From assembly GCA_019218315.1 (NCBI GenBank), contig JAHUUI010000002.1, forward strand, positions 434,001 through 498,000: a stretch of DNA of 64,000 bases. Direction: 5' to 3'. Position numbers and translations under genes: made by a program. This DNA comes from Cardiobacteriaceae bacterium TAE3-ERU3 (lineage in GTDB: Bacteria; Pseudomonadota; Gammaproteobacteria; Cardiobacteriales; Cardiobacteriaceae). Of the stretch, positions 1 through 64,000 are shown one piece after another. The notes under the pieces were generated by a model. It searched no databases and was not told the DNA's origin. It worked only from the letters and a program-made list of their open reading frames with translations. Every line of letters starts with the position of its first letter. Position 1 is the stretch's first letter.

Positions 1-25
1 TGTGATCTCATGTATCGCGCGGCGT

Positions 26-51
26 AAAAAAGCCGCTCGTGAAAGCGGCTC
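26..51 (-). terminator. Intrinsic terminator after the tail fibre assembly gene
   Basis: Read on the minus strand, AGCCGC and GCGGCT arms pair around a short loop and are followed by a run of six T. It lies 27 bases past the stop of the last visible late gene, so it probably ends the late transcript. Confidence 0.75.
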
Positions 52-77
52 TCTGTAGTGATAAAGCGCAACGTAGA

Positions 78-788
78 TCATGACACCGTAAAATTGATAT
101 CTATTGCGTCCACGTCTGCGACTGTCTGTGCAGCGTTGATCTGATCTTCGATCCTCTGGCGTTGCCCCGCGATTGTCGCTACTAGAGTCTGATAAGCTCG
201 CGCTTTTTGCAGCGCTTTTTCACGCAGCACATCGAGATCAACGCCCCGCTGGTTTGCAATAGCCGCCAGTGTCGGTGTTTCAACGCTATTATCAGCCGCC
301 CACAGCTCGGCCTCTCGCGCCTGCGCTGGCCACGTCAAACGCTCAAATTCCGGCACCGTTTCTGATCGCGTAACAGTTGCGATAAACCGCTGTGCCGATT
401 GTGCCACTGCGATTAGTTTTGCCGTCTTGGCATCTGATAGCTGCTGCTCTATAGCATCATCAGTGAGCGTCCATGCACCACCCTGCCAGCTATGATATTG
501 CGTGGGACGTGGCTCAGTTGTCGTGTTATCCGGTAATTCGCCGATCTCTGTAATAGCAATCTCTCGGCCATCATCAGTGCTATAGACTGTCTGCCCGCGA
601 TAGTCTGACACGTAGTGCCACTTCTCACTGTCCCATTGTGCAACTTTGTTTTCTCGCTGTTCTGGCGGTGCTGTATCGATACAGCCAGCAGGTATTAAAA
701 AACCCGCATCAAGCGGGTCTTTGTCTGCGATTGTTGTACTCACAAAATATTTGTTGCTGTCTAGCTGACAGACTGTTTTAGTTTGCAT
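78..788 (-). CDS. Tail fibre assembly-type protein (DUF4376-like)
   Basis: The 236-residue protein begins with the pattern seen in small fibre-associated phage proteins: a Q-L-D start, an A-D-K-D-P-L segment, then LIPAGCIDTAPP and an aromatic W..W.Y..D.RG stretch. The second half is a helical, Ala/Gln-rich segment like the DUF4376 domain. Such proteins usually act as chaperones for trimerisation or attachment of the adjacent fibre. It lies 9 bases downstream of the collagen-like fibre gene on the same strand. Codons 24-32 (DPLDAGFLI) are encoded by a perfect terminator-like hairpin plus T-run (see findings). The family assignment is by pattern and is not certain. Confidence 0.6.
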   Translation of the reverse strand: MQTKTVCQLDSNKYFVSTTIADKDPLDAGFLIPAGCIDTAPPEQRENKVAQWDSEKWHYVSDYRGQTVYSTDDGREIAITEIGELPDNTTTEPRPTQYHSWQGGAWTLTDDAIEQQLSDAKTAKLIAVAQSAQRFIATVTRSETVPEFERLTWPAQAREAELWAADNSVETPTLAAIANQRGVDLDVLREKALQKARAYQTLVATIAGQRQRIEDQINAAQTVADVDAIDINFTVS

Positions 789-797
789 AGATCACTC

Positions 798-2021
798 CTA
801 ATATTTGATGCAGGCTAAAAGTGCCACGTTGCGCGGTCGTATTTCAAATGCGGTTGGCATGCCTGTTTTAGAGAGATCAAAATTAATATCTGATCGCGTT
901 CCCGGCTGCACGTTTGACATCCCAGAATCTGTAAAATATGTTGTTTTTATATCTCCGGACACCCAATTGCCAATTACTCCCACACCACCGACAGACCATT
1001 TGATATTACGCATCGCGTCGTCCTGAGCAGACCCTAACTCACGACCAACGTCAACGTTTTTCCCGTCGGACCACCCTCGTATAAACTCACCGCGCAGATC
1101 TGGCAATCTAAACCGAGCACCAGTTGCGTACCCAAATTTAGTACCGATTGCATTATATAAATCTGCATATGCCGCCATAGACACCTCTGCGCCATTTGCT
1201 TTAAGCCACCCCTGTGGTGCGCTGCTTGCTGCAAAAAACATGATAGTTCCGGGCGGGGCTGCTGATGCTGCTTTGTCGTACGCAATTTTTACAGCACGAG
1301 AGTTAGCGGCCGTCGATGTACTGTTACTACTGACCGATGACGACAACGGTATTGATGCTGCGTCGCCCGGAGGTCCGGGAGGACCTACGTCACCCGTATC
1401 GCCCTTTTGCCCCCGTGGTCCCGGCTCACCTTGTTCACCCTTTTCGCCTCGTTCGCCCTGCTCTCCCTTTTCACCTTTTTCACCTCTCAGCCCGCGATCG
1501 CCTTTTTGCCCCTGTGGTCCAACGTCGCCTGTATCTCCTTTTTGGCCTTGTGGTCCGCGTTGCCCCTGTAGTCCTTGCGGTCCTTGTGGGCCAACGGGTC
1601 CACGTATGTTAACCGGATCAGGGTTTTCGGCGTCTCCCGTGTTAGTCCACGTCAGCTCTCCATCCGGGCTAACGTGCGGCGTAAATACATATCCGTCAGC
1701 TCCCGCACCGTTTACTCTCGTCCAATCTTGCCAGCCGATGCCGCCCTTTGCGCGTACCCACAGCCTGTGGTCGTGATCGAGATATATTTGTGATTTGCTG
1801 TCGCCAAATGAGATCAAGCCGCCCGCACGTTTGACAGGATAATGCCGTGCTTTAGTCGCATCACCTGAGTTGTGTTGCGCGTAAAACCCAAGTGGCAACG
1901 TGTTTAGATCATCATCAGTCACGCTTTTAATCGCAAACTCGATATGCTGATCAGTTGCGCATGTGTCAATGCGCAGCGGCGTTAGTGACGTGCCGTCTAA
2001 ATTAACGTGTATGGTTTGCAT
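798..2021 (-). CDS. Collagen-like phage tail fibre with C-terminal collar domain
   Basis: The 407-residue structural fibre protein has three parts. Residues 1-140 are a beta-rich N-terminal region, presumably for virion attachment. Residues 141-220 are an uninterrupted collagen-like stretch of 26 Gly-X-Y triplets, rich in GPQ, GQK, GEK and GDT, expected to form a triple helix. From about residue 255 there is a phage tail-collar type domain ([18 protein letters not shown], then [13 protein letters not shown]). The collar domain is typical of fibre tips that contact the host surface. The gene lies directly downstream of the tail-tip genes. Confidence 0.88.
1368..1601 (-). repeat. Gly-X-Y collagen-like coding repeat
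   Basis: Within the fibre gene, 26 consecutive triplets encode Gly-X-Y. The DNA repeats with a 9-base flavour, giving long open frames on the opposite strand that are only shadows. Tracts of this kind can change length by recombination, altering fibre length. Confidence 0.9.
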
Positions 2022-2023
2022 AA

Positions 2024-2350
2024 TTACTCCGTGATTGTGATGTCGTGTTGCAAACTAACCGAGCCGCGCACCAGCGTTGTGATTTTGCCGTCTTTGGTCA
2101 TTTGCAGGTCATACAGACCGTTGCGCCACTGTTTATCTTTAGTTACTGCGTGTGCGATTGTCGCAGTGCATGTCGTTGCATCGTCAATCGTGATCGTGCC
2201 ACTTGTCGTTGATAGCTCTATGACATCGTCGCTGTCGTTTGCTTTGATGTGCATGTCGAGCTGAGCGCCCGTTAGTACGATGTCACCGTGTATGACAAAC
2301 TGTATCTGCGTGTCGTCTCCGCGGTATAAATTAATGCTCTTATGATCCAT
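2024..2350 (-). CDS. Small tail protein, baseplate/fibre-connector type
   Basis: This 108-residue beta-rich protein starts [13 protein letters not shown]. The opening resembles the N-terminal domain of phage baseplate upper or fibre-network proteins, which bind the tail tip and display fibres. It sits between the J-like tip protein and the collagen fibre, as expected for a connector. No catalytic motifs are visible. The exact function is inferred from position and fold flavour only. Confidence 0.5.
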
Positions 2351-2360
2351 ACTTGCTCCA

Positions 2361-2384
2361 TAAAAAAGCCCGCTAATGCGGGCG
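2361..2384 (-). terminator. Terminator-like hairpin between J and the small tail protein
   Basis: GCCCGC and GCGGGC arms are followed on the minus strand by six T, just before the next start codon. It lies inside the late operon, so transcription must read through or partly terminate here. It may trim J levels or be suppressed by the Q-type antiterminator. Confidence 0.6.
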
Positions 2385-5300
2385 TTACTTGTTGAATATC
2401 AGCGCTAACACATCGATGTCCGGTGTTTCATCTCGCAGTGCGTCATAACTCGCCGAGTCATTTTGCGGCGTATCCATCGTGAGGAAATACGTACGCCCCG
2501 TATTTGCTGGCAGCGTTTCTACAACGGGCCGTGGAAACTCATCGAACTGACCGTAGCCCCCCGTCCCTAGCAATGAGATGTACGGGCTTGACCGACCTCG
2601 GTCGAGATAATTGGCGCGGAACGATCTGCTGCGCTCATGTACGCCATATTTGCCTAAAAATATAATGATGCGGCTATAGTTTTGCGGCTCTATCTCTAGT
2701 CGATAGACACGCACTCTGTGCCAATTGACATTATTCGACGCATCTACCCATTCGTGTATCTGTTGTCGCGGCCACATCTTCGTAAACTGGCGCAAGTCCG
2801 TGATGTTGCCCTCTAGTTTATTAACCCACACTCTGCCGCCGAAATAGCCGTCAGTCGCTTCAATACGACCCTTGAACAACCCCGAGTTTGCCGTGATGTG
2901 GCCTGTGATATTGGCATTTTTAGCCGTCAACTGTCCGGCGCTGTTAACGCTAAAATTATCACCCGTGGTAAGTGTGCCACCCTTTATGTACGGCGCTTTA
3001 ATCGTTTGATTGGCCGCTATGTGCTGCCCGAGTATTGAGCCATCAGCGATCAGATCGCCATTGACAGCCACTTTGTTATCAACGACCGCAAACATTGGCG
3101 TTACGCCGCCGTCGTTCTCGTTTTTAACAACGCCAAATTTGTCCGCCATGACCAGCACGGTGCTCTCAACTGTGTTGTTGGCCGCCGATGCGCCAAGCGC
3201 GATGCCCGCTATCGCTTTGCGGTCGCCCTGAACATCAGCAACTTTGACTGTGTACGTACTGTCTAGCCGATCATCTGTGGTGCTGTCATTGAGTTGCTGT
3301 ATTAGCTCTTGAGAGAGCACGCTTGATGTTATTGACCCGTTGATCTGCGCCAGTATTGGTGCAGGATCTTGGCTCGGCTGTGCGTGTACTGATTGCGTCC
3401 ACTCTCCCACATTGCCCGCTGCATCGACCATCCTCGCCCAGATATACCACTCCTCCTCAATACTGACGTTAGACATCGTGTATTGCGATGATGGATACGG
3501 CAAACGCGCGAGCCGTTGTGCGTCTGTGATCTCGTTAGTCTCGCTGTACCACAGCTCGATCCACGCGTCAGTAACGATATTTGCAGGCGGCTGCCAGCGC
3601 AGCTCAATAGAGAATACCTTGCCTACAGCACGCAATGCTGTGATGTTGTAGTTGAGCGACCATGCCTGCTCGATAGCGTCACTCATGCCTCCGTTGACGT
3701 CGCGAGCGCGTATTTCTGCGCGGTAGTCGCCAAGTGGCAACCCCGTCAGTTCTATGCTCGTCTCATCCGTGACAATCGTTTTGTACAGTTCACCGTCGCG
3801 ATAGATTTTGACGACGTAATCGACTACACCACCTGAGCCAATGGCCTCCCAGCGTAGCGTCAGCGTCTGCCCGTCCCGCTCAATCCTTCCGCTGTATACC
3901 TGCGGTTTACCGTGGCGCGTCGCCGCGATGTCCTCTTGTCTGTGTGCTCCCGCATCAACAACAGCTTCTTTCTGCGCGTCATGCGTGACTGCGCTGATCG
4001 TGTACGTGCCGTCGTCGTTTTCTGTGATGCCGATCGCTCTAAACAACCGTGGCGCGGTTTCGGCTAATGAGATACTGACCACACCAAGCTCGTTAAGATC
4101 AGTCGGCGCACTACTCAACGTCAATTTAGCGCCATCCACACTATTGATGCTGCGATAACGCTCTTTACCGTTGTTGTCGAGATAGTGCATACGCTCGGCT
4201 GTAGTGTCTATCTCTCTATCGAGTGTGACGCGAGTGCCAGACACGGACACAACACGCGCACCGAGCTGCGTACCTGCATAGTCGTTATCCGCGATACGGA
4301 TAATGTCGTAAGGCAGGTGTTTGATGCCCTCGCGACCTACCGAAAACTGCACAGATTCGCGCTCGCGCAGTGACGTTTCAACGTACCACTTCGCCACTCG
4401 CTGCGCTTGCCCGCGTGACGTGACGCCAAATCCGGTCATGGTTTTGACGTTGTAGCCAAAACGCTCTATTGCCGCATCATCCTGATATTGTACGCTGTCA
4501 GTTAAATAGCTGTTTTTTTCATCGGCAAATTTGACGATACACGCAGTCACGATGTCTTTGTAGCCGACGCCCGAGTACTCAAACAATCCTTCAACCACAT
4601 TCGCGTTAGTGTAGATTGCTACCGGATCACGTGGCGTGTCTTGCACTGCGACTTGCTGCAATCCGTCAAAAAAGGTTATCCCTCTAAAGCAAGATGCGAG
4701 GTCTGACAACACGTCATACGCATCGCGCGGCTGTGTCAGATACGCATTGCACACAAAGCGCGGCTCGTGCCCGCCGTTGCCATCGTCTACTAACTGATCG
4801 CAGTATTTAGCAATAGCGTACAGCGACCACTTATCAACGGTGACGTCATCTCTAAAACGCGCCAGTCCGTAGCGATCATTAAGCACAAGATCACGATAAA
4901 TCCACGCCGGGTTATTACTCCACGCGCGCTTAAATTTACCGTCCCACACGCCGTCATAATCGCGCGTATCAGGGTTGTAGTTGCTTGGCACTTCGACGGT
5001 TGTCCAGTGGCTGCGATAAGTGCGCCGTGGTACGCGGCCACCAAATAACTTACTATCAATTTTTAGCCCGACAACAACGCTGTCAGGGTAGTTTAATTTT
5101 GCATCGATGCTTTCAACATAGCTCACCCAGTGGGTTTTGTCTCTGATCCGGTTGTCGTCGCTGTCCGGCGTTGCACGGCTAACCGTGAGATTAAATGGCG
5201 CAGTGGGTAACTCTGTTAAAACAACATCACGATGATACGCGCCATTTGTGCGCCCACTGATCTGCACCTCTTTAGTGATTTTTTGCGCGCCTTTTGTCGC

Positions 5301-5729
5301 TGTAACAGCAAGATCTACTGTGCGTCCTACCGTGTCCCCGTCATCAGTGACACTTTCTAGACCTCCCAACCCTAACGTGATGCGTATGCGGTCGATGTTG
5401 GGGTCTGTGATCGTACGCGTGACGGGCTGTGATTGTTTGACCTCAGTGCCGACACGTATTACTGTATCTGACGTCTCAAAATCAGGCAGATAATCTTGAT
5501 CAGGTGTGCCGGGTAATCCGTATATTTCCACGCCCTCGAAGTTGTACGTGCCATCTTGATTTTGCAGGGGTGTGCCGTCTAAAAAGACATCTTTAGCGCT
5601 GATCGGATGTTCTAAATCTTTGACGCCTTCACAGATCAAATCAACAATTTTGAGCCGCTGCGCAGATTCTAAACTGATCGGCGCTACGCTCGGTGTACGC
5701 TGACCGCCACTTTTACCCTTGCTACCCAT
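2385..5729 (-). CDS. Tail tip host-specificity protein J
   Basis: At 1114 residues the protein has the length and organisation of lambda J. The N-terminal region includes LVNDRYG-like text and a strongly conserved core (AYDVLSDLASCFRGITFFDG, then RDPVAIYTNANVVEG). Fibronectin type III-like repeats follow at roughly residues 600-790, then an Ala/Thr-rich region and a divergent C-terminus from about residue 960. J forms the central tip hub and its C-terminus binds the host receptor. The start ATG is 2 bases after the stop of the I-like gene. The order M-L-K-I-J is fully lambda-like. Confidence 0.92.
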   Translation of the reverse strand: MGSKGKSGGQRTPSVAPISLESAQRLKIVDLICEGVKDLEHPISAKDVFLDGTPLQNQDGTYNFEGVEIYGLPGTPDQDYLPDFETSDTVIRVGTEVKQSQPVTRTITDPNIDRIRITLGLGGLESVTDDGDTVGRTVDLAVTATKGAQKITKEVQISGRTNGAYHRDVVLTELPTAPFNLTVSRATPDSDDNRIRDKTHWVSYVESIDAKLNYPDSVVVGLKIDSKLFGGRVPRRTYRSHWTTVEVPSNYNPDTRDYDGVWDGKFKRAWSNNPAWIYRDLVLNDRYGLARFRDDVTVDKWSLYAIAKYCDQLVDDGNGGHEPRFVCNAYLTQPRDAYDVLSDLASCFRGITFFDGLQQVAVQDTPRDPVAIYTNANVVEGLFEYSGVGYKDIVTACIVKFADEKNSYLTDSVQYQDDAAIERFGYNVKTMTGFGVTSRGQAQRVAKWYVETSLRERESVQFSVGREGIKHLPYDIIRIADNDYAGTQLGARVVSVSGTRVTLDREIDTTAERMHYLDNNGKERYRSINSVDGAKLTLSSAPTDLNELGVVSISLAETAPRLFRAIGITENDDGTYTISAVTHDAQKEAVVDAGAHRQEDIAATRHGKPQVYSGRIERDGQTLTLRWEAIGSGGVVDYVVKIYRDGELYKTIVTDETSIELTGLPLGDYRAEIRARDVNGGMSDAIEQAWSLNYNITALRAVGKVFSIELRWQPPANIVTDAWIELWYSETNEITDAQRLARLPYPSSQYTMSNVSIEEEWYIWARMVDAAGNVGEWTQSVHAQPSQDPAPILAQINGSITSSVLSQELIQQLNDSTTDDRLDSTYTVKVADVQGDRKAIAGIALGASAANNTVESTVLVMADKFGVVKNENDGGVTPMFAVVDNKVAVNGDLIADGSILGQHIAANQTIKAPYIKGGTLTTGDNFSVNSAGQLTAKNANITGHITANSGLFKGRIEATDGYFGGRVWVNKLEGNITDLRQFTKMWPRQQIHEWVDASNNVNWHRVRVYRLEIEPQNYSRIIIFLGKYGVHERSRSFRANYLDRGRSSPYISLLGTGGYGQFDEFPRPVVETLPANTGRTYFLTMDTPQNDSASYDALRDETPDIDVLALIFNK

Positions 5730-5731
5730 AA

Positions 5732-6454
5732 TTATTCTTCCTCTGCCACTACTAATTTATAATTATGCGCACGTACATCATCATCGCTGTAGTCCGGCAC
5801 ATGCGAGCCATCAACTGGTGTCGGCGCGAAATATTGCCGCGTATAACTGTATCCACCCGTCGGCTTTTCCGCTTGCTCTTTGAGATCGTATGATTCGATT
5901 GATTGAGACACGACGACACTTCCGACCTCCAAATAACCGTATGCCACGGGTACATGTGCGCCCTGCGGGCTAATGTTGTCGAGGTTGGTAAACGAGGATG
6001 ATTTGCTGCTGTCGCTACCCTGTTTGGTGTCGTACGATGGCGGTTTTATCAGCAATTGCGCGACACCGCCAGCGATTAAACCTATACCTAGATTAATCAT
6101 TGCACCACCAACGGGGGCAGCCCAGCCGTACGATAAGCCAGTCACGAGATAGCCGGCGACTATTAATACGGCACCTGCGATAATCTGCCCAAATCTCCCC
6201 CCACCAGCGGCCTCAGGCACAACATGTATAACGTCATCATCATTGAGTTTGCCGTGCAATCGATCCTCTGCATTACTCTCTGTGACGTTGTTCTTGGCCA
6301 CGCGCACAAAATACGCGCCTTTGATTAAGTGCTGCTTTAGCCCGTCGATCTGCATATACAGTGCGCGGATTGCCTCGCCCGCTGTCTCAACACACAAATC
6401 AAAACGCGAGCCGTAACGCTCGCGTAAATCTCCGTAAAAAACCACGGTTGCCAT
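5732..6454 (-). CDS. Tail assembly protein I
   Basis: The 240-residue protein matches lambda I. It has an N-terminal ubiquitin-like region (VVFYGDLRERYGSRFDL), a DDDVIHVVPEAAG segment, then a hydrophobic Gly/Ala-rich stretch at about residues 85-135 that contains two possible membrane-type helices. I proteins are needed for tail-tip assembly and may be trimmed during maturation. The start overlaps the K stop by one base. Confidence 0.85.
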   Translation of the reverse strand: MATVVFYGDLRERYGSRFDLCVETAGEAIRALYMQIDGLKQHLIKGAYFVRVAKNNVTESNAEDRLHGKLNDDDVIHVVPEAAGGGRFGQIIAGAVLIVAGYLVTGLSYGWAAPVGGAMINLGIGLIAGGVAQLLIKPPSYDTKQGSDSSKSSSFTNLDNISPQGAHVPVAYGYLEVGSVVVSQSIESYDLKEQAEKPTGGYSYTRQYFAPTPVDGSHVPDYSDDDVRAHNYKLVVAEEE

Positions 6455-7140
6455 TAAATAATCTCCTTCACGTCGTTCTCGATCGCCTCGATCATGCTTT
6501 TATCCCATTGCTCGTGTCGCCAAATACTGTGGATTGATTTGTGCCAAAAGCCGCCCAACTGCTCGACTCGTGACAGCTGACGCGCCGGATGGTGCAAAAT
6601 TCGCTCGTCGCCCAAATAAACTCCGGCGTGGTTTGCTACCCCTGCAACATTGCTCAGCACAACATCGCCGGGCTGGATGCCGTCCTCGACCTCATAAAAT
6701 CCTGTTTTCGGCATACTGACAACAAAAGCATTGTCGGCAATTTCCTCACGCATCCCTTTGCGCTGGTAGTCGATCAGCTCAATGCCGCACAGCATGTACG
6801 CATCGCGGACAATCGTGTAGCAGTCGAAACGACCATAATCAAACTGACGTCCGCGTAACAAAGGCGCATAGCGAAAATGCTTTAACTCATCACCGACGAC
6901 TAGGTACCAATCAAGCCCTGTGCGGTGCTGTTGTACTCTGTCTGCTGTCGATAGCCACGGGTAGCCGTCAGGATGGCTGTGGACAATCGCATCCGCATCA
7001 GGCCGCCACTCGCTCGGCGCAATCCTGAAGTTGTTTACAGGGTCATCAGCAACATTGGTGCAAGGCACGTATTCATCACCCACAAAAAAGCCCGCACTTT
7101 CGGCGGGCTGGCATGCTTTCGCGTGTTCAACTGGTGTCAT
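6454..7140 (-). CDS. Tail assembly protein K: JAMM plus NlpC/P60 peptidase
   Basis: The protein has two domains. The N-terminal JAMM/Mov34 metallopeptidase-like domain has a Glu in ESAGFFV and the metal motif HSHPDGYPWLSTAD at about residues 54-67. The C-terminal NlpC/P60 cysteine peptidase has Cys in FDCYTIVRD (about residue 106) and His in ANHAGVYLG. This matches lambda K, which cleaves peptidoglycan or processes tip proteins. Residues 9-20 (ACQPAESAGFFV) are encoded by a hairpin with a T-run that looks like an intrinsic terminator. The start shares one base with the L stop. Confidence 0.88.
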   Translation of the reverse strand: MTPVEHAKACQPAESAGFFVGDEYVPCTNVADDPVNNFRIAPSEWRPDADAIVHSHPDGYPWLSTADRVQQHRTGLDWYLVVGDELKHFRYAPLLRGRQFDYGRFDCYTIVRDAYMLCGIELIDYQRKGMREEIADNAFVVSMPKTGFYEVEDGIQPGDVVLSNVAGVANHAGVYLGDERILHHPARQLSRVEQLGGFWHKSIHSIWRHEQWDKSMIEAIENDVKEII

Positions 7141-7745
7141 TAGCTACCTCGTTTATTGACAGAGGGGAAGCCGCGATACGGTAAAACCGCCGTCTTGCCG
7201 TACTTCTGCTTCAACTCTTGCAACGATGGGCGCACATTGGCAAGCACTGGCCGCGCTGGTAATACCGCGTTATCTGTCTCACTCGGTGATGCTAGTTCAA
7301 ATGTGGCGCTGTTTTTGTTCAGTGACGTTAATCGGTTGATCGTCCAGCGGTCTACAAACTCAGCTAGCGGATCATGATCAGGATTAGATTCGGTGATAAA
7401 GTTCATCGGGTCGAGGTAACGTGCTTGCACCTGACGGCGAGTGACTTTACAGCCGACAATGCCGTCATACGCCGCTACTGCGCCAGTAACCCAACCCAGC
7501 AGGTTTGATACTGTGAGTGTTGGCCGTCCTGATGGCCCATCACCTCTAACCTCAAACCCTCGCGCAATGATCGGGTAAGGCGTATAAACCTGCTCTTTCC
7601 AAATCATCGGCTCGTTGCGCTCGTTCAATTTGTCGCAAAAATACGTGATGCCGCCGTTGACTTTTGTCAGGTCGATGTCAAACAGGGTAATGAGCGCATC
7701 TTGCGATAGATCGGCCAGCGTCTCGGGATGTTGTACGTTTCTCAT
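7140..7745 (-). CDS. Minor tail protein L (lacks visible Fe-S cysteines)
   Basis: The 201-residue protein begins MRNVQHPETLADLSQDALITLFDIDL, characteristic of the phage minor tail protein L family, and carries the VTRRQVQARYLDPMNF segment. I start it at 7745 because that ATG overlaps the M stop as ATGA. Lambda L ends in a cysteine-rich Fe-S region. Here only two Cys are present and the last 60 residues are a different, Pro/Lys-containing tail. Confidence 0.8.
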   Translation of the reverse strand: MRNVQHPETLADLSQDALITLFDIDLTKVNGGITYFCDKLNERNEPMIWKEQVYTPYPIIARGFEVRGDGPSGRPTLTVSNLLGWVTGAVAAYDGIVGCKVTRRQVQARYLDPMNFITESNPDHDPLAEFVDRWTINRLTSLNKNSATFELASPSETDNAVLPARPVLANVRPSLQELKQKYGKTAVLPYRGFPSVNKRGS

Positions 7746-8074
7746 GCTCTTACCTCGCGAGCCGTCCATGACAGCCTGCACCACCCAGCGCCGAGGAATG
7801 AGCGCTGAACGCCGCCTTCATCGAGTACATATTTACCGTCCACATCGTCCGGTTGCCAGTAAAATGGTGTGACAGTATGGCGCAGCAAAAAAGCTTCTAT
7901 TTCGTCAGCTTCGGCTTTCTTTGCCGTCTTTGTTACTGACCACGTTTTCAGCGGTGGTGCTATGCCATCCGCTTGGCGCTGTTCGTAGCCGTCGCCAAAT
8001 TTGACCACGCGTGCTGCTTTCGCAGATTTTCGCCCTGCGCCTGCGAGGTCTACTTTCCAGTTAAATGTGTCCAT
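7742..8074 (-). CDS. Minor tail protein M
   Basis: The 110-residue protein has the M-family pattern: VVKFGDGYEQRQADGI near the N-terminus and the FYWQPDD segment at about residue 77. Start 8074 is chosen for its AAGGAGA ribosome site. M joins L, K, I and J to build the lambda-type tail tip. The gene is preceded by a strong bidirectional terminator and a small moron pair that separate it from the tape measure gene. Confidence 0.85.
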   Translation of the reverse strand: MDTFNWKVDLAGAGRKSAKAARVVKFGDGYEQRQADGIAPPLKTWSVTKTAKKAEADEIEAFLLRHTVTPFYWQPDDVDGKYVLDEGGVQRSFLGAGWCRLSWTAREVRA

Positions 8075-8095
8075 GATTCTCCTTATTTCAGGCAT

Positions 8096-8126
8096 TAAAA
8101 AAGCCGCTTTTTAGCGGCTTTTTTAA
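8096..8126. terminator. Bidirectional intrinsic terminator
   Basis: A perfect AAAAAAGCCGCT / AGCGGCTTTTTT hairpin has A and T runs on both sides, so it can end transcripts in either direction. It closes the small moron transcript (8145-8773) before the M gene. Confidence 0.8.
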
Positions 8127-8144
8127 TAAAATTTGTTTTTTAGT

Positions 8145-8591
8145 CTATTCGTCCGTCTTCTCTGATTCTTTAATGGTTTGTCCAGACTTTGTTTTTGCGA
8201 CACCTGCAAAATATCCTGCAATTGCACTAACTCCATAGGTAAGAAACTGAAAAGCTTCTTTGGCATTATCCGTAAACAATGCAACGCAAATAATTATTAC
8301 GCTAGCTGCTATAAGTAAAACCCAAACCCCTTTTTCTGTGGACTGCATCTCTCTTACAGTCTTCATCTTTTCTTTTTCATACTCTAGCTGAGCCGCAATA
8401 GATGTCTCTGCTATATGCGTATCGCTTTTAATTTTCTCGCGCGCTGTCTCTTCCTGAAGGACAGCAAGCTGCTTTTCATTCTCTAGCTCTGCTTGCTTTA
8501 CTTCCATTTCTCGCATTTGCGATTCTAGAAACTGTTGGAATATCTCCCTCTGTTCTGGGTCGTTTGGATTCAGATCATTGTCATTGCTCAT
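8145..8591 (-). CDS. Coiled-coil membrane protein, possible moron
   Basis: The 148-residue protein of unknown function has a long charged coiled coil at residues 10-80, rich in Glu and Lys. Two hydrophobic segments follow at about 88-106 and 114-130, with a charged tail after them. The topology suggests an inner-membrane hairpin with a cytoplasmic coiled coil. It is AT-rich compared with the tail genes and lies between tape measure and M with its own terminator, so it is probably an inserted cargo gene. Superinfection exclusion is possible but unproven. Confidence 0.55.
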   Translation of the reverse strand: MSNDNDLNPNDPEQREIFQQFLESQMREMEVKQAELENEKQLAVLQEETAREKIKSDTHIAETSIAAQLEYEKEKMKTVREMQSTEKGVWVLLIAASVIIICVALFTDNAKEAFQFLTYGVSAIAGYFAGVAKTKSGQTIKESEKTDE

Positions 8592-8773
8592 GCAAGTACT
8601 TTCCTCAGCACTGGGTTCTTATATTCAACCTCGAAACTTCCAAACCCTTTTTTACCAACAACTGGTGGGTTAAACCTTACAGATTTGACGTTTTTGTTGT
8701 TTTGGAGGTCTTCACTTAACAGTCTTCTAGCAGAGACCTTTTCTTTTTTCTTAGGTAGATAAACAAATTCCAT
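8588..8773 (-). CDS. Small basic protein of unknown function
   Basis: A 61-residue Lys-rich protein overlaps the next gene by an ATGA-type 4-base overlap, so the two are translationally coupled. Start 8773 (MEFVYLPKKK) has a TAAGGAG ribosome site. No family is recognised. The 155 bases upstream (8774-8929) are AT-rich and probably hold the promoter for this pair. Confidence 0.5.
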   Translation of the reverse strand: MEFVYLPKKKEKVSARRLLSEDLQNNKNVKSVRFNPPVVGKKGFGSFEVEYKNPVLRKVLA

Positions 8774-8929
8774 GGTTAACTCCTTAGGCCTTTTACTGTT
8801 GTAATACAAGCTATAGCGCTCTCTTATGTATACAAACGATAAGCGGATGTGCTCAGTTGTTCAACGTATTTTACATGACGATTTGCGAAAAGCGTAAATT
8901 TTGAAACCGATGTTTCAGATATGACATCT

Positions 8930-11827
8930 TCATTTAATCCTCTTAATTGCTTCGTTCAGCTTGCCGCCCGGGCGCATTTCTCGCTGTAATTCATCCGAGA
9001 CAATCATTTTGACCGCCGTTGCTACCTGCTGCGCGCCGTCTGCGTCTGATTCACTGCTACCGTCGGCATTGATGATAGTGGTTTGATTGATGATGACCTG
9101 CTGACCCCCGTTGCCGTCGAATTTAACGCCCAGCTTGCCATCTCGACCTCGTGACAGTGGCATGATCGCTTCTGCGCCTGCTTCACCCATGACGCCTTTG
9201 CGACCGCCGGACATGCCGAACAATGTTGGCTGGTCAACTATGCCGCCATTTGCAAAAAACTCTACGCCGTTACTAAATGCGCCACCGTTGGCAAACGTTG
9301 GCATTGTGCTCATACCAGCATAACCGGAAGCACCAGCACTAATACCGGCAAAGCTACCTGCAGCACTGCCCCCAAAGCTGCCTAAAAGACCAGCAGCAGC
9401 TTTCATTACAGCTATCTTGGCAAACATGCGGGCAAAGTCCTCAAGAATGGATATTGTCATGCTGCGAACATCCATTTTGCCTTTCGTTGCAAAATCACCG
9501 AAAGCATCACCCACGGTATTTAGTGCGCGTACAGTGCCGCTTTCCATCAGTTTATTCAGCGACCCAAACTGCTCATAAGCCTGCCTGACACCTGATTCAA
9601 CGCCACCCAACCAATCTGCATTAATAGCGGCTTCACGCGCAGCCCGTTGTCGCTCAAGTTCATCTCGCAAACCAGCCAGCGCATCAATCTCCGCTTCAAT
9701 CGCTGCTTTCCCCTCTTCTGATGCACCAGCCATTCTGCGTTGTGCATCGAGGTTTAACTCGCGGATGAAGCGCAGGCGGTCAATCTCTTCTGCTGTTTTG
9801 CCGATTAGCTCAATCTCAAAGCGCATGTCATCCAAGCGCTGCTTATGCTCTGTAGCGAATTCCATAACCGCTTTCTTTTCAGCCAATCTATCGAGCACCC
9901 CGGCTTGCTCAAGCAAGGCATTAGTCTGCTCTTGGGTGTAGTTCTTGTACTTCTCAGCATTAGCAGCCATCTCAATCTGCAAGTCAGTGACTTGATGGAA
10001 AGCAGATACAAGACCGTTGTTCATCTGCATTTGCTCGATAGTATCACTTAGCTGCATTGCCTCCTGAACCATTGAAGATAGTTGACGGTGAAAGTCTTGC
10101 AGTGCTCTTTCTGCTGCACTCTTGCCAGTTTTGCTTCTCCCACCAATATCCTCAATTAGATCACCATGATTATTACTACGTCCTCCAGTAGCTTCTTTTT
10201 TGGCTTTTTTCAGCTGCTCTTGCTCTTCTTTCAAACGGCGTACAGCAGCAGCCATACCTTCGCTTGACTGTAGCAGGAAGGCATCCTCCATGACTTTATC
10301 GAATGACACATCATTAAAGGGTTTAAAAGCGTCTTCAACACGTGTACCCGTTGAAATATTGACCGGACCTATCCCCCCATCCGGCAGCATCCAATCAGGT
10401 AGCTGATTAAGTCCATTTATGATTCCATCTAAAAACCCTTTGACGCTTTCAAGAATGGATACTTTGATGTTGTTCCATACATTCCCAACAGACTTGCCAA
10501 AACCCTCGATAAGGCTAAACATGTAGCTGTAGGTTGTTCTTGTAACTGCGGCCAGCATATCAAATACAGTTGCAGCTGTTTCTATAACACCCCAAAAGCC
10601 TCCCCCTGTACTCTCGAAGAAATCACTAAAGCTACTTCCTGAATTAGAAGCACTGCTTTGAGCATTCTTTTCAATGTTGGAGAATACTGTTTTGGCCGTA
10701 CTCCACAGTTCATTGAACACCATCGCTGCGTCGTACCAAACAGCAGCAAAGCCAGCAGCTACACTCGATGCAATGCTTCCAAGTAGGTAGAGCGCATCAC
10801 CTGTTTCACCAAGATAGGCAATCAGCGTAGCTACAGAAACCAGCACAAGACCAAATGGATTAGTGCGCATGACATTGGTGAGTGTGGCGAATGCACCTGA
10901 TAACAGGCCAACTGCACCTGTTGCCCCTCCTATTGTCCCTATCATGCCAGTGAGCCAGCCAATGGCTGCAGCGCCTGAAACAAAGGCAATATCCTTGAGG
11001 TGATTGCCTAACCATACAATGGAAATTGATAATGAATCAGTGAACCCAGTCGCTTTATCCAGCTCGCCAACAAGCACCGTGAGATTATTAAATAGCACCT
11101 GCATGGCTTCACCGAACGAAGGTGGTATTTTACTGGCCATTTCTGCAAGTTCAGCAGCACTACCGTGAATAGCTTTGTAAATGGTCTGAGTAGTAAGTTT
11201 GCCTTCACTGGCCAGAACCCTTAACTGATGAGTAGTTAGCCCTAAGCTTTTGGCTAATTGTTCCATCAGTATTGGCGCAGTTTCCATGAGTGAACGGAAT
11301 TCATCCCCTTGTAAACGCCCTGATGCCAGTGCCTGTGATAACTGCATCATTGCCGCGGCCTGCTCAGATGTAGATGCACGACCAATACGCATCGCATTTG
11401 CTACTGATTCAGTAAATTTGAGGACTTCTTCGGCCGACTTCCCATAATGGCTCATAGCACGACTGGTACGGGTATATAAGCTGGTCATACTGTCAAAGCT
11501 TGAATATGTACGGTTAGCTACCTGCATTACGTCATTCATGATTTTGCGGTAGTCATCCGTAGCTTTCGTGACAAGCTTTATCTGCGCTTCTGCCTGCTTC
11601 ATCGTATCGGCCATGCGCAAGATTTCATTTGCAATATAGCTACCAGCAACCAATTTCATTATATTTGCCAGCCTTCGCAACTGCTCACTGACCTGTACCG
11701 ATTCGCGCCCTAGCCGATTAACATTGTGTTCAGCTCTGTTACTCGCCTCACTCATTCGGTTAAGGTTGCGAGCGGCCACTTCGCTACCGGTGCTATCAAC
11801 CAACATTCTCAGCGTAGCCGTTTCCAT
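8930..11827 (-). CDS. Tape measure protein
   Basis: At 965 residues this sets tail length. It has the tape-measure N-terminal domain (about residues 70-220, with SRAMSHYGKSAEEV and ASGRLQGDEFRSLMETAPIL). Hydrophobic helices follow at about 270-360, then a long coiled-coil middle and the C-terminal lambda-H-like block (ILEDFARMFAKIAVMKAA, then MGEAGAEAIMPLSRG). It is normally preceded by the tail chaperone gene pair. Here that pair lies about 9.7 kb upstream with a moron block in between. Confidence 0.93.
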   Translation of the reverse strand: METATLRMLVDSTGSEVAARNLNRMSEASNRAEHNVNRLGRESVQVSEQLRRLANIMKLVAGSYIANEILRMADTMKQAEAQIKLVTKATDDYRKIMNDVMQVANRTYSSFDSMTSLYTRTSRAMSHYGKSAEEVLKFTESVANAMRIGRASTSEQAAAMMQLSQALASGRLQGDEFRSLMETAPILMEQLAKSLGLTTHQLRVLASEGKLTTQTIYKAIHGSAAELAEMASKIPPSFGEAMQVLFNNLTVLVGELDKATGFTDSLSISIVWLGNHLKDIAFVSGAAAIGWLTGMIGTIGGATGAVGLLSGAFATLTNVMRTNPFGLVLVSVATLIAYLGETGDALYLLGSIASSVAAGFAAVWYDAAMVFNELWSTAKTVFSNIEKNAQSSASNSGSSFSDFFESTGGGFWGVIETAATVFDMLAAVTRTTYSYMFSLIEGFGKSVGNVWNNIKVSILESVKGFLDGIINGLNQLPDWMLPDGGIGPVNISTGTRVEDAFKPFNDVSFDKVMEDAFLLQSSEGMAAAVRRLKEEQEQLKKAKKEATGGRSNNHGDLIEDIGGRSKTGKSAAERALQDFHRQLSSMVQEAMQLSDTIEQMQMNNGLVSAFHQVTDLQIEMAANAEKYKNYTQEQTNALLEQAGVLDRLAEKKAVMEFATEHKQRLDDMRFEIELIGKTAEEIDRLRFIRELNLDAQRRMAGASEEGKAAIEAEIDALAGLRDELERQRAAREAAINADWLGGVESGVRQAYEQFGSLNKLMESGTVRALNTVGDAFGDFATKGKMDVRSMTISILEDFARMFAKIAVMKAAAGLLGSFGGSAAGSFAGISAGASGYAGMSTMPTFANGGAFSNGVEFFANGGIVDQPTLFGMSGGRKGVMGEAGAEAIMPLSRGRDGKLGVKFDGNGGQQVIINQTTIINADGSSESDADGAQQVATAVKMIVSDELQREMRPGGKLNEAIKRIK

Positions 11828-11849
11828 TTTCTCTCCTTAATTTAAGGCA

Positions 11850-11898
11850 TAAAAAAACCCGCATATAGCGGGCAATAAAAAACCGCCCGAAGGCGGCT
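11850..11898 (-). terminator. Tandem terminators ahead of the tape measure gene
   Basis: There are two hairpins: CCCGC/GCGGG with a T-run, and CCGCC/GGCGG with a T-run, both read on the minus strand. The first is almost identical to one at 26372-26394. They end the lipoprotein transcript just upstream of the tape measure start. Confidence 0.7.
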
Positions 11899-11925
11899 TA
11901 ATTACAACTTTGAAAACCAACACAA

Positions 11926-12924
11926 TTAGTTTAAAAGTTGGTCAATTAGCTTTTTACCTAAATCGCTTTCCAATAACTCTTTATTCATATCATCAACTAA
12001 TTTCTTCGGGTCCTGAACATTAAGATCATCTGTTGGTTGGATAATTTTCTTTGCCCCATACACAGCATGGACTTTCTTATCAGAATCCAAATATTGGCCT
12101 GTTAGCTCACTAGCATTATCACCCGCGAATATGCCTTGAATTTCTTTATTTCCATCTACACCAGCGAATACACTACCAATGATTTTAGCATCGAGGGAAG
12201 CATTAAATTTACCGGGAATATCTATATTGAACCCTAGTGTTTTATCCCCAAAATCTGCATCCGCTTTTACAGCACCTATCATAGGCGCTTTAGAATAATC
12301 CGAACCCATGGCAACAATTGTCTGTCCAACATAAGATGCTTTACCAGCAGTAGGCATCATATTTTCTGGAGTAGTACTGCCTCGGAAGAAGCTTCCTACA
12401 ATCTGGTTCGGGCTTGTATTTAGTGCATGCGCAAATTGAACTGATTTATAGCTATCATCGCTTACCATGAAGTAGCGATATGATGCATCAGCGGCATTAT
12501 AATTCTCGACGATATTGATGCCTGAATTACCATTTCCAATTGGAACAATAATTGGGCCTAATGAGGTCCCGACATGCATTTTGCCTATATCATTAATTTT
12601 CTCGTAGCGTAAATCTTCTACTTTGCCGCTTTGCAGACTTGCCAAAGGTATTCCTGCCAAAATTCCTTTCATCTGATTTTGTGATGATACTTGAATATCC
12701 TTTGATGTACTTTTTGCTAGTTCAATATCTTTTGGTGTCAGTCCAAATTCATGCTCCGTAGGTCCGGCGGGCTTGACTGGATCAGCTGGCTTGACTGGAT
12801 CAGCTGGCTTGACAGTAGCGGGCTTGGTTTGACCCGCTGTTACCTGATTGCCACCACTACTACCGCCACATGCGCTTACGCCCATAATTATGAACGCTGA
12901 AAGAATCGCTTGTTTAATCTGCAT
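11926..12924 (-). CDS. Slam-dependent-type surface lipoprotein (TbpB-like barrel)
   Basis: The 332-residue lipoprotein has a signal peptide with lipobox SAC (Cys19), followed by Gly/Ser residues. A Pro/Lys/Ala linker of three KPADPVKPA-type repeats (about 36-54) leads to a beta-rich body. The C-terminal half has the hallmark of TbpB/factor-H-binding-type barrels: KASYVGQTIV, then IIGSVFAGVDG and ELTGQYLDSDKKVHAVYGAKK. Such lipoproteins are exported to the cell surface by Slam translocons and often bind host proteins or metals. In a prophage it is a lysogenic-conversion candidate. The ligand cannot be inferred. Confidence 0.75.
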   Translation of the reverse strand: MQIKQAILSAFIIMGVSACGGSSGGNQVTAGQTKPATVKPADPVKPADPVKPAGPTEHEFGLTPKDIELAKSTSKDIQVSSQNQMKGILAGIPLASLQSGKVEDLRYEKINDIGKMHVGTSLGPIIVPIGNGNSGINIVENYNAADASYRYFMVSDDSYKSVQFAHALNTSPNQIVGSFFRGSTTPENMMPTAGKASYVGQTIVAMGSDYSKAPMIGAVKADADFGDKTLGFNIDIPGKFNASLDAKIIGSVFAGVDGNKEIQGIFAGDNASELTGQYLDSDKKVHAVYGAKKIIQPTDDLNVQDPKKLVDDMNKELLESDLGKKLIDQLLN

Positions 12925-12988
12925 TATATACTCCGTTGAGTTCGCTATTAAATTCGGTTAATGCTAGTCCAGTTCCTCAGTAAAGTCC

Positions 12989-13028
12989 ACAAAAAAGCCC
13001 CGACTTTCGTCGAGGCTTGGTTAAAATC
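12989..13028 (-). terminator. Antirepressor-module terminator, copy 1
   Basis: A hairpin (GCCTCGAC / GTCGGGGC) with a T-run on the minus strand ends the Rha antirepressor operon. The 40 bases are identical to 15045-15084 downstream of the second antirepressor. A diverged relative follows the third antirepressor at 32158. Confidence 0.8.
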
Positions 13029-13039
13029 CTGTTGTTACT

Positions 13040-13294
13040 TCACGCTACGAGTGGCTTAAGTTTCTCTCTCAGTGCTTTATAGTCATCATCAAGTGATGGG
13101 AAAACCACGCTATAGCCGTCTGCACCATGTTCGACAGCGGCTTTATACGCTTTTTCATCAGCTGTACTTGCATCGTAGTACTCACCGACCAAGCGCTTCA
13201 CAAAGCAGCTAGCACCAGCTTCCAGCGCCTCCGGTGTTGGTGGCACTGGAAGGAAAACCACGGCTAGATATGGGAGGGTGTCGATGATATTCAT
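13040..13294 (-). CDS. Small protein coupled to the Rha antirepressor
   Basis: An 84-residue protein of unknown function. Its ATG at 13294 overlaps the antirepressor stop (ATGA) and has a GAGGAGG ribosome site, so the two are co-translated. The N-terminus is hydrophobic (about residues 5-20, YLAVVFLPVPPTPEAL), the rest is mixed and acidic. In immI-like operons small accessory genes often ride with the antirepressor. No family is recognised. Confidence 0.5.
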   Translation of the reverse strand: MNIIDTLPYLAVVFLPVPPTPEALEAGASCFVKRLVGEYYDASTADEKAYKAAVEHGADGYSVVFPSLDDDYKALREKLKPLVA

Positions 13295-14040
13295 ACTGGC
13301 GCCTCCTCGGTTGCAAACTTGTTCTGGAAGTATTGCAATCCTTTGGCTGTAACCATGCACTGCTGAGTTACTTTTTCTGTTCCGTCGGGTCTCGCAATTG
13401 TTGTCGATTTGACATCCAGTAAACCTTTTTGGGTAGCAGACGAATACGGCAACCAAACACCAGCACTAGGTGAGCGATAAATATATCCGTGTTCATGAAG
13501 CAGCAAATTAAACCTTTTAGGGGGCAATCCAGCCTGCTTAGCCGCATCACGAAGGCAGAACCAACCATCAGCGCGAGCATGGCGCTCGGCGAACTGAACT
13601 TTTGGTTTATCAAGCTCTATTTGAGCCGCCAACTTCTGTTTTTCTTCCTCGGCATCAAGCGCTATCCTAAGAATCTCACTACGAGACATCTGTGCTGGAT
13701 CGAAACGATGACGAAGTTGTTCACGTGCTTCAAAAAATGCCTTAACCAATGACATTTTGAATTTACGAACTATCTCGGTATTCTTCAGATAGGTAATAAG
13801 TAAAGTTGATTGCGGCTCATTCAGAATCGCGTATTCTGTTGGACGCCCTCCGGACTTCCGCGTTTCAAACGCCAAAGTTCCAAAAAGCTGTAAATCCTCT
13901 AAATATTTCCGTGTGAGTTCCATCACATTTTTATGTTGAACCTCTGTACCTTCAGCAATTGCCAACGAGGTTGTAGTAGGCTCATCATTAACAATGCTGA
14001 TTAATGGAATATTCACCGTAAGTTTGCTATCATCTTTCAT
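13291..14040 (-). CDS. Rha-family antirepressor (immI-like module A)
   Basis: The 249-residue protein has an N-terminal phage regulatory Rha domain (SLAIAEGTEVQHKNVMELTRKY, then FETRKSGGRPTEYAILNE). A helical linker follows, then a C-terminal KilAC/ANT-type domain (FCLRDAAKQAGLPPKRF). Such proteins bind and disable phage repressors. I choose ATG 14040 (AAGGAA site). An in-frame ATG at 14130 with AAGGAGG is an alternative that would read through the intergenic hairpin. A predicted opposite-strand RNA begins at the start codon of the 14040 choice, as for the antirepressor at 16010. Confidence 0.8.
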   Translation of the reverse strand: MKDDSKLTVNIPLISIVNDEPTTTSLAIAEGTEVQHKNVMELTRKYLEDLQLFGTLAFETRKSGGRPTEYAILNEPQSTLLITYLKNTEIVRKFKMSLVKAFFEAREQLRHRFDPAQMSRSEILRIALDAEEEKQKLAAQIELDKPKVQFAERHARADGWFCLRDAAKQAGLPPKRFNLLLHEHGYIYRSPSAGVWLPYSSATQKGLLDVKSTTIARPDGTEKVTQQCMVTAKGLQYFQNKFATEEAPV

Positions 14041-14105
14041 GTTAGTTCCTTTGCTATATGGTTCTAATGAGGCTGCGGCAAGTTTGGCGACTCCGCGGCC
14101 TTTTT
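14040..14105 (+). ncRNA. Predicted Sar-like antisense RNA A
   Basis: An extended -10 element TGC-TATCAT lies at 14025-14033, ending 7 bases before the antirepressor start codon complement. A plus-strand terminator (GGCTGCGG / CCGCGGCC, then TTTTT) lies at 14071-14105. The implied RNA of about 66 nt covers the antirepressor start codon and AAGGAA site in antisense. P22 Sar RNA, of similar length, controls ant from the same position. The geometry is identical to antisense RNA B. No -35 is evident and expression is unproven. Confidence 0.55.
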
Positions 14106-14110
14106 CGTTT

Positions 14111-14281
14111 CTATGCGATTGCTTTCCCATTATCAGCCTCCTTTTCGGCTTCGGCAAACTCTCTAAGCATCTTATTTATATAGTAAGACATGGACTTCCC
14201 GTTCTTTGCTGAATGAATTTTCAAAAAAACTTTCAAATCTTTGTCGATCAAGAATGATGAGTTAACCTGTTTTTGTTCCAT
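14111..14281 (-). CDS. Ribbon-helix-helix (Arc/Mnt-type) regulator, module A
   Basis: The 56-residue protein starts MEQKQVNSSFLIDKDLKVF and continues with a helix KSMSYYINKMLREFAEAE. This is the strand-helix-helix pattern of Arc/Mnt repressors. The ATG has a GGAG site at 6 bases. It is the first gene of the antirepressor operon and is transcribed divergently from the repressor at 14394, the same arrangement as the pair at 16081/16372. Its probable role is to repress its own operon and thus antirepressor synthesis, like Arc and Mnt in P22. Confidence 0.75.
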   Translation of the reverse strand: MEQKQVNSSFLIDKDLKVFLKIHSAKNGKSMSYYINKMLREFAEAEKEADNGKAIA

Positions 14282-14393
14282 AGTAGGCTCCGTGTGGTAG
14301 AATTTTTAAAACAAAGTCTATTAACTACTAGATTTTGTACTACAAGTATTACAAATATTATTTTATATGTAAATAGTCTTTACAGGAATTTTT
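14282..14393. promoter_or_regulatory. Divergent operator-promoter region, module A
   Basis: An AT-rich intergenic region between divergent regulators contains a short palindrome TTGTA-C-TACAA at 14335-14345 and a further TACAA copy at 14350-14354. TACAA repeats also occur in the module B operator. It is the likely binding site for the repressor, the ribbon-helix-helix protein or both. Confidence 0.45.
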
Positions 14394-15029
14394 ATGAGCC
14401 TCAACGATACACGCCCCCATGAGAGCCTAGGTCAACGTATAAAACAGCGCCGACTTGAATTAAATATGTCGCTTCGTGATCTTTCTGAAAAGGTCGGCAT
14501 GTCGCACACCGCACTAAATACTATTGAAAAAGACAAAGTTGAAAACTCTCGCTACATAATCGAAATAGCAGATGCCCTTGGCGTTACACAGCAATGGCTT
14601 CTTACTGGCAGCGGGATGAAAGAGAAACAATTTTTTTCTTTCGCCCCACTAATCACGATGGAACAAGCAGCATCGTTTACAAGCATTAATGACCTAGACC
14701 TAGATGAAAATACACGCTGGTTCCCTACAGTCTATGACTACAAAGACCAATGTTTTGCGCTGGTTTCTGAAGGAACAAGCATGGAAAATCCTGCCGACCC
14801 CCACCATATACCGAGTGGTAGCTACGTAATATTTAACGCCGCTAACAAAAACCCTGATTCAGGCCAACTGGTTTTAGCTAAGCTCGATAAGCTCGATGAG
14901 GCAACTTTCAAGAAACTTGTTATCGAAGGTACAAACAGATACCTAGAGCCGCTCAACCCACGCTATCCGATAATCACAGATGACTTTACGATAATAGCCA
15001 CTGCTGTATCGCTTATTGGCATGCTATAG
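14394..15029 (+). CDS. S24-type repressor without an obvious cleavage site, module A
   Basis: The 211-residue protein has an XRE helix-turn-helix at about residues 12-70 (LGQRIKQRRLELNMSLRDL) and a LexA/CI-type C-terminal domain with the serine in EGTSMENPADP and a lysine in the LAKLDKLDEATF region. The usual Ala-Gly or Cys-Gly autocleavage dipeptide is not visible in the linker; the matching region reads ITMEQAASF. It may therefore resist RecA-driven cleavage and depend on the antirepressor for inactivation. It is divergent from the ribbon-helix-helix gene. The C-terminal third is very similar to the main repressor at 40065. Confidence 0.85.
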   Translation: MSLNDTRPHESLGQRIKQRRLELNMSLRDLSEKVGMSHTALNTIEKDKVENSRYIIEIADALGVTQQWLLTGSGMKEKQFFSFAPLITMEQAASFTSINDLDLDENTRWFPTVYDYKDQCFALVSEGTSMENPADPHHIPSGSYVIFNAANKNPDSGQLVLAKLDKLDEATFKKLVIEGTNRYLEPLNPRYPIITDDFTIIATAVSLIGML

Positions 15030-15044
15030 GGGGCTTTGTTACTT

Positions 15045-15084
15045 ACAAAAAAGCCCCGACTTTCGTCGAGGCTTGGTTAAAATC
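15045..15084 (-). terminator. Antirepressor-module terminator, copy 2
   Basis: Identical over 40 bases to 12989-13028. Read on the minus strand it ends the P22-type antirepressor transcript. Confidence 0.8.
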
Positions 15085-15092
15085 TGTTGTCT

Positions 15093-16010
15093 TTACCGAG
15101 AGGCAAACCATTCAGCTGCTTTCTCTCGCCCTTCTCTACGCTCTTCGTCGTTATGGCACAGTTTGAACTGCGCTTCTGATAGTGCGGTGTAAACGCGAGC
15201 GCCATTGTGCGTTGCTGTTCCGAGTAGCCTCATAATCCGCTCAGCCATGATGGACATATCAGCGGCCATATCCCAAGCCTTGCGTATTTGTCCGCTTTGT
15301 TCCTTGTACTGCGCAAATCCACTGTCTAGCAGGTAAATGCCGTTAACTCGCAACTCTCTCGCTTTCTCAGCAGTGTATTGGTTCTCTTGGCGTGGTAAAA
15401 GTTCACCATGTAATGCCTCTACAGAATGGCGGCTGATGATTGAAAGTGCCTCAGCATATTCTGACTGTGGAATATCTCGATACTTAACTCCAAAATGTGC
15501 TTTAAGCTTCGACCAGCCCTGTACCATAAATTTACCCTGTGACGCCTTTGGCAACTTTTCAGCAGTTTCTCGAAGCATGTCACGTAGTGCATCACCTTGT
15601 TCAAGTGTCAGGGTGTCACTTGGATTCACGCTGTACTCAAACCGAGGGTTTGTTGCTTGTCCTTTGTGCCAGTAGTTATACAGTGCTTGGTAACATTCGC
15701 GCTTATACATAATCAGGGTTTCGCGAATTTCAGCTTTAACACGTTTTACGTCAATGCCAAATAACCAGCCATTCAAGTATTCGATTGGTAAGCAAAGCAT
15801 TTTTTGCTCACCTCCGCCAGAAGGTATTGCCATGATGGCAATACCTTCGCTCAATACCTCATCACGCTTGATACGGCGAAATTGAGCGTCCCACTGTAGC
15901 CCTATATTGTCACAAATTGGCTTCATAGCGGTGTAATGAGTGCCATCTTGTTCAATGGTTAAAAGTGGTTGACCGTGGAAATCTACGGTTTGGATGCTAT
16001 AATTAGTCAT
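15093..16010 (-). CDS. P22-type antirepressor (immI-like module B)
   Basis: The 305-residue protein has the P22 antirepressor N-terminal domain: VDFHGQPLLTIEQDG, MKPICDNIGLQWDAQFRRIK, then LPIEYLNGWLFGIDVKRVK. A helical C-terminal half follows. Proteins of this family bind CI-like repressors and block operator binding, triggering induction without cleavage. The ATG at 16010 has an AAGGAA site. An extended -10 promoter on the opposite strand lies within codons 3-5, and a plus-strand terminator lies between this gene and the upstream ribbon-helix-helix gene, predicting an antisense RNA over the ribosome site. Confidence 0.88.
   Translation of the reverse strand: MTNYSIQTVDFHGQPLLTIEQDGTHYTAMKPICDNIGLQWDAQFRRIKRDEVLSEGIAIMAIPSGGGEQKMLCLPIEYLNGWLFGIDVKRVKAEIRETLIMYKRECYQALYNYWHKGQATNPRFEYSVNPSDTLTLEQGDALRDMLRETAEKLPKASQGKFMVQGWSKLKAHFGVKYRDIPQSEYAEALSIISRHSVEALHGELLPRQENQYTAEKARELRVNGIYLLDSGFAQYKEQSGQIRKAWDMAADMSIMAERIMRLLGTATHNGARVYTALSEAQFKLCHNDEERREGREKAAEWFASR
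15995..16003 (+). promoter_or_regulatory. Extended -10 promoter for antisense RNA B
   Basis: TGC-TATAAT is a consensus extended -10 element on the strand opposite the antirepressor. It is placed so that transcription would start at about 16010, on the antirepressor start codon. A TTGACC lies upstream, but at 23 bases the spacing is too long for a standard -35. Confidence 0.6.
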
Positions 16011-16079
16011 AACGATTCCTTATTTTAGAGTTGGGATTGTTAAAGGTCACAGGGTCGCCAAACTGCTGTGGCCTTTTTT
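16010..16079 (+). ncRNA. Predicted Sar-like antisense RNA B
   Basis: From the promoter at 15995-16003 to the terminator at 16042-16079 (arms AAAGGTCACAG and CTGTGGCCTTT, then six T) the RNA would be about 70 nt. P22 Sar is about 69 nt, and its terminator also lies in the gap between arc and ant. It would be fully complementary to the antirepressor ribosome site and start codon. The loop contains GTCGCCAAACT, the exact complement of the loop of RNA A. The prediction rests on sequence only. Confidence 0.65.
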
Positions 16080-16080
16080 G

Positions 16081-16251
16081 TTACTGGGTGATTGGATTCT
16101 TGTCACTCGCTTCCTCCTGATTAATAAATGCTTCAATGGCCTTACGGACGACGTAAGTAAGCGGTCGGTCGTGCTTTTCGCTGTACTCGACTAACCAATT
16201 CTTTACTTCCGATGGCATTGTCACTAGGATTCGATCATTAAGGTGTCGCAT
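16081..16251 (-). CDS. Ribbon-helix-helix (Arc/Mnt-type) regulator, module B
   Basis: The 56-residue protein starts MRHLNDRILVTMPSEVKNWL and continues RPLTYVVRKAIEAFI, the typical beta-strand plus two helices of ribbon-helix-helix repressors. A strong AAAGGAGT ribosome site precedes ATG 16251. It is the same length as the module A protein but diverged in sequence. It lies upstream of the P22-type antirepressor and divergent from the repressor at 16372, so it is the likely Mnt/Arc equivalent. Confidence 0.75.
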   Translation of the reverse strand: MRHLNDRILVTMPSEVKNWLVEYSEKHDRPLTYVVRKAIEAFINQEEASDKNPITQ

Positions 16252-16311
16252 AATGTTACTCCTTTGGTTATTCCGACTTGCTCTTTATGAGCAGGTTTAT
16301 TAAAACAGTTC

Positions 16312-16348
16312 TTACAACGTATTACAACGTTTAACATCGTTGTATAAT
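16312..16348. promoter_or_regulatory. Divergent operator region, module B
   Basis: It contains a 10-base direct repeat (TTACAACGTA, then TTACAACGTT) at 16312-16331 and an inverted repeat ACAACG-N8-CGTTGT at 16324-16343. A consensus -10 (TATAAT, 16343-16348) lies on the plus strand for the repressor. The overlapping repeats suggest autoregulation by the repressor and/or the ribbon-helix-helix protein. Confidence 0.6.
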
Positions 16349-16371
16349 ACAACTTATTGAATATAAACAAT

Positions 16372-17010
16372 ATGCGGAAAAATATTATTTGGTATCGCCT
16401 TCAATCTAAACGACTTGAGGCTGGCCTAACACAAACTGACTTAGCAAAAGCTGTTGGGCGAACGCCACAATGGGTAAGTAAACTTGAGTCTGGCAAAACT
16501 AACACGATTGATAAAGATGATCTTGATCGGATTGCTAAAGTATTACATATACACTCCGAGGAATTGCTAACTGACTTTGACTTCACAGATGTAAATGACT
16601 TAAAGAACCAATATATTGCTCTCCCTCATATATCTGATTCGGGTCAGATCAGCAACGAACACACACCTTTCCCAGAAACCCTAATCAGGAAATATTTTGG
16701 TCGGCCAAATAACCTTGCACTTTTCCATCAGCAAAGTGGCTCCATGTCGCCTACTATTGATCATGGTGATGATGTCATCATTGACCTTTCTGAAACCACA
16801 ATTAAAGACGATCTTGCTATTTATTTATTCCAAAACTTCGCTGGCGATATAGTTTTTTTGAAACGAATTCATATAAGACCGCAAGGTGGATATGTCATTA
16901 AGAGCGATGCAGGCGATATCTTCACAGACATGATCATCACTAAAGAAGAAGCTAAAGAAATGAAGGTTATTGGCAAAGCTCTAGGCCGATTTAGCATCAA
17001 AACATTTTGA
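16372..17010 (+). CDS. S24-type repressor, module B
   Basis: The 212-residue protein has an N-terminal XRE helix-turn-helix (about residues 10-62, RLEAGLTQTDLAKAVGRTPQ). The C-terminal peptidase-S24-like domain has the serine in SGSMSPTIDHGD and the lysine in IVFLKRIH. No clear Ala-Gly cleavage dipeptide is visible. I prefer ATG 16372; a TTG at 16357 is in frame. There is no strong ribosome site, so the leader may be short. It is the second extra repressor in this block, only distantly related to the one at 14394. Confidence 0.82.
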   Translation: MRKNIIWYRLQSKRLEAGLTQTDLAKAVGRTPQWVSKLESGKTNTIDKDDLDRIAKVLHIHSEELLTDFDFTDVNDLKNQYIALPHISDSGQISNEHTPFPETLIRKYFGRPNNLALFHQQSGSMSPTIDHGDDVIIDLSETTIKDDLAIYLFQNFAGDIVFLKRIHIRPQGGYVIKSDAGDIFTDMIITKEEAKEMKVIGKALGRFSIKTF

Positions 17011-17016
17011 CCGCAC

Positions 17017-17047
17017 ACAAAAAAGCCGCCTGACAAGCAAGCGGCTT
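17017..17047. terminator. Hairpin terminator between convergent genes
   Basis: AAGCCGC / GCGGCTT arms lie between the repressor stop and the convergent lipoprotein stop. The A-run on the left makes it a good minus-strand terminator for the lipoprotein gene. Confidence 0.65.
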
Positions 17048-17076
17048 CGAATAAACAAAATATACAATAAAGGCTA

Positions 17077-17661
17077 TTACTGAGCCTGTTTTGCAGATGG
17101 CTTCAGGCCTCTGCTCTTTAAATCGTTAATGAAGTTAACAATATTCCTGCGCATCGCAATATTCCGCGCCTCAATGTACCTGCGCCCACCTATCATGGAA
17201 TATCCAAACGGGACTTCACCGTGAGATTTTATTTGTTGGTCATAGATAATTTCATCAGTAGTTCTGTCCATGATTTCGTATCGAACAATAACATCAGTTG
17301 GGAAGTTGTTAGAGCCAAATTGAGGGGTTTGGAGCTTCATTATCTTTGCGAAAATGCTTACTCCTCTATCACTCATATCGCTAAATAACCGTGATCTAAT
17401 CGAGGCTTCTTCTAAAGCCGATTTAAATTCACCTTTCAACGACCCATCATTTACATTCCCAGCAATTCCAACATCAATCTTACCCAGCTGCTCATCGCGT
17501 TTTGCAGTTGATACTGTAATTGTCTTCAACGAAGCATCCAGCCTTTGCGTCTTTTCAACTTGTATGTCTTCTTCATTGGGGTTGAAATTCAAAGGCGGCA
17601 CGCTGTTACAACCAGCCATCACAAGGAATCCAACAACTAACAATATTTTCTTCATGATCAT
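17077..17661 (-). CDS. Phage-encoded lipoprotein of unknown function
   Basis: The 194-residue protein has a signal peptide and lipobox VMAGC (Cys18). The mature part is mixed alpha/beta with an acidic N-terminus, a VSTAKRDEQLGKIDVGI segment and a basic C-terminus. It resembles small lipoproteins found as cargo in prophages, but I recognise no defined function. It probably faces the periplasm from the outer membrane and could affect phage adsorption or the host surface. Confidence 0.6.
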   Translation of the reverse strand: MIMKKILLVVGFLVMAGCNSVPPLNFNPNEEDIQVEKTQRLDASLKTITVSTAKRDEQLGKIDVGIAGNVNDGSLKGEFKSALEEASIRSRLFSDMSDRGVSIFAKIMKLQTPQFGSNNFPTDVIVRYEIMDRTTDEIIYDQQIKSHGEVPFGYSMIGGRRYIEARNIAMRRNIVNFINDLKSRGLKPSAKQAQ

Positions 17662-17707
17662 AGGCCAAAATTATGAGTAATGACCAGCATAGCATTATTG
17701 ATGAGCA

Positions 17708-17735
17708 ATAAAAAACCCTGCCGGAGCAGGGTTTT
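17708..17735. terminator. Intrinsic terminator after the membrane protein gene
   Basis: AAAACCCTGC / GCAGGGTTTT is a near-perfect hairpin with A and T runs on either side. It ends the gene at 17758-18624 on the minus strand. Confidence 0.7.
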
Positions 17736-17757
17736 CGTTTAAATTATTTATTCAACT

Positions 17758-18624
17758 TTAAGATGTCTTGATAATGTGGTTGTGAATGTCGTTATCAAAA
17801 TATGAAAGACTTTGAATATCTTTGATTGGTAGAACATACTGAAATTCTTCTAATTTCTCGTCATCTTTAATTTGGGGTTCCCCTTCGTCCCATTCCAAAA
17901 TACCATTTTTTTCATATAAACTTATGAAGTTGCCATTGAATGATAGGGTTTGGTCTTCGCGCCGATAACCACTCTTAAACGGGATTATTGAAATATATGC
18001 CAGATCAAGACGAGATAATTTTTTAATTCCAACCATCCCTATATAGAATCTTCCTGACACCAAAGAAACTTTAACCAGTTTCTTTTTATCTATACTTTCC
18101 AAAAGAAAAAGCAGCAGACTATCTGCTCTCTCACTTACTTCTTTGAATAATAATTTATAGTCATTGCTAATAACCTTCTCTTCGTCTATCTGCTCCCTGC
18201 AAATCGAAGCCGTACGAAAGCATACATCAATGCAAAATTGCACAAATATAATTTTTAGCATAAATGATGGGGCATTTTTAACGCCTAGAGCACTCAAAAA
18301 AACCTGAATCTTACTTGAAATGTAATTTACATTTGATACGTTGGGTGCAACTAATATCTCGTACTCTCTAGATATTAAAAAAAGCTCAACAGTTTTGTAA
18401 GCCCACAGGAGGAAAAGAGAAACCGTTAATATAAAAAAGAAGACCTGTAGTGACTTACGAAAACCTTTATACGTGAGTCTCATGCCATGCATGACTATCA
18501 ATGCATAAATTTCTTGGTTAGTCCCTTTCTTAAGGGTCATTTTTTGGATTGGCGATGAACTAACGTAGTGATAACCAATCGCTAAAATATAAAGTAATAA
18601 AAGACCAGAAAAAAATGCAGACAT
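17758..18624 (-). CDS. Multi-pass membrane protein with C-terminal small-barrel-like domain
   Basis: The 288-residue protein has hydrophobic segments at about residues 4-20, 62-78 and 125-140. A charged helical region follows, then a C-terminal beta-rich domain containing VKVSLVSGRFYIGMVG, a pattern seen in small SH3/Sm-like barrels attached to membrane proteins. It is AT-rich, codon use differs from the tail genes, and no family is named. It is paired with the small membrane protein at 18643. Cargo such as superinfection exclusion or anti-phage defence is possible. Confidence 0.5.
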   Translation of the reverse strand: MSAFFSGLLLLYILAIGYHYVSSSPIQKMTLKKGTNQEIYALIVMHGMRLTYKGFRKSLQVFFFILTVSLFLLWAYKTVELFLISREYEILVAPNVSNVNYISSKIQVFLSALGVKNAPSFMLKIIFVQFCIDVCFRTASICREQIDEEKVISNDYKLLFKEVSERADSLLLFLLESIDKKKLVKVSLVSGRFYIGMVGIKKLSRLDLAYISIIPFKSGYRREDQTLSFNGNFISLYEKNGILEWDEGEPQIKDDEKLEEFQYVLPIKDIQSLSYFDNDIHNHIIKTS

Positions 18625-18642
18625 AGGGGCTAGTGGCTTACC

Positions 18643-18903
18643 TTACTTATCTCTTAAAGATGATAGTTGTTCAAGGATGCTCTGCTGAACATCTTTGTTT
18701 TTTAGGTTTAATTTAATAGTCGAACCATCATCTTCAATAATGATTGGATTATTATTGTTGCTAGCACTCTTGTTCTCAGCCACGGAAGCATCCGATTTTT
18801 TAGATTTATGAATCATACTTTTCCCATATGCCATTGCCATTGGTGCAAGCGAAAATACCGCAAAAACTATTGGCAATATCAAAAAAGCAGCGCTATTCCC
18901 CAT
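18643..18903 (-). CDS. Small single-pass membrane protein
   Basis: The 86-residue protein has an N-terminal hydrophobic segment (residues 5-27, FLILPIVFAVFSLAPMAMAY) and a charged Asn-rich cytoplasmic or periplasmic tail. The stop is 18 bases from the start of the next membrane protein, so they probably form a pair. No family is recognised. Confidence 0.5.
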   Translation of the reverse strand: MGNSAAFLILPIVFAVFSLAPMAMAYGKSMIHKSKKSDASVAENKSASNNNNPIIIEDDGSTIKLNLKNKDVQQSILEQLSSLRDK

Positions 18904-18998
18904 TTTTAGATCCTCACATTTTTGTAGGTTTCCCTACTTTCGAAAGCCCAACAATATAAGGTATCTTATCTACCTGAAAACACTTTTCCAAGTTATTT

Positions 18999-19469
18999 TT
19001 ACTTATTTCGCCTCTGCTTCCGCCATCCCCACGGCGCTATATCCTGATACTCTGATGTGTGCCAAAGTCCTCGCTTTGCTGCTTGAGCCTCGGCTTCTAG
19101 TGCATAGTATGGCCCGCTTTTGTAGTATTTGCGATATACCCAAGCACCGCCAAGCCTAACCATTTTGCTGTTAATATCCAACCCATCAAGATACAGTGTG
19201 CAAAGATCACGCTTGTACCTGTCTTTCTTGGTGCAATCAGCGGTAATTTGTTTGCCTTTGATCATCGCTGACAGCATCGCAGTAGACTTACTTCCGTACG
19301 GCTGCTTTCGTTCCGGCGCATCAATGCCCAGTAATCTGATTTTGTGCTGTTCACGGTCAACCAGCAGCGTTATCGTGTCGCCGTCTGTGACGTAAACGAC
19401 TTTGCCAGCTAGCTCATAGGCTGACGCTGTGGTCGCCAGTAGAACGGATAAGATGAGTAGATACTTCAT
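18999..19469 (-). CDS. Secreted thermonuclease-like protein (SNase fold)
   Basis: The 156-residue protein has a signal peptide ending near TASA (residue 17) and a staphylococcal-nuclease domain: VTDGDTITLLV, IRLLGIDAPERKQPYG, then KDRYKRDLC and RGLWHTSEYQ. Conserved Asp and Arg residues of the active site are present (DGDT, R of IRLLG, R of KRDL). It should degrade DNA or RNA in the periplasm or outside the cell. Such genes occur as cargo and in plasmids. Here it lies in the moron block. Confidence 0.8.
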   Translation of the reverse strand: MKYLLILSVLLATTASAYELAGKVVYVTDGDTITLLVDREQHKIRLLGIDAPERKQPYGSKSTAMLSAMIKGKQITADCTKKDRYKRDLCTLYLDGLDINSKMVRLGGAWVYRKYYKSGPYYALEAEAQAAKRGLWHTSEYQDIAPWGWRKQRRNK

Positions 19470-19492
19470 GCTGTCAGGATAGCAGAAAATAT

Positions 19493-19630
19493 TTACTGTT
19501 CCTCAAGCCATTTTATAAATGATTCTCTATCAGTGAGGGTACAATCTGGCATTTCAACAAACTCACCTTCGACACGCTCTTTTATGCGCTCAAGGTCATA
19601 ATTAAATTGTTCTGCTGGTTGCTCATTCAT
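19493..19630 (-). CDS. Short acidic protein upstream of the nuclease
   Basis: A 45-residue reading frame (start MNEQPAEQFNYDLERIKERV) stops 23 bases before the nuclease ATG on the same strand. It is acidic and soluble with a predicted helix. The ribosome site is weak (AGGG). It could be a real small gene or a leader; no family is recognised. Confidence 0.35.
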   Translation of the reverse strand: MNEQPAEQFNYDLERIKERVEGEFVEMPDCTLTDRESFIKWLEEQ

Positions 19631-19743
19631 GGTCAAGCCCTATGTATGTTTCGGCATGAATAATACACACGATGCGCATCTTTTACTTGCCTAAAGTGTG
19701 TATGGTGTGTATAATCACCCTAGGTTAGGACAAAGGAGGCTAC

Positions 19744-19926
19744 ATGAGCTCATCTGACCTAATCTCGGAACTCAAAGCGGCTGGTTGTAGCTTTGTTAGG
19801 CACGGTAAAGGCGATCACCAAATATGGTTCTCACCAATTACCAAAAAGCGGTTCACAGTACCGCACCCTAAAAAAGACCTACCAATCGGCACTTTGAGGT
19901 CGATCCGAAAAGCGGCGGGGATCTAA
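19744..19926 (+). CDS. hicA: HicA mRNA interferase toxin
   Basis: The 60-residue protein has the HicA dsRBD-like fold: a LISELKAAGCSFVRHGKGDHQIW pattern that includes the catalytic His in GDHQIW, and the C-terminal TVPHPKKDLPIGTLRSIRKAAGI. HicA cleaves mRNA when freed from HicB. It is preceded by an AAAGGAGG ribosome site and followed 35 bases later by hicB. Confidence 0.9.
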   Translation: MSSSDLISELKAAGCSFVRHGKGDHQIWFSPITKKRFTVPHPKKDLPIGTLRSIRKAAGI

Positions 19927-19961
19927 TCCCCGCCCACCTATAACAATCAATGGAGTGCATT

Positions 19962-20390
19962 ATGTTATTCAGTGTTGGCGTTGAAATGCCTAAAAATGAA
20001 AATGAAGCCTACGGTTTAGTCGTGCCAGCGCTTTGCCGTGACAACTACGGTTGCATTAGTGCTGCTGATACGCTTAATGATATCCCTGCTATGGTGAAGG
20101 ATGTGATTTCAATGGTGCTTGCGGATATGTCTGAAAGCGGCGTTGATACTGTATCCATTGTGGATGAAGGTTTTGCCGTCTATCAGAAGCAAGACGATTA
20201 CCAGTATTGTGATACTTGGTTGTTAATCGACGTGGATATAAGCGATTATCTTGGCAAACATCAGCGCGTAAATATCACCGTCCCAGACTACCTGTTAAAG
20301 CGGATTGACCAAAAGGTAGGTAGTACAGGTGAATACAAGAGCCGCAGCCACTTCTTGACCGTTGCAGCACAACGCGAATTATCCGTATAA
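19962..20390 (+). CDS. hicB: HicB antitoxin
   Basis: The 142-residue protein has a partial RNase H-like N-terminal fold (LFSVGVEMP, then AYGLVVPALC) and a C-terminal DNA-binding part (VNITVPDYLLKRIDQKVG, then SRSHFLTVAAQREL), typical of HicB. Start 19962 is selected by a GGAG site at 6 bases. It neutralises HicA and represses the operon. As prophage cargo the pair would stabilise the element or act in defence. Confidence 0.9.
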   Translation: MLFSVGVEMPKNENEAYGLVVPALCRDNYGCISAADTLNDIPAMVKDVISMVLADMSESGVDTVSIVDEGFAVYQKQDDYQYCDTWLLIDVDISDYLGKHQRVNITVPDYLLKRIDQKVGSTGEYKSRSHFLTVAAQRELSV

Positions 20391-20406
20391 CATAACTAAA
20401 TTGCGG

Positions 20407-20445
20407 TCAGCTAACACTACTTAGTACGATGCTCAGCTGCCCACC
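20407..20445 (-). pseudogene. Short remnant resembling the 3' end of a KilA-N gene
   Basis: Read on the minus strand it encodes GQLSIVLSS-V-S-stop, very like GQLSIVYTSGLAV-stop at the end of the intact KilA-N gene (20684). The core of 14 bases is identical. It may be the scar of a recombination or duplication around the ribbon-helix-helix gene. It is short, so chance similarity is possible. Confidence 0.3.
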
Positions 20446-20490
20446 CAGATTAACCCCATAGGTCAGGGGATCAGACTAAGAAAATGCAAT

Positions 20491-20679
20491 ATGGCGAAAA
20501 CACGTACTGAAATTCAACAAAAAAGCGACGAAAAGCGAGGCGTTAAGGTCAAAGGGTTAAAAATGTCTCTCGATGATATAGCCCTTCTTGAGCGCCTTGC
20601 TGAGCAACTTGGGAAGCCCCAGGCGACCATAGTAGCTGACGCACTGCATTTCTACGCTGAAGCATTAGACAAGAAGTAA
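20491..20679 (+). CDS. Small ribbon-helix-helix-like protein
   Basis: The 62-residue protein has a basic N-terminus and a VKVKGLKMSLDDIALLERLAEQLG segment followed by a helix PQATIVADALHFYAEAL. This pattern is consistent with ribbon-helix-helix antitoxins or regulators. It is convergent with the KilA-N gene, 4 bases apart. It may belong with hicAB or be a stand-alone regulator. Confidence 0.5.
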   Translation: MAKTRTEIQQKSDEKRGVKVKGLKMSLDDIALLERLAEQLGKPQATIVADALHFYAEALDKK

Positions 20680-20683
20680 AGGA

Positions 20684-21517
20684 TCATACAGCTAATCCAC
20701 TCGTATAAACGATGCTCAGCTGTCCACTCTTTCGCATGACCGTATTCATGCGTGATTCAAAATCTTGCAGGCTTGATGATGATGCGGCAATGTCAGTGAC
20801 GCGCTGGATTTGCTTATCCAGTTCAGCCTTGCCGCCATCGGTAAGCCATTGGTGCATTTTCTCTGATTGGTGTTTGCGGGCTTTTAGTTCAGCATATACT
20901 TCTTTCGGCAGGATGCAGCCATAAACCCACTTGTCTGTCAGATTACCGTAGATTGCAGGAGTGCCGCCGCTGTGTCCGGTGTACTTCGTACCAGTAATAC
21001 GCGCCAATGCGTGGTAATACTCGTCGTGGAAGCGTAATTCCCACTCAGCAACATCAGGACGCAATAGCAACGGGATGAGGTGCGAGAAGCTGTTCATCTG
21101 CAAGCCGTTGCGGATGATGGCGTCTATTTGCATATCGCACCAAACGGCAAATTTAATATCCAGCCAACGTGCAAACGCAACTGCCAGCTTTGGATGGAAC
21201 CAAGTCCCACCGCCTACTTCTGACGGTCCTGACTTTGCATAAACCAAACCTGTTTTCTTAGCCAAACGGAGTAGCTTGGCTCTCGAACTAGCCGAAGACC
21301 CATCTAATATACTGATTTCCTTAAACTGTTGCAGAAAGTCACTTTTACCGCCCATCTGCTCGTATAAGGCAGCAAGATACTCAACTGTATCTCGCTGATT
21401 CATCCACTCAACAGGACGTTTGCCAAATCGCGCAGCCGCCTCGGTCGCATTAAACCAGCCATCAAGATTAAAACTCTGTGGCTGATTTTGGTATTCAAAC
21501 TTGATTATCTTTGCCAT
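20684..21517 (-). CDS. KilA-N domain antirepressor-like protein
   Basis: The 277-residue protein has an N-terminal KilA-N DNA-binding domain: FNLDGWFNATEAAARFGKRP, then GGGTWFHPKLAVAFARWLDI. The C-terminal half is helical and basic (KEVYAELKARKHQSEK). Start 21517 has a TGGAG site. Relatives in lambdoid phages act as antirepressors or regulators. It is the first gene of the moron block after the tail chaperone. Confidence 0.8.
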   Translation of the reverse strand: MAKIIKFEYQNQPQSFNLDGWFNATEAAARFGKRPVEWMNQRDTVEYLAALYEQMGGKSDFLQQFKEISILDGSSASSRAKLLRLAKKTGLVYAKSGPSEVGGGTWFHPKLAVAFARWLDIKFAVWCDMQIDAIIRNGLQMNSFSHLIPLLLRPDVAEWELRFHDEYYHALARITGTKYTGHSGGTPAIYGNLTDKWVYGCILPKEVYAELKARKHQSEKMHQWLTDGGKAELDKQIQRVTDIAASSSSLQDFESRMNTVMRKSGQLSIVYTSGLAV

Positions 21518-21532
21518 GTTTACTCCAGACAA

Positions 21533-21558
21533 TAAAAAACCGCCTGTTACGGCGGTTT
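21533..21558. terminator. Terminator between tail chaperone and moron block
   Basis: AAACCGCC / GGCGGTTT is a perfect 8-base hairpin with A-rich and T-rich flanks. On the minus strand it would stop late transcription before the KilA-N gene and moron block, so tape measure and tail-tip expression needs antitermination or an internal promoter. Confidence 0.7.
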
Positions 21559-21579
21559 AGTGTGATTTTGTTTGTTTAG

Positions 21580-21960
21580 TTAGAAGATACTGATCTCTTG
21601 CGTATCGTCGCCCATGACATCGACCCAAATGCTGTCGAACGCCATGATCAAATCAATCTGCCATTGTTGAGGGGTTATCCCGCGTAATCGGAAGTAAGCA
21701 TTCATTTCTGACCATTTAAGCGAGGTAAGCCCCATTGAACAATCACGTCCTCGGCTGATTTCCTCGAACCATTGCCACTCTTTTTCAAGCATTGGCGGGA
21801 TTTCAGGCGGATTGAGTAATTCAGGGGCTTCAACACCTGTCTGCTCGTAAATCTCGGTGATTAATTGCCAGCGAGATTGTCCGTCTTTTCCAACTTTGCG
21901 TAATTTGAGAAGCGCCCTTGATTGCTCAAGGGCTTCTTCGATTACGCTGCAATAAAATTT
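21580..21960 (-). CDS. Tail assembly chaperone, frameshift extension (T-like)
   Basis: This frame has no good start of its own but is open from the slippery site through 21580. It encodes about 126 residues (FYCSVIEEALEQSRALLKL to WVDVMGDDTQEISIF). It is expected only as the C-terminal part of a G-T fusion, as in lambda, where the fusion and G in a fixed ratio guide tape measure folding. An internal ATG at 21792 exists but has no convincing ribosome site. Confidence 0.7.
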   Translation of the reverse strand, partial: KFYCSVIEEALEQSRALLKLRKVGKDGQSRWQLITEIYEQTGVEAPELLNPPEIPPMLEKEWQWFEEISRGRDCSMGLTSLKWSEMNAYFRLRGITPQQWQIDLIMAFDSIWVDVMGDDTQEISIF

Positions 21961-22349
21961 GCCTGTTCGTCCAGCTGAGCGTTGATCTGTTCGCGCACCC
22001 AGTTAATGCCAAGCAAATGCTCTTTGACCGCTGCCGTACTAAATTCAACGGGCTTGCCCTTTTCTTCGACACCTTCCCAGCCAACAACACAGGCTGCTAA
22101 TAGGTCGATGCCCTGCTGTTCGATTTCAGCAAAGCTAACACCCGCTTTGCCTGTACGTTGAGCTTTTGCCTCAGCTACTCGCATTTTGTCCGCAAGCCGG
22201 ATGCCGAGATTGCGTGGTGCATCTGCTTCACGACTGATCAGCTTCAACTTGATGCCAATGCCCTTGCCGTTTACTGGGTGAGTGAGTTCAAACTCATGGG
22301 TAATGCCGTTTTCTGCTGCATTGAGTTCGTTAAGTTTTGAAATATCCAT
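21942..22349 (-). CDS. Tail assembly chaperone (lambda G-like)
   Basis: The 135-residue protein is a tail assembly chaperone of the G type, with FELTHPVNGKGIGIKLKL near the N-terminus and a helical C-terminus ending ANFIAA. It follows the tail tube gene and ends with a slippery sequence for the G-T fusion. It prevents tape measure aggregation and helps recruit tube subunits. Confidence 0.82.
   Translation of the reverse strand: MDISKLNELNAAENGITHEFELTHPVNGKGIGIKLKLISREADAPRNLGIRLADKMRVAEAKAQRTGKAGVSFAEIEQQGIDLLAACVVGWEGVEEKGKPVEFSTAAVKEHLLGINWVREQINAQLDEQANFIAA
21954..21960 (-). promoter_or_regulatory. Slippery heptamer for -1 frameshift (A AAT TTT)
   Basis: On the minus strand, in the G frame, the codons read GCA AAT TTT and contain the canonical X XXY YYZ heptamer AAATTTT. 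It lies 4 codons before the G stop. A -1 slip continues directly into the T-like frame, which is open for the next 125 codons. Confidence 0.75.
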
Positions 22350-22358
22350 TGTTACTCC

Positions 22359-22811
22359 TTATGAATCGCTTTCTGTTGGTGTACCTGACAGGCGAATAGT
22401 TAGGCTGCCGCTCATAACATCGGCAACGCTGACTTCAAATGATCGTGACCGCACAGTTCCCAAGACTTTGAATTTCGCCCCATCGGGGAAGGTAATGCGG
22501 AACATACGGCGCAGCCCATCTTTGTTCGCCTTGATGATCTCTTTGTATGCCTCGCTCTTCGGCACATAATGACCTGCAATAGTGAGGTTGCCGGGGTCTT
22601 TCATCCCCACGGCGAACTCTTTAAAATCAGCTGATGCGAGCGTCGTAACGTCGATTTCGTCTGATTCAATACCTGACCATGAGATTGATTTGGTCAGCGT
22701 GTCCAGACTTTGGAAATCTGCACCGCTTTCGCCTGAGGACATGTCTGTCACTTCGGCTTTGCTCATTTCAATGCTTGTCCCTTTGGACAGCAAATATTCA
22801 CTTCCAGCCAT
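22359..22811 (-). CDS. Major tail tube protein
   Basis: The 150-residue protein fits the siphophage tail tube family: an early DMSSGESGADF segment, VTTLASADFKEFAVGMKDPG, then a beta-rich RRMFRITFPDGAKF and a FEVSVADVMSGSLTIRLSG C-terminus. It polymerises into the tail tube around the tape measure. It lies between the tail terminator and the chaperone genes. Confidence 0.85.
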   Translation of the reverse strand: MAGSEYLLSKGTSIEMSKAEVTDMSSGESGADFQSLDTLTKSISWSGIESDEIDVTTLASADFKEFAVGMKDPGNLTIAGHYVPKSEAYKEIIKANKDGLRRMFRITFPDGAKFKVLGTVRSRSFEVSVADVMSGSLTIRLSGTPTESDS

Positions 22812-22813
22812 GT

Positions 22814-23194
22814 TTAGCTCCTGTAATTAACTGTAATCGTGATCGCATACCATCCGTTGACGTATAGCCCTTGATTCCGACAAGTCGGCTGTTCGATGGT
22901 GATATGCTTAAGTTTGCCCACCGGATACAAAGCAATGATCTCGTCAGCCAATTCATCGGCTTCGACAACGCTTTGCCTTTGTGGTGTGTATAGATTGATT
23001 TGGAAAATACCGTGCTGTTTATCCCCCGTGAACGTGTCAAACGTGGTTTTAGCTGGTATCAAGTGTGTTGTTAGATAGGTTGATTCCTGCACTGGTGTAT
23101 CAAGGTTTTCAAATACGACAGGCAACCCCTTGGATAGCCCAAAATCGTAAATAATCCCCTCTAGTGCAGCCCTTATGGTGCGTGCTGTGACCAT
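22814..23194 (-). CDS. Tail terminator/completion protein
   Basis: A 126-residue protein of the size and position of tail terminator proteins (lambda U type; DUF4128-like). It has an IFQINLYTPQRQSVVEADEL core and WYAITITVNYRS end. It should cap the tail tube and make the head-tail junction. The start overlaps the preceding gene by 22 bases. Confidence 0.7.
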   Translation of the reverse strand: MVTARTIRAALEGIIYDFGLSKGLPVVFENLDTPVQESTYLTTHLIPAKTTFDTFTGDKQHGIFQINLYTPQRQSVVEADELADEIIALYPVGKLKHITIEQPTCRNQGLYVNGWYAITITVNYRS

Positions 23195-23541
23195 ATTTTC
23201 TCCGCGACTGATTTCATCTCTTTGGCTGTGATGCGAACCATGCCTTGTGGTGCTTGCACCGAAAATATGCCGCTTCCTACCTTGGTCGTTTTAGCCCCGA
23301 CACCGGGATAAAGCCCATATTCGACAACAGGCGCATATTCCTTGTCCGTCCAAATTGAGACGGCTTTACCCCATCTCGGATCGTTGTCAGAAATTCCCCA
23401 CGACTGTCGCAGTTCGCCCGTGTCTACTGGCGTATGCGCTTTGACCCCGTTATGCGCTTCAATGACCGTCTCGCGCATGGTTGCGTCCAAAGCCTTATTA
23501 ACCTTGCTCACCCATTTTTCAACATCGCTCGCAAAGCTCAT
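23173..23541 (-). CDS. HK97 gp10-type tail completion protein
   Basis: The 122-residue protein has HTPVDTGELRQSWGISDNDP, the signature of HK97 gp10-family tail completion proteins, followed by YAPVVEYGLYPG. Start 23541 overlaps the stop of the previous gene (ATGA). It acts in joining tails to heads. Confidence 0.82.
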   Translation of the reverse strand: MSFASDVEKWVSKVNKALDATMRETVIEAHNGVKAHTPVDTGELRQSWGISDNDPRWGKAVSIWTDKEYAPVVEYGLYPGVGAKTTKVGSGIFSVQAPQGMVRITAKEMKSVAEKIWSQHAP

Positions 23542-23918
23542 CGCCGCCCCGCAAGGTTGTAAACAACTGGCGTACCTGCTGGATTGGTTTCTTTGACGTT
23601 GATGATTTTCCACACTGCGCCATTAACATCACTGATGGTGTCGCCTGTAGTTGGCACAAAAGTCAGCCCCTTTGCTGATAGCGTGATGCTTTTGTCGCCT
23701 ATCTCTACCAACGATCCATCGGCATAAGCTTGTCCAGAACCGACAAGTTTCATGTCAGACAAAACAGCGATGCCTTGCTGTGTTTCGGTTGTGCTTGTCG
23801 TCACCGCGCCCAAATGTGGGTTGTAGCCACTAATAGCCTTGCGCTTAATCGTCACGGGCTGCCCAAACTCTGCAATCAGCTCGGCGCCGGCGTCCTGCAT
23901 TTCCTGATAAAAACTCAT
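23538..23918 (-). CDS. Head-tail connector/stopper protein
   Basis: The 126-residue beta-rich protein (EFGQPVTIKRKAISGYNPHLG, then FVPTTGDTISDVNGAVWKI) matches the head-closure/stopper class that sits below the adaptor. It overlaps both neighbours by 4 bases. Confidence 0.65.
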   Translation of the reverse strand: MSFYQEMQDAGAELIAEFGQPVTIKRKAISGYNPHLGAVTTSTTETQQGIAVLSDMKLVGSGQAYADGSLVEIGDKSITLSAKGLTFVPTTGDTISDVNGAVWKIINVKETNPAGTPVVYNLAGRR

Positions 23919-24322
23919 CCGCGCACCAGCCTTGCTGATCCGCGTTGCTTTTCAATCAAGCCATCAAGCATCTTGGCAACGTAACTAAACCGCTTTGCGT
24001 CTATGCCGCTTAATTCGCGGTATGAGACGCTGATTTCGCCAACGCTGACACTTGCCTTATCCGCTGTCTTATCGGCTGTCAGCTCGCCAGCATGTAGCGC
24101 CAACTCACATACAGCGCGGACAACCGCACTGGGGACAGCCTCGCCATTCCTCATGCGGTCATTCAACCCGTCTTTAAGCGGATAATTGACATCGAGATAA
24201 TCAGATGCCGCCACCAGCGCTCGCTTTTTAGCCTTTTCATCCAGCGCTTGCCATTGTTCATGGCTTGGGCGCGCTTCATGATAAGCATCAGCTTCTGCTG
24301 TTTCGACATAGGCGTTAATCAC
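23915..24322 (-). CDS. Head-tail adaptor (gp6-like connector)
   Basis: The 135-residue helical protein begins INAYVETAEADAYHEARPSHEQW, a pattern of DnaT-like or gp6-type head-tail connectors (SPP1 gp15/HK97 gp6 class). It binds the portal and forms the first connector ring. Confidence 0.7.
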   Translation of the reverse strand: MINAYVETAEADAYHEARPSHEQWQALDEKAKKRALVAASDYLDVNYPLKDGLNDRMRNGEAVPSAVVRAVCELALHAGELTADKTADKASVSVGEISVSYRELSGIDAKRFSYVAKMLDGLIEKQRGSARLVRG

Positions 24323-24573
24323 TGCGCCAACTCCTGCAAATAAGCCTTCTTGGCGTCTGACGGATACTCAATACCGCGCTCATCAAGCAGGGTTTTAAGC
24401 TCGTCAACCGTCATCTTTGCAACGTCTTTTTGGCCTTGATCTTCTGATTTTGGCTCTTCCCAATCGTCAGGTTTAAAGCGGGCATCGATGATCCGATACC
24501 CTTGCTTGCGCAGCTCTGCTTTCCGTTCAGGTGTGACTGGATGCGGCTCGTAAATCACATCTTCCTTTTTCAT
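24319..24573 (-). CDS. Small HeH/LEM-like head protein
   Basis: An 84-residue protein with a C-terminal helix-extended loop-helix motif (MTVDELKTLLDERGIEYPSDAKKAYLQEL split around residues 54-82). Similar small proteins follow capsid genes in many siphophages and may aid packaging, like lambda FI. The exact role is not known. Confidence 0.6.
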   Translation of the reverse strand: MKKEDVIYEPHPVTPERKAELRKQGYRIIDARFKPDDWEEPKSEDQGQKDVAKMTVDELKTLLDERGIEYPSDAKKAYLQELAQ

Positions 24574-24581
24574 ATCGCCCC

Positions 24582-25550
24582 CTACTTATCCGCATCGGCA
24601 ATAGTGATAACGCCAGCAGTGTCTTTTATAGACGTTGCGACTTTATCCCAGTTCGCGCCAGTAGCCAGTTCGGCATCGCTTGGTGATTTGCCGCCGCTCG
24701 CTTCATCCCATGTGTAGCCTTTCAACCCCAGACCGTAGCTGTAATCAACCTGTAATGAGGTTTCAATACGCTTCTTGCCGTTCACGGTTTCGATGTTCGA
24801 TACAACATCACCACCATCTGAGACGATAGCTGCAGAATCAGCCAATGACAGGACTTTGCCCTTGTTTGGTGATCCAGCTTCATACAGCGCAGGCGCATCA
24901 GTGACGATGGCCACTTTGCCGAGAATATCCACGACACGAACATTGCCAGCCAAGAACAACTGATTAGCGTTGGCAAGGTTGTGGGCAATAAGCTTGTGAT
25001 AGGTCGCGCCACTCATAACATCCGCAACCAACACAGAACTCATATCGCCAAATTTGGCATGTGCGCCGTTCATCGCGCCATAAGACAGCCCAGCAGTGCC
25101 GGATACGTCATTAGTGGCGTCCGCCTGATTAGAGATAGCCGCAACAAGTGCCGCAATAGACGTATTGAGTTGATCTTTTAACATCAAGCTGGCGAAGGTG
25201 CGTGATGCAACCTCAATCCCCTGTGCCGTTGGGCGACGTAGCCAAGTCATCTGTGATGGCTCATACACGACTGGCCCGATACCACCAGCAACTTTGACGC
25301 TGGTCCGCTTCAGTTCTTTAAGGTTGGTGGTTGTTGCTGCATCATTTGATTCGTAACGATCAACGCGGCGCTGTGCGCTTGCAAGTGATGCAAAAAATGA
25401 TTCCTGCAAGAAATCCCCTGTAAATCCCTCTGTGGTCAGACGGATTGCACCATTAGACGATGCGTTAAACTTTTGGATCATCTGACCCAAAGTTTCGATA
25501 GTCGCAGGCATGATGTATTGGTTAAATACCTGCATTTCTGAAAGTGCCAT
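24582..25550 (-). CDS. Major capsid protein
   Basis: The 322-residue protein follows the scaffold gene and has a conserved N-terminus (MQVFNQYIMPATIETLGQ). An RRPTAQGIEVASRTFASLM segment and a central DMSSVLVADVMSGATYHKLI region follow, then a VDYSYGLGLKGYTW C-terminus. This is the pattern of major capsid proteins that pair with DUF4055 portals. It should adopt the HK97 fold. Confidence 0.85.
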   Translation of the reverse strand: MALSEMQVFNQYIMPATIETLGQMIQKFNASSNGAIRLTTEGFTGDFLQESFFASLASAQRRVDRYESNDAATTTNLKELKRTSVKVAGGIGPVVYEPSQMTWLRRPTAQGIEVASRTFASLMLKDQLNTSIAALVAAISNQADATNDVSGTAGLSYGAMNGAHAKFGDMSSVLVADVMSGATYHKLIAHNLANANQLFLAGNVRVVDILGKVAIVTDAPALYEAGSPNKGKVLSLADSAAIVSDGGDVVSNIETVNGKKRIETSLQVDYSYGLGLKGYTWDEASGGKSPSDAELATGANWDKVATSIKDTAGVITIADADK

Positions 25551-25559
25551 GTGGCCTCC

Positions 25560-26339
25560 TTAATCTTGTAAATTGAATTTCGCTTTGTAGTAAGCCTCGC
25601 GCTCTTCTTTTGTGCCGCCAGGATTACCTTTAGATACACGCCCTCCGGCGTTATTACCCAAGCCGCCGCCTTGCGGTGCAGGGAACCAATGTGGTGCTTT
25701 CTCTTTCATGTCCTCAAACCAAGCCTTTGGCGTTAATGGTTTGCCGCTTGAATCAAGCACCCCTTCTTTTGCGACGATTTCACCGTCTTCGTTCACTTCA
25801 AATGCACCCTTGGCGCGATAAATTGCGTCGTCATACGCAGATTTGTGAATTCCTGTCTCGCTACCTGCTGCCCGGATTTCGTCAGCCAGTACGCGGTCGG
25901 TAAATTTCTCGGCTCGCTTATTTGCTTTCTCAAGCTCAGCCTTGTACTTGGCTACTTCCTTTTCGTGCGCCTGCTGCATGCGCTCTGTGCGCTTGTTCAG
26001 CACTTCATCAACTTTGCCAGCCTTGATTAACTCTGCTTCCTCATCGTCGGAGAAACGCTTGATAATTGATTTCACAGTGTCAGGGTCGATACCCTCAAAC
26101 TGTTTCAAGTGTTCCTGTGCTTCTTGTGCCGCTTTCTTGGCTTCTTTTTGCTTGTTGATAAGCTCGCCATTTTTGCTCTTCAAGCCTGAAACGATTTCGT
26201 CCAGCTCGGCTTGGGTATAGGTCTTATCACTATCACCCTTTTCGGCTTCACCTGAGCCGCCGCCTTCTCCACCGCTATCACCCTCACCGCCAACTGGTGC
26301 GTAGTATTTGCGGATCATGTTGCGATATTTCATATTCAT
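25560..26339 (-). CDS. Capsid scaffold protein
   Basis: The 259-residue protein is charged and mostly coiled coil: a Gly/acidic N-terminus, then KTYTQAELDEIVSGLKSK and long Lys/Glu helices to about residue 160, then a conserved LTPKAWFEDMKEKAPHWFP. This is the DUF4355-like scaffold arrangement. Start 26339 has an AAGGAG site at 5 bases. It is removed from mature heads. Confidence 0.78.
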   Translation of the reverse strand: MNMKYRNMIRKYYAPVGGEGDSGGEGGGSGEAEKGDSDKTYTQAELDEIVSGLKSKNGELINKQKEAKKAAQEAQEHLKQFEGIDPDTVKSIIKRFSDDEEAELIKAGKVDEVLNKRTERMQQAHEKEVAKYKAELEKANKRAEKFTDRVLADEIRAAGSETGIHKSAYDDAIYRAKGAFEVNEDGEIVAKEGVLDSSGKPLTPKAWFEDMKEKAPHWFPAPQGGGLGNNAGGRVSKGNPGGTKEEREAYYKAKFNLQD

Positions 26340-26371
26340 GTTTACTCCTTGAGTATCACGCCCTTTGGGCA

Positions 26372-26421
26372 TTAAAAAACCCGCATATAGCGGGCAATAA
26401 AAAACCAGCGGTTAAGCTGGT
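26372..26421 (-). terminator. Tandem terminator-like hairpins between minor head and scaffold genes
   Basis: Two hairpins (CCCGC/GCGGG and ACCAGC/GCTGGT) each have T-runs on the minus strand. The first repeats the sequence at 11850-11873 nearly base for base. They lie within the head operon. Confidence 0.65.
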
Positions 26422-26434
26422 GTATTCGGTTTGT

Positions 26435-27418
26435 CTAGTATCTCGCTTTCAACTCTTCCAACGTCAATGGGCGCCCTGTCTGGTCGAGCATGTCACGCAT
26501 GGTGATCTTGCCATCACGCCATAGGGCGGCTTTGCCTTTGCCAAGGATGTCGTCCTGTTCGGCAACACTCTTGCTTTTCAGCCAATCTTCATAGGTTGTC
26601 TTGGCTGGTACTAAGCCATCGGCACTTGCTCGTGTTCCGTGTTCCATCATTGCCTTACGGTGTCTTGTCACAAGTAGCATCACGCTGCGGCAGCGCGGAT
26701 GTAATGGCGGCCGCTGATAGGGTATATCGTGGCCTACGGGCTTTTTATCCATATCCCAAAGCAGATTGTCACGGGCGCGGCAAATGTCGCTTGTGCGGCT
26801 GTCTAGCGTCGATAAATGCTGCTCACCTTGCAATATGTCGCGATTGTTGTCGCGTAAAATCTCACTCGCTCTGCTTGATACGCCAGCGGTCGCCGTAATT
26901 ACAAGCGTATCCGCATGGCGTCGGGCGAGTTTGATCTCATCAGCCAATATTTTACTGATCTGTCGGTGCAACAAACCATCAGCCATACCCTGTCTGACTG
27001 TGCGCTGGAATTTGAATACGGTGTCGCGGCTTTGCTTCGTCCACCAGTCATCAAGACCAGCACCATTAATCAGCGGCAATTCATGCGCGAGGTCAGCCAG
27101 CTTTGGCATGCCCAACTCAATACCATTTTTCAGGTAGATGCTGTGTAGCATCGGTATTTCAGCCGCCAACAGTGCGGTCATTGCTGTCTCTGTTGTCGTG
27201 TGGGCCTCGATATAAGCAGCGGTGATCGCTCTGTCTATCTCATTGACCAGCTTCCGCATAGCTCGGCGGCTCATATTCTCGACATATCCGGCCAGAATAA
27301 GCCCTAGCGCGTGTTTTAGCCCTTTGGATAGCCTACGGTCAACCTCACGCCTTAAATGCGCGTCATGGCGCATTAATTCGATGCGATGGTCGAGCAGTTT
27401 ATGAATCAAATTCTGCAT
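26435..27418 (-). CDS. Minor head protein (Mu F / SPP1 gp7 type)
   Basis: The 327-residue protein carries the C-terminal motif of the SPP1 gp7/Mu gpF family at about residues 190-245: LSTLDSRTSDICRARD and PPLHPRCRSVM. It is a minor capsid component that binds the portal and acts in DNA ejection or head assembly. The start overlaps the portal stop by 20 bases. Confidence 0.85.
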   Translation of the reverse strand: MQNLIHKLLDHRIELMRHDAHLRREVDRRLSKGLKHALGLILAGYVENMSRRAMRKLVNEIDRAITAAYIEAHTTTETAMTALLAAEIPMLHSIYLKNGIELGMPKLADLAHELPLINGAGLDDWWTKQSRDTVFKFQRTVRQGMADGLLHRQISKILADEIKLARRHADTLVITATAGVSSRASEILRDNNRDILQGEQHLSTLDSRTSDICRARDNLLWDMDKKPVGHDIPYQRPPLHPRCRSVMLLVTRHRKAMMEHGTRASADGLVPAKTTYEDWLKSKSVAEQDDILGKGKAALWRDGKITMRDMLDQTGRPLTLEELKARY

Positions 27419-28736
27419 TCATGCCATCCATTTTGGCTTGTTCGGCTTCCCATTCGACATCACTGCCAATGATTTCTCGTTTCTTGGCTTCGTTGAATAC
27501 TGTCTCGGCACTAATAATGCCATCGGTGTACATGTCTCGCAGCATTTGCATGGTTACTGATGGGTTGTAGTCAATATCCATATTGCCGGATATTTCGACG
27601 GTGCCGCCTTCTTTTTTGCCCAGCCACAGCGCGAACAGGTACAGCATTTGGCCAACGGCATCTTCCAAACGGTTCGCGTAGCTTTTCAGCGTTGATACTT
27701 CGCGTGTCTGTTCGTCTTTGGCTTGGCTATCGGTAAAGCTATTGCTCGATTTGACCAGCAGCTTAGCACCAGCTGTGCGCATGTCTTCTTCCAGCTTTTT
27801 AAGTGATTCCGCACCTGCGCCGATACTTGCGCCAGTGTGCTCAATGTAACGAATATCTGTACCACTCGGCATATCGATTGTTGAGCCGCCGATTTGTAGT
27901 TTTTCGCTGTCTTCCACACCAAAACGCGCCAACATAGGCACACGCGCACAGTGCAGGATGTTGTCTTGATCGCTTTGACTCTGCCAATGTTTGACGTTCA
28001 GATGAGCCAGCTCTAACAATGGCGGACGGCCTGTAAAGAACCCTGATCGCTCGGTGTAAAGCGCAACAACAGGTACGACATCAATCGAAGTTGTAACCTC
28101 GTCGTGCAGCGCATAGCCTTGGTCACCCTTTCGGTAAATCTTACGAATGCCAGGCTCTAACACGATAACCTGCTGTGTGGTTTTTTCGCCAAATTCCCCT
28201 TCGTCCTCAACTACGCTCTCAATGTAGCGGAATTGGGTACAAACCTCGTTGCCGTTGATGCGTTGACTTCGCCACCCAAGCACACTCGACACAGGCACAT
28301 GGATCGCATGCGGACGTAAACCAAGTGCTTTAGCATCGGCCATTGTCTCGACGCCATCACCGCGCTGGTAATCAACAACGCAGTAGCTAACGCCATATGC
28401 AAGCGCATCACGAAACCAATCAGCGCAAAATATCTCTAGCTTATTGCCGACAGCATCAATGTCCTGTAAATCAATACCATCTGGAATACCTTTAGGGCTC
28501 ATATCGCTGTAAAAAACACGGCCAACCATACTGGCAACAGTTTCTTTCAGCGCTGGGTAAAGTGTCGATACGTTTACCCTAGCTTTATAGGCATCGTCGT
28601 TCTCAAGTGGCCACTTAGGCAGATACGTCTGCCCCGCTTCGCGCATGGCTTCGGTACCGCCAAGCAATGTTTCAATTACCGCATTACGTGTGTGCATTTC
28701 ACTCACTACGCTACTTTTGCTGCTGACGTCTGTCAT
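27399..28736 (-). CDS. Portal protein (DUF4055 type)
   Basis: The 445-residue portal has the DUF4055 pattern: YLPKWPLENDDAYKARVNVS near residue 40, YGVSYCVVDYQRGDGVE at about 110, and RYIEHTGASIGAGAESLKKLEEDM at about 285. It forms the dodecameric DNA entry ring and docks the terminase. The terminase start and this stop are linked by an ATGA overlap upstream. Confidence 0.9.
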   Translation of the reverse strand: MTDVSSKSSVVSEMHTRNAVIETLLGGTEAMREAGQTYLPKWPLENDDAYKARVNVSTLYPALKETVASMVGRVFYSDMSPKGIPDGIDLQDIDAVGNKLEIFCADWFRDALAYGVSYCVVDYQRGDGVETMADAKALGLRPHAIHVPVSSVLGWRSQRINGNEVCTQFRYIESVVEDEGEFGEKTTQQVIVLEPGIRKIYRKGDQGYALHDEVTTSIDVVPVVALYTERSGFFTGRPPLLELAHLNVKHWQSQSDQDNILHCARVPMLARFGVEDSEKLQIGGSTIDMPSGTDIRYIEHTGASIGAGAESLKKLEEDMRTAGAKLLVKSSNSFTDSQAKDEQTREVSTLKSYANRLEDAVGQMLYLFALWLGKKEGGTVEISGNMDIDYNPSVTMQMLRDMYTDGIISAETVFNEAKKREIIGSDVEWEAEQAKMDGMNAEFDS

Positions 28737-30016
28737 AATCTGAATCCTGTTTGGGTCGCTGTTGGTTTCACTATTGGGTAAAGCTTCACAATTGGATAAG
28801 TGCCGGCATCGGTTACGTGGTCAACACCCACAGACTTGTCCGGCATCCCGTTCTTGTCATAAATCTGTTGTTCAAGCCCTGCTGTAAACTCAGGGCAACG
28901 CTTGGTGTTCACAAACAAGCGGCGTTCACCTAGTCCATTGCAAAGCATGGCATTAGTTGCGTTCACCCGGTCTTTGATGCTTGGGTTCGTCAAATCTACC
29001 CGTAATCTGAATCTATGCTCTCGCAGGATGCTTAAATCCGACTTACTCGCTTCTTTTGAGCTTGTGTTCTGGCCACTGGCATCAGGGTAAATTGTGATTG
29101 CGTGGTCTTCGCCGTATCGTTCCTTGAGCATCTGCGCCATAGTTGGCGTGTCTCTCACGCCCGTTAATTCATCTACTGCATAAGGCAAACCATCACGGAT
29201 CACGTAAATCACCGCCGCCATTTTCAGGACGTTAAAGTCCATCCCGACATGCAACGGCTCACCTTTTCTCATTTCAGCGTCCGTGTCATTCAGCTTGCGA
29301 TCAAAGCAGTTCCAAACTGACCCGCTTTCCAAGTTGACGAATTGCCCGTTGAGGTAAGCCTCAATTAGTTGCGGCGGGTAGCTCTCCTTAAGTGTTGATA
29401 TGTAGTCTTCGGGCAGGTTCTTGGCATTGTCATATGTGGATGCTTGTAGCAATCCATACATACTCGCCAGCCTTGGGTTATTCCGTGGCGCTTTGACAAA
29501 CTGTTCGTAAACGAAGTTAAAACCTTCGGGTGTGGTCGTTACGTCAATGCCGTTACGCAGCCCTTCACGCTTGTAACGCATACGAGCAATGATCTTTCGC
29601 CAAGCAATCGTGGCCTTCTTCTTATCCATCACGTCGATTTCATCAATCAACGCATGACCAATCTTGAAGCCGATAATACTGCCAGGCTTATCCATTGATC
29701 GGCACTTCACCAAACACCGAACTTTTCCGCCACGCCATAGTTTTACTTCCCTGTTGGCGTACATGGTTTCAGCGATATAACCGCAGCTCTCAGCCACCTC
29801 TTCCATTGTCGGATAAAAGATGTCTCGAATATGTGCATAAGTCGGGGCAAAATACCCCGCATTGATGCTCGGATATACCTCGGCGTGAGCAATTATTCCT
29901 GTGCAACCTACCCATGTTTTACCACCTCCAAACCCGCTAATAAAAGCCTTGAATTTATGCGGCATCTGCATGAATTCGCCTTGCGGTCTATTCAGGGTCG
30001 GCACGTGCGTCCTCAA
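28733..30016 (-). CDS. Terminase large subunit
   Basis: The 427-residue packaging ATPase/nuclease has Walker A GFGGGKT (about residues 29-35), Walker B ALIDEID (about 122-128), and a C-terminal RNase H-like nuclease with acidic residues in VGMDFNV (about 259) and YPDASG (about 314). The start appears to be TTG 30016 (or GTG 30004). It overlaps terS by 29 bases. Confidence 0.93.
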   Translation of the reverse strand: MRTHVPTLNRPQGEFMQMPHKFKAFISGFGGGKTWVGCTGIIAHAEVYPSINAGYFAPTYAHIRDIFYPTMEEVAESCGYIAETMYANREVKLWRGGKVRCLVKCRSMDKPGSIIGFKIGHALIDEIDVMDKKKATIAWRKIIARMRYKREGLRNGIDVTTTPEGFNFVYEQFVKAPRNNPRLASMYGLLQASTYDNAKNLPEDYISTLKESYPPQLIEAYLNGQFVNLESGSVWNCFDRKLNDTDAEMRKGEPLHVGMDFNVLKMAAVIYVIRDGLPYAVDELTGVRDTPTMAQMLKERYGEDHAITIYPDASGQNTSSKEASKSDLSILREHRFRLRVDLTNPSIKDRVNATNAMLCNGLGERRLFVNTKRCPEFTAGLEQQIYDKNGMPDKSVGVDHVTDAGTYPIVKLYPIVKPTATQTGFRL

Positions 30017-30512
30017 TCACAAAGCGGATTGGCTCTAAGGTTTCATCTTGGTTGATGGCCTTGTCACCCCAAGCCTGTACGCCAACGTGCTTACCAAGTA
30101 ACTCAAGGTTTTTCACCTTGTCCGGGAACTTGATCTTCTTAACGATGGTTGCCAACTCTTCGCTATTGCCAATCTCATGCACATCAAAGCCTGAAATACT
30201 GGTTCGCCATGCCTTTGGCCACTGCTTGATTGGTAGTAGGTTATTGTTATCGTCCAGCAAGTCGGCAATATCCAGCTGATCTACTTCTATAAGGCGGTTT
30301 AACACATAGTCCGCATCGATATTTATGCGGCTATTTCTCTTTTCTTGTGCCTCTGAAATCGCATTTTGGATTTCAGGTTTCTTCAGGTTCTCTTGCCCTA
30401 TTGAGTAGGCACTTTTTTTACTATAACCAGCTCTTAATGCTGCCTGCGTGGCATTTAAATCAATCAGATACTCTGCCACGAAGCGCCGTTGTTTTTCGGT
30501 CAATCGTGACAC
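29988..30512 (-). CDS. Terminase small subunit
   Basis: The 174-residue protein is of the Terminase_2 family: LTEKQRRFVAEYLIDLNATQAALRAGYS at the N-terminus, then a helix-turn-helix and an oligomerisation helix. It recognises pac or cos DNA. It starts with GTG and lies directly upstream of terL. Confidence 0.9.
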   Translation of the reverse strand: MSRLTEKQRRFVAEYLIDLNATQAALRAGYSKKSAYSIGQENLKKPEIQNAISEAQEKRNSRINIDADYVLNRLIEVDQLDIADLLDDNNNLLPIKQWPKAWRTSISGFDVHEIGNSEELATIVKKIKFPDKVKNLELLGKHVGVQAWGDKAINQDETLEPIRFVIEDARADPE

Positions 30513-30539
30513 TTCTTGTACCTCTTTTCCTATATTTAA

Positions 30540-30857
30540 TTATCGCCCTTTAACACCAGCGACGATGTCGTAAATTTTGTCAACTTTGGCACTCATATCT
30601 CGCATGTCTGAGCGAAACATTTGCATTTGTGCATTGTTGTACTGCTCAATGCGCGCATCTGCTGCTTTCCGCTCGTTTTCTTCGCGCAGTATCATCGCTC
30701 TGTATTCAGCCTGCATAATGTCCATTTGCTGTCTGATCAACGCGCGGTCATTCTCCCCAGCGTAGTAATTAGCGACACCGCTAACGATAAACCCGAATAC
30801 CGCAACAGCTATTGTGATCCAGTTGCCAATGCTCATCCTGTTCTCAGTTTTCGGCAT
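30540..30857 (-). CDS. Single-TM coiled-coil protein, possible holin-class lysis protein
   Basis: The 105-residue protein has one N-terminal membrane segment (about residues 12-30, WITIAVAVFGFIVSGVANYYAG) and a charged coiled coil. It follows Rz/Rz1 with a 14-base overlap. A holin role is possible, but single-TM proteins of this type also occur as DUF2730-like lysis accessories. I cannot decide. Confidence 0.5.
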   Translation of the reverse strand: MPKTENRMSIGNWITIAVAVFGFIVSGVANYYAGENDRALIRQQMDIMQAEYRAMILREENERKAADARIEQYNNAQMQMFRSDMRDMSAKVDKIYDIVAGVKGR

Positions 30858-31104
30858 GTTCACAGTTCACCTCCAGCAGTCGCGCATAGCTGATCAATGC
30901 AGCATCTCTGCGCACTAATGATGCGTATGCTTCGTCACTCAATGTCTCTAGTTCTGACGCACTGATAGTCGGTAATACAGGACGTGGCGGACACGGATAC
31001 TGCACGTGCTCATACCGTGTAGTAGTGCAGCCAGTCAGTAGTGCTAACGCAAATAACACAACAAGCCATCTACCAACCGCTTTCAAAACGATCTCTCTTA
31101 CCAT
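30844..31104 (-). CDS. Rz1-type outer-membrane spanin lipoprotein
   Basis: The 86-residue protein has a signal peptide and lipobox LLTGC (Cys26), then a Pro-rich stretch CPPRPVLP. It starts inside the Rz gene in another frame (35-base overlap), the classic Rz/Rz1 arrangement. It completes lysis by fusing inner and outer membranes with Rz. Confidence 0.78.
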   Translation of the reverse strand: MVREIVLKAVGRWLVVLFALALLTGCTTTRYEHVQYPCPPRPVLPTISASELETLSDEAYASLVRRDAALISYARLLEVNCEHAEN

Positions 31105-31333
31105 CTCTCAAATCCTGCTCTATTCGTTCCTGTCGTTTAGCGTTCTCAGTTTGCGCGTCATTCGTGCGCTGTATGTGTTCAATGTTTCCCTGATTCTCGA
31201 TCATCAACTTTTCGTTCTCGCGTTCGACCCGCTCTGCACGTTGCCGCTGGTGATACGCATAGCCGCCTAATGTGGCGATTGTCAGCAGTAACGTGACCAG
31301 ATACGCGCCAATTGTTTTTAATCTATCAATCAT
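31070..31333 (-). CDS. Rz-type inner-membrane spanin
   Basis: The 87-residue protein has an N-terminal membrane anchor (residues 8-25, GAYLVTLLLTIATLGGYAY) and a long periplasmic coiled coil. Together with the embedded Rz1 gene it forms a two-component spanin. It overlaps the endolysin gene by 8 bases. Confidence 0.78.
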   Translation of the reverse strand: MIDRLKTIGAYLVTLLLTIATLGGYAYHQRQRAERVERENEKLMIENQGNIEHIQRTNDAQTENAKRQERIEQDLRDGKRDRFESGW

Positions 31334-32093
31334 GGCGGCGTACCAGCTTGACGATTAGCGCTAGCCCGCCGATCAGTATCAGACTAGCAAGCGCCCAGTG
31401 GATTGGGCTGTTCCCTGATAACGCCGTGAGCAATCCGCCAGCCTGCGCAACTACTGCGCCCATTGCTGTAGGGTTTTTCAGTGTGTCGTTAATCGTGTGA
31501 GATAGCTTTTCATCGCCATGTGCTTTGGCTGGCTGTTCTTTGTTTGGCTCCGGTATAAACGAATTTGGTAGCGCAGGATCATCAAGCATACGAGCATGCT
31601 TTTTTACACTTGCGACACGCCGCTCCCAGCCTTTCCCGAACGTACCCCACGTTTTTAGCGACTGCATATATTCCAGTCGACTATCGCATAGCGCATCGAT
31701 CAGCAGTCGTGGTGAGAATTGCCCGATAGCCGCCAGTGTCTTGCTACCCATGATGCCGTCATCCTGCACCCCGACAATCCGCTGCACAAACTTAACCGCA
31801 CGGCTTACGCCTGAGTTAATAGCAAAATCCAACACGGCATAGTCCACACCTGCTGGCAATGCGTCATACCTGATCATGTCTGCGTAGTTTGTTTTGTAGA
31901 TGCGAGCGACCTCGGTTTGCGTGATTTCTCTCACACTCCGGGTTGATTGCCCTTCGGCCTTGCGCCATGCGTCATACGTTGCCTGTGTGATGCCGTAGTT
32001 TGTTGCACCGCCCGGATCTGCCTTGTGATTGCTGAACCCGCCTTCGGACACGGCAACCCACCGCATCACCTGCTCATATGTGTGTTTTGCCAT
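31326..32093 (-). CDS. Endolysin: GH108 muramidase with C-terminal membrane segments
   Basis: The 255-residue protein has a GH108 N-acetylmuramidase domain (about residues 10-90; catalytic Glu in AVSEGGFSNHKADPGG) and a PG-binding-3 domain (about 90-165). The C-terminal tail has two hydrophobic segments (about 210-225 and 230-250, ASLILIGGLALIVKLV). Start 32093 has a GGAG site. There is no N-terminal signal. The C-terminal membrane segments suggest a membrane-tethered or self-exporting enzyme, relevant because no separate canonical holin is obvious. Confidence 0.85.
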   Translation of the reverse strand: MAKHTYEQVMRWVAVSEGGFSNHKADPGGATNYGITQATYDAWRKAEGQSTRSVREITQTEVARIYKTNYADMIRYDALPAGVDYAVLDFAINSGVSRAVKFVQRIVGVQDDGIMGSKTLAAIGQFSPRLLIDALCDSRLEYMQSLKTWGTFGKGWERRVASVKKHARMLDDPALPNSFIPEPNKEQPAKAHGDEKLSHTINDTLKNPTAMGAVVAQAGGLLTALSGNSPIHWALASLILIGGLALIVKLVRRHD

Positions 32094-32157
32094 GTGATAC
32101 TCCAATTAGTGCGGCGGCCACAGTGAAACTTTCACAAACGCCATGACCGCCGGAAAC

Positions 32158-32184
32158 GAAAAAGCCCCGACTACTGTCGAGGCT
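32158..32184 (-). terminator. Antirepressor-module terminator, diverged copy 3
   Basis: The hairpin GCCTCGAC / GTCGGGGC with a T-run has the same stem as the terminators after the two immI-like antirepressors, with a changed loop. It ends the KilA-N antirepressor gene. Confidence 0.75.
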
Positions 32185-32200
32185 TGACTAAATATGTTCT

Positions 32201-32932
32201 CTACCGTGCAGCGAAGCGTGCTCTCATTAACGTTCCCCACGGTTTATTAAAATCATCTGCTTCTGAAATCAGCTGCTGCTTATATTTCCCGACCAGTCCA
32301 TCTTTAACGATGATGACATGCTCGCCATCCTTGCGAGTATCAATCGGCACCATCACAACATGTGGCGGTGGCAATTCGTCTACAGGCTGTAAATGGCGCT
32401 CTTGCAAACCGCGTGTTTGCTCGCTGATATTCAGAAAGCGGCAAGCATCCGAATAGCGCTCTTTTCTAATCTCTCGCACCGATGCCGCTTGAACATAGGC
32501 GAACAGCTCATGATAGACCGCTTGCCAGTGTTTACCTGTCCGATACACCATTTCGCGAACGCCCTGCTTGATGTGAACCAGCTGTTCATCGTTGATGTAT
32601 GGTGACGGTGCGACCGTGGCAAGAAATGCTCGAATGACGGCAAGATGCACAATCGCATCAATCCAAGCACCATAGGCTACTACGATCTCTTTACAGGCGT
32701 ATGTGCCACCGTTTACTCCGCGTACTATTTTGATAGATTCGGAAAGTTGCAGATTTGCACCTTTATTGATTTCATTATCAATTTCGGCGATTAATGCTTG
32801 GGTTTGTTCATTTCTCAGAAAGAACGCTGGCTTGTGCTTTACTTCACCGCCTGCTGCTTTGTGCAGGTCGTTGAGAGAGTAAAGACCGTCGATGCAACGA
32901 ATGTTGGTATCGAGAATGGATAGTTTAGCCAT
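32201..32932 (-). CDS. KilA-N antirepressor under c4-like leader
   Basis: The 243-residue protein has an N-terminal KilA-N domain (IRCIDGLYSLNDLHKAAGG, then VNGGTYACKEIVVAYGAWID) and a C-terminal antirepressor-like region (VREIRKERYSDACRFLNI). Start 32932 has an AAGGAG site. The leader contains a structured element with a loop complementary to this ribosome site, as in P1/P7 c4-controlled ant genes. Confidence 0.82.
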   Translation of the reverse strand: MAKLSILDTNIRCIDGLYSLNDLHKAAGGEVKHKPAFFLRNEQTQALIAEIDNEINKGANLQLSESIKIVRGVNGGTYACKEIVVAYGAWIDAIVHLAVIRAFLATVAPSPYINDEQLVHIKQGVREMVYRTGKHWQAVYHELFAYVQAASVREIRKERYSDACRFLNISEQTRGLQERHLQPVDELPPPHVVMVPIDTRKDGEHVIIVKDGLVGKYKQQLISEADDFNKPWGTLMRARFAAR

Positions 32933-32977
32933 GACTGACTCCTTATGTTTTAGTTTAGTATCGCCACATAATAGGGT

Positions 32978-33053
32978 GGCGGGCCTCAACTACCGACATA
33001 AGACGGCTGGCGGTATTTCCCGAAGGTGTTTTATTTCCGCCTATCAACCCGCC
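32978..33053 (-). ncRNA. c4-like antisense RNA candidate
   Basis: On the minus strand a 76-nt region closes with GGCGGG / CCCGCC. It contains an internal stem GGCGG / CCGCC and a third small stem (GCCG / CGGU) with loop UCUUAUGU. CUUAUGU (complement at 32996-33002) pairs perfectly with ACAUAAG at the antirepressor ribosome site (32942-32948). Three stems plus an anti-Shine-Dalgarno loop directly upstream of an antirepressor is the c4 arrangement of phages P1 and P7. A 13-base copy of the target (CTTATGTTTTAGT) also occurs further upstream at about 33136. Confidence 0.6.
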
Positions 33054-33098
33054 ATAGAAACTGTTTTTTGCGTCACACAACGATAGGACACACAGACA

Positions 33099-33192
33099 CA
33101 AAAAAACCGCATTGCTGACGGGTGCGGACGACCGCTTATGTTTTAGTAGTAAAGTCAGCATACAAAAAAGCCGCTGCGATTGCAACGGCTTT
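33099..33192 (-). terminator. Two intrinsic terminators upstream of the c4-like RNA
   Basis: CCGCA/TGCGG with seven T (33099-33127) and AAGCCGTTGC/GCAGCGGCTT with six T (33163-33192), both read on the minus strand. They isolate the Panacea module from the antirepressor transcript. The 245-base gap otherwise holds the c4-like leader. Confidence 0.7.
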
Positions 33193-33235
33193 GAAAGAGG
33201 CGGTGGTCGTATTGAATTCGTTAATTTGCGCTGGT

Positions 33236-33619
33236 CTATTTTGTCTTACCTAGTTGCTCTCGAATAATCCCAGAAATGATTGCCCCCATACCACCACTAA
33301 ATAAGACTGACTGAATTTTGCTGAGCTGCGAGGGGCATAGCCATGTCAGTGACTTGGGCGCAATGTAGTGCCAAGACCAAACAAAAAGGGCAGCTAAAAA
33401 TAAAAAGGTAAAAACCACAGTTATAATGACAAGCATACACCCATATGTTTTTAGCCATCGTTTATCATTATTTTCTCTAATCTCATCTAAGCTTAGCCAA
33501 TTTTTATCTTCTTTCCTAGGTTTTGACATCAACCATCGAAATGCAGCTTTTTTGTTGTCATTACTTTGGCTAATGACTTCTTCATAGTGCTGCTTCGAAG
33601 ACTTCCCCTTATCAGTCAT
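33236..33619 (-). CDS. Membrane partner of the Panacea-domain protein (pair 1)
   Basis: The 127-residue protein has a charged N-terminal half (WLMSKPRKEDKNWLSLDE), a strong membrane segment (about 63-84, MLVIITVVFTFLFLAALFVW) and a second weaker one near the C-terminus (VLFSGGMGAIISGIIREQ). The ATG overlaps the Panacea gene stop by 8 bases. This is the architecture of membrane toxins or effectors neutralised by PanA-type proteins; toxicity is inferred. Confidence 0.6.
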   Translation of the reverse strand: MTDKGKSSKQHYEEVISQSNDNKKAAFRWLMSKPRKEDKNWLSLDEIRENNDKRWLKTYGCMLVIITVVFTFLFLAALFVWSWHYIAPKSLTWLCPSQLSKIQSVLFSGGMGAIISGIIREQLGKTK

Positions 33620-34067
33620 TACCCGCAAGCTCCCGATAATGCTGTGCAATCAACTCTTTTGGTATTTCTATATGGCTTACCCCTGGAACATAAACCTTAG
33701 TCCAAGGTGTACCTGCTTTATGAGTTCTATACGACAATGCTACACCATCTAACCCTTTGTATTGGTTATAAACAGCTTCTAAGAATTCCCTATCATCAGG
33801 AGTAACATCAATATCATTTGCGTCACCTATAACATCTAATGGTATAGGATTACGCCCAAATACTTTAGTGGCGTGATATATATCAGGGATTACTGGACCA
33901 TATTTCCATGCTTCTATTCGATTATTGAATAGCGGCTTACCACGCAAAGCCATACTCCACCCATCTGCAATATAGGTTAACTTCACCAATTGCATAGGGG
34001 TGAGTGATTTTTCTTGTGCTTTTGCGATCTTGAGGATCGCATCGGCAACGTATAATACGTCATACAT
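33612..34067 (-). CDS. Panacea-domain (DUF4065) antitoxin-like protein, pair 1
   Basis: The 151-residue protein has the DUF4065/Panacea signature: SLTPMQLVKLTYIADGWSMA, then FNNRIEAWKYGPVIPDIY. These proteins act as versatile antitoxins (PanA) for many toxin folds, including membrane toxins, or as adaptor proteins. Start 34067 has an AAGGAGG site (a TTG 6 bases upstream is in frame). It is coupled to the membrane protein gene downstream. Confidence 0.78.
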   Translation of the reverse strand: MYDVLYVADAILKIAKAQEKSLTPMQLVKLTYIADGWSMALRGKPLFNNRIEAWKYGPVIPDIYHATKVFGRNPIPLDVIGDANDIDVTPDDREFLEAVYNQYKGLDGVALSYRTHKAGTPWTKVYVPGVSHIEIPKELIAQHYRELAGND

Positions 34068-34184
34068 ATTCAATCCTCCTTAGCCTTTAAATATCAAAAA
34101 CATAGTCAACAAAGCCTACTAATTGGCTGATATTCTACCATTAGAATTACGGGAATCGGCAAAAGGTGAAGAAAATATATATCG

Positions 34185-34261
<77 letters not shown>

Positions 34262-34371
34262 TCAAATAAAAATGCCGGAAGCGTGTTTTCTGTCACTTCT
34301 TCCAGCTTGACTAAATAGTAGCAGTTTCCGCCTAGGCTGGCAAGGAAAATTTTCACCTTTACCGAAATTAA

Positions 34372-34728
34372 TCAATTTGTTACTGCAAAAATTGCACCAT
34401 CCAAAAACGAATGTCCCTGCATCCGTCTATTCTGTAAAGCAGCCTTACTACAACCACACTCTCTAGCCGCGTATTTATCATCAAAAATACCCTTCTGATA
34501 GCGTACTAAAATAGCCTCGTGTGCTTTTGGATACCTTATCTTTAGCGCTTGCAGTGCAGTATTCACTTCCTCGGCTTCATCGTCACTCAAAGGGTCGTAG
34601 CTGTCCGGATCAGCAGGCACTTTGATCATTTTCCCGATCAAGCACACAGGCTCATCAGGTTTGCCAGTATCAACCTGATTCCAGCGCCGCCAGCGCAGTA
34701 AATGATGTTCTATTGCGTAGTTACTCAT
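34372..34728 (-). CDS. Q-like antiterminator
   Basis: The 118-residue protein has the late-regulator pattern: an N-terminal LLRWRRWNQVD, acidic middle, then a helix-turn-helix-like ALKIRYPKAHEAILVRYQ and AARECGCSKAALQNRRMQGHSFLDGAI. This resembles phage antitermination Q-family proteins. Its position, last early gene before the late transcript, agrees. The start ATG 34728 follows a GAGG. It would let polymerase pass the many hairpins in the late operon. Confidence 0.7.
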   Translation of the reverse strand: MSNYAIEHHLLRWRRWNQVDTGKPDEPVCLIGKMIKVPADPDSYDPLSDDEAEEVNTALQALKIRYPKAHEAILVRYQKGIFDDKYAARECGCSKAALQNRRMQGHSFLDGAIFAVTN

Positions 34729-34753
34729 TGCCTCGCCCCTGTAAAAATATAGC

Positions 34754-34782
34754 TTGCTTATGTGTAACCGATTGATTACAAT
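34754..34782 (+). promoter_or_regulatory. Promoter and operator of the RelE-type TA operon
   Basis: A -35 TTGCTT (34754-34759) and -10 TACAAT (34777-34782) are 17 bases apart, upstream of the toxin gene. A TGTAA-N8-TTACA inverted repeat (34763-34780) overlaps the -10 and fits an autorepressor site for the antitoxin. Confidence 0.6.
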
Positions 34783-34789
34783 ATTTAGC

Positions 34790-35098
34790 ATGAAATACGA
34801 AATCACCCAGACAGAAATTTTCGCCAAATGGCTGCGAAAATTGCGCGACAGACAGGCGCACAGCATTGTGCTGAAACGCCTGCGTATGATTGAGGTACTC
34901 GGACATTTTGGCGACCACAAACCGATCAGTGACGGTGTAAGTGAACTGCGAATTCGCCACGGAAAGGGTTACCGCGTTTACTACACAGTACAAAATGAAC
35001 AAGTCATTCTGTTGCTGGTAGGGGGTAACAAAGACACACAGGATCGGGATATCAAGAAAGCCCGCGAGTTGATGAAAGAATTGAATAACGAGGAGTGA
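34790..35098 (+). CDS. RelE/ParE-superfamily toxin (addiction module killer type)
   Basis: The 102-residue protein starts MKYEITQTEIFAKWLRKLRD and has the RIRHGKGYRVYYTVQ core and LLLVGGNKDTQDRDIKKA of phage-derived Gp49/HigB-like toxins. It is a likely ribosome-dependent mRNA cleaver. The antitoxin follows after 3 bases. The pair is inserted on the plus strand between the Q-like and NinG-like genes. Confidence 0.85.
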   Translation: MKYEITQTEIFAKWLRKLRDRQAHSIVLKRLRMIEVLGHFGDHKPISDGVSELRIRHGKGYRVYYTVQNEQVILLLVGGNKDTQDRDIKKARELMKELNNEE

Positions 35099-35101
35099 AA
35101 T

Positions 35102-35395
35102 ATGAAAACAACACCATTTGACGTTAGTGATTACCTTGAAACAGAGGAAGACATTGCAGGATATTTGCAAGCCATCCTTGAAGAAAACAACCCCGCCCTG
35201 CTCACCGCTGCACTGGGTGATATTGCCAAAGCACGCGGTATGACAGAGATTGCCAAAGCCTCCGGCGTTACCCGTGAAGCGCTGTATCGTGCCCTGCGTG
35301 CAGACGCAAGTCCCCGCTATGAAACCATAGCCAAAGTAATTAGTGCCTTGGGCTTGAAGTTGACTGTTGCACCGGCTGATAAAGCTATCATCTAA
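35102..35395 (+). CDS. Addiction module antidote protein (HigA-like)
   Basis: The 97-residue protein contains an N-terminal acidic region and a helix-turn-helix domain (MTEIAKASGVTREALYRALRADASPRYETIAKVISALG). It pairs with the upstream toxin and should bind the inverted repeat in their promoter. Toxin-first order is typical of this family. Confidence 0.87.
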   Translation: MKTTPFDVSDYLETEEDIAGYLQAILEENNPALLTAALGDIAKARGMTEIAKASGVTREALYRALRADASPRYETIAKVISALGLKLTVAPADKAII

Positions 35396-35397
35396 AG

Positions 35398-35811
35398 TCA
35401 TTGCCAACTCTCAAACTCTAAATATCCTGTCTCGCCCTGCCGCCGTTTAGCCTGCATTTCCTTGAGCTGTGCGCGATAGTGAGCTGCTATTTCCTTTTCC
35501 TCGGCTTTCGGCACTTTGTGCTTGGCGTTCTTCATATCGACAAGCATCTCAAGCCGCGCCTCACCAATTACCGATTCAAGCCATCGCCCTGCTTCGTACG
35601 GATTGCCACCGAACCACTGATGGCATGAGAAACACAGAGCCAGCGCATTATCAGCGTGCCAGCGTGTTATTCTGTGTCTGCGGCTGAAATTGTGCGAGCA
35701 ATGCAAACCTGCGCTGTTTTCTGGGTACTGTTTGCCGCATCGTTCGCATGTCCAATTAGCTCTCTCGCGTATGCACTTTGAGAATGCAGCATCAGCTGGT
35801 GATGTTTTCAT
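35398..35811 (-). CDS. NinG-like recombination protein
   Basis: The 137-residue protein has a zinc-binding CERCGKQYPENSAGLHCSH region with a downstream HADNALALCFSCHQWFGGNP, the HNH/NinG arrangement that processes recombination intermediates in lambda. The stop is convergent with the antitoxin gene 2 bases away. It lies 3 bases downstream of the NinB-like gene. Confidence 0.78.
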   Translation of the reverse strand: MKTSPADAAFSKCIRERANWTCERCGKQYPENSAGLHCSHNFSRRHRITRWHADNALALCFSCHQWFGGNPYEAGRWLESVIGEARLEMLVDMKNAKHKVPKAEEKEIAAHYRAQLKEMQAKRRQGETGYLEFESWQ

Positions 35812-35814
35812 ACA

Positions 35815-36270
35815 CTACCTCCACTCAATGCCGCACTGCGCTGGATCACGCAGGTAATGTTCAGCCTCACCCATGCGCATGGCTTCGAGTGCCTCTGTGA
35901 ACTCGCGAATACTGAGCAACCGTGTACTTTTCACACCACTGGTACCAAGCACTGTGCAGGTGTATTCATACCCACGGCTATCAAGTAACATCTCGATAAT
36001 TTCCACGGCATTTTTGGCGTTGGTACACCCTTTCATCACTGGCAGGAAATAACGCAATTTGCACCGCCCAGCCTCATACACCCGATCATTTCCAGTGCTT
36101 CTAGCAATATCTCCAAACCACATTTGCATTGTGTTGTTCTGCTGATCGCTTCGGCTCTCGCGCTCATTTTTGACTGTTACTTTTGGTATACCGCCTTTGC
36201 TCTGTATCTCGCGGATATTGCCCAGCATGTTTTGCAATACGTCGTTATTGCGGATGTAGTAATCACTCAT
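35815..36270 (-). CDS. NinB-like recombination protein
   Basis: The 151-residue protein matches the NinB family: NERESRSDQQNNTMQMWFGDI, AGRCKLRYFLPVMKG and FTEALEAMRMGEAEHYLRDP. NinB binds single-stranded DNA and aids Red recombination. Start 36270 overlaps the upstream gene stop (ATGA). Confidence 0.8.
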   Translation of the reverse strand: MSDYYIRNNDVLQNMLGNIREIQSKGGIPKVTVKNERESRSDQQNNTMQMWFGDIARSTGNDRVYEAGRCKLRYFLPVMKGCTNAKNAVEIIEMLLDSRGYEYTCTVLGTSGVKSTRLLSIREFTEALEAMRMGEAEHYLRDPAQCGIEWR

Positions 36271-36734
36271 ACCGCAAACCTCCGACCTGTCATGACAGAT
36301 ACAGCGTTGCGCATGTTGTTTTCTACGTGATAACTTCGCCGCCAATCTCCGCCAATCCATTCAAAACCGAACCATGCGTTATCGCGGCGCACCAGCTTAA
36401 TCGGCTCTTCATCAAGCGTATGAGTAGTGCCTTTTGGGATAAATATGCGAGGTTTGATTTTCCGTGGCATTGCTCGCGGCTTATCCTGCTTAGATACTGG
36501 CCGCGCAGGTGCTACGTACTCATTGAGTGATTTAATATCGGCATCTGACAATTTGAGCGCATCAAATGCAGCCTGCATCTTTTCGTCGCTGACATTGCTG
36601 CCGCCAGATTTGTGCAGTGATCCACCGTGTAACCAGCGAGCTGTTGTCGTCGGGCTGATGCCTATTTCCTTGTACACAGCTTTTTTACTGCCGTACTTTT
36701 TAATCAAACGCTCTGCAAACTCTGCGGGTGTCAT
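36267..36734 (-). CDS. Early protein with helix-turn-helix N-terminus
   Basis: The 155-residue protein begins FAERLIKKYGSKKAVYKEIGISPTTTARWLHG, a helix-turn-helix of the XRE-like sort. The C-terminal half is basic and ends with a YHVENNMRNAVSVMTGR segment. It lies between the P-like and NinB-like genes and overlaps both by 4 bases. No named family. Confidence 0.5.
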   Translation of the reverse strand: MTPAEFAERLIKKYGSKKAVYKEIGISPTTTARWLHGGSLHKSGGSNVSDEKMQAAFDALKLSDADIKSLNEYVAPARPVSKQDKPRAMPRKIKPRIFIPKGTTHTLDEEPIKLVRRDNAWFGFEWIGGDWRRSYHVENNMRNAVSVMTGRRFAV

Positions 36735-37303
36735 GCTGCGCCTCCTTTCATGCTTGCGAGGATTGCGTCTAAGCCGTCCAGTAACTCGTCTTTCGGCAAC
36801 GGCTTTGATTCGATTTTCAGCGTCTCTTTTGGCAGTTCTGGCAACTCACCACCAGCATCCAAATGCGCCTGCAATGCTCGATAGCAGCGATTAAATTCGC
36901 GTTGGCCGCGCTGGTTGTCGTGTAGCATCCATTCCCACTGCGCCTTGCTGTAGCGGATCATCCACAGTGCCTCAGGTAATTTCTGCTCACGCTCGATACT
37001 GCGCCAGCGGAATATGTTTTGACGGATGTCGTCTTTGCTCGCTACGCCGTTGCCTGTAGCCTCGCCACACAACTCCAGCAGCTTATCGAGCGTCAATGGC
37101 TGCAATTCGCCACGCTGTACCGCTTTCATGCCAGCAAATAACTGCGCTTCGGTCAGTTCACCAATAGCGCGTTGCCACTCGGTGTTGCTCTCCCACTGTG
37201 TGCCAAAATTGGCTGTGAACAGATGCCCGTGGCGCTGTGCCAGTGTTTTCCAAACATGCGCCAGCAACTCAGCCAGACGCTTGCGATTGTCCTTCAGCTT
37301 CAT
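36731..37303 (-). CDS. Replication protein P-like (helicase loader)
   Basis: A protein of about 190 residues with RLAELLAHVWKTLAQRHGHLF, WQRAIGELTEAQLFAGMKAV and a FRWRSIEREQKLPEALWMI segment. The pattern of a lambda P/replication P-like protein is clear in size, composition and place after the O-like gene. It would load the host DnaB helicase. The start is uncertain: in-frame ATG codons lie at 37303, 37321 and 37345, all inside the O-like gene in another frame. Confidence 0.65.
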   Translation of the reverse strand: MKLKDNRKRLAELLAHVWKTLAQRHGHLFTANFGTQWESNTEWQRAIGELTEAQLFAGMKAVQRGELQPLTLDKLLELCGEATGNGVASKDDIRQNIFRWRSIEREQKLPEALWMIRYSKAQWEWMLHDNQRGQREFNRCYRALQAHLDAGGELPELPKETLKIESKPLPKDELLDGLDAILASMKGGAA

Positions 37304-38198
37304 CCCAGAACCCTGCTGCATCGAGCTTTGCCCATGTTTCTGCATTGGCTTGATCGACTTGTTCTGGTGCTGAGAGTTTGCGACCTGTGCCGCGATTGTT
37401 GCTGCTGACTGCATTGCTTACTCCAAAATTCTGATGTTCTCGCTGGTATGCTTCGGCATGGAAGCCTCGGTGTTGCATCTCGGCAGCAAACTGCGCTGCT
37501 GCCGCTGGTGTTATTCCGGCATTACCCGCCTCTCGGCAATGTCTCTGCCAAGCTGTTTTGGTCATTGGCTTGCCAGCTCGGCATTGCCACCAATCACGGG
37601 CTACTTGCTCGTCAACGCCTTCGCTGATCAGGAATGCGACAAACTGGTCTTCCGGTGATTGCTTGCGCTTTTGTTTCTGCGCAGTGGATTTTGGCGCGGG
37701 CGGGGGGGCGCTCTCACTTCCTGAAGTAACTTCCTGAAGTGAATTACTGGTAGATTTCTGTTCCTTATACGAATGTTGATTTTGCAGTTCGTCGGCTGTT
37801 GAATCTGAACTCCCCGAATGTTGATTTTGCAGTTCGGGGCTGTTGGGATTGCATTTCGCGGCTGTTGCACCGAAAACGAACTCAGACAGCAGGTCTTCTG
37901 CCGCCTGTTCGTTTAGCTTGAAGTAGATACGGTGTTCAATCCGGCGCTCTGTTTCGACTAACAAGCCTCTTTCACGCAATTTCTTGCGTGCTGTACGCTG
38001 TTCTTGAACTGTCAGTCCTGTTTCTTTCTCGATTTCAGCGGCTGATTTATAGATACCCAGCTCACGGTCAACCTTGCCTTCCCAGTACATGAAATGGCTG
38101 AATAGAATGACTGCATTAGCGCCACCCAAAGGCTTTGCCAACTTCGGATAATAGCCAATCGGACGCCCTACAGTTTTGAGCATTTGAAAGAAGCTCAT
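37269..38198 (-). CDS. Replication initiator O-like
   Basis: The 309-residue protein has an N-terminal winged-helix region (YKSAAEIEKETGLTVQEQRTARKKLRERG). A low-complexity middle contains ELQNQHS twice. The C-terminal helical domain (FVAFLISEGVDEQVARDWW) is of the replication-protein kind. The organisation is that of lambda O, whose gene contains the origin, and direct repeats lie in the matching DNA here. Confidence 0.75.
   Translation of the reverse strand: MSFFQMLKTVGRPIGYYPKLAKPLGGANAVILFSHFMYWEGKVDRELGIYKSAAEIEKETGLTVQEQRTARKKLRERGLLVETERRIEHRIYFKLNEQAAEDLLSEFVFGATAAKCNPNSPELQNQHSGSSDSTADELQNQHSYKEQKSTSNSLQEVTSGSESAPPPAPKSTAQKQKRKQSPEDQFVAFLISEGVDEQVARDWWQCRAGKPMTKTAWQRHCREAGNAGITPAAAAQFAAEMQHRGFHAEAYQREHQNFGVSNAVSSNNRGTGRKLSAPEQVDQANAETWAKLDAAGFWDEAEGQSQASG
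37716..37836. other. Candidate replication origin (iteron cluster) inside the O-like gene
   Basis: Two ACTTCCTGAAGT units lie in tandem at 37716-37727 and 37729-37740; each has 5-base inverted arms. Two 22-base direct repeats (starting CGAATGTTGATTTTGCAG) follow at 37770-37791 and 37815-37836, identical and 45 bases apart. In lambda the iterons bound by O lie in the middle of the O gene. This cluster has the same place. A coding duplication is the alternative. Confidence 0.55.
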
Positions 38199-38620
38199 TC
38201 CCCTACCCCCTCTGGCATCTTCGTGCCTTTAATGCTGTTACAGCTACGGCACAAGGTCTGGAGGTTGTCTATGTCATTTGAACCGCCTTTGCTTTCAGGA
38301 ATGATGTGGTCAATAGTTAGGTCTTTTCTGATGCCACAATGCTTACAAGCAAATTCATCACGCTCAAAAACCTTCATTCGTTTGCTTTGCCCAATCGCTC
38401 GCTTTTTGTATCTTTTCTCTGGCTCAGGTGGGGTATAACTAAGCCCCATTTCAGCGGCTAAAATATTCCCAAATCGAACCATTAAATGGCCGCCATGACC
38501 ATCACCCCAATGTTGAATAGCCTTGGCAGATCGGATAGCTTCTAGAGCTAACCGGTCAAAGTCCTCTTGAGCCTGACGCTCTTTCTCTATAGCGTCGGCA
38601 TAGCGATCAAGGTCATTCAC
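38195..38620 (-). CDS. HNH endonuclease
   Basis: The 141-residue protein has a C-terminal HNH motif: FACKHCGIRKDLTIDHIIPE, SKGGSNDIDNLQTLC and CRSCNSIKG. The N-terminal half is helical with a GHGGHLMVRFG segment. It may be a homing-type or packaging-associated nuclease. It lies upstream of the O-like gene and overlaps it by 4 bases. Confidence 0.82.
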   Translation of the reverse strand: MNDLDRYADAIEKERQAQEDFDRLALEAIRSAKAIQHWGDGHGGHLMVRFGNILAAEMGLSYTPPEPEKRYKKRAIGQSKRMKVFERDEFACKHCGIRKDLTIDHIIPESKGGSNDIDNLQTLCRSCNSIKGTKMPEGVGE

Positions 38621-38907
38621 TGCACACCTCCTCGCGCCAACCTGTGGGCATGGACAGTCGCAGGACGCCCGTAGCGCGTTGGCACAATTACTTCTCTGCT
38701 CTCAATATCTAGCTGATGCCGCAGGTCACTTAAACGGCTGCGGAATGTCGAGCCAAGCCCATATTCCAGCGCATCGCGATATGTGATCTCTGCGCCTGTT
38801 TCGAGCATCCAGCGCAATATTGTTTCGTGGGATGGGTAAACGCCGTGGCACTCACGATGTGCGTTGATACGCCGCACAACGGCGCTGTGCTGCTGTTCTG
38901 TCATCAT
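38617..38907 (-). CDS. Small early protein with winged-helix flavour
   Basis: A 96-residue protein with a helix pair around HETILRWMLETGAEITYRDALEYG and STFRSRLSDLRHQLDIESREV, consistent with a DNA-binding winged helix as in small phage regulators. It overlaps neighbours by 4 bases each. Function unknown. Confidence 0.5.
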   Translation of the reverse strand: MMTEQQHSAVVRRINAHRECHGVYPSHETILRWMLETGAEITYRDALEYGLGSTFRSRLSDLRHQLDIESREVIVPTRYGRPATVHAHRLARGGVQ

Positions 38908-39182
38908 GCCGTGCCTCCGTACGATTCAGGGTCAATCCATCCCTCAGCAATCCAAGGTGGGTTAGGCGCTGGCATCCAGCACACAACAACATCAATCTCA
39001 TAAACATCGCCTGTTAATTCGCCGTAGCCATTCCAACCATTTGCTGCAATAAATCGCTCGCTTTCGCTGTCATAGAATCCGCAATAAACTTTGCTCCCGA
39101 CCACAAAATTCAAATACATGTCGCATTCAGGTATCTGTTCGCTTGTGCTCAGCCATTGACCGAATTTCGTTTCTTGTGTCAT
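38904..39182 (-). CDS. DUF551-like small early protein
   Basis: The 92-residue protein has FGQWLSTSEQIPECDMYLNF, then GSKVYCGFYDSESERF and VCWMPAPNPPW. The pattern is of DUF551-type phage proteins. Start 39182 is chosen for its AGGAG site. Function unknown. Confidence 0.55.
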   Translation of the reverse strand: MTQETKFGQWLSTSEQIPECDMYLNFVVGSKVYCGFYDSESERFIAANGWNGYGELTGDVYEIDVVVCWMPAPNPPWIAEGWIDPESYGGTA

Positions 39183-39195
39183 AATCACTCCTGTC

Positions 39196-39768
39196 CTATC
39201 GCGCGTTTCCATGCGCGTGTTGAAGCCGCTGCCCTACAGCGGCTTTTTTATTTTCCAAGTCGTCAGCCATCGCATTTGCTGCGGCGGCCGCTTCTCGAAG
39301 CTCTTTAATCTGTGCGTTAACGTCACTGCCAGACATGGCAATTAATCCCTCGCCGATTTCCTTCATCACTGTTTCCGGCGTGATTGCGTCATTACTGGCT
39401 TGCCCTATACCGACCGTAATGCAGCCAAGCCGCTGATTCAGCGCGTACAACAGCGCGCATCTACGGTCATCCGGTAATGCCAAAATCAGAGCGTCTTCAA
39501 TCTCGACTGGCAAACGGCATGAACCACCGTCCAAATACCGCATGACTTTCTCGGCATCACGCTTGGTGCGCTCAAAAACGTCATCGCGAGTGCTAAATTC
39601 GATACAGCGCTGTGCTTCTGGTACTGTCGCGTGATATTGCTCGACTACGTTTGCAGCAAAGCTTTGTTGTGATGTTCCGGTCTCGCGCAGATATGCGCTG
39701 ATATGCTGCTCTATCAGCTTTGGGCGTGATAGCTGCGGACTGTGCCGCATTACATTGGCGTTAGGCAT
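39196..39768 (-). CDS. Early regulator in cII position
   Basis: A 190-residue protein of unknown family follows cro and overlaps it by 8 bases. It has a helical N-terminus (LIEQHISAYLRETGTSQQSF), a middle region LPDDRRCALLYALNQRLG and an Ala-rich C-terminal coiled coil. Lambdoid phages often carry cII-like or YdaT-type regulators here. Function is inferred from position only. Confidence 0.45.
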   Translation of the reverse strand: MPNANVMRHSPQLSRPKLIEQHISAYLRETGTSQQSFAANVVEQYHATVPEAQRCIEFSTRDDVFERTKRDAEKVMRYLDGGSCRLPVEIEDALILALPDDRRCALLYALNQRLGCITVGIGQASNDAITPETVMKEIGEGLIAMSGSDVNAQIKELREAAAAANAMADDLENKKAAVGQRLQHAHGNAR

Positions 39769-39973
39769 TGGCTACACTCTCCGTATTGTTTTTTTGAGAG
39801 GTGTAGATGGATGCGTCATAACGAAGTTTGCCGTCGGTCAGGCGTTCTAATTGCATTGCACGCAATTCGGGAACGACCTCCCCCCAGAGTGAAACCCCTG
39901 CTTTCCCGATACCTAAAGCATCGGCGACAGCTACTTGGCTGCCGAAATAAGAAATAACGTCTTGCTTGTACAT
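39761..39973 (-). CDS. cro: Cro-like repressor
   Basis: The 70-residue protein has a helix-turn-helix (VISYFGSQVAVADALGIGKAGVSLWG) and a PELRAMQLERLTDGKLRYD segment typical of small Cro proteins. It is divergent from the main repressor gene and separated by the three-site operator. Its promoter shows -35 TTGACT and -10 TAAACT in the operator region. Confidence 0.85.
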   Translation of the reverse strand: MYKQDVISYFGSQVAVADALGIGKAGVSLWGEVVPELRAMQLERLTDGKLRYDASIYTSQKNNTESVANA

Positions 39974-39998
39974 GTGTCACCTCAATTTAGGTAACGCT

Positions 39999-40063
39999 AG
40001 TTTAGACTTCTAAACGAGATAAAGTCAATAACACTAAACCAAAAATAGTTTAGATTACTTAAC
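39999..40063. promoter_or_regulatory. OR-type control region: three operators and pR
   Basis: Three 16-base operator-like sites start at 40000, 40024 and 40048, exactly 24 bases apart: GTTTAGACTTCTAAAC, GTCAATAACACTAAAC and GTTTAGATTACTTAAC (consensus GTTTAG-N4-CTAAAC). The cro promoter overlaps the first two: -35 at 40028-40023, -10 at 40004-39999. A weak plus-strand -10 (TAGATT, 40051-40056) would start the repressor mRNA at or near its ATG with no ribosome site, as for leaderless lambda cI from pRM. Confidence 0.8.
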
Positions 40064-40064
40064 T

Positions 40065-40700
40065 ATGAACATATCAACCCGAATCAAAGAGCGCATGGCT
40101 GCTCTAAATCTAAAATCCGTGGACGTCATGCGGGCTACAGGCGCATCTAAAGGCGCAATTAGCCAATGGCGCTCAGGGGAAGTTGCGCCAAGCGCACAAT
40201 ACGCTGGGAAACTCGCTGAAATATTGCAGTGTGACTACAACTGGCTTATTAACGGTGAAGGCGCAGACCCATCATTGAGTAACGTGGAAGATGGGCCGGA
40301 ACTTAAAAGCCGTATCCCTGTCATTGGATTTGCCACAGCTGGGGAATTCCAACATGTACGTGAACTAGAATCATATGAAGTTGAAGAATATATAGACAGT
40401 ACATTCGTCCAAAATGGATACCGCTTTGCACTACGGATAAACGGCACGAGTATGGAAAACCCTGCCGACCCAAAGCACATCCCCGACGGCAGCATTGTGA
40501 TTTTCAACGCATCAAAAAAAGAGCCTGAAACTGGTCAACTTGTGTTGGCTAAAGTAAATGGCGCGGATGAGACTACATTTAAAAAATTCGTCAGAGATGG
40601 GGAGCAAGTCTTTTTAGAACCGCTAAACCCACGATACCCGATCATCACTAAACCCTTCCGCGTGCTAGCAACAGCAGAAGAAATGACGAAGAGGCTGTAG
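40065..40700 (+). CDS. Main CI-type repressor
   Basis: The 211-residue protein has an XRE helix-turn-helix (about residues 5-60), an Ala-Gly cleavage site in FATAGEF (about residue 92), and the S24/LexA C-terminal domain with Ser in INGTSMENPADP and Lys in the VLAKVNGADETTF region. It is therefore SOS-inducible by RecA-stimulated self-cleavage. Its C-terminal domain is closely similar to that of the module A repressor. It should bind the OR and OL sites with consensus GTTTAG-N4-CTAAAC. Confidence 0.92.
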   Translation: MNISTRIKERMAALNLKSVDVMRATGASKGAISQWRSGEVAPSAQYAGKLAEILQCDYNWLINGEGADPSLSNVEDGPELKSRIPVIGFATAGEFQHVRELESYEVEEYIDSTFVQNGYRFALRINGTSMENPADPKHIPDGSIVIFNASKKEPETGQLVLAKVNGADETTFKKFVRDGEQVFLEPLNPRYPIITKPFRVLATAEEMTKRL

Positions 40701-40861
40701 TGTTTACGTCGCAGGTGATGGCGCAACCTGCCGTAAAATAAACGTGCTTAGACTGCCTCATGCGTTATCACGAGCGTTCATGCGTTATCTTTTCTTTAAT
40801 GACTTAGAGTGATATTTGTTCTAAGATTGTATAAACATTTACACAACACAGGAGGCGAAAA

Positions 40862-41332
40862 ATGCATTCAGTATTACAGATTGCCGACGCGTTCATTCGC
40901 CTCGGCATTGAGAACAACAAACCATTAACGCATTTACAGGTGCAAAAACTTTGCTTTTTGGCTCAAGGATATAGTCTAGCTATATCAGGTGAACCTATTT
41001 TTAGACAGGAAATAAAAGCATGGCCATACGGCCCCGTCATCCCATACCTATATACTAGATTGAAAAGATTTGGGGGTGAGCCAATTAGAGATAAAGAAGC
41101 GCTACCTACATTCCCACTCAAAGAGGAAAATCAAAGTTATACTACTTCATTGATAGACGTTATTTATTCTGGTTATGGCGATTGTAGCGGAGGCGAACTT
41201 TCAAACCTAACTCATCTTCCCGATACCCCTTGGGACATTGTTTGGAATAGGGAAAAATTTAGCACGATACCAACGAGCTTAATAAAGTCCTACTATAAAA
41301 ATGAATTAAAAGATTTAATTGATGTCGAGTGA
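40862..41332 (+). CDS. Panacea-domain (DUF4065) antitoxin-like protein, pair 2
   Basis: The 156-residue protein has the DUF4065 signature (PLTHLQVQKLCFLAQGYSLA, then FRQEIKAWPYGPVIPYLY). It is clearly related to, but not a recent copy of, the protein at 33612. It has an AGGAGG ribosome site and is followed with overlap by a membrane protein gene. It lies in the immunity region and is probably expressed in the lysogen. Confidence 0.8.
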   Translation: MHSVLQIADAFIRLGIENNKPLTHLQVQKLCFLAQGYSLAISGEPIFRQEIKAWPYGPVIPYLYTRLKRFGGEPIRDKEALPTFPLKEENQSYTTSLIDVIYSGYGDCSGGELSNLTHLPDTPWDIVWNREKFSTIPTSLIKSYYKNELKDLIDVE

Positions 41333-41885
41333 ATCAAGTAACTCTAATAAAAAGGCTGATGAAGCTTCATTTGATAATACGCTTCAAAGGCTTCGTACTG
41401 TTTTAGAGCACGATAGGGAAGCATTAAAAAAGATAAATAGTGCTAGCTCACATAATAGCAAAACACAAAAAGGATTATTTACTCACAATAACATCAAAGA
41501 AGCGGACGTTTTTGGTAAGAACGATGCTTACGATGAATTCCAAAAAGAACTAGATAAGAACCGCAGAGAATTATTTCATACAGGGAAAACTGCGCGAAAG
41601 CTAGCTAAAGAGCTACAAGCTTTGAAAGAACGCAAAGACAATCATAAATTAAGAAAAAAATATATTCACAAACTAAGTCGGTTGATTGAAACCTGGCTAT
41701 TTTTTAATGCTATTCTCATTATTTTTCATGCATTAGATTTTGGTTGGCTTACTTGGTTCAAACTCAGTGATAATGTTTTAATTGTGTTACTAACCACTAC
41801 TACAGCAACTGTTCTAGGTCTATTTGCTATAGCTGCTCGCTGGTTATTTCCCAACTCAAAGAACACAAAAGAAGAAAAGAAATAA
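41322..41885 (+). CDS. Membrane partner of the Panacea-domain protein (pair 2)
   Basis: The 187-residue protein has a charged, coiled-coil N-terminus and about 120 residues of Lys/Glu-rich sequence. Two membrane segments follow at about 125-142 (TWLFFNAILIIFHALDFGW) and 150-172 (NVLIVLLTTTTATVLGLFAI), then a basic tail. Start 41322 overlaps the Panacea gene by 11 bases. It has the same topology as the partner at 33236. Membrane toxin or exclusion protein is inferred. Confidence 0.6.
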   Translation: MSSESSNSNKKADEASFDNTLQRLRTVLEHDREALKKINSASSHNSKTQKGLFTHNNIKEADVFGKNDAYDEFQKELDKNRRELFHTGKTARKLAKELQALKERKDNHKLRKKYIHKLSRLIETWLFFNAILIIFHALDFGWLTWFKLSDNVLIVLLTTTTATVLGLFAIAARWLFPNSKNTKEEKK

Positions 41886-41906
41886 CCCCCACTCAATATA
41901 GCCATA

Positions 41907-42027
41907 ACCGCCCACTGAGGCGGTTTTTTTTGCGTCTCATATTCACTCAAATAAGAGCCACAACACAATTTGACGCTATGTAATAGCCACAAATATCAGC
42001 ACAACACCGCCAGATGGCGGTTTTTTT
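41907..42027 (+). terminator. Two intrinsic terminators before the pL region
   Basis: ACCGCC/GGCGGT with eight T (41907-41931) and ACCGCC/GGCGGT with seven T (42006-42027). They end the Panacea operon and insulate pL. The 265-base gap between genes also holds the OL-type sites. Confidence 0.75.
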
Positions 42028-42058
42028 GTGTCTGAAATTCAATACCATACAAAAATAA

Positions 42059-42121
42059 GTTTAGATAATTAAACAAATATGGTTTAGAACTATTGACCTA
42101 TAGTGTTTAGATAGCTAAACT
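42059..42121 (+). promoter_or_regulatory. OL-type control region: three operators and pL-like promoter
   Basis: Three 16-base sites start at 42059, 42082 and 42105, exactly 23 bases apart: GTTTAGATAATTAAAC, GTTTAGAACTATTGAC and GTTTAGATAGCTAAAC, the same consensus as OR. A promoter with -35 TTGACC (42093-42098), 17-base spacer and -10 TAAACT (42116-42121) overlaps sites 2 and 3. It drives the recombination operon from 42151. Confidence 0.8.
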
Positions 42122-42150
42122 TACCCCATACGCTAACACAGGACACAGCG

Positions 42151-42540
42151 ATGGGACACAAAATCACAAAAGAACTGCTAGAGCGCGATTTATGCGCAGA
42201 AAACCTCGAAATTGAGGAAAGCTGCGATTCGGTCTCTGTATATAGAACGATCACATGGCACGAGGACAGCTTCGACTGGTCATTAGGCAATCAAAGCGGA
42301 CGCGAATGTTTTGATTCGCCAGACGAATGGCGCGGCGTAGTGTTTGAAGGCACTACTGCTCATTTCATATCTGACGCTGAATTTAGTAGTACAGACGCTA
42401 AAGATTTCAGTATCAGCATACCTACAGATCATGAGAGCGACGAGCTTATCGACTTTCTCACTCTAGTTGACCAGTGGCTTGAAGCCGAGATTGACGATCA
42501 GCCTGCCAGCGTTGAAGCAGTTGAGGAGGTCGCAGCATGA
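42151..42540 (+). CDS. Very acidic first protein of the pL operon
   Basis: The 129-residue protein of unknown family has about 33 Asp/Glu against 7 Lys/Arg by eye. It has a beta-rich middle (TITWHEDSFDWSLG, then RGVVFEGTTAHFISDAEF) and an acidic helical end. It is the first gene expressed on induction. Highly acidic early phage proteins are often DNA mimics that block host nucleases or restriction, which is a possibility only. It overlaps the next gene by 4 bases. Confidence 0.5.
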   Translation: MGHKITKELLERDLCAENLEIEESCDSVSVYRTITWHEDSFDWSLGNQSGRECFDSPDEWRGVVFEGTTAHFISDAEFSSTDAKDFSISIPTDHESDELIDFLTLVDQWLEAEIDDQPASVEAVEEVAA

Positions 42541-42743
42541 AAGCACTAAAAGCAACACTCACAGCGGCATTACTAGCCGCTGCCGCCCTTGGATTGGCAA
42601 ACATGAGCTTAAACGCAGCAGTACACGAAGCAGACACAGCACCTCGCCCTACCCTTGCAGAACTAGATAACTGGTGCGGGCAAGGCGACCAAGACGCCTG
42701 TGAGGCGTATTTCGACAGAGTTAACGCAGGAGAGCAGCAATGA
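42537..42743 (+). CDS. Small exported protein in the early operon
   Basis: A 68-residue protein with a signal peptide (LTAALLAAAALGLANMSL, cleavage likely near residue 27) and a short mature part with two Cys (WCGQGDQDACEAY) that could form a disulfide. An exported protein in the recombination operon is unusual. Function unknown. Confidence 0.5.
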   Translation: MKALKATLTAALLAAAALGLANMSLNAAVHEADTAPRPTLAELDNWCGQGDQDACEAYFDRVNAGEQQ

Positions 42744-43054
42744 ACATCACAGAAGCATTAAACGAGATTGTTGAAATCGGCAGCACCATAGCCCGACTTA
42801 GAGATGAAAGGGATCGTGTATCTCAGACTATCTCTAAGCTAGAGAAAAAGATATCGGGTAAAGGTAACACTCACGACCCTCTTTTAATAATGATGCTAAA
42901 CGAAGAAATCTCGCAATCAGAAGGTCTTAAAAGAGCTATAGATCGCGATGTGCTAATCCATAACGGATACAAGATCACAATCCCCGCTGATGACGGTTAT
43001 ATCTGCGGCACTATCACTGTGACAAAGGTTTATACACCGGAGGATCAGCAATGA
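42740..43054 (+). CDS. Small coiled-coil early protein
   Basis: 104 residues. A coiled coil (ARLRDERDRVSQTISKLEKK) is followed by a beta-rich tail (YKITIPADDGYICGTITVTKVY). It overlaps both neighbours by 4 bases. No family recognised. Confidence 0.5.
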   Translation: MNITEALNEIVEIGSTIARLRDERDRVSQTISKLEKKISGKGNTHDPLLIMMLNEEISQSEGLKRAIDRDVLIHNGYKITIPADDGYICGTITVTKVYTPEDQQ

Positions 43055-43242
43055 AGCAATTCCAAGGTTGGGCGCCTCTTTTTTCAAGCACATGGTGGGA
43101 TGACATTCGCGCTCACACAGATCAAGAAGTAGCTGACAAAGAGGCTGAATTGAAGCAGCTGAAAGAGCTGCAGGAATTTACACGGCGCCGATCAGGGATA
43201 GCGCTCAGAAAAGCATTGGAACGAATGGGGAACGCAGCATGA
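43051..43242 (+). CDS. Short early protein
   Basis: 63 residues, Trp-rich N-terminus (GWAPLFSSTWWDDIRAH) and a charged helix with FTRRRSGIALRKALERMG at the end. It overlaps both neighbours by 4 bases, so it is translated in the chain of the recombination operon. Confidence 0.45.
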   Translation: MKQFQGWAPLFSSTWWDDIRAHTDQEVADKEAELKQLKELQEFTRRRSGIALRKALERMGNAA

Positions 43243-44204
43243 AAGACCTAATTATCAGAGTTCACACTGAAATCGCGGACACAAATATTGAGCCGTTCCG
43301 CGCACAAGCTGAAAAGTATCTCGCAGATATCAACACAGAATTGCAGACGGATGAAGACTTTGCCCAAGCCGAGCAGGACTGCAAAGACCTGAAAGAGCTT
43401 GAAAGCAAAACACGCACTACGATTGAAGAAGTTGTTAACGGTAATGCCGATGTTGAAAAAATTATCGCATCAGCTAAAGCGATTGCTGAGCAATTCCGTA
43501 CTACACGACTGGCATTAGAAAAGCTGGTCAAGAGTGAGAAAGAACGCCGCAAGCAAGACATCATCAACGAAGCTGTAAAGAAAGTACAAGCAGCGTACGG
43601 ACTGGTTAAAGAGATTCGCCCAATGCTCGCCATTACTACGCCGATGGCTGATTTAGTTAAGCGCATCGAAGAAGCTGCAAAAAACAAGCGCAGCATCGAC
43701 GGTATTGAAAAAGGCGTTAATACCGAAGCGACCAATATCGCTGCTGAGTTATCGCAAGAAATCGGTCGCTTGAAAGACCGTTACAAGCAGATACCAGAAG
43801 ACAAAGCGTATTTATTCCGCGACCTAGATACTTTAGTCGCTGGCAATGAAGACATTGCTGCTGTAGTCGCTCAACGCATAGCTGACGAAGAGCAGCGTAT
43901 TGCTGATGAGAAAGCACGTATTGAAGCTGAGGCTAAAGCAAAAGCAGAGGCTGAACTGGCAGCACGTCAGGAAGCCAAAAAAGCGCAACAAAAGACCGCA
44001 CCGGAACAACCGAAAGAAGAACCGGTGAAACGTGAAGAACCTACACCACAAGCGGATGCACAGGATGTTCCCGACATTGATGTCGGAGAGATGGGAACGT
44101 TAAAGATTACTGCGATTTGCGACATTGAAACAGCGAAAAAGATCGCTGAAATCGTCAAGCAACATCATAGCGATGTCCGTGTCACTTGGAAGAAAGGGGA
44201 ATAA
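43239..44204 (+). CDS. DUF1351 recombination-associated protein
   Basis: The 321-residue protein is long, helical and charged, with an Ala/Glu-rich stretch (RIEAEAKAKAEAELAARQEA) and a small C-terminal beta-rich domain (GEMGTLKITAICDIETAKKIAEIV). DUF1351 proteins lie next to RecT-like annealases in phages and are thought to support recombination. It is followed by recT. Confidence 0.75.
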   Translation: MKDLIIRVHTEIADTNIEPFRAQAEKYLADINTELQTDEDFAQAEQDCKDLKELESKTRTTIEEVVNGNADVEKIIASAKAIAEQFRTTRLALEKLVKSEKERRKQDIINEAVKKVQAAYGLVKEIRPMLAITTPMADLVKRIEEAAKNKRSIDGIEKGVNTEATNIAAELSQEIGRLKDRYKQIPEDKAYLFRDLDTLVAGNEDIAAVVAQRIADEEQRIADEKARIEAEAKAKAEAELAARQEAKKAQQKTAPEQPKEEPVKREEPTPQADAQDVPDIDVGEMGTLKITAICDIETAKKIAEIVKQHHSDVRVTWKKGE

Positions 44205-44206
44205 TT

Positions 44207-45190
44207 ATGGGTACACAAGTAGATACCATCAAACAGCTAAATAAAATGTTTGAAACTGACGACAAGATTAAAGCACGAATTTCAAGAGTCGTCGGCAAGA
44301 ATGAAGCAAGCTTTGTTGCAAGTGTGCTACAAATAGTAAATAACAACAAGCAACTCAAAGCGGCTGATGCTAAAACCGTGATAAGTGCAGCCGTGATGGC
44401 GGCCACTCTTAATCTTCCACTGAATAACAATCTAGGCTTTGCCTACATCGTTCCCTACAACAATAAGAAGAAATGGAAAGATGAACATGGACGACAGCAA
44501 GAACAATGGGTAACTGAGGCGCAATTCCAGCTTGGCTATAAGGGGTTCATCCAGCTTGCTCAACGCAGTGGTCAGTTTAAAACAATCGCGTCTGCGCCCG
44601 TTTATGAAGGTCAATTAGTCACCGAGAACCCATTAACAGGTTATGAATTTGACTGGTCAAATAAGAGTGGAGTTGAGGACGCACCTATCGGCTACGTTGC
44701 GTATTTTAAGCTGCTCAACGGTTTTGAAGCCACTTCATACATGAGCGATAAGGAAGTCCGGGCGCATGCTGAGAAATATAGCAAAACATACAACTCTGAT
44801 TTTGGCGTATGGACTACTAATTTTGAAGCGATGGCGCTTAAAACTGTCCTTAAATTATTACTGTCTAAGTACGCACCTCTGTCTATTGAAATGCAGAAGG
44901 CTGTCGAATTAGACCAAGCAGTAGTCCGTGACATAGACGGTAACAAGTTTGATTACTCAGACAATGATGTGATTGATGCGCAGACAGTCGAAGTTGCTAC
45001 AGCCGATCAGGTGGCTGAGATCAAGCAATTGTCACACCAGCTAGGCCGCAGTGTTGACGTTGTGTGCCAATCCTATGGAGCTGCAGAAATTGAGAGTATC
45101 AGCGCCAGAGATGCAGATGATGCCATCAAACATTTGAACGCTGCGCTGGCTAAGAAAGAAGCCGAGCAAAACGGTGAGATAGAGCTATGA
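44207..45190 (+). CDS. RecT-family single-strand annealing protein
   Basis: The 327-residue protein has the RecT core: VISAAVMAATLNLPLNNNLGFAYIVPYN, EAQFQLGYKGFIQLAQRSGQF and FGVWTTNFEAMALKTVLKLLLSKY. Start 44207 has an AGGGG site. It anneals single strands made by the YqaJ exonuclease next to it, forming a Red-like recombination pair with the SSB downstream. Confidence 0.93.
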   Translation: MGTQVDTIKQLNKMFETDDKIKARISRVVGKNEASFVASVLQIVNNNKQLKAADAKTVISAAVMAATLNLPLNNNLGFAYIVPYNNKKKWKDEHGRQQEQWVTEAQFQLGYKGFIQLAQRSGQFKTIASAPVYEGQLVTENPLTGYEFDWSNKSGVEDAPIGYVAYFKLLNGFEATSYMSDKEVRAHAEKYSKTYNSDFGVWTTNFEAMALKTVLKLLLSKYAPLSIEMQKAVELDQAVVRDIDGNKFDYSDNDVIDAQTVEVATADQVAEIKQLSHQLGRSVDVVCQSYGAAEIESISARDADDAIKHLNAALAKKEAEQNGEIEL

Positions 45191-45813
45191 AAGACCTAAT
45201 TTTACTCAACTGCGAACAGGGTTCAGAGGAGTGGCGTAATGCTCGCCTTGGGATTCCAACCGCCAGCCAGTTTAACCGCATCGTGACATCAACAGGCAAG
45301 CCAAGCGGACAATCGCAAGGATACCTCGCTGAGTTGCTGGCTGAACACGCGACACATATCGCACAAGACAGCTACAAATCAGCAGATATGGAACGCGGCA
45401 ACGAACTGGAAGATCAAGCCCGCGCACGATACGAGCTGACAACAGGTAATGATGTTGTGGAAGTTGGCGGCGTTTACCTTGACGAACACAGAACAGTGAT
45501 GGCATCGCCAGACGGTTTAATCCCTGCGCTGAAGCGTGGGTTAGAGATCAAATGCCCGCTGATGAAGACGCATATTCAATATTGCTGGGCTGGCACCCTG
45601 CCTACGGCTTACGTTTTGCAGGTGCAAGGCAACATGTGGGTATCCGGCTATAAAACATGGGATTTTGTTTCATTTTGCCCAGAGTACACGCCACAGCCGA
45701 TATTGATCGTGACAGTGCAGCGTGATGAAAAGCTGATAAAGATCATGGATCAGAGTATCCGCGCGTTTAGTAAGACGCTCGAAGCGCATAAGGCAGCATT
45801 GGAGGCAGCATGA
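45187..45813 (+). CDS. YqaJ-type viral recombinase exonuclease
   Basis: The 208-residue protein is of the YqaJ/lambda-exonuclease family (PD-(D/E)XK fold): GSEEWRNARLGIPTASQF, MERGNELEDQAR, MASPDGLIPALKRGLEIKCP. It resects double-strand ends for the RecT annealase. It overlaps recT by 4 bases. Confidence 0.92.
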   Translation: MKDLILLNCEQGSEEWRNARLGIPTASQFNRIVTSTGKPSGQSQGYLAELLAEHATHIAQDSYKSADMERGNELEDQARARYELTTGNDVVEVGGVYLDEHRTVMASPDGLIPALKRGLEIKCPLMKTHIQYCWAGTLPTAYVLQVQGNMWVSGYKTWDFVSFCPEYTPQPILIVTVQRDEKLIKIMDQSIRAFSKTLEAHKAALEAA

Positions 45814-46064
45814 ACCGTACAACTATCGCAGAAGCATATCTCGACTGTTTTTTAATCGCTGAGCTGTGCCGATATTTTTCGCTGAGTCCGGCTGAGACTA
45901 AAAAAGCGATCCGTGACATTGCGCTGGCTGGTGCTGACCGGATTAAACACGGGCCGCATTTTAAAAATCTGAGAATGATCGCGTCAAAGTGTAACCAGTT
46001 AAAGATATTGGATACAGCATGGCCTGTACTATCACGCGAATTTGAGAAGCTGGAGGCGGCATGA
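45810..46064 (+). CDS. Small early protein
   Basis: 84 residues, helical, with AYLDCFLIAELCRYFSLSPAETKKAIRD. It overlaps the exonuclease gene and the next small gene by 4 bases each. No family recognised; it may be a recombination accessory. Confidence 0.45.
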   Translation: MNRTTIAEAYLDCFLIAELCRYFSLSPAETKKAIRDIALAGADRIKHGPHFKNLRMIASKCNQLKILDTAWPVLSREFEKLEAA

Positions 46065-46231
46065 AGCCAGGCAGTGACGCAGCAGTCAAAAATGGTTGCA
46101 CTTGTCCTGTGTTAGATAACTGCCGGGGTCAAAAGCCGGACGGTAATTACTGGGTAAATGGTGACTGCCCACTACACACAACCCATTTTCGTGACGCCGC
46201 GAAAATGGTCGAAACCGAAAACAAGGAGTAA
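46061..46231 (+). CDS. Small Cys-rich protein
   Basis: 56 residues with four Cys (C13, C15, C21, C36) and a NGCTCPVLDNCRGQ, then GDCPLHTTH arrangement that suggests a zinc site. Small proteins of this sort occur in many siphophages. It overlaps the preceding gene by an ATGA. Confidence 0.5.
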   Translation: MKPGSDAAVKNGCTCPVLDNCRGQKPDGNYWVNGDCPLHTTHFRDAAKMVETENKE

Positions 46232-46234
46232 ATG

Positions 46235-46495
46235 ATGAATTTTGAAATTGAAGAGTTGGCATGGCGTGCTTGCGGTTTATCCGACGCAGAGTTTGAAGCA
46301 AAAGCCAAATTAGGCGAGGACGTCGAGGAATTGCTATGTGAGACGTTTGGCATTGGCGGCGATCAATTCGAACAGATAGTTAAAGCGCTGGTTAAATTCG
46401 TACCTCCTCGTGAGAGTGCTCTGACTAATACTAAATATCAGGGATTCGCCGATGTTGAATTAAATAGATACATCTACAAAGAGGAAATGAAATGA
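46235..46495 (+). CDS. Small acidic early protein
   Basis: 86 residues, acidic helical N-terminus ([20 protein letters not shown]) and basic middle. I start at the second of two adjacent ATG codons (46235), 6 bases from AAGGAG. It overlaps the SSB gene. Function unknown. Confidence 0.5.
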
Positions 46496-46971
46496 GTAAA
46501 GGCATAAACAAAGTTATTTTGATCGGCAATTTGGGCGCTGATCCTGACATGCGATCAATGCCGAGTGGCGATCAGGTAGCTAATCTGTCGCTGGCGACGT
46601 CCGAGCGTTGGGATGATAAGCAAACTGGCGAAAAGCGCGAAAAGACGGAGTGGCACCGGGTAGTAGCGTTCGGCAAATTGGCTGAAATCATCGGTCAGTA
46701 TTGCCGTAAAGGAAGCAAGCTTTACATTGAAGGACGCTTGCAAACACGTAAATGGACTGACAATCAGGGCATTGAGAAGTACAGCACCGAGATCATAGCC
46801 AACGATATGCAGATGCTAGACAGCCGTGGAGACAGTGACGGAAGCCAGCAGCAAAGCGCCCCACCTCCTCGTGCAAGTAATAACAGCTACGCACAAGAGA
46901 AAGGCGGGCATCAGCGACAGCCGCCACAGAAGCAGGAAGAAAGCTTCGATGATGACAGCATCCCATTCTAG
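46492..46971 (+). CDS. ssb: Single-stranded DNA-binding protein
   Basis: The 159-residue protein has the bacterial SSB OB fold ([46 protein letters not shown]). A Gln/Pro-rich linker follows and the conserved acidic tip DDDSIPF. It protects single strands in replication and RecT/YqaJ recombination. Confidence 0.95.
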
Positions 46972-46980
46972 GATGCCACT

Positions 46981-47106
46981 ATGAACATCGAACAATTTAA
47001 CAATGACCACGACATCGGCACACAAGTTACATATTGCGCCCCCGCTAATGGATTAGTTAAGTCCAAAAAGTTACATACAACTACTCGCAGCTGTTGGGTT
47101 TGGTAG
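46981..47106 (+). CDS. Short prophage protein, probably real
   Basis: A 41-residue frame starting MNIEQFNNDHDIGTQVTY, resembling the beginning of short (about 60 residues) phage proteins that lie between SSB and integrase in many prophages. It lacks the usual C-terminal part, so it may be truncated. The following 72 bases are non-coding. Confidence 0.35.
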   Translation: MNIEQFNNDHDIGTQVTYCAPANGLVKSKKLHTTTRSCWVW

Positions 47107-47178
47107 TTCCTCCAATAACCTGAAACAGCCGTTTGCCGCACGATACGCGGCACTACAGAATTTTAGGAGAGTGAAGCA

Positions 47179-47457
47179 ATGAAAGTAACACCACCAATCT
47201 ACACCATTCCCATCGAAATGGGCGTGATGACAGCGGAGGAATTAGCGAATATGCTGAATCTGTCAGAATCTACCCTGCTAGATAAAATCAGACGGTCACC
47301 AGAAGATTACCCGCCGCGAGTAAAGAACTGCAAGGCGTGGTTATTTTACCGCCCACTCGTTCACCAATGGTTTATGACCCAAGGCGAATATGTACAGCCT
47401 GACCCACAAAGTGTACTCAAAGATTTTGCCGAAGCTGACCTTGCGCCGCTTAACTAG
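47179..47457 (+). CDS. Excisionase-like regulator
   Basis: The 92-residue protein has a helix-turn-helix (MTAEELANMLNLSESTLLDKIRR) and a KAWLFYRPLVHQWF segment, as in MerR/AlpA-type excisionases. It is convergent with the integrase gene, with stops 5 bases apart. It is expected to aid excision or control integrase direction. Confidence 0.65.
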   Translation: MKVTPPIYTIPIEMGVMTAEELANMLNLSESTLLDKIRRSPEDYPPRVKNCKAWLFYRPLVHQWFMTQGEYVQPDPQSVLKDFAEADLAPLN

Positions 47458-47462
47458 CGGCG

Positions 47463-48473
47463 TCAATCTACCAATGATGCAAGGTGCTCATCATCCGGTG
47501 CATAGTAGACATTGTGCAGAATATTAACGTCACGATGTCCACTGATTTTAGCCAAGTCCATCGGGTTAGGAATGATTTTAGCCAGTCTACTCAATGCCTC
47601 GTGCCGTGTGTCGTGGAAACGAATATGCGACAAATCATCAGGTCGGTATTTGCGATAGTTTGCATCAATCTCACTTCCTGTTATCGGCACTGGTCTATCG
47701 CCATCCGGCAACAACGCCCACAATTCTCGCGCAGCTTTTGAAAACGGTACTTGCCGATCATCACCATTTTTTGTGTCACGCAACGTAGCCATCTGTCGCC
47801 CGTTACTCGTAGTTCTAATATCGTCCCACTCAAGCTTGCAGATTTCACTTGCTCGCATCGCTGTTTCGACTGCGAACAAAACCGCCCATGCAACATAATG
47901 TTTTACCAGAACTGGCGATTGCCCTCTCGCATATCCCATAGCTGTAATGATCCGATCGATATCGTCATCTGTGATTCTTTGGTTACGAGCCTTGCCCTTC
48001 GGCGGCCTAGCTAGTTGGGTAAACGGATTAACTTTAATCGGCAATGCCCAATATCTCATTGCATAAGTCATAACGGCGGACAAATATGCCCACTCTCGGT
48101 TTACTGTCGAGCCTGTGACAGTTTTTAACCTGTCGTCCCTCCATCGGGCAACATCGTATCGAGAAACCTCGGTAACAGTTTTACTCACGAACTCAGGGTA
48201 ATCACGCATTGTGCGCTCAAAGAACTTCTTTTCTCGTCCTCCACTCTTCTTTGTCGGGCTGACTTCTCGCATGTAACGACGGATGAGAGCATAAAAAGGG
48301 AGCTTATCCAACTCGCGCATTAAGGCCTCATCGCCATCTTCAATCTGCGCTTCAATAGACCGCGCCCAGATTTCTGCTTCGCGTTTTGTGTTAAAGTACT
48401 TTGATCGGGATTTATGCCCCTTACGCCGAACTTGGCAACGCCAACGTTTTCCGACCTTTGTATATGATGCCAT
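47463..48473 (-). CDS. int: Tyrosine-type integrase
   Basis: The 336-residue protein has an N-terminal arm-binding/SAM-like part (TKVGKRWRCQVRRKGHKSRSKYF, residues 1-70) and a catalytic domain with Arg in TAMRASEICKLEWDD, the HDTRHEALSRLAK box, His in SGHRDVNILHNV and the nucleophile Tyr in NVYYAP. The start is ATG 48473; 18 extra in-frame codons lie upstream. Its 5' end faces the chromosome. Confidence 0.93.
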   Translation of the reverse strand: MASYTKVGKRWRCQVRRKGHKSRSKYFNTKREAEIWARSIEAQIEDGDEALMRELDKLPFYALIRRYMREVSPTKKSGGREKKFFERTMRDYPEFVSKTVTEVSRYDVARWRDDRLKTVTGSTVNREWAYLSAVMTYAMRYWALPIKVNPFTQLARPPKGKARNQRITDDDIDRIITAMGYARGQSPVLVKHYVAWAVLFAVETAMRASEICKLEWDDIRTTSNGRQMATLRDTKNGDDRQVPFSKAARELWALLPDGDRPVPITGSEIDANYRKYRPDDLSHIRFHDTRHEALSRLAKIIPNPMDLAKISGHRDVNILHNVYYAPDDEHLASLVD

Positions 48474-48611
48474 TGTGGTGCAAATTTGGTGCAGTGTGGT
48501 TAGACGCAATACTAAACCAATACCCACTGAATGCCCACTGAAAACGGTTTTTTAATACGTCATCTGCACTACTGCTGTACACTAGACACACTTCGGGCGG
48601 GCCAAAATACC

Positions 48612-48642
48612 AATGCCTTGCTTACTGGCAAGGCATTTTTTT
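48612..48642 (+). terminator. Terminator near the right end of the prophage
   Basis: AATGCCTTGC / GCAAGGCATT is a perfect 10-base stem with a seven-T run on the plus strand. No plus-strand gene is seen just upstream, so it may be the terminator of a chromosomal gene or RNA whose 5' part was separated by the integration. The rest of 48474-48781 shows nothing else I can support. Confidence 0.6.
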
Positions 48643-48781
48643 CTCCACGCCAAATTCAAATATGCGTTTATTTTCTTGCTCAATTCATAACCGTTTGGGT
48701 CAAGCAATCACATCCTGAAATATACCAATTTCATACAAGCTACTATTCACACGCGAATCCGCACCCAAACAGGCACACAAA

Positions 48782-48976
48782 ATGACTGACAACAAAACTA
48801 AACAAACAACCAAAGCACAGCGCGCAGCGAGCGCCCGCTATCAGAAAAAAGCCGTGCGTTTCTACGCCAAGAAAAGCCCTGATTCAGAAGAAGGCAAGCT
48901 GCTGCAAAAAGCAAAAGACAGCGGCACGCTGAATGAAAAATTCTGGGCATTTTTAAGAAAAGAATACGGTAATTAA
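48782..48976 (+). CDS. Small basic protein
   Basis: 64 residues, Lys-rich and helical (TKAQRAASARYQKKAVRFYAKK, then FWAFLRKEYGN). It could be the last prophage gene or the first chromosomal gene. No family is recognised and there is no strong ribosome site. Confidence 0.4.
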   Translation: MTDNKTKQTTKAQRAASARYQKKAVRFYAKKSPDSEEGKLLQKAKDSGTLNEKFWAFLRKEYGN

Positions 48977-49038
48977 TTTATTACCCCGCACAAAATACAC
49001 ATAATATTTAGCGCGGGTTTAGAGATATAGCGCCTATA

Positions 49039-49145
49039 AAAATGGGTATAGAAATTCAAAATAGATTGATACTCTATTCTGGACTTCTATACCCGTTTTG
49101 CTGAAAATCTACTATAAATTGCTTACCAGCACAGTAAGCAATTTA
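49039..49145. repeat. Two strong inverted repeats in an intergenic region
   Basis: First hairpin: arms of 27 bases at 49039-49065 and 49073-49099, 23 of 27 matching; the four differences are transitions, so one RNA strand keeps G-U pairs. Second: perfect 12-base arms TAAATTGCTTAC/GTAAGCAATTTA at 49115-49126 and 49134-49145. They lie between the small protein gene and the truncated permease gene. Confidence 0.6.
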
Positions 49146-49158
49146 CCTACGTAGCTCT

Positions 49159-49440
49159 TTACCGATCAGCATATTTATAGGCACTGACTTTACGCTCGGC
49201 AAGATCAAACAAGCTGTCGGTAAACATTGCCAGCAATGCGACGATTGCTGCGCCCTGAATGACGTAGGCGGGATTACTGTTGACCAGTCCGGCGATGATT
49301 GGCGTGCCGAGGGTTTGCGCACCGACGGTTGAGCCAATCGTTGCCGTGCCGATGTTGATCAGCACCGAGGTGCGGATTCCGGCAAGCATGACCGGAAACG
49401 CCAGCGGCATTTCTACTCGCCACAATTGCTGCCCAGCTTG
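49159..49440 (-). pseudogene. Truncated glycine-betaine/choline-type ABC permease
   Basis: The last roughly 93 residues of an osmoprotectant ABC permease of the OpuC/ProW type ([39 protein letters not shown], membrane segments after it). The reading frame begins at the ftsK 3' end without a start or the conserved upstream domain, so most of the gene is missing. It is a gene remnant left by rearrangement. Confidence 0.8.
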
Positions 49441-49442
49441 TA

Positions 49443-52112
49443 TTAAAAGTCATTATGGTTTTCTGGCTTTGCTACTAATACTTTTCTAGCACCACGATCA
49501 GGAGGAGATACAATACCCGCCTGCTCCATAGCTTCAATGAGTCGTGCTGAGCGGTTGTACCCAATACTTAAACGGCGCTGCAACCATGAAATGGATGCTT
49601 TTCCATGCTCAATAACCATAGCAACGGCTTCATCGTAAAGCGGGTCCTGTTCAGGATCATCGCTTTTCTCATTAGCACCGAAGGCGCCCATGTCTTGTGG
49701 TGCAACAGGGCTCACAATTGCACTTTCATAATTAGGTTCACCCTGTGACTTCACAAAGCTGGTCACACGATCTACTTCCTGATCATCAATATAAGCACCA
49801 TGAACACGTTGTGGCGCAGCACTACCTGGCGGTACAAACAACATATCACCATGCCCCAAAAGTGCCTCAGCGCCCTGCTGATCGATAATCGTGCGTGAAT
49901 CAATCTTGGAGGAAACCTGGAAAGATATCCGCGTTGGTACGTTAGCTTTAATCAACCCCGTTATAACATCAACGGATGGACGTTGAGTTGCCAAAATCAA
50001 ATGGATACCTGCTGCACGGGCTTTCTGTGCAATACGCGCAATCAGTTCTTCGACCTTCTTACCCACAGCCATCATCATATCCGCAAGCTCGTCAATCACG
50101 ATAACGATATAAGGTAGTGGCTCAAGCTGAGGTGGCTGGTGTGCAATACCAAGGTGGTCTTCTGCACGCCATAAAGGATCATCAACACGCTCACCAGCGC
50201 TGAGTTTCTCTTTAATCAAGCGGTTAAACCCATCAATACTACGCACTTTCATGGCAGCCATCAGTTGATACCTGCGCTCCATTTCCGCCACTGCCCAACG
50301 CAATGCATTCTCCGCATCGTTCATGTCTGTGACGACGGGTGTCAATAAATGCGGAATATCTTCATACATCGACATTTCCAGCATCTTTGGGTCAATCAAG
50401 ATCAATTTCAGCTCATCAGGTCGTGCTTTATAAAGCATGCTGGTCAGCATCACATTAATCCCAACAGACTTACCCGAGCCCGTCGTACCTGCAACCAGTA
50501 GATGAGGCATTTTACCGAGATTAGCAACGACAGGCTGCCCTGCAATATCGCCCCCCAGAACTAGCGTCAAAGGGGAGGTTTGAGCACGATAAGCCGTTGA
50601 CTCCAAGATACCGCGCAAATGCACTATATCGCGCTTCTTATTGGGAATTTCCAAACCAATATATGGTTTGCCAGGAATCACTTCCACGACTCTAACACTA
50701 GGTACCGCCAATGAACGCGCTATATCTTTATCGAGATTAGATACTTGGCTGACTTTTATCCCAGGTGCCAAATCCAACTCCAATCTGGTGACGACCGGGC
50801 CGACTGCAACATTAACTACATGAACATCGAGGCGATAATTACGCAATGCTTCCTCAACATTCTGCTTCATTGCTTCCAGTTCATCTTCACTGTATTCCTG
50901 ATGCCGCACAGGCGCAGGTGTAAGTAAGTCAAACCCTGGTAAAGTATAATCTTCATTGAAGGTTTGATTATCGTTCTTGCGCTCTACTGATGATGCTGCG
51001 GCCATATTCACTTTCAATTGTGGCTTTTCTACTTGCTCAGCATTTTCAGGCAAAGATTGAGTCAACGACGGCTCTTCAGCACTCAGCTCATTACCAAGAT
51101 ACTCACGCTCATCATCTAACTCTTGGTGATCAGATACCCAAGGCAACGTCGTTTCAACGCTCTCATCTTCACTGCCTTGATCATCACTATGCGCCCATGG
51201 CATTGCCGTCAATTTCTCATCACGGCTGTCATTATCGCCCTCGCCTTCATCAAGCCCATCAAAATGGAATTTGGGCCCATCATCTTCTGAGGCTGATTGT
51301 AAAAACCAATCCGGCTCTGACGCTGGAATTTCCTCACGCTCTGAATCTGCTATATCAGAGAAAGGACCATGCAAATCATCGTCACGCTCTTTATAATCAT
51401 GCCAGTTAAGCGGGATCGCTGCTGCCTCGCTCATATCAACATCAACGCGGTCTTTAATTTCCTCTCTGCGCGCAGCAGCTGTTGCAGTATCAGGTACAGA
51501 GTGCTTATCAGCTCGATCAAAGAGCCCGCCAATGCCAGTAAACAGACGTAAAACAAATTTCCCAATCCGCTCAAAAATCGTCAGCCAGCGAATCTCAAGC
51601 AAAATCGTTAAGCCTAAGAGCAAAAATAAACCATAAATAGCCATGACAACACGTAATGGCCATAAGTTGAGCAATTCAACACTCAGCTTTTGCCCCAACA
51701 TGCCACCACCAGTCAATGCTAAAGAATTAATCACTACCGGCCAATGCAAAGAGAAAATACCACACAATGCGGTCAAAGACACCAACAGGCTAAAGCATTT
51801 CCACGCCATGAGCTCAGCATCTAGATGCGCACGGCGGACACTTTGCCAACCCATCATAAATAACCCGACAGGAATCAGATAAGCAGTATAGCCAAATAAG
51901 GACAACAACGTATCAGCCACATAAGCACCAGCCGTACCCAGCATATGCTGAGTTTCACCCGCACCGGACGCGCTCCAACCAGGATCGCTTGAATGGTAGT
52001 CTAATAAAATGACAAGCAGTGCAATGGCAATAACAACCGACAATATAAACCATAAGTCCGTGATACCACGACGCAGATGGTGGAGCCAATTTTGATGATC
52101 TGAAACGGGCAT
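49443..52112 (-). CDS. ftsK: DNA translocase FtsK
   Basis: The 889-residue protein has an N-terminal domain with about four membrane segments (residues 20-175). A long acidic, low-complexity linker (about 235-395) follows, then the motor domain with Walker A GTTGSGKS, Walker [13 protein letters not shown] and the [17 protein letters not shown] segment, and a C-terminal winged-helix gamma domain ([21 protein letters not shown]) that reads KOPS. It coordinates chromosome segregation and dif recombination with septation. The 3' end abuts the permease remnant. Confidence 0.95.
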
Positions 52113-52390
52113 AGATTCGCCTGGATAAAAACAAAGGAGCCATTGTAAGAAAAAAGACCTGATATTGCACCTGTGGAATGTATTGAACTTAACATTTGCT
52201 CAAAAACTTTTAAGGTAAATACACGCTATGGATGAATCAGATATACACAGATCATTTACCTGAAGGTCATTGGCTCTATTTGGCAAAATTATCTAACACG
52301 TCATTTGTTCATACGGATAGCAACGCCCTATTTATCCACAAAACCAAATAAAATAGTTTTTACACTAGCACTTTATTGGTATCAAGCATA
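52113..52390. other. Intergenic region upstream of ftsK
   Basis: About 280 AT-rich bases hold the 5' end of ftsK and the terminator-distal end of the RRM gene. I see no gene and no clear RNA structure here. The promoter for ftsK should lie here, but none stands out. Confidence 0.5.
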
Positions 52391-52427
52391 AAAAAAGCCC
52401 GTCGTGCTGAGCACGTCGGGCTTTTTT
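52391..52427. terminator. Bidirectional terminator after the RRM gene
   Basis: AAGCCCG(T)CGTGC and GCACG(T)CGGGCTT form a long stem with A- and T-runs on both sides. It lies 15 bases beyond the RRM gene stop. Confidence 0.85.
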
Positions 52428-52441
52428 ACAGTCGCTAAAAC

Positions 52442-52732
52442 TTAGTAGCGATTGTTGTAGCCGCCTTGGCTACGCGCAGGACGCTCTTCACGAGGACGAG
52501 CTTCATTAACACGTAGTGAACGGCCACCAAGCTCGAGGCCATTGCAAGCTTCGATTGCTTTATTGGCTGCGTCTTTTTCTGGCATTTCAACAAATCCAAA
52601 ACCCTTTGAGCGGCCAGTATCACGATCAGTGACGATGCTGGCACGGGCTACTTCGCCATGCTCGGCAAAGATGTCGCGCAACTGCGCTTCAGTGGTACTG
52701 TAGGCGAGGTTGCCGACGTAAATATTGACCAT
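52442..52732 (-). CDS. RRM-type RNA-binding protein
   Basis: The 96-residue protein has a single RRM with RNP2 IYVGNLAY and RNP1 KGFGFVEM, then an Arg/Gly-rich tail (EERPARSQGGYNNRY). It matches the small cold-inducible RNA-binding proteins of proteobacteria and cyanobacteria. I choose the second ATG (52732) because a GGAG lies 7 bases before it. Confidence 0.88.
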   Translation of the reverse strand: MVNIYVGNLAYSTTEAQLRDIFAEHGEVARASIVTDRDTGRSKGFGFVEMPEKDAANKAIEACNGLELGGRSLRVNEARPREERPARSQGGYNNRY

Positions 52733-52835
52733 GGTCATTCTCCAAAAACATGCGTTTACATACTAAACTATACTCTCGTAACCAAAACGCATGATCCACG
52801 ACAGCAACTTGCCTATTGGCAAATTCTAAATAACT

Positions 52836-53747
52836 CTACTCAACAAGTTGCATAAAAAGTTCTTCCAAACGATTTACTTTATTACGCATAGAAAGAACTT
52901 CAATGCCCTGCTTGTCTAACTCACTAAACAAACTGTTCAGGCTTTGCCCTTTTGCTATGCTCACTTCCAAAGTAGCAGCATCAACTTGCTTCACAGTATA
53001 CCCTGCTATTGGTTCAATTGCATTACTTATTATATTAATATCGAAAATGAATGTTTCTTGCTCCAATCCAGCAAGTAAACTACGCATTTCGCCTTCATAT
53101 ACAATCTCGCCATGATTGATGACGCCAATTCTGCGGCAAAGCTGCTCAGCCTCTTCTAAATAATGCGTGGTCAATATGATACTTGTGCCTTCGTCGTTGA
53201 TCTTTTCCAAAAAGTGCCACATTGATCTACGAATTTCAATATCGACTCCCGCCGTTGGTTCGTCAAGAATCAATAACTTGGGTTCATGAGCCATGGCCCG
53301 CGCAATCATCAGCCGTCTTTTCATGCCGCCAGAAAGATTGCGCGTCTGTTCTTCTCGCTTATCGGCAAGGCCAAGCTGCTCTAAATACAATTCCGCGCGC
53401 TCTTTCGCCTCATGACTGGGCAAATTATAAAATCCTGCTTGATTTCGCACCACATCGATACAACGCTCAAATACATTCAGGTTGAATTCTTGTGGCACTA
53501 AGCCAATACAGCTTTTTGCGGCAGAAAAATCCTCATCAATGTCGTGCTCAAAGATACGGATTGTACCGCTGGTTTTGCGCGTCAATGAGGTAATCATACT
53601 AATCGTAGTAGATTTTCCGGCACCATTAGGGCCAAGCAAGGCATAGAAATCGCCCTGCTTGACGGTCAAATCAATATTTTTAACGGCTTCAAATCCTCCA
53701 CGGTAGGTTTTACGTAGTCCGCGGATTTCCAGCGCTACTTCAGACAT
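52836..53747 (-). CDS. ABC-2 type transporter ATPase subunit
   Basis: The 303-residue protein has Walker A GPNGAGKST, signature LSGGMKRR, Walker B LLILDEPTAG and the H-loop TTHYLEEAEQL, then a C-terminal coiled-coil-like extension. It is close to the YadG class. The real start is 53747, where the ATG overlaps the aminotransferase stop by 8 bases. The usual permease gene does not follow: the next gene is the RRM protein. Confidence 0.9.
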   Translation of the reverse strand: MSEVALEIRGLRKTYRGGFEAVKNIDLTVKQGDFYALLGPNGAGKSTTISMITSLTRKTSGTIRIFEHDIDEDFSAAKSCIGLVPQEFNLNVFERCIDVVRNQAGFYNLPSHEAKERAELYLEQLGLADKREEQTRNLSGGMKRRLMIARAMAHEPKLLILDEPTAGVDIEIRRSMWHFLEKINDEGTSIILTTHYLEEAEQLCRRIGVINHGEIVYEGEMRSLLAGLEQETFIFDINIISNAIEPIAGYTVKQVDAATLEVSIAKGQSLNSLFSELDKQGIEVLSMRNKVNRLEELFMQLVE

Positions 53748-54870
53748 CAGCCAATGCCTGCTCCATTCTTTCAAGCGCCTGATCAAGTAGCTTGGCGTCA
53801 CAGCCAAAATTGAGGCGAACATAACCTGGCCAGCCGTAATCAGCACCATCAGCAAGACCTACGCCGGCTTGCTCAAAGAATCGCTGCGGGTGTTCAACCG
53901 GCAAATCGCGTGCATCAATCCATGCAAGGAAAGTTGCCTGCATAGGCTTCATCCGCAAATACGGCATCGCATTGATGCGCTGATAGACCAGCTCTGCATT
54001 ATTGGCTAAAGTGGCAATCATTTCCTGACGCCATGCTTCACCTTGATTAAATGCCGCAGTTGCAGCCACCATGCCCAAAATATTCACATCACCATTCAAT
54101 CCGGCACATTGCGTACAAAATTCTTGGCGCAGTTGATCATTGGCAATGATCGCAAAAGCACAGGATAAGCCAGCAATATTGTAGGTTTTACTCGGTGCCA
54201 TCAGGGTAATTGTGCGCGCCAATGTATCATCATCAAGCATCGCAAATGGCTGATGACGACTGCCATCAAGAATGAGATCACAATGAATTTCATCACTACA
54301 GACAATCCAGTCGTTATCTTTGGCCAATTGAGCAAATTTGCGCAACTCTTCTTGACTGTACGCTTTGCCCAATGGGTTATGAGGGTGACAAAACAGCAAT
54401 AATCCTGTCTCGTCATCAGCTGCATTCTCTAGTGCCGAAAAATCTATCTTCCACTCGCCATCAGCATCAATTGCTTCAGCAAATTGTTGCTTAAAATTGA
54501 GTACCGGTGGATTTTTGCGCAAATGAGGATACGTTGGAGAAAGAGTCACCGCGGCCGATTTACCATGTGCAAGGGTAACAGCTCGAGCAATATTCAGCCC
54601 TGGTACGACACCGGGAATTGGGCAAATCCATTCAGGCTCAACAGCCCAGCCGTATTGCTGCTGCAAATGCCCGATAACTGCTTGCTTAAAATCAGCAGTT
54701 AAGTGCCCATAACCAAGCACGCCATGATCAAGACGCGCACGAATTGCATCGAGAATGCCATCATCAGTGGCAAAATCTGTGTCGGCAATCCACAGCGGAA
54801 TAACATCCTGACCGTCATATTTTTGCCATTTAACTGAATCCGAGCCTTTTCGTTCTACCGATCTAATCAT
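53740..54870 (-). CDS. PatB/MalY-type pyridoxal-phosphate C-S lyase
   Basis: A 376-residue fold-type I PLP enzyme with PLP lysine in APSKTYNIAGLSCA and the conserved FCHPHNPLGKAYSQEEL. The family cleaves cystathionine or cysteine conjugates. The start ATG at 54870 overlaps the UbiB stop (ATGA) and has a GAGGG site. Confidence 0.85.
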   Translation of the reverse strand: MIRSVERKGSDSVKWQKYDGQDVIPLWIADTDFATDDGILDAIRARLDHGVLGYGHLTADFKQAVIGHLQQQYGWAVEPEWICPIPGVVPGLNIARAVTLAHGKSAAVTLSPTYPHLRKNPPVLNFKQQFAEAIDADGEWKIDFSALENAADDETGLLLFCHPHNPLGKAYSQEELRKFAQLAKDNDWIVCSDEIHCDLILDGSRHQPFAMLDDDTLARTITLMAPSKTYNIAGLSCAFAIIANDQLRQEFCTQCAGLNGDVNILGMVAATAAFNQGEAWRQEMIATLANNAELVYQRINAMPYLRMKPMQATFLAWIDARDLPVEHPQRFFEQAGVGLADGADYGWPGYVRLNFGCDAKLLDQALERMEQALADV

Positions 54871-56477
54871 TTTTCCCTCTTGAATATCAATCGCATACCC
54901 AGCACGGTAAGTGCAATCAGTAATAGCCATTGCCACCAATGGTAATGATCACGCCACAGCGCCAACGCTGTGCTACTGGCCAATAATACGGAACCACTGA
55001 GCATACCCCATTGCTGACGTGGATAATTACGCTGAGCAATATGGTTGCGGTTGCTGTCAATCACTGCACGCATGGCATCAGCGGTGAGCAGCGGTAATTG
55101 TGGCAGTGTCTTAGCGTAATCGTGGGCGTTGTAGCGCATACGCTTGAGCATCGCTTTTGGCCCGACTTGATCTTTCATCCAATCTTCAAGTACTGGTTTA
55201 GCCGTAGTCCATAAATCGAGTTCAGGATAGAGGCGCCGCCCCAACCCCTCGACGTTGAAAAATGTTTTTTGTAGTAAAACCAGCTGTGGCTGTATTTCCA
55301 TGTCAAAGCGGCGTGCCGTTTGAAACAGGCTAAGCAAAAAGACTCCAAACGAAATGTCTTTAATCGGCTTACCAAAGATTGGCTCGGATACTTTACGAAT
55401 AGCTGCTTCAAAATCCGTCACTCTAGTTGTAGACGGAACCCAGCCGGATTCAACGTGCAGCTCTGCAACACGACGATAATCACGGTTAAAAAAGGCTAAA
55501 AAGTTTTCTGCAAGATAGTGCTGATCTTCTGGAGTTAATGAGCCCATAATGCCAAAATCAATGGCGCAATATTGCGGCTTATCGGGATCATTTAAGTCAA
55601 CAAAAATATTACCCGGGTGCATATCTGCATGGAAAAAACTGTCGCGAAATACTTGGGTGAAAAAGATTTCCACGCCACGCTCAGCAAGCTCTTTCATGTT
55701 GGTATCTGCAGCTTTAATTGTAGCTTCATCGGCAATATTGACCGCATAGATACGCTCCATCACCATCACTTGACTGCGTGTATACGGCCAGTAAATTTCC
55801 GGCACATAAAGCAACGGTGAATCCTTGAAATTTACCCGTAACTGGCTGGCATTGGCTGCTTCATAAGTTAGGTCAAGCTCATTAGCAATGGTATTTTCAA
55901 ATTCTTGAACCACTTCTACCGGGCGTAGGCGCTTGCCATCCCGAGTCCGGGCTGCAAGTCGCGCAATGGTGTACATCAAGCCAATATCCTTGGCAACCAA
56001 ACGCTCAATACCAGGACGCAGTACTTTAACCACAACATCCTCACCACTGTGTAATGTAGCAGCATGAACTTGTGCCACTGAAGCAGAGGCAAGTGCTTGA
56101 TCGTCAAATGAGCTGAATATAGTGTCAATTGGTTCATTCAGAGCCGCTTCTACAATCACTCGTGCTTGATCACCGGGGAATGGAGGAACCCGGTCTTGCA
56201 AACGACTCAGTTCAATCACAACATCGGGCGGCAACAAATCCGGACGAGTTGAAAGTGTCTGCCCAAGCTTAACGAAAATTGGCCCAAGACTTTCCAGCGT
56301 CAAGCGCAGTCTTTCCCCCAGAGAACGCTCAATGTCGTCGCGTCGATAATAGGCTGGATGCAAATAAACACCCCAACGCACAAAGCGGAAAATACCCTGC
56401 CGTGGCAAATAATCATCCAAGCGATAACGGATCAATACGGTGACAATTGCGTAAACACGCCTGATAGAACGCCACAT
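54867..56477 (-). CDS. ubiB: Ubiquinone biosynthesis kinase-like protein UbiB
   Basis: The 536-residue protein has the UbiB/ADCK features: KxGQ motif in FVKLGQTLSTRPD, Ala-rich loop in ALASASVAQVHAA, catalytic HADMHPGNIF and DFG in AIDFGIMG. Two C-terminal membrane segments (about 490-508 and 512-530) anchor it. It is needed for coenzyme Q biosynthesis. It follows ubiJ. Confidence 0.93.
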   Translation of the reverse strand: MWRSIRRVYAIVTVLIRYRLDDYLPRQGIFRFVRWGVYLHPAYYRRDDIERSLGERLRLTLESLGPIFVKLGQTLSTRPDLLPPDVVIELSRLQDRVPPFPGDQARVIVEAALNEPIDTIFSSFDDQALASASVAQVHAATLHSGEDVVVKVLRPGIERLVAKDIGLMYTIARLAARTRDGKRLRPVEVVQEFENTIANELDLTYEAANASQLRVNFKDSPLLYVPEIYWPYTRSQVMVMERIYAVNIADEATIKAADTNMKELAERGVEIFFTQVFRDSFFHADMHPGNIFVDLNDPDKPQYCAIDFGIMGSLTPEDQHYLAENFLAFFNRDYRRVAELHVESGWVPSTTRVTDFEAAIRKVSEPIFGKPIKDISFGVFLLSLFQTARRFDMEIQPQLVLLQKTFFNVEGLGRRLYPELDLWTTAKPVLEDWMKDQVGPKAMLKRMRYNAHDYAKTLPQLPLLTADAMRAVIDSNRNHIAQRNYPRQQWGMLSGSVLLASSTALALWRDHYHWWQWLLLIALTVLGMRLIFKREK

Positions 56478-56480
56478 GAA

Positions 56481-57083
56481 TCAAGACTCCAAGCGCTTTA
56501 CTCGCGCATCCAATCGATCCAACGTCATACGCAACGTACTCAGGCGCTGCTGTAGGGCATTGGATTGCTCACGCGTCGCACACTGGCCATCTTCACCCTG
56601 AAAATACGCTTGCAAGCGTGACTCAATTCCCGCCTTGGCACTTTCACCTTGACTACGAAGTTGCTGTATTGCACCCGAAAGCATCCCGCCCAAGCGCTCG
56701 CCAAAGCGATTTTTCAGCACCGTATCAAAATCCGGTGAGAGCGATGCCATGACCCGCTGAAACTGTTGCGCGCTGTGCAAATCGCCTTCAATATAAAGCT
56801 TTTCATTGACTCCGTGGCTGCGCCCACTTTGATCAAATAGACGCATAAAACCACCAATCGTCCCACGTAAACGCACGTCACAATTGCTGCTCAAAGCCTC
56901 GTCTTCAAAGACAAAGCGGCCACCACTGACGCGTAATACCCAAGGCTGCTCGCGCATATCAAGCGCTACAGAAATGGTTTTTCCTTCCAGTGGTGCAAGT
57001 TTTTCCTGCGCGGCAGGATCAAACTGTAAAGCATGATTGAGCAAAGCTTCAAGCAAGCTGCCATCAAATATTTTATCGATCAT
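56481..57083 (-). CDS. ubiJ: Ubiquinone biosynthesis accessory factor UbiJ
   Basis: A 200-residue protein with an N-terminal SCP2-like lipid-binding domain (FDPAAQEKLAPLEGKTISV) and a C-terminal helical part (RLSTLRMTLDRLDARVKRLE). UbiJ and UbiK scaffold the soluble Ubi complex. Its place between ubiE and ubiB is the classic order. Confidence 0.88.
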   Translation of the reverse strand: MIDKIFDGSLLEALLNHALQFDPAAQEKLAPLEGKTISVALDMREQPWVLRVSGGRFVFEDEALSSNCDVRLRGTIGGFMRLFDQSGRSHGVNEKLYIEGDLHSAQQFQRVMASLSPDFDTVLKNRFGERLGGMLSGAIQQLRSQGESAKAGIESRLQAYFQGEDGQCATREQSNALQQRLSTLRMTLDRLDARVKRLES

Positions 57084-57086
57084 AAC

Positions 57087-57851
57087 TCAGGCCTTTACCG
57101 CCTTATGAATAGCGACAATACCGTTGCTCATATTCTGGAACGTCGCGCGCATAAAGCCTGCGTCGTAGAACATACCTTCAAGAGTTTCCTGATCAGGATG
57201 CATACGGATGGACTCGGCAAGATACTGATAGCTGTCGCTATCCTTGGCAATCCACTCACCCATTTTGGGCAAGAAAGTAAACGAATACCAGTCATACGCC
57301 TTTCCAACAGCCTGCGAACGAGGGCGTGAAAACTCAAGCACCAGCACACGGCCGCCCGGCTTGAGTACGCGATGCATTTCAGCTAATGCTTTATCTTGGT
57401 GGGTTACATTGCGCAAACCAAATGCCATGGTAATCAAATCAATACTGTCATCGGCAAAGGGTAATTCTTCGGCATTGGCGAGGACGAAAGATACGTTGTG
57501 ATGAAAGCCTTTATTGATCAGGCGCTCACGGCCACGGCTGAGCATCTCCGCATTGATGTCCGATACAATCAACTGGCCTTCAATATCCGCACCATGCCCC
57601 CGGCCACGCATTTTCTTACCAAGCCGCATACTGATGTCGCCTGTCCCAGCAGCAAGATCAAGCACCGTTTCACCGGGTTTGACATCGGTTTGCCACACAT
57701 ACCAATCTTTCCATAAACGATGCACACCAAACGACATCACATCGTTCATTACATCGTACTTGCCGGCAACAGAATCAAAAACCGCCCCAACGCGTGCATT
57801 TTTTTCTTTTTCGTCGATGGTTTGGTAGCCAAAATGGGTTTTATCGTTCAT
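57087..57851 (-). CDS. ubiE: Ubiquinone/menaquinone methyltransferase UbiE
   Basis: The 254-residue SAM-dependent C-methyltransferase has motif I VLDLAAGTGDISM, VSDINAEMLSRGRERL and MAFGLRNVTH, FHR-like RVLKPGGRVLVLEFSRP. It methylates the quinone ring. It is co-transcribed with ubiJ and ubiB; the start directly follows the DUF971 stop. Confidence 0.95.
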   Translation of the reverse strand: MNDKTHFGYQTIDEKEKNARVGAVFDSVAGKYDVMNDVMSFGVHRLWKDWYVWQTDVKPGETVLDLAAGTGDISMRLGKKMRGRGHGADIEGQLIVSDINAEMLSRGRERLINKGFHHNVSFVLANAEELPFADDSIDLITMAFGLRNVTHQDKALAEMHRVLKPGGRVLVLEFSRPRSQAVGKAYDWYSFTFLPKMGEWIAKDSDSYQYLAESIRMHPDQETLEGMFYDAGFMRATFQNMSNGIVAIHKAVKA

Positions 57852-58223
57852 TTAATGCCCCTCTGAGGGTGAATTGTCCCGGGCACTGCCTTTTGCTTGC
57901 AATGCCTGTAAATACTGATGCCAATACGTTTGTTGGTTATGCGCCAGATCATGCAACACTTCCCAAGTGTAAATGCCACTATCGTGCCCATCGCTGAACA
58001 CCAAACGTACCGCATATTGACCGACCGGCATAATATCACGGATCACTACCTGTTTCTTGCCGCCAATCGTCTGCCAGTCGCCGCCATGACCGCGTACTTC
58101 CGCTGATGGCGAACACACGCGCAGGTACTCGGCCGACATCGGGAATAGCTCACCAGCAAAGACGGCAACCAAAGTTTCACCGTTTTTGCTCAAGCGCAAC
58201 TCGTCAGGTACTTGTGTACTCAT
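57852..58223 (-). CDS. DUF971 / gamma-butyrobetaine hydroxylase-like N-domain protein
   Basis: The 123-residue protein has a DUF971 fold (ELRLSKNGETLVAVFAGE, RVCSPSAEVRGHGG, then VGQYAVRLVFSDGHDSGIYTWE). Such proteins are often linked to ubiE in gammaproteobacteria and are thought to take part in metal or iron-sulfur handling. It overlaps the HAD gene by 4 bases. Confidence 0.8.
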   Translation of the reverse strand: MSTQVPDELRLSKNGETLVAVFAGELFPMSAEYLRVCSPSAEVRGHGGDWQTIGGKKQVVIRDIMPVGQYAVRLVFSDGHDSGIYTWEVLHDLAHNQQTYWHQYLQALQAKGSARDNSPSEGH

Positions 58224-58870
58224 AAAAATTCCTCGATATCATCGATACGCTGCAAAATTTTAATCGCTTTTTTACTAATATGGTCTGGCAACGGTGTTGA
58301 TGGATAAATCGCCAATGGGCATCCAGCCGCCAAAGCCGCTTCAGCACCATGGATTGAGTCTTCAACCACCAGCATATTCTGCGGCGCTACGCCAAGATAC
58401 GCCGCAGCACGTAAATACGGCTCAGGATCAGGTTTGGGCTTTGAGACGTTATCAACCGTAATCACCACTGAAAACAGCCCAAATAAATCCTCATCTGCAT
58501 GGCCAAAATCGTGTAATACACCATCGTGGTCGTCAGAGGTAACCAATGCGATCGGATAGCCCTGCTCATGGCAATAACGCAGCATTTTTTCTGCACCAGG
58601 CATCATCGCCACACCTTGCTCTTCAATAAGCTTATCGCGCTGGTTTAACCACATAGTGATCATCTTGTCACGGTCAAATGCAGGGCCAATCACTTCGGCC
58701 AGCAATGCAAAGGTATCAGCAGCGGCAAGGCCAAAAAACTGTTCGCGCTGTTTTTCGGTGACGGTATAACCAAGTTTGTCGCAAGTAATCACCAACGACT
58801 CAGCATAAAGACGCTCAGAATCGAATAAGGTGCCATCCTTATCAAAAGCTACAGCCTGTATATCAGTCAT
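58220..58870 (-). CDS. HAD-superfamily phosphatase
   Basis: A 216-residue haloacid-dehalogenase phosphatase with motif I AFDKDGTLFDSE, motif II VTSDDHDG, Lys in KPKPDPEPY and the acidic motif LVVEDSIHGAEAA. It is a Gph/YieH-like hydrolase whose substrate is unclear. Start 58870 overlaps murB by 8 bases. Confidence 0.87.
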   Translation of the reverse strand: MTDIQAVAFDKDGTLFDSERLYAESLVITCDKLGYTVTEKQREQFFGLAAADTFALLAEVIGPAFDRDKMITMWLNQRDKLIEEQGVAMMPGAEKMLRYCHEQGYPIALVTSDDHDGVLHDFGHADEDLFGLFSVVITVDNVSKPKPDPEPYLRAAAYLGVAPQNMLVVEDSIHGAEAALAAGCPLAIYPSTPLPDHISKKAIKILQRIDDIEEFL

Positions 58871-59864
58871 GATTTTCTCCAATAATAATCGGTTCTATAT
58901 GCAGCGCAACGCCAAACTTCGCTTTGACTGCAGCCTGCACTTCAGCTGCATAGGTGAGAATTTCTTTACCCGTACCGCCCTTATTGACCAGCACCAAAGC
59001 ATGGCCTTCGTACATACCAACAGCGCCATGATAAAGCCCCTTAAAGCCGCACTGCTCAATACACCAACCCGCTGAAATTTTGGCCGCATCACTGCCATGC
59101 GCATAAACCGGCAAAACAGGATAACGCGCTTTAAGTTCTTCAGCTTGGGCACTACTTACAATAGGATTGTGGAAAAAGCTGCCGGCGTTGGGCAGCTGCG
59201 CCGGATCAGGTAGCTTACGACGGCGGATACCACAGACTGCTTTATAAACGGCTTCTGGATCGGCATCATCATTCAAAACAGCGGCCAGATCAGGGTAACC
59301 AAGTATAGCCTTACTTTTCTTTGCCAGGCGGAACGTCACACCGGTAATGATATAGCGATCACGCCACGCGCCTTTAAAGTGACTTTGGCGATAAGCAAAA
59401 GCACAATCATCAGCTGTGAATGTACGCTCTTCGTGCTGCTTGCGATCATAAACATGGACGCGCTCAATCACCTGCGCCACCTCAACGCCATACGCGCCGA
59501 TATTTTGCACCGGCGCGGCACCAACGGTACCGGGAATCAAAGCAAGGTTTTCCAGCCCATACCATCCAGATACAGCACATTCACGTACTACATCGTGCCA
59601 AGTTTCACCGCCAGCTGCGTAAAAATAAACATGCTGCGCATCTTCGGCAATCACTTCGCGCCCAAACAGGCGTAAATGCACAATAGGTCGCGCGACTTCT
59701 CCAACGAAAATAACGTTACTGCCGCCACCAAGCACAAAGCTTTCAGGTGCAGTATCGGCCAGTTCATCCGGTGTCTCTATGATAGTCAGTTGTTTGGCTT
59801 GTGCTTGCGCACGCAATGTATGCCACGCAGCCAGATCCACATTATTCAATATTTGCATTGGCAC
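58863..59864 (-). CDS. murB: UDP-N-acetylenolpyruvoylglucosamine reductase MurB
   Basis: The 333-residue FAD enzyme has FVLGGGSNVIF, LALIPGTVGAAPVQNIGAYGVE, the serine proton donor in NAGSFFHNP and the C-terminal catalytic region. It makes UDP-MurNAc for peptidoglycan. It is the first gene of the operon to the patB/ABC genes. Confidence 0.95.
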   Translation of the reverse strand: MPMQILNNVDLAAWHTLRAQAQAKQLTIIETPDELADTAPESFVLGGGSNVIFVGEVARPIVHLRLFGREVIAEDAQHVYFYAAGGETWHDVVRECAVSGWYGLENLALIPGTVGAAPVQNIGAYGVEVAQVIERVHVYDRKQHEERTFTADDCAFAYRQSHFKGAWRDRYIITGVTFRLAKKSKAILGYPDLAAVLNDDADPEAVYKAVCGIRRRKLPDPAQLPNAGSFFHNPIVSSAQAEELKARYPVLPVYAHGSDAAKISAGWCIEQCGFKGLYHGAVGMYEGHALVLVNKGGTGKEILTYAAEVQAAVKAKFGVALHIEPIIIGENHD

Positions 59865-59959
59865 AACTCTTATAATTCATTACTGCTCAATAGCAAAGAC
59901 TGGGATATCCAATCCTACAACTGAGGCCAATAGCCCGCTACCTTAGCGCACAATAAAAT

Positions 59960-61387
59960 TCAGTCAATACCCAGCTTTTGTAATTTATAGCGCATCGCGC
60001 GGAAGGTAATGCCCAAGCGTTCTGCTGCTTGAGTTTTATTGCCATCACAGCTTTTCAGTGCATCAAGCAATAATTTGCGTTCAACTTGCGCCAAATGGGT
60101 TTCAAGGTCGGCTGGCAAAATACTTTGTTCCACCTCTTGTTCTCCACTTTCTTGTGCATTAACTATCTGCTCATCAGAATGCGTCTCTGGCTGATCATGT
60201 GGCTCATGTATGCCCAAAAACAAGTCTTCACAGCCAATCTTGTTATTTTCAGCAAAAGCGATACCGCGCTCGAGCATATTTTCCAACTCACGGACATTGC
60301 CTTTAAACGGATGCTGACTCAACTTCGCATACACCCCGTCTTCAATAGTCATTTTTTCATAACCATGCCTGCTGCATAATCGATCGAGCAAATAATCAAC
60401 CAATAGTGGAATATCCTCACTACGTTTACGCAGAGGTGGGATACTCAGCTGAATGACATTGAGGCGATAAAATAAATCTTCACGAAAAAGCCCATCTGCT
60501 ACTGCTTGTTTTAGGTCTTTATGTGATGCAGAAACAATCCGCACATCGACTTTCTGCTCTTCCGATGCACCGACTGGGCGTACTGCACGCTCCTGAATGA
60601 CTCGCAATAATTTTACTTGCATCGCCAAAGGCAAATCAGCGATTTCATCGAGAAACAGCGTTCCGCCATTTGCCGCAACGAATAAACCATCCTGATCACG
60701 ATCAGCTCCGGTAAATGCACCTTTTTTATAGCCAAAAAACTCACTTTCTACCAAATTTTCCGGTAATGCGCCGCAGTTTACAGCGATAAATTTCCCGTCG
60801 TGACGAGGGCTTAAATCGTGAATAAGACGAGCAACAACTTCTTTACCTGTTCCAGACTCACCATAGATATATACCGGTGCTTGGGAGCGAGATACCTTCT
60901 CCGCCATCTTCCGAATATTTTCTATAGCTGCAGATTGCCCAATCAGCTGAATTTGACTGGTCTCAGCTTGTTTGGTTCGTACCTTACCTACTACTGGAGG
61001 CAAATCCGCATCCTGATTGACCAGCTTCAATGCAGCAGTGCACATATTGCGCAGCGGCTGTAATTCCAAAGGCTTATTGATGAAATCAAAAGCACCAAGG
61101 CGCAGTGCTTCGATAGCCGTCTCCATGCTGCCATGTGCTGTAATCATGCACACGGGCAACTCTGGATAATGCTTTTGTATATGGCGCAGGACATCCATTC
61201 CATCGCCGTCTGGCAATTTCAAATCACAAATTACAAAACTGTAAGCACAGGTCTTAAGCTTAGACAATGCCTGACGAACGCTGTATGCACTATCGCAGAA
61301 AATCCGCTGGTTGAGCAGACTCATCTCAATCAAGTCACAAATATCACGTTCATCATCAATAATCAGTGCTTTTATACTTTCACTCAT
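59960..61387 (-). CDS. pilR: Type IV pilus response regulator PilR
   Basis: The 475-residue NtrC-family activator has a receiver domain (DD near residues 10-12, D in FVICDLKLPDGDG), a sigma-54 AAA+ domain with GESGTGKE and GAFTGA, and a C-terminal Fis helix-turn-helix (GNKTQAAERLGITFRAMRYK). It turns on pilin genes with sigma-54. Start 61387 has an AAGGAAAGG site. Confidence 0.94.
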   Translation of the reverse strand: MSESIKALIIDDERDICDLIEMSLLNQRIFCDSAYSVRQALSKLKTCAYSFVICDLKLPDGDGMDVLRHIQKHYPELPVCMITAHGSMETAIEALRLGAFDFINKPLELQPLRNMCTAALKLVNQDADLPPVVGKVRTKQAETSQIQLIGQSAAIENIRKMAEKVSRSQAPVYIYGESGTGKEVVARLIHDLSPRHDGKFIAVNCGALPENLVESEFFGYKKGAFTGADRDQDGLFVAANGGTLFLDEIADLPLAMQVKLLRVIQERAVRPVGASEEQKVDVRIVSASHKDLKQAVADGLFREDLFYRLNVIQLSIPPLRKRSEDIPLLVDYLLDRLCSRHGYEKMTIEDGVYAKLSQHPFKGNVRELENMLERGIAFAENNKIGCEDLFLGIHEPHDQPETHSDEQIVNAQESGEQEVEQSILPADLETHLAQVERKLLLDALKSCDGNKTQAAERLGITFRAMRYKLQKLGID

Positions 61388-61535
61388 AAATATGCCTTTC
61401 CTTGCACAATTTGAGAGACCATCATCACAATTAGACGACAATCATGCTGTATGTCCAAATACATACTACAGTGTAACAAGTGACAGAATATTTAGCAGCA
61501 AATCACTTCTCTTACTGGAGATTTAACCATCCAGA

Positions 61536-63299
61536 TTAAGTATCTAGCCTATTCATTAGAGGTACAGTCGTCAGCGGATAGTTGCGCATAATGATGCGAA
61601 AGCATGCTCCCAGCCCACGATTAACCAAAATGATTCTCGCATGATTGGCATTACACATTTCACGCACCAAATAGAGGCCCAACCCAGTGCTATTACGCAA
61701 GGAATAAAAAGGCTCAAAAACTTTATCACGCTCTTCTTCGCTAATACCACAGCCATTATCACTGATATCGAGATAGATGCTTTGCTTATCCTCACTGATT
61801 TTTGTCGAGAGATGCAATGCCAACAAAATATTAGGATTATGCTTGCGTGCGTTGAGTAAAAGATTACTGATGATTTCGCGCATCGCATCCGGTGAAAACA
61901 TCACCGCACTGTTTTTGGTTGCGGCGAGATCAAGGCTGATACCCACATTCGCCAATTCACTGTAATCTTCAGCCTCCATACGAACCCGCTCTATAAAAGG
62001 ATTGAGCGGAAACAACTCTGGCGTACGCGGTTGATTGTCAAACAAGCGCATCACCTCACTGATAATGCCGTTAATTCTTCGCCCATTACGCTCAATTTTT
62101 TCTGTCAGACGACTGGCCAACGTATCACCGCTAGCATGTTCAGCGAGCAATTGTCCTGCTTGCTGAATTGCACTGAGCGGATTGCGAATTTCATGAGCGA
62201 TACCTGCACTCAGGCGGCCAAGTGAAGCAAGGCGAGTCTCACGCACACGCTCATAATGTACCTCAACGTTTTCCATCATTAGCAGTGTTAATTCTGAATC
62301 AGGAGACTGATCAAGCGAGATGAAACTCAAGCTGTAATTTCCTGATATTAACTCCACTATTTCATATTCATCGACCTGTAAATGCAACCATTTTTGAAAA
62401 CGGCGGCTAATTGCTGGAGATAACGCAGAAAGTAACAGAGAAGAGCCTGTCAAATCATCCAATGCAAGCATTTCACGCGCTTTTCGATTCAAGCTTACAA
62501 CCAGCCCATTAGAATTAACCACCATTAAACCACTACCCATCTCCTCAATAATCGATTCATTGAGTTTGTATAGATTATTAACGAAATACTGATTGATACG
62601 CGCACGAATTGTATTTTCTTGTGCTTTAGCAGAAAAATAGCCAAGCAAAACAATCGCGCTACTAAATAGAGTGGCAATGGTCAAGGTATGGCTAATGTCA
62701 TCTGAGGAGAACCCATGAAACAAACTCCACATTCCATCGTACACACCCTCATTTTTTAGCAAAGACAAAAGATTAGTCTGCAGCTCCATATTATAAAAGC
62801 TAATAAAAATAATCACTGGTACGGCGCAAAACACACCAAATAACATACTTTGAACAGCATTAAGCGTTAATACAGATGCCATCACTGATACCATAAACAA
62901 AACTGGCAAAGGATCCATACCTTGCTGTATCTGTACTGAAATGATAATCGTAAAAAGTAAAACGGCATCGACAAATGCATTGACGATCAGTAGCCATGAA
63001 TGGCGCCTGTGGTAAGCCAACAAGTACAACATCACAATCATCGCAATAAGATAGACTGCAACCAAAAAGATGTATCGACCATTACTAGTCGCAACCTGCT
63101 GTACAACTGTAATATTCCCATCTTTATTAAGAGGGAATACAACAAACAGAAATATCGCCAACCCCATTAAGCGCACGAAGTTGATTAATACTGCAACACG
63201 ATTGCGATAGAAGTTACTTTCCGCATGAACAATATCGTCGATATCGTCAGGCTGATAAACTGACAAGCGGCGTAGACGTTGTTCTAGCGTATGCGTCAC
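61536..63299 (-). CDS. pilS: Type IV pilus sensor histidine kinase PilS
   Basis: The 587-residue protein has about six N-terminal membrane segments (residues 30-215), a PAS domain (MGSGLMVVNSNGLVVSLN), HisKA with phospho-His in GIAHEIRNPLSAIQQA and HATPase (LLLNARKHN, NGCGISEEERDKVFEPFYS). It pairs with pilR 148 bases downstream. It overlaps rsmE by 4 bases. Confidence 0.94.
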   Translation of the reverse strand: MTHTLEQRLRRLSVYQPDDIDDIVHAESNFYRNRVAVLINFVRLMGLAIFLFVVFPLNKDGNITVVQQVATSNGRYIFLVAVYLIAMIVMLYLLAYHRRHSWLLIVNAFVDAVLLFTIIISVQIQQGMDPLPVLFMVSVMASVLTLNAVQSMLFGVFCAVPVIIFISFYNMELQTNLLSLLKNEGVYDGMWSLFHGFSSDDISHTLTIATLFSSAIVLLGYFSAKAQENTIRARINQYFVNNLYKLNESIIEEMGSGLMVVNSNGLVVSLNRKAREMLALDDLTGSSLLLSALSPAISRRFQKWLHLQVDEYEIVELISGNYSLSFISLDQSPDSELTLLMMENVEVHYERVRETRLASLGRLSAGIAHEIRNPLSAIQQAGQLLAEHASGDTLASRLTEKIERNGRRINGIISEVMRLFDNQPRTPELFPLNPFIERVRMEAEDYSELANVGISLDLAATKNSAVMFSPDAMREIISNLLLNARKHNPNILLALHLSTKISEDKQSIYLDISDNGCGISEEERDKVFEPFYSLRNSTGLGLYLVREMCNANHARIILVNRGLGACFRIIMRNYPLTTVPLMNRLDT

Positions 63300-64000
63300 A
63301 GTAAATCTCCATATTGTGCCTGCATCACGGCAAGCGCCGTCACCACTGCTGTATCAGCACGCAATATTCGCGGCCCGAGTTGCAAAGCTTGCCAGCCGGC
63401 AGCAATTGCCGCATCCACTTCCTGCCCTTCAAAGCCCCCTTCCGGGCCAATCAGCAACGCCACCGAATCAGGGCGCGGTGGCAGCGTGCGTAATTGATCG
63501 TGATGCGGGCTAAGCAGCAACCTCAGGTCAGCTTGCTCATTGAGTACATCGATAAAATCTTGCGGCTCAACCAGCTCCGGCAAGTGTGTACGGCCGCATT
63601 GTTGTGCTGCCGAGATAATAATCTTTTGCCAGTGCTGCATTCTTTTTGCTGCCCGTTCGCCACTCAAGCGCCGCTCGGCACGTGCGCAATCAAACGGCAC
63701 AATACGCTTCACGCCCAGCTCGACCGACTTCTGCACCGCAAAATCCATCGCCTCACCCTTGAGCAAAGCGACGCACAGGGTCACATTGAGCTCAGACTCG
63801 CGCTCGACCGCCTGCGCTTTAAGAATCTCTACTTCAAGGTTTTTTTTATCCGCACGAATAATCTGCGCATCGTATTCACTGCCGTCACCATTAAACAGCG
63901 CCAACCCGTCACCCTCACGCATACGCAACACCTTCACCACATGGCGATGTGCGTCTTCATCGAGCAAAACCGATTGCCCGGGTGATAAATCCTGTGAGGT
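63296..64000 (-). CDS. rsmE: 16S rRNA m3U1498 methyltransferase RsmE (5' end outside the window)
   Basis: The 235 residues seen form most of RsmE: an N-terminal PUA-like part (VVKVLRMREGDGLALFNGDG) and a SPOUT domain with LLIGPEGGFEGQEVDAA and LGPRILRADTAVVTALAV. The frame stays open to the window end, so the start lies beyond it. It methylates U1498 of 16S rRNA. Confidence 0.94.
   Translation of the reverse strand, partial: TSQDLSPGQSVLLDEDAHRHVVKVLRMREGDGLALFNGDGSEYDAQIIRADKKNLEVEILKAQAVERESELNVTLCVALLKGEAMDFAVQKSVELGVKRIVPFDCARAERRLSGERAAKRMQHWQKIIISAAQQCGRTHLPELVEPQDFIDVLNEQADLRLLLSPHHDQLRTLPPRPDSVALLIGPEGGFEGQEVDAAIAAGWQALQLGPRILRADTAVVTALAVMQAQYGDLL

Follow-up and report, generated by a model that had tools for sequence, protein, structure and literature searches.

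An antirepressor gene can wake a prophage, and the locus described here raises the question of how such a gene might be kept silent. The window, that is, the whole stretch of 64,000 nucleotides analysed, covers most of a tailed-phage prophage, with tail and head genes on its left side and, by reading of the sequence, a CI-like repressor gene (40065–40700) and an integrase-like gene (47463–48527). Two similar modules lie in one regulatory insert flanked by tape-measure and tail-chaperone genes; searches gave no near relative of the locus as a whole. Our working hypothesis, in which we have good confidence, is that module B is a P22 immI-like module of this prophage in which an antisense RNA, here termed SarB, keeps translation of the antirepressor gene (ant) low. 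The features on which the argument draws are as follows.

13291–14040, minus strand: antirepressor A, 249 aa, with Rha and KilAC/ANT domains (Pfam PF09669, PF03374)
14025–14033, plus strand: extended −10 (TGCTATCAT) of the proposed promoter Psar-A
14040–14105, plus strand: proposed SarA antisense RNA, about 66 nt, terminator at 14070–14105
14111–14281, minus strand: ribbon-helix-helix (RHH) protein A, 56 aa, Arc-like (PHROG Arc-like repressor, E = 5e-5)
14394–15029, plus strand: divergent HTH-S24 (CI-like) repressor A (domain search)
15093–16010, minus strand: antirepressor B, 305 aa, with a P22_AR_N domain (Pfam PF10547, E = 4e-39; PHROG anti-repressor Ant, E = 1e-60)
15995–16003, plus strand: extended −10 (TGCTATAAT) of the proposed promoter Psar-B, within ant codons 3–5 (promoter scan 10/12 with TG; extended −10 match 8/8)
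16010–16079, plus strand: proposed SarB antisense RNA, about 69–70 nt, +1 at 16010/16011 (from −10 spacing, terminator, two-hairpin fold and comparison with P22 sar)
16011–16041, plus strand: predicted SarB 5' hairpin (AACGATTCC...GGGATTGTT), bearing the complement of the ant Shine–Dalgarno sequence AAGGAA (z = −3.5 against shuffles)
16042–16079, plus strand: SarB intrinsic terminator, with an 11-bp stem, 13-nt loop and six T
16054–16064, plus strand: SarB loop segment GTCGCCAAACT, reverse-complementary without mismatch to the loop segment of module A at 14081–14091
16081–16251, minus strand: RHH protein B, 56 aa, Arc-like (PHROG Arc-like repressor, E = 1e-4)
16313–16344, strand unassigned: candidate operator, an imperfect palindrome in the interval between repressor B and RHH B
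16378–17010, plus strand: divergent HTH-S24 (CI-like) repressor B (Pfam HTH_3, Peptidase_S24), in the position of P22 mnt

An earlier, sequence-only reading had placed an extended −10 on the opposite strand within codons 3–5 of antirepressor B, and it is indeed there, with TGC at 15995–15997 and TATAAT at 15998–16003. The accompanying statement that this element ends seven bases before the start codon needs rewording: four bases lie between the hexamer and the start-codon triplet, whose complement (CAT) occupies 16008–16010, and it is the A of the ATG that is the seventh base after the hexamer. With this spacing, the +1 of SarB should lie at about that A, a sensible start position. The −35 of Psar-B is poor, and an extended −10 would not need one. 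The terminator that had been described in the gap to the RHH gene is present, its stem formed by AAAGGTCACAG (16042–16052) and CTGTGGCCTTT (16066–16076) around a loop at 16053–16065, with the T-run (16074–16079) ending just before the RHH B stop codon (16081–16083). Taken together, the −10 and terminator positions would give an RNA of 69–70 nt, in agreement with the predicted length of about 70 nt, the size of P22 Sar; the gene order, RHH followed by an antirepressor with a P22_AR_N domain, is also that of P22, as had been proposed. Module A repeats the geometry claimed for it (TGC-TATCAT, 14025–14033; CAT, 14038–14040; hairpin, 14070–14101; T-run to 14105), the RHH A stop codon beginning at 14111, past the SarA T-run, and the gap from RHH stop to ant start is 70 nt in both modules.

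Some neighbouring features may be recorded here. The repressor B/RHH B interval contains, besides the palindrome, a repeated TTACAACG. The S24 C-terminal domains of repressor A and of the 40065–40700 repressor are visibly alike (GTSMENPADP..., EPLNPRYPIIT); an Ala-Gly in the latter could be a cleavage site, and none is obvious in repressor A. Possible extra antirepressor-type genes are found at 20491–21532, where a further small RHH-like ORF adjoins a KilA-N/P63C gene, and at 32201–32989, where a KilA-N-like ORF, recognized by eye, lies close to the lysis region.

Could such an arrangement arise by chance? The background comprised the window plus 20 stretches from its neighbourhood in the genome (454 kb), and gene starts were scored for an antisense extended −10 of at least 7/8 placed 2–5 bases before the start-codon complement, together with a terminator that scored 18 or higher. 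Of the 3,899 candidate gene starts scored there, four had an extended −10 of this quality at the right place, and only modules A and B combined it with such a terminator. A gene-blind scan of both strands of the 454 kb for an extended −10 and a terminator at small-RNA spacing gave five matches, two of which are A and B. Synonymous resampling that kept protein sequence and codon usage produced the −10 by chance with p = 0.10 for B and 0.12 for A; the −10 alone is thus unremarkable, and the evidence rests on its combination with terminator and position. The argument that the same geometry in module A makes chance unlikely holds for the combination, which is unique to A and B among the 3,899 starts, but not for the −10 by itself. 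Separately, an extended −10 (GTGTCATAAT) followed at small-RNA spacing by a strong terminator occurs at 39180–39250 (plus strand), away from gene starts, and possibly marks another small RNA.

The arrangement also recurs elsewhere. Our survey drew on genome and viral collections and took in 129 distinct P22_AR_N ant loci; RHH genes were called by a home-made profile, and the start codons of relatives were picked by a heuristic. A Sar signature was present in 34/41 ant loci with an upstream RHH gene versus 15/88 without one (Fisher p = 7e-13, a value that overstates independence because the counts ignore relatedness among loci), and the RHH-to-ant gaps cluster at 65–81 nt, roughly the length of a Sar. 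Most named loci come from Enterobacterales, with Halomonas and Endozoicomonas in addition; Psychrobacter and Acinetobacter examples are among the loci where RHH was unrecognized. RHH protein B alone, used as a query against the viral contig collection, found no relatives. Sar signatures co-occur, then, with RHH–antirepressor operons in other phages, which indicates that a Sar control unit with little sequence in common probably accompanies these operons in many proteobacterial phages.

Sar-like units also precede Rha-type antirepressors, in module A, in viral contig L031 and in Morganella loci L109 and L123, with an RHH gene upstream in L031 and L123; among the other Rha-type loci examined, none had RHH by profile and none was convincing for Sar. 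Sar-like RNAs ahead of Rha-type antirepressors are a new point. In L050 and L085, the ORFs that follow a Sar-like match are small and membrane-protein-like.

One alternative to an antisense RNA is that the hairpin and T-run are a mere terminator of read-through from repressor A, shielding the RHH and repressor B genes, and that the −10 is fortuitous. Repressor A lies on the plus strand and the scan shows no plus-strand terminator just behind it, the hairpin at 15051–15074 having its T-run on the minus strand, so that plus-strand read-through over ant B is possible. We nevertheless consider this explanation improbable, since it accounts neither for a consensus extended −10 at the start of ant, some 40 bases ahead of the terminator, nor for the recurrence in module A and in 34 of the 41 RHH–ant loci.

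The predicted fold bears on two further alternatives. In the terminator hairpin of 38 Sars, changes on both sides with pairing kept were found at 10 of 12 pairs. All 39 surveyed Sars examined for folding (39/39), and SarA and SarB as well, are predicted to be able to form a 5' hairpin followed by the terminator hairpin; the former begins at the 5' end or a few nucleotides from it (mean z = −1.9 relative to shuffled sequences; −3.5 for B and −1.7 for A), and in most Sars has near its apex a pyrimidine stretch complementary to the Shine–Dalgarno sequence. As the ant mRNA forms a similar stem, the hairpin might work in the sense transcript, as an RNA stabilizer or attenuator between RHH and ant, with the antisense promoter incidental; we regard this as very unlikely, because only three T follow the hairpin on the minus strand, whereas the T-run is on the plus strand in the window, and most relatives likewise have it on the antisense strand. 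Nor do we give much credence at all to the suggestion that the antisense promoter, which faces the RHH–ant operon, acts mainly by collision or interference with transcription of that operon rather than by RNA pairing: the antisense transcript would end within 70 nt, and collision would not need a stable two-hairpin RNA kept with compensatory changes.

The terminator loops mostly take one of two inverse forms, UUNNNG (23/50) and CNNNAA (7/50), with further near variants; one or other form occurs in 30/50 loops versus 10.6 in shuffles. The existence of two mutually inverted loop forms is a new point. Sequence comparison suggests that the hairpin may have flipped during Sar evolution, and loop inversion may be a way for Sar specificity to change, the inverse loop classes suggesting a simple route to altered antisense specificity. 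Two pairs of whole hairpins match better inverted than direct, L077/L112 (28/32 identical after inversion) and L084/L031 (29/32).

The loops of SarA (UUGGCG) and SarB (CGCCAA) belong to opposite classes, and AGTTTGGCGAC and GTCGCCAAACT are exactly complementary over 11 nt. Very long odds at first attached to this 11-nt match were dropped once the inner stem and loop classes were counted. With the inner AGT/ACT stem and loop classes allowed for, about 6% of opposite-class pairs should have exactly complementary loops, and by duplex energy SarA–SarB comes only 27th among 820 Sar pairs; the match is accordingly only a lead and could be coincidence. The three other copies of GTCGCCAAACT in the genome, one of them within a 311-aa gene, have no Sar-like context in their adjacent flanks. 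Exact inverse complements would favour mutual pairing of the two loops over pairing with the other module's target, but that SarA and SarB do pair with each other, and that loop inversion lets two immunity modules share a genome, is in our view a doubtful proposition. With its two units side by side, this prophage would be well suited to studying cross-talk.

The Sar-like antisense RNA of the sequence-only reading is supported by the geometry of P22 sar, the gene order, the two-hairpin fold and the survey link with RHH. We infer that SarB is transcribed, pairs with and represses ant, and has a role in keeping the prophage silent, a SarB-type RNA being a predicted switch over the gene start. 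SarB would start at the ant start codon, cross the whole RHH–ant gap and stop at the intrinsic terminator just short of the RHH stop codon. Pairing with the ant 5' leader would extend along the entire SarB RNA, probably starting at its two hairpin loops; this would cover the Shine–Dalgarno sequence and keep ant translation low, and the RHH gene, upstream on the shared mRNA, would still be translatable. The RHH protein, with the S24 repressor encoded divergently, would set transcription of the operon, and Sar would set antirepressor translation.

As an antisense RNA, Sar is a textbook case, known from P22 and phages closely related to it. The Sar of P22 and SarB share strand, location in the interval that separates ant from an Arc-like RHH gene, and a −10 in ant codons 3–5 and, as far as predicted ends and fold go, a +1 at the start codon, a length of about 70 nt, a terminator at the RHH stop and two hairpins. 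The annotated P22 RNA is 70 nt long and lies between the start of ant and the end of arc, with its terminator at the arc stop as in the window, and the P22 order mnt, arc, sar, ant corresponds to that of the window modules. Run on P22, the same script finds TTGCTATACT ending three bases before CAT, compared with four in the window; TTGCTATACT three bases before CAT and a hairpin at the same place are common to P22, CUS-3, N7, UPF_BP1 and TL-2011b. The codon frame of the −10 differs accordingly (AGT-ATA-GCA in P22, AAT-TAT-AGC in the window), so that an inherited coding motif is no explanation for it. Ant proteins more similar to the one in the window are those of Pasteurellaceae, whose ant loci lack the P22-type −10 and hairpin. 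Further differences from P22 are the replacement of Mnt by an HTH-S24 repressor, the second Sar-like unit 2 kb away over a Rha-type antirepressor, and the terminator loop, CNNNAA in SarB being the inverse of UUNNNG in P22 sar. In P22, sar pairs with the ant mRNA and blocks translation initiation (reviewed in PMC12197685), and P22-like phages are described as carrying it within the ant moron (PMC2629481). A limited search of the open-access literature returned no account of Sar outside P22-like phages, which is not proof of absence.

The architecture of the Rfam family RF00262 is matched by SarB in antisense placement, −10 position, length of about 70 nt, two stem–loops and a 5' stem–loop with an anti-Shine–Dalgarno sequence, its ends and fold being predicted. 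The family model scores 97.8 bits on P22 itself and finds 11/20 further Sar-bearing loci close to P22, but matched 0/20 more divergent or candidate Sar loci, and in a 2.7-kb search the window RNAs did not reach its threshold of 43 bits and went undetected even at E = 5. A covariance model (R1) built from 38 other Sars, the window RNAs left out, has the terminator hairpin as its only paired part and found neither SarA nor SarB in the window; its best match there (52386–52459) resembles a plain terminator and was rejected. With all Rfam families, a tRNA was the sole match in the window. The window RNAs are thus Sar-like by architecture and not by sequence model; the Sar control unit appears to be in good part missed by Rfam and to extend to Rha-type antirepressors.

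Small RNAs of other kinds are also associated with antirepressor genes. The c4 RNA of P1 and P7 is made from the ant sense strand upstream of ant and is cut from a longer transcript. Like c4, SarB is a small RNA repressing an antirepressor gene (in SarB, by prediction); unlike c4, it would have its own promoter on the opposite strand, and the window, with promoter and terminator on that strand, lacks the sense-strand position of c4. A third kind, sRNA-Xcc1 (RF02221), belongs to a different family from SarB, lies on the sense strand and is absent from the window by Rfam search; in the open-access literature we found no paper containing both 'sRNA-Xcc1' and 'antirepressor'. It lies directly upstream of P22_AR_N antirepressor genes at loci without RHH and Sar, namely in 20/20 of those tested (L045–L049, L051–L053, L055–L057, L059, L060, L064, L075, L076, L103, L016, L017 and L004), and occurs also in L050 and L085. 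Two RNA control units therefore seem to alternate before the same antirepressor family, ant coming either with RHH and Sar or with an Xcc1-type leader RNA.
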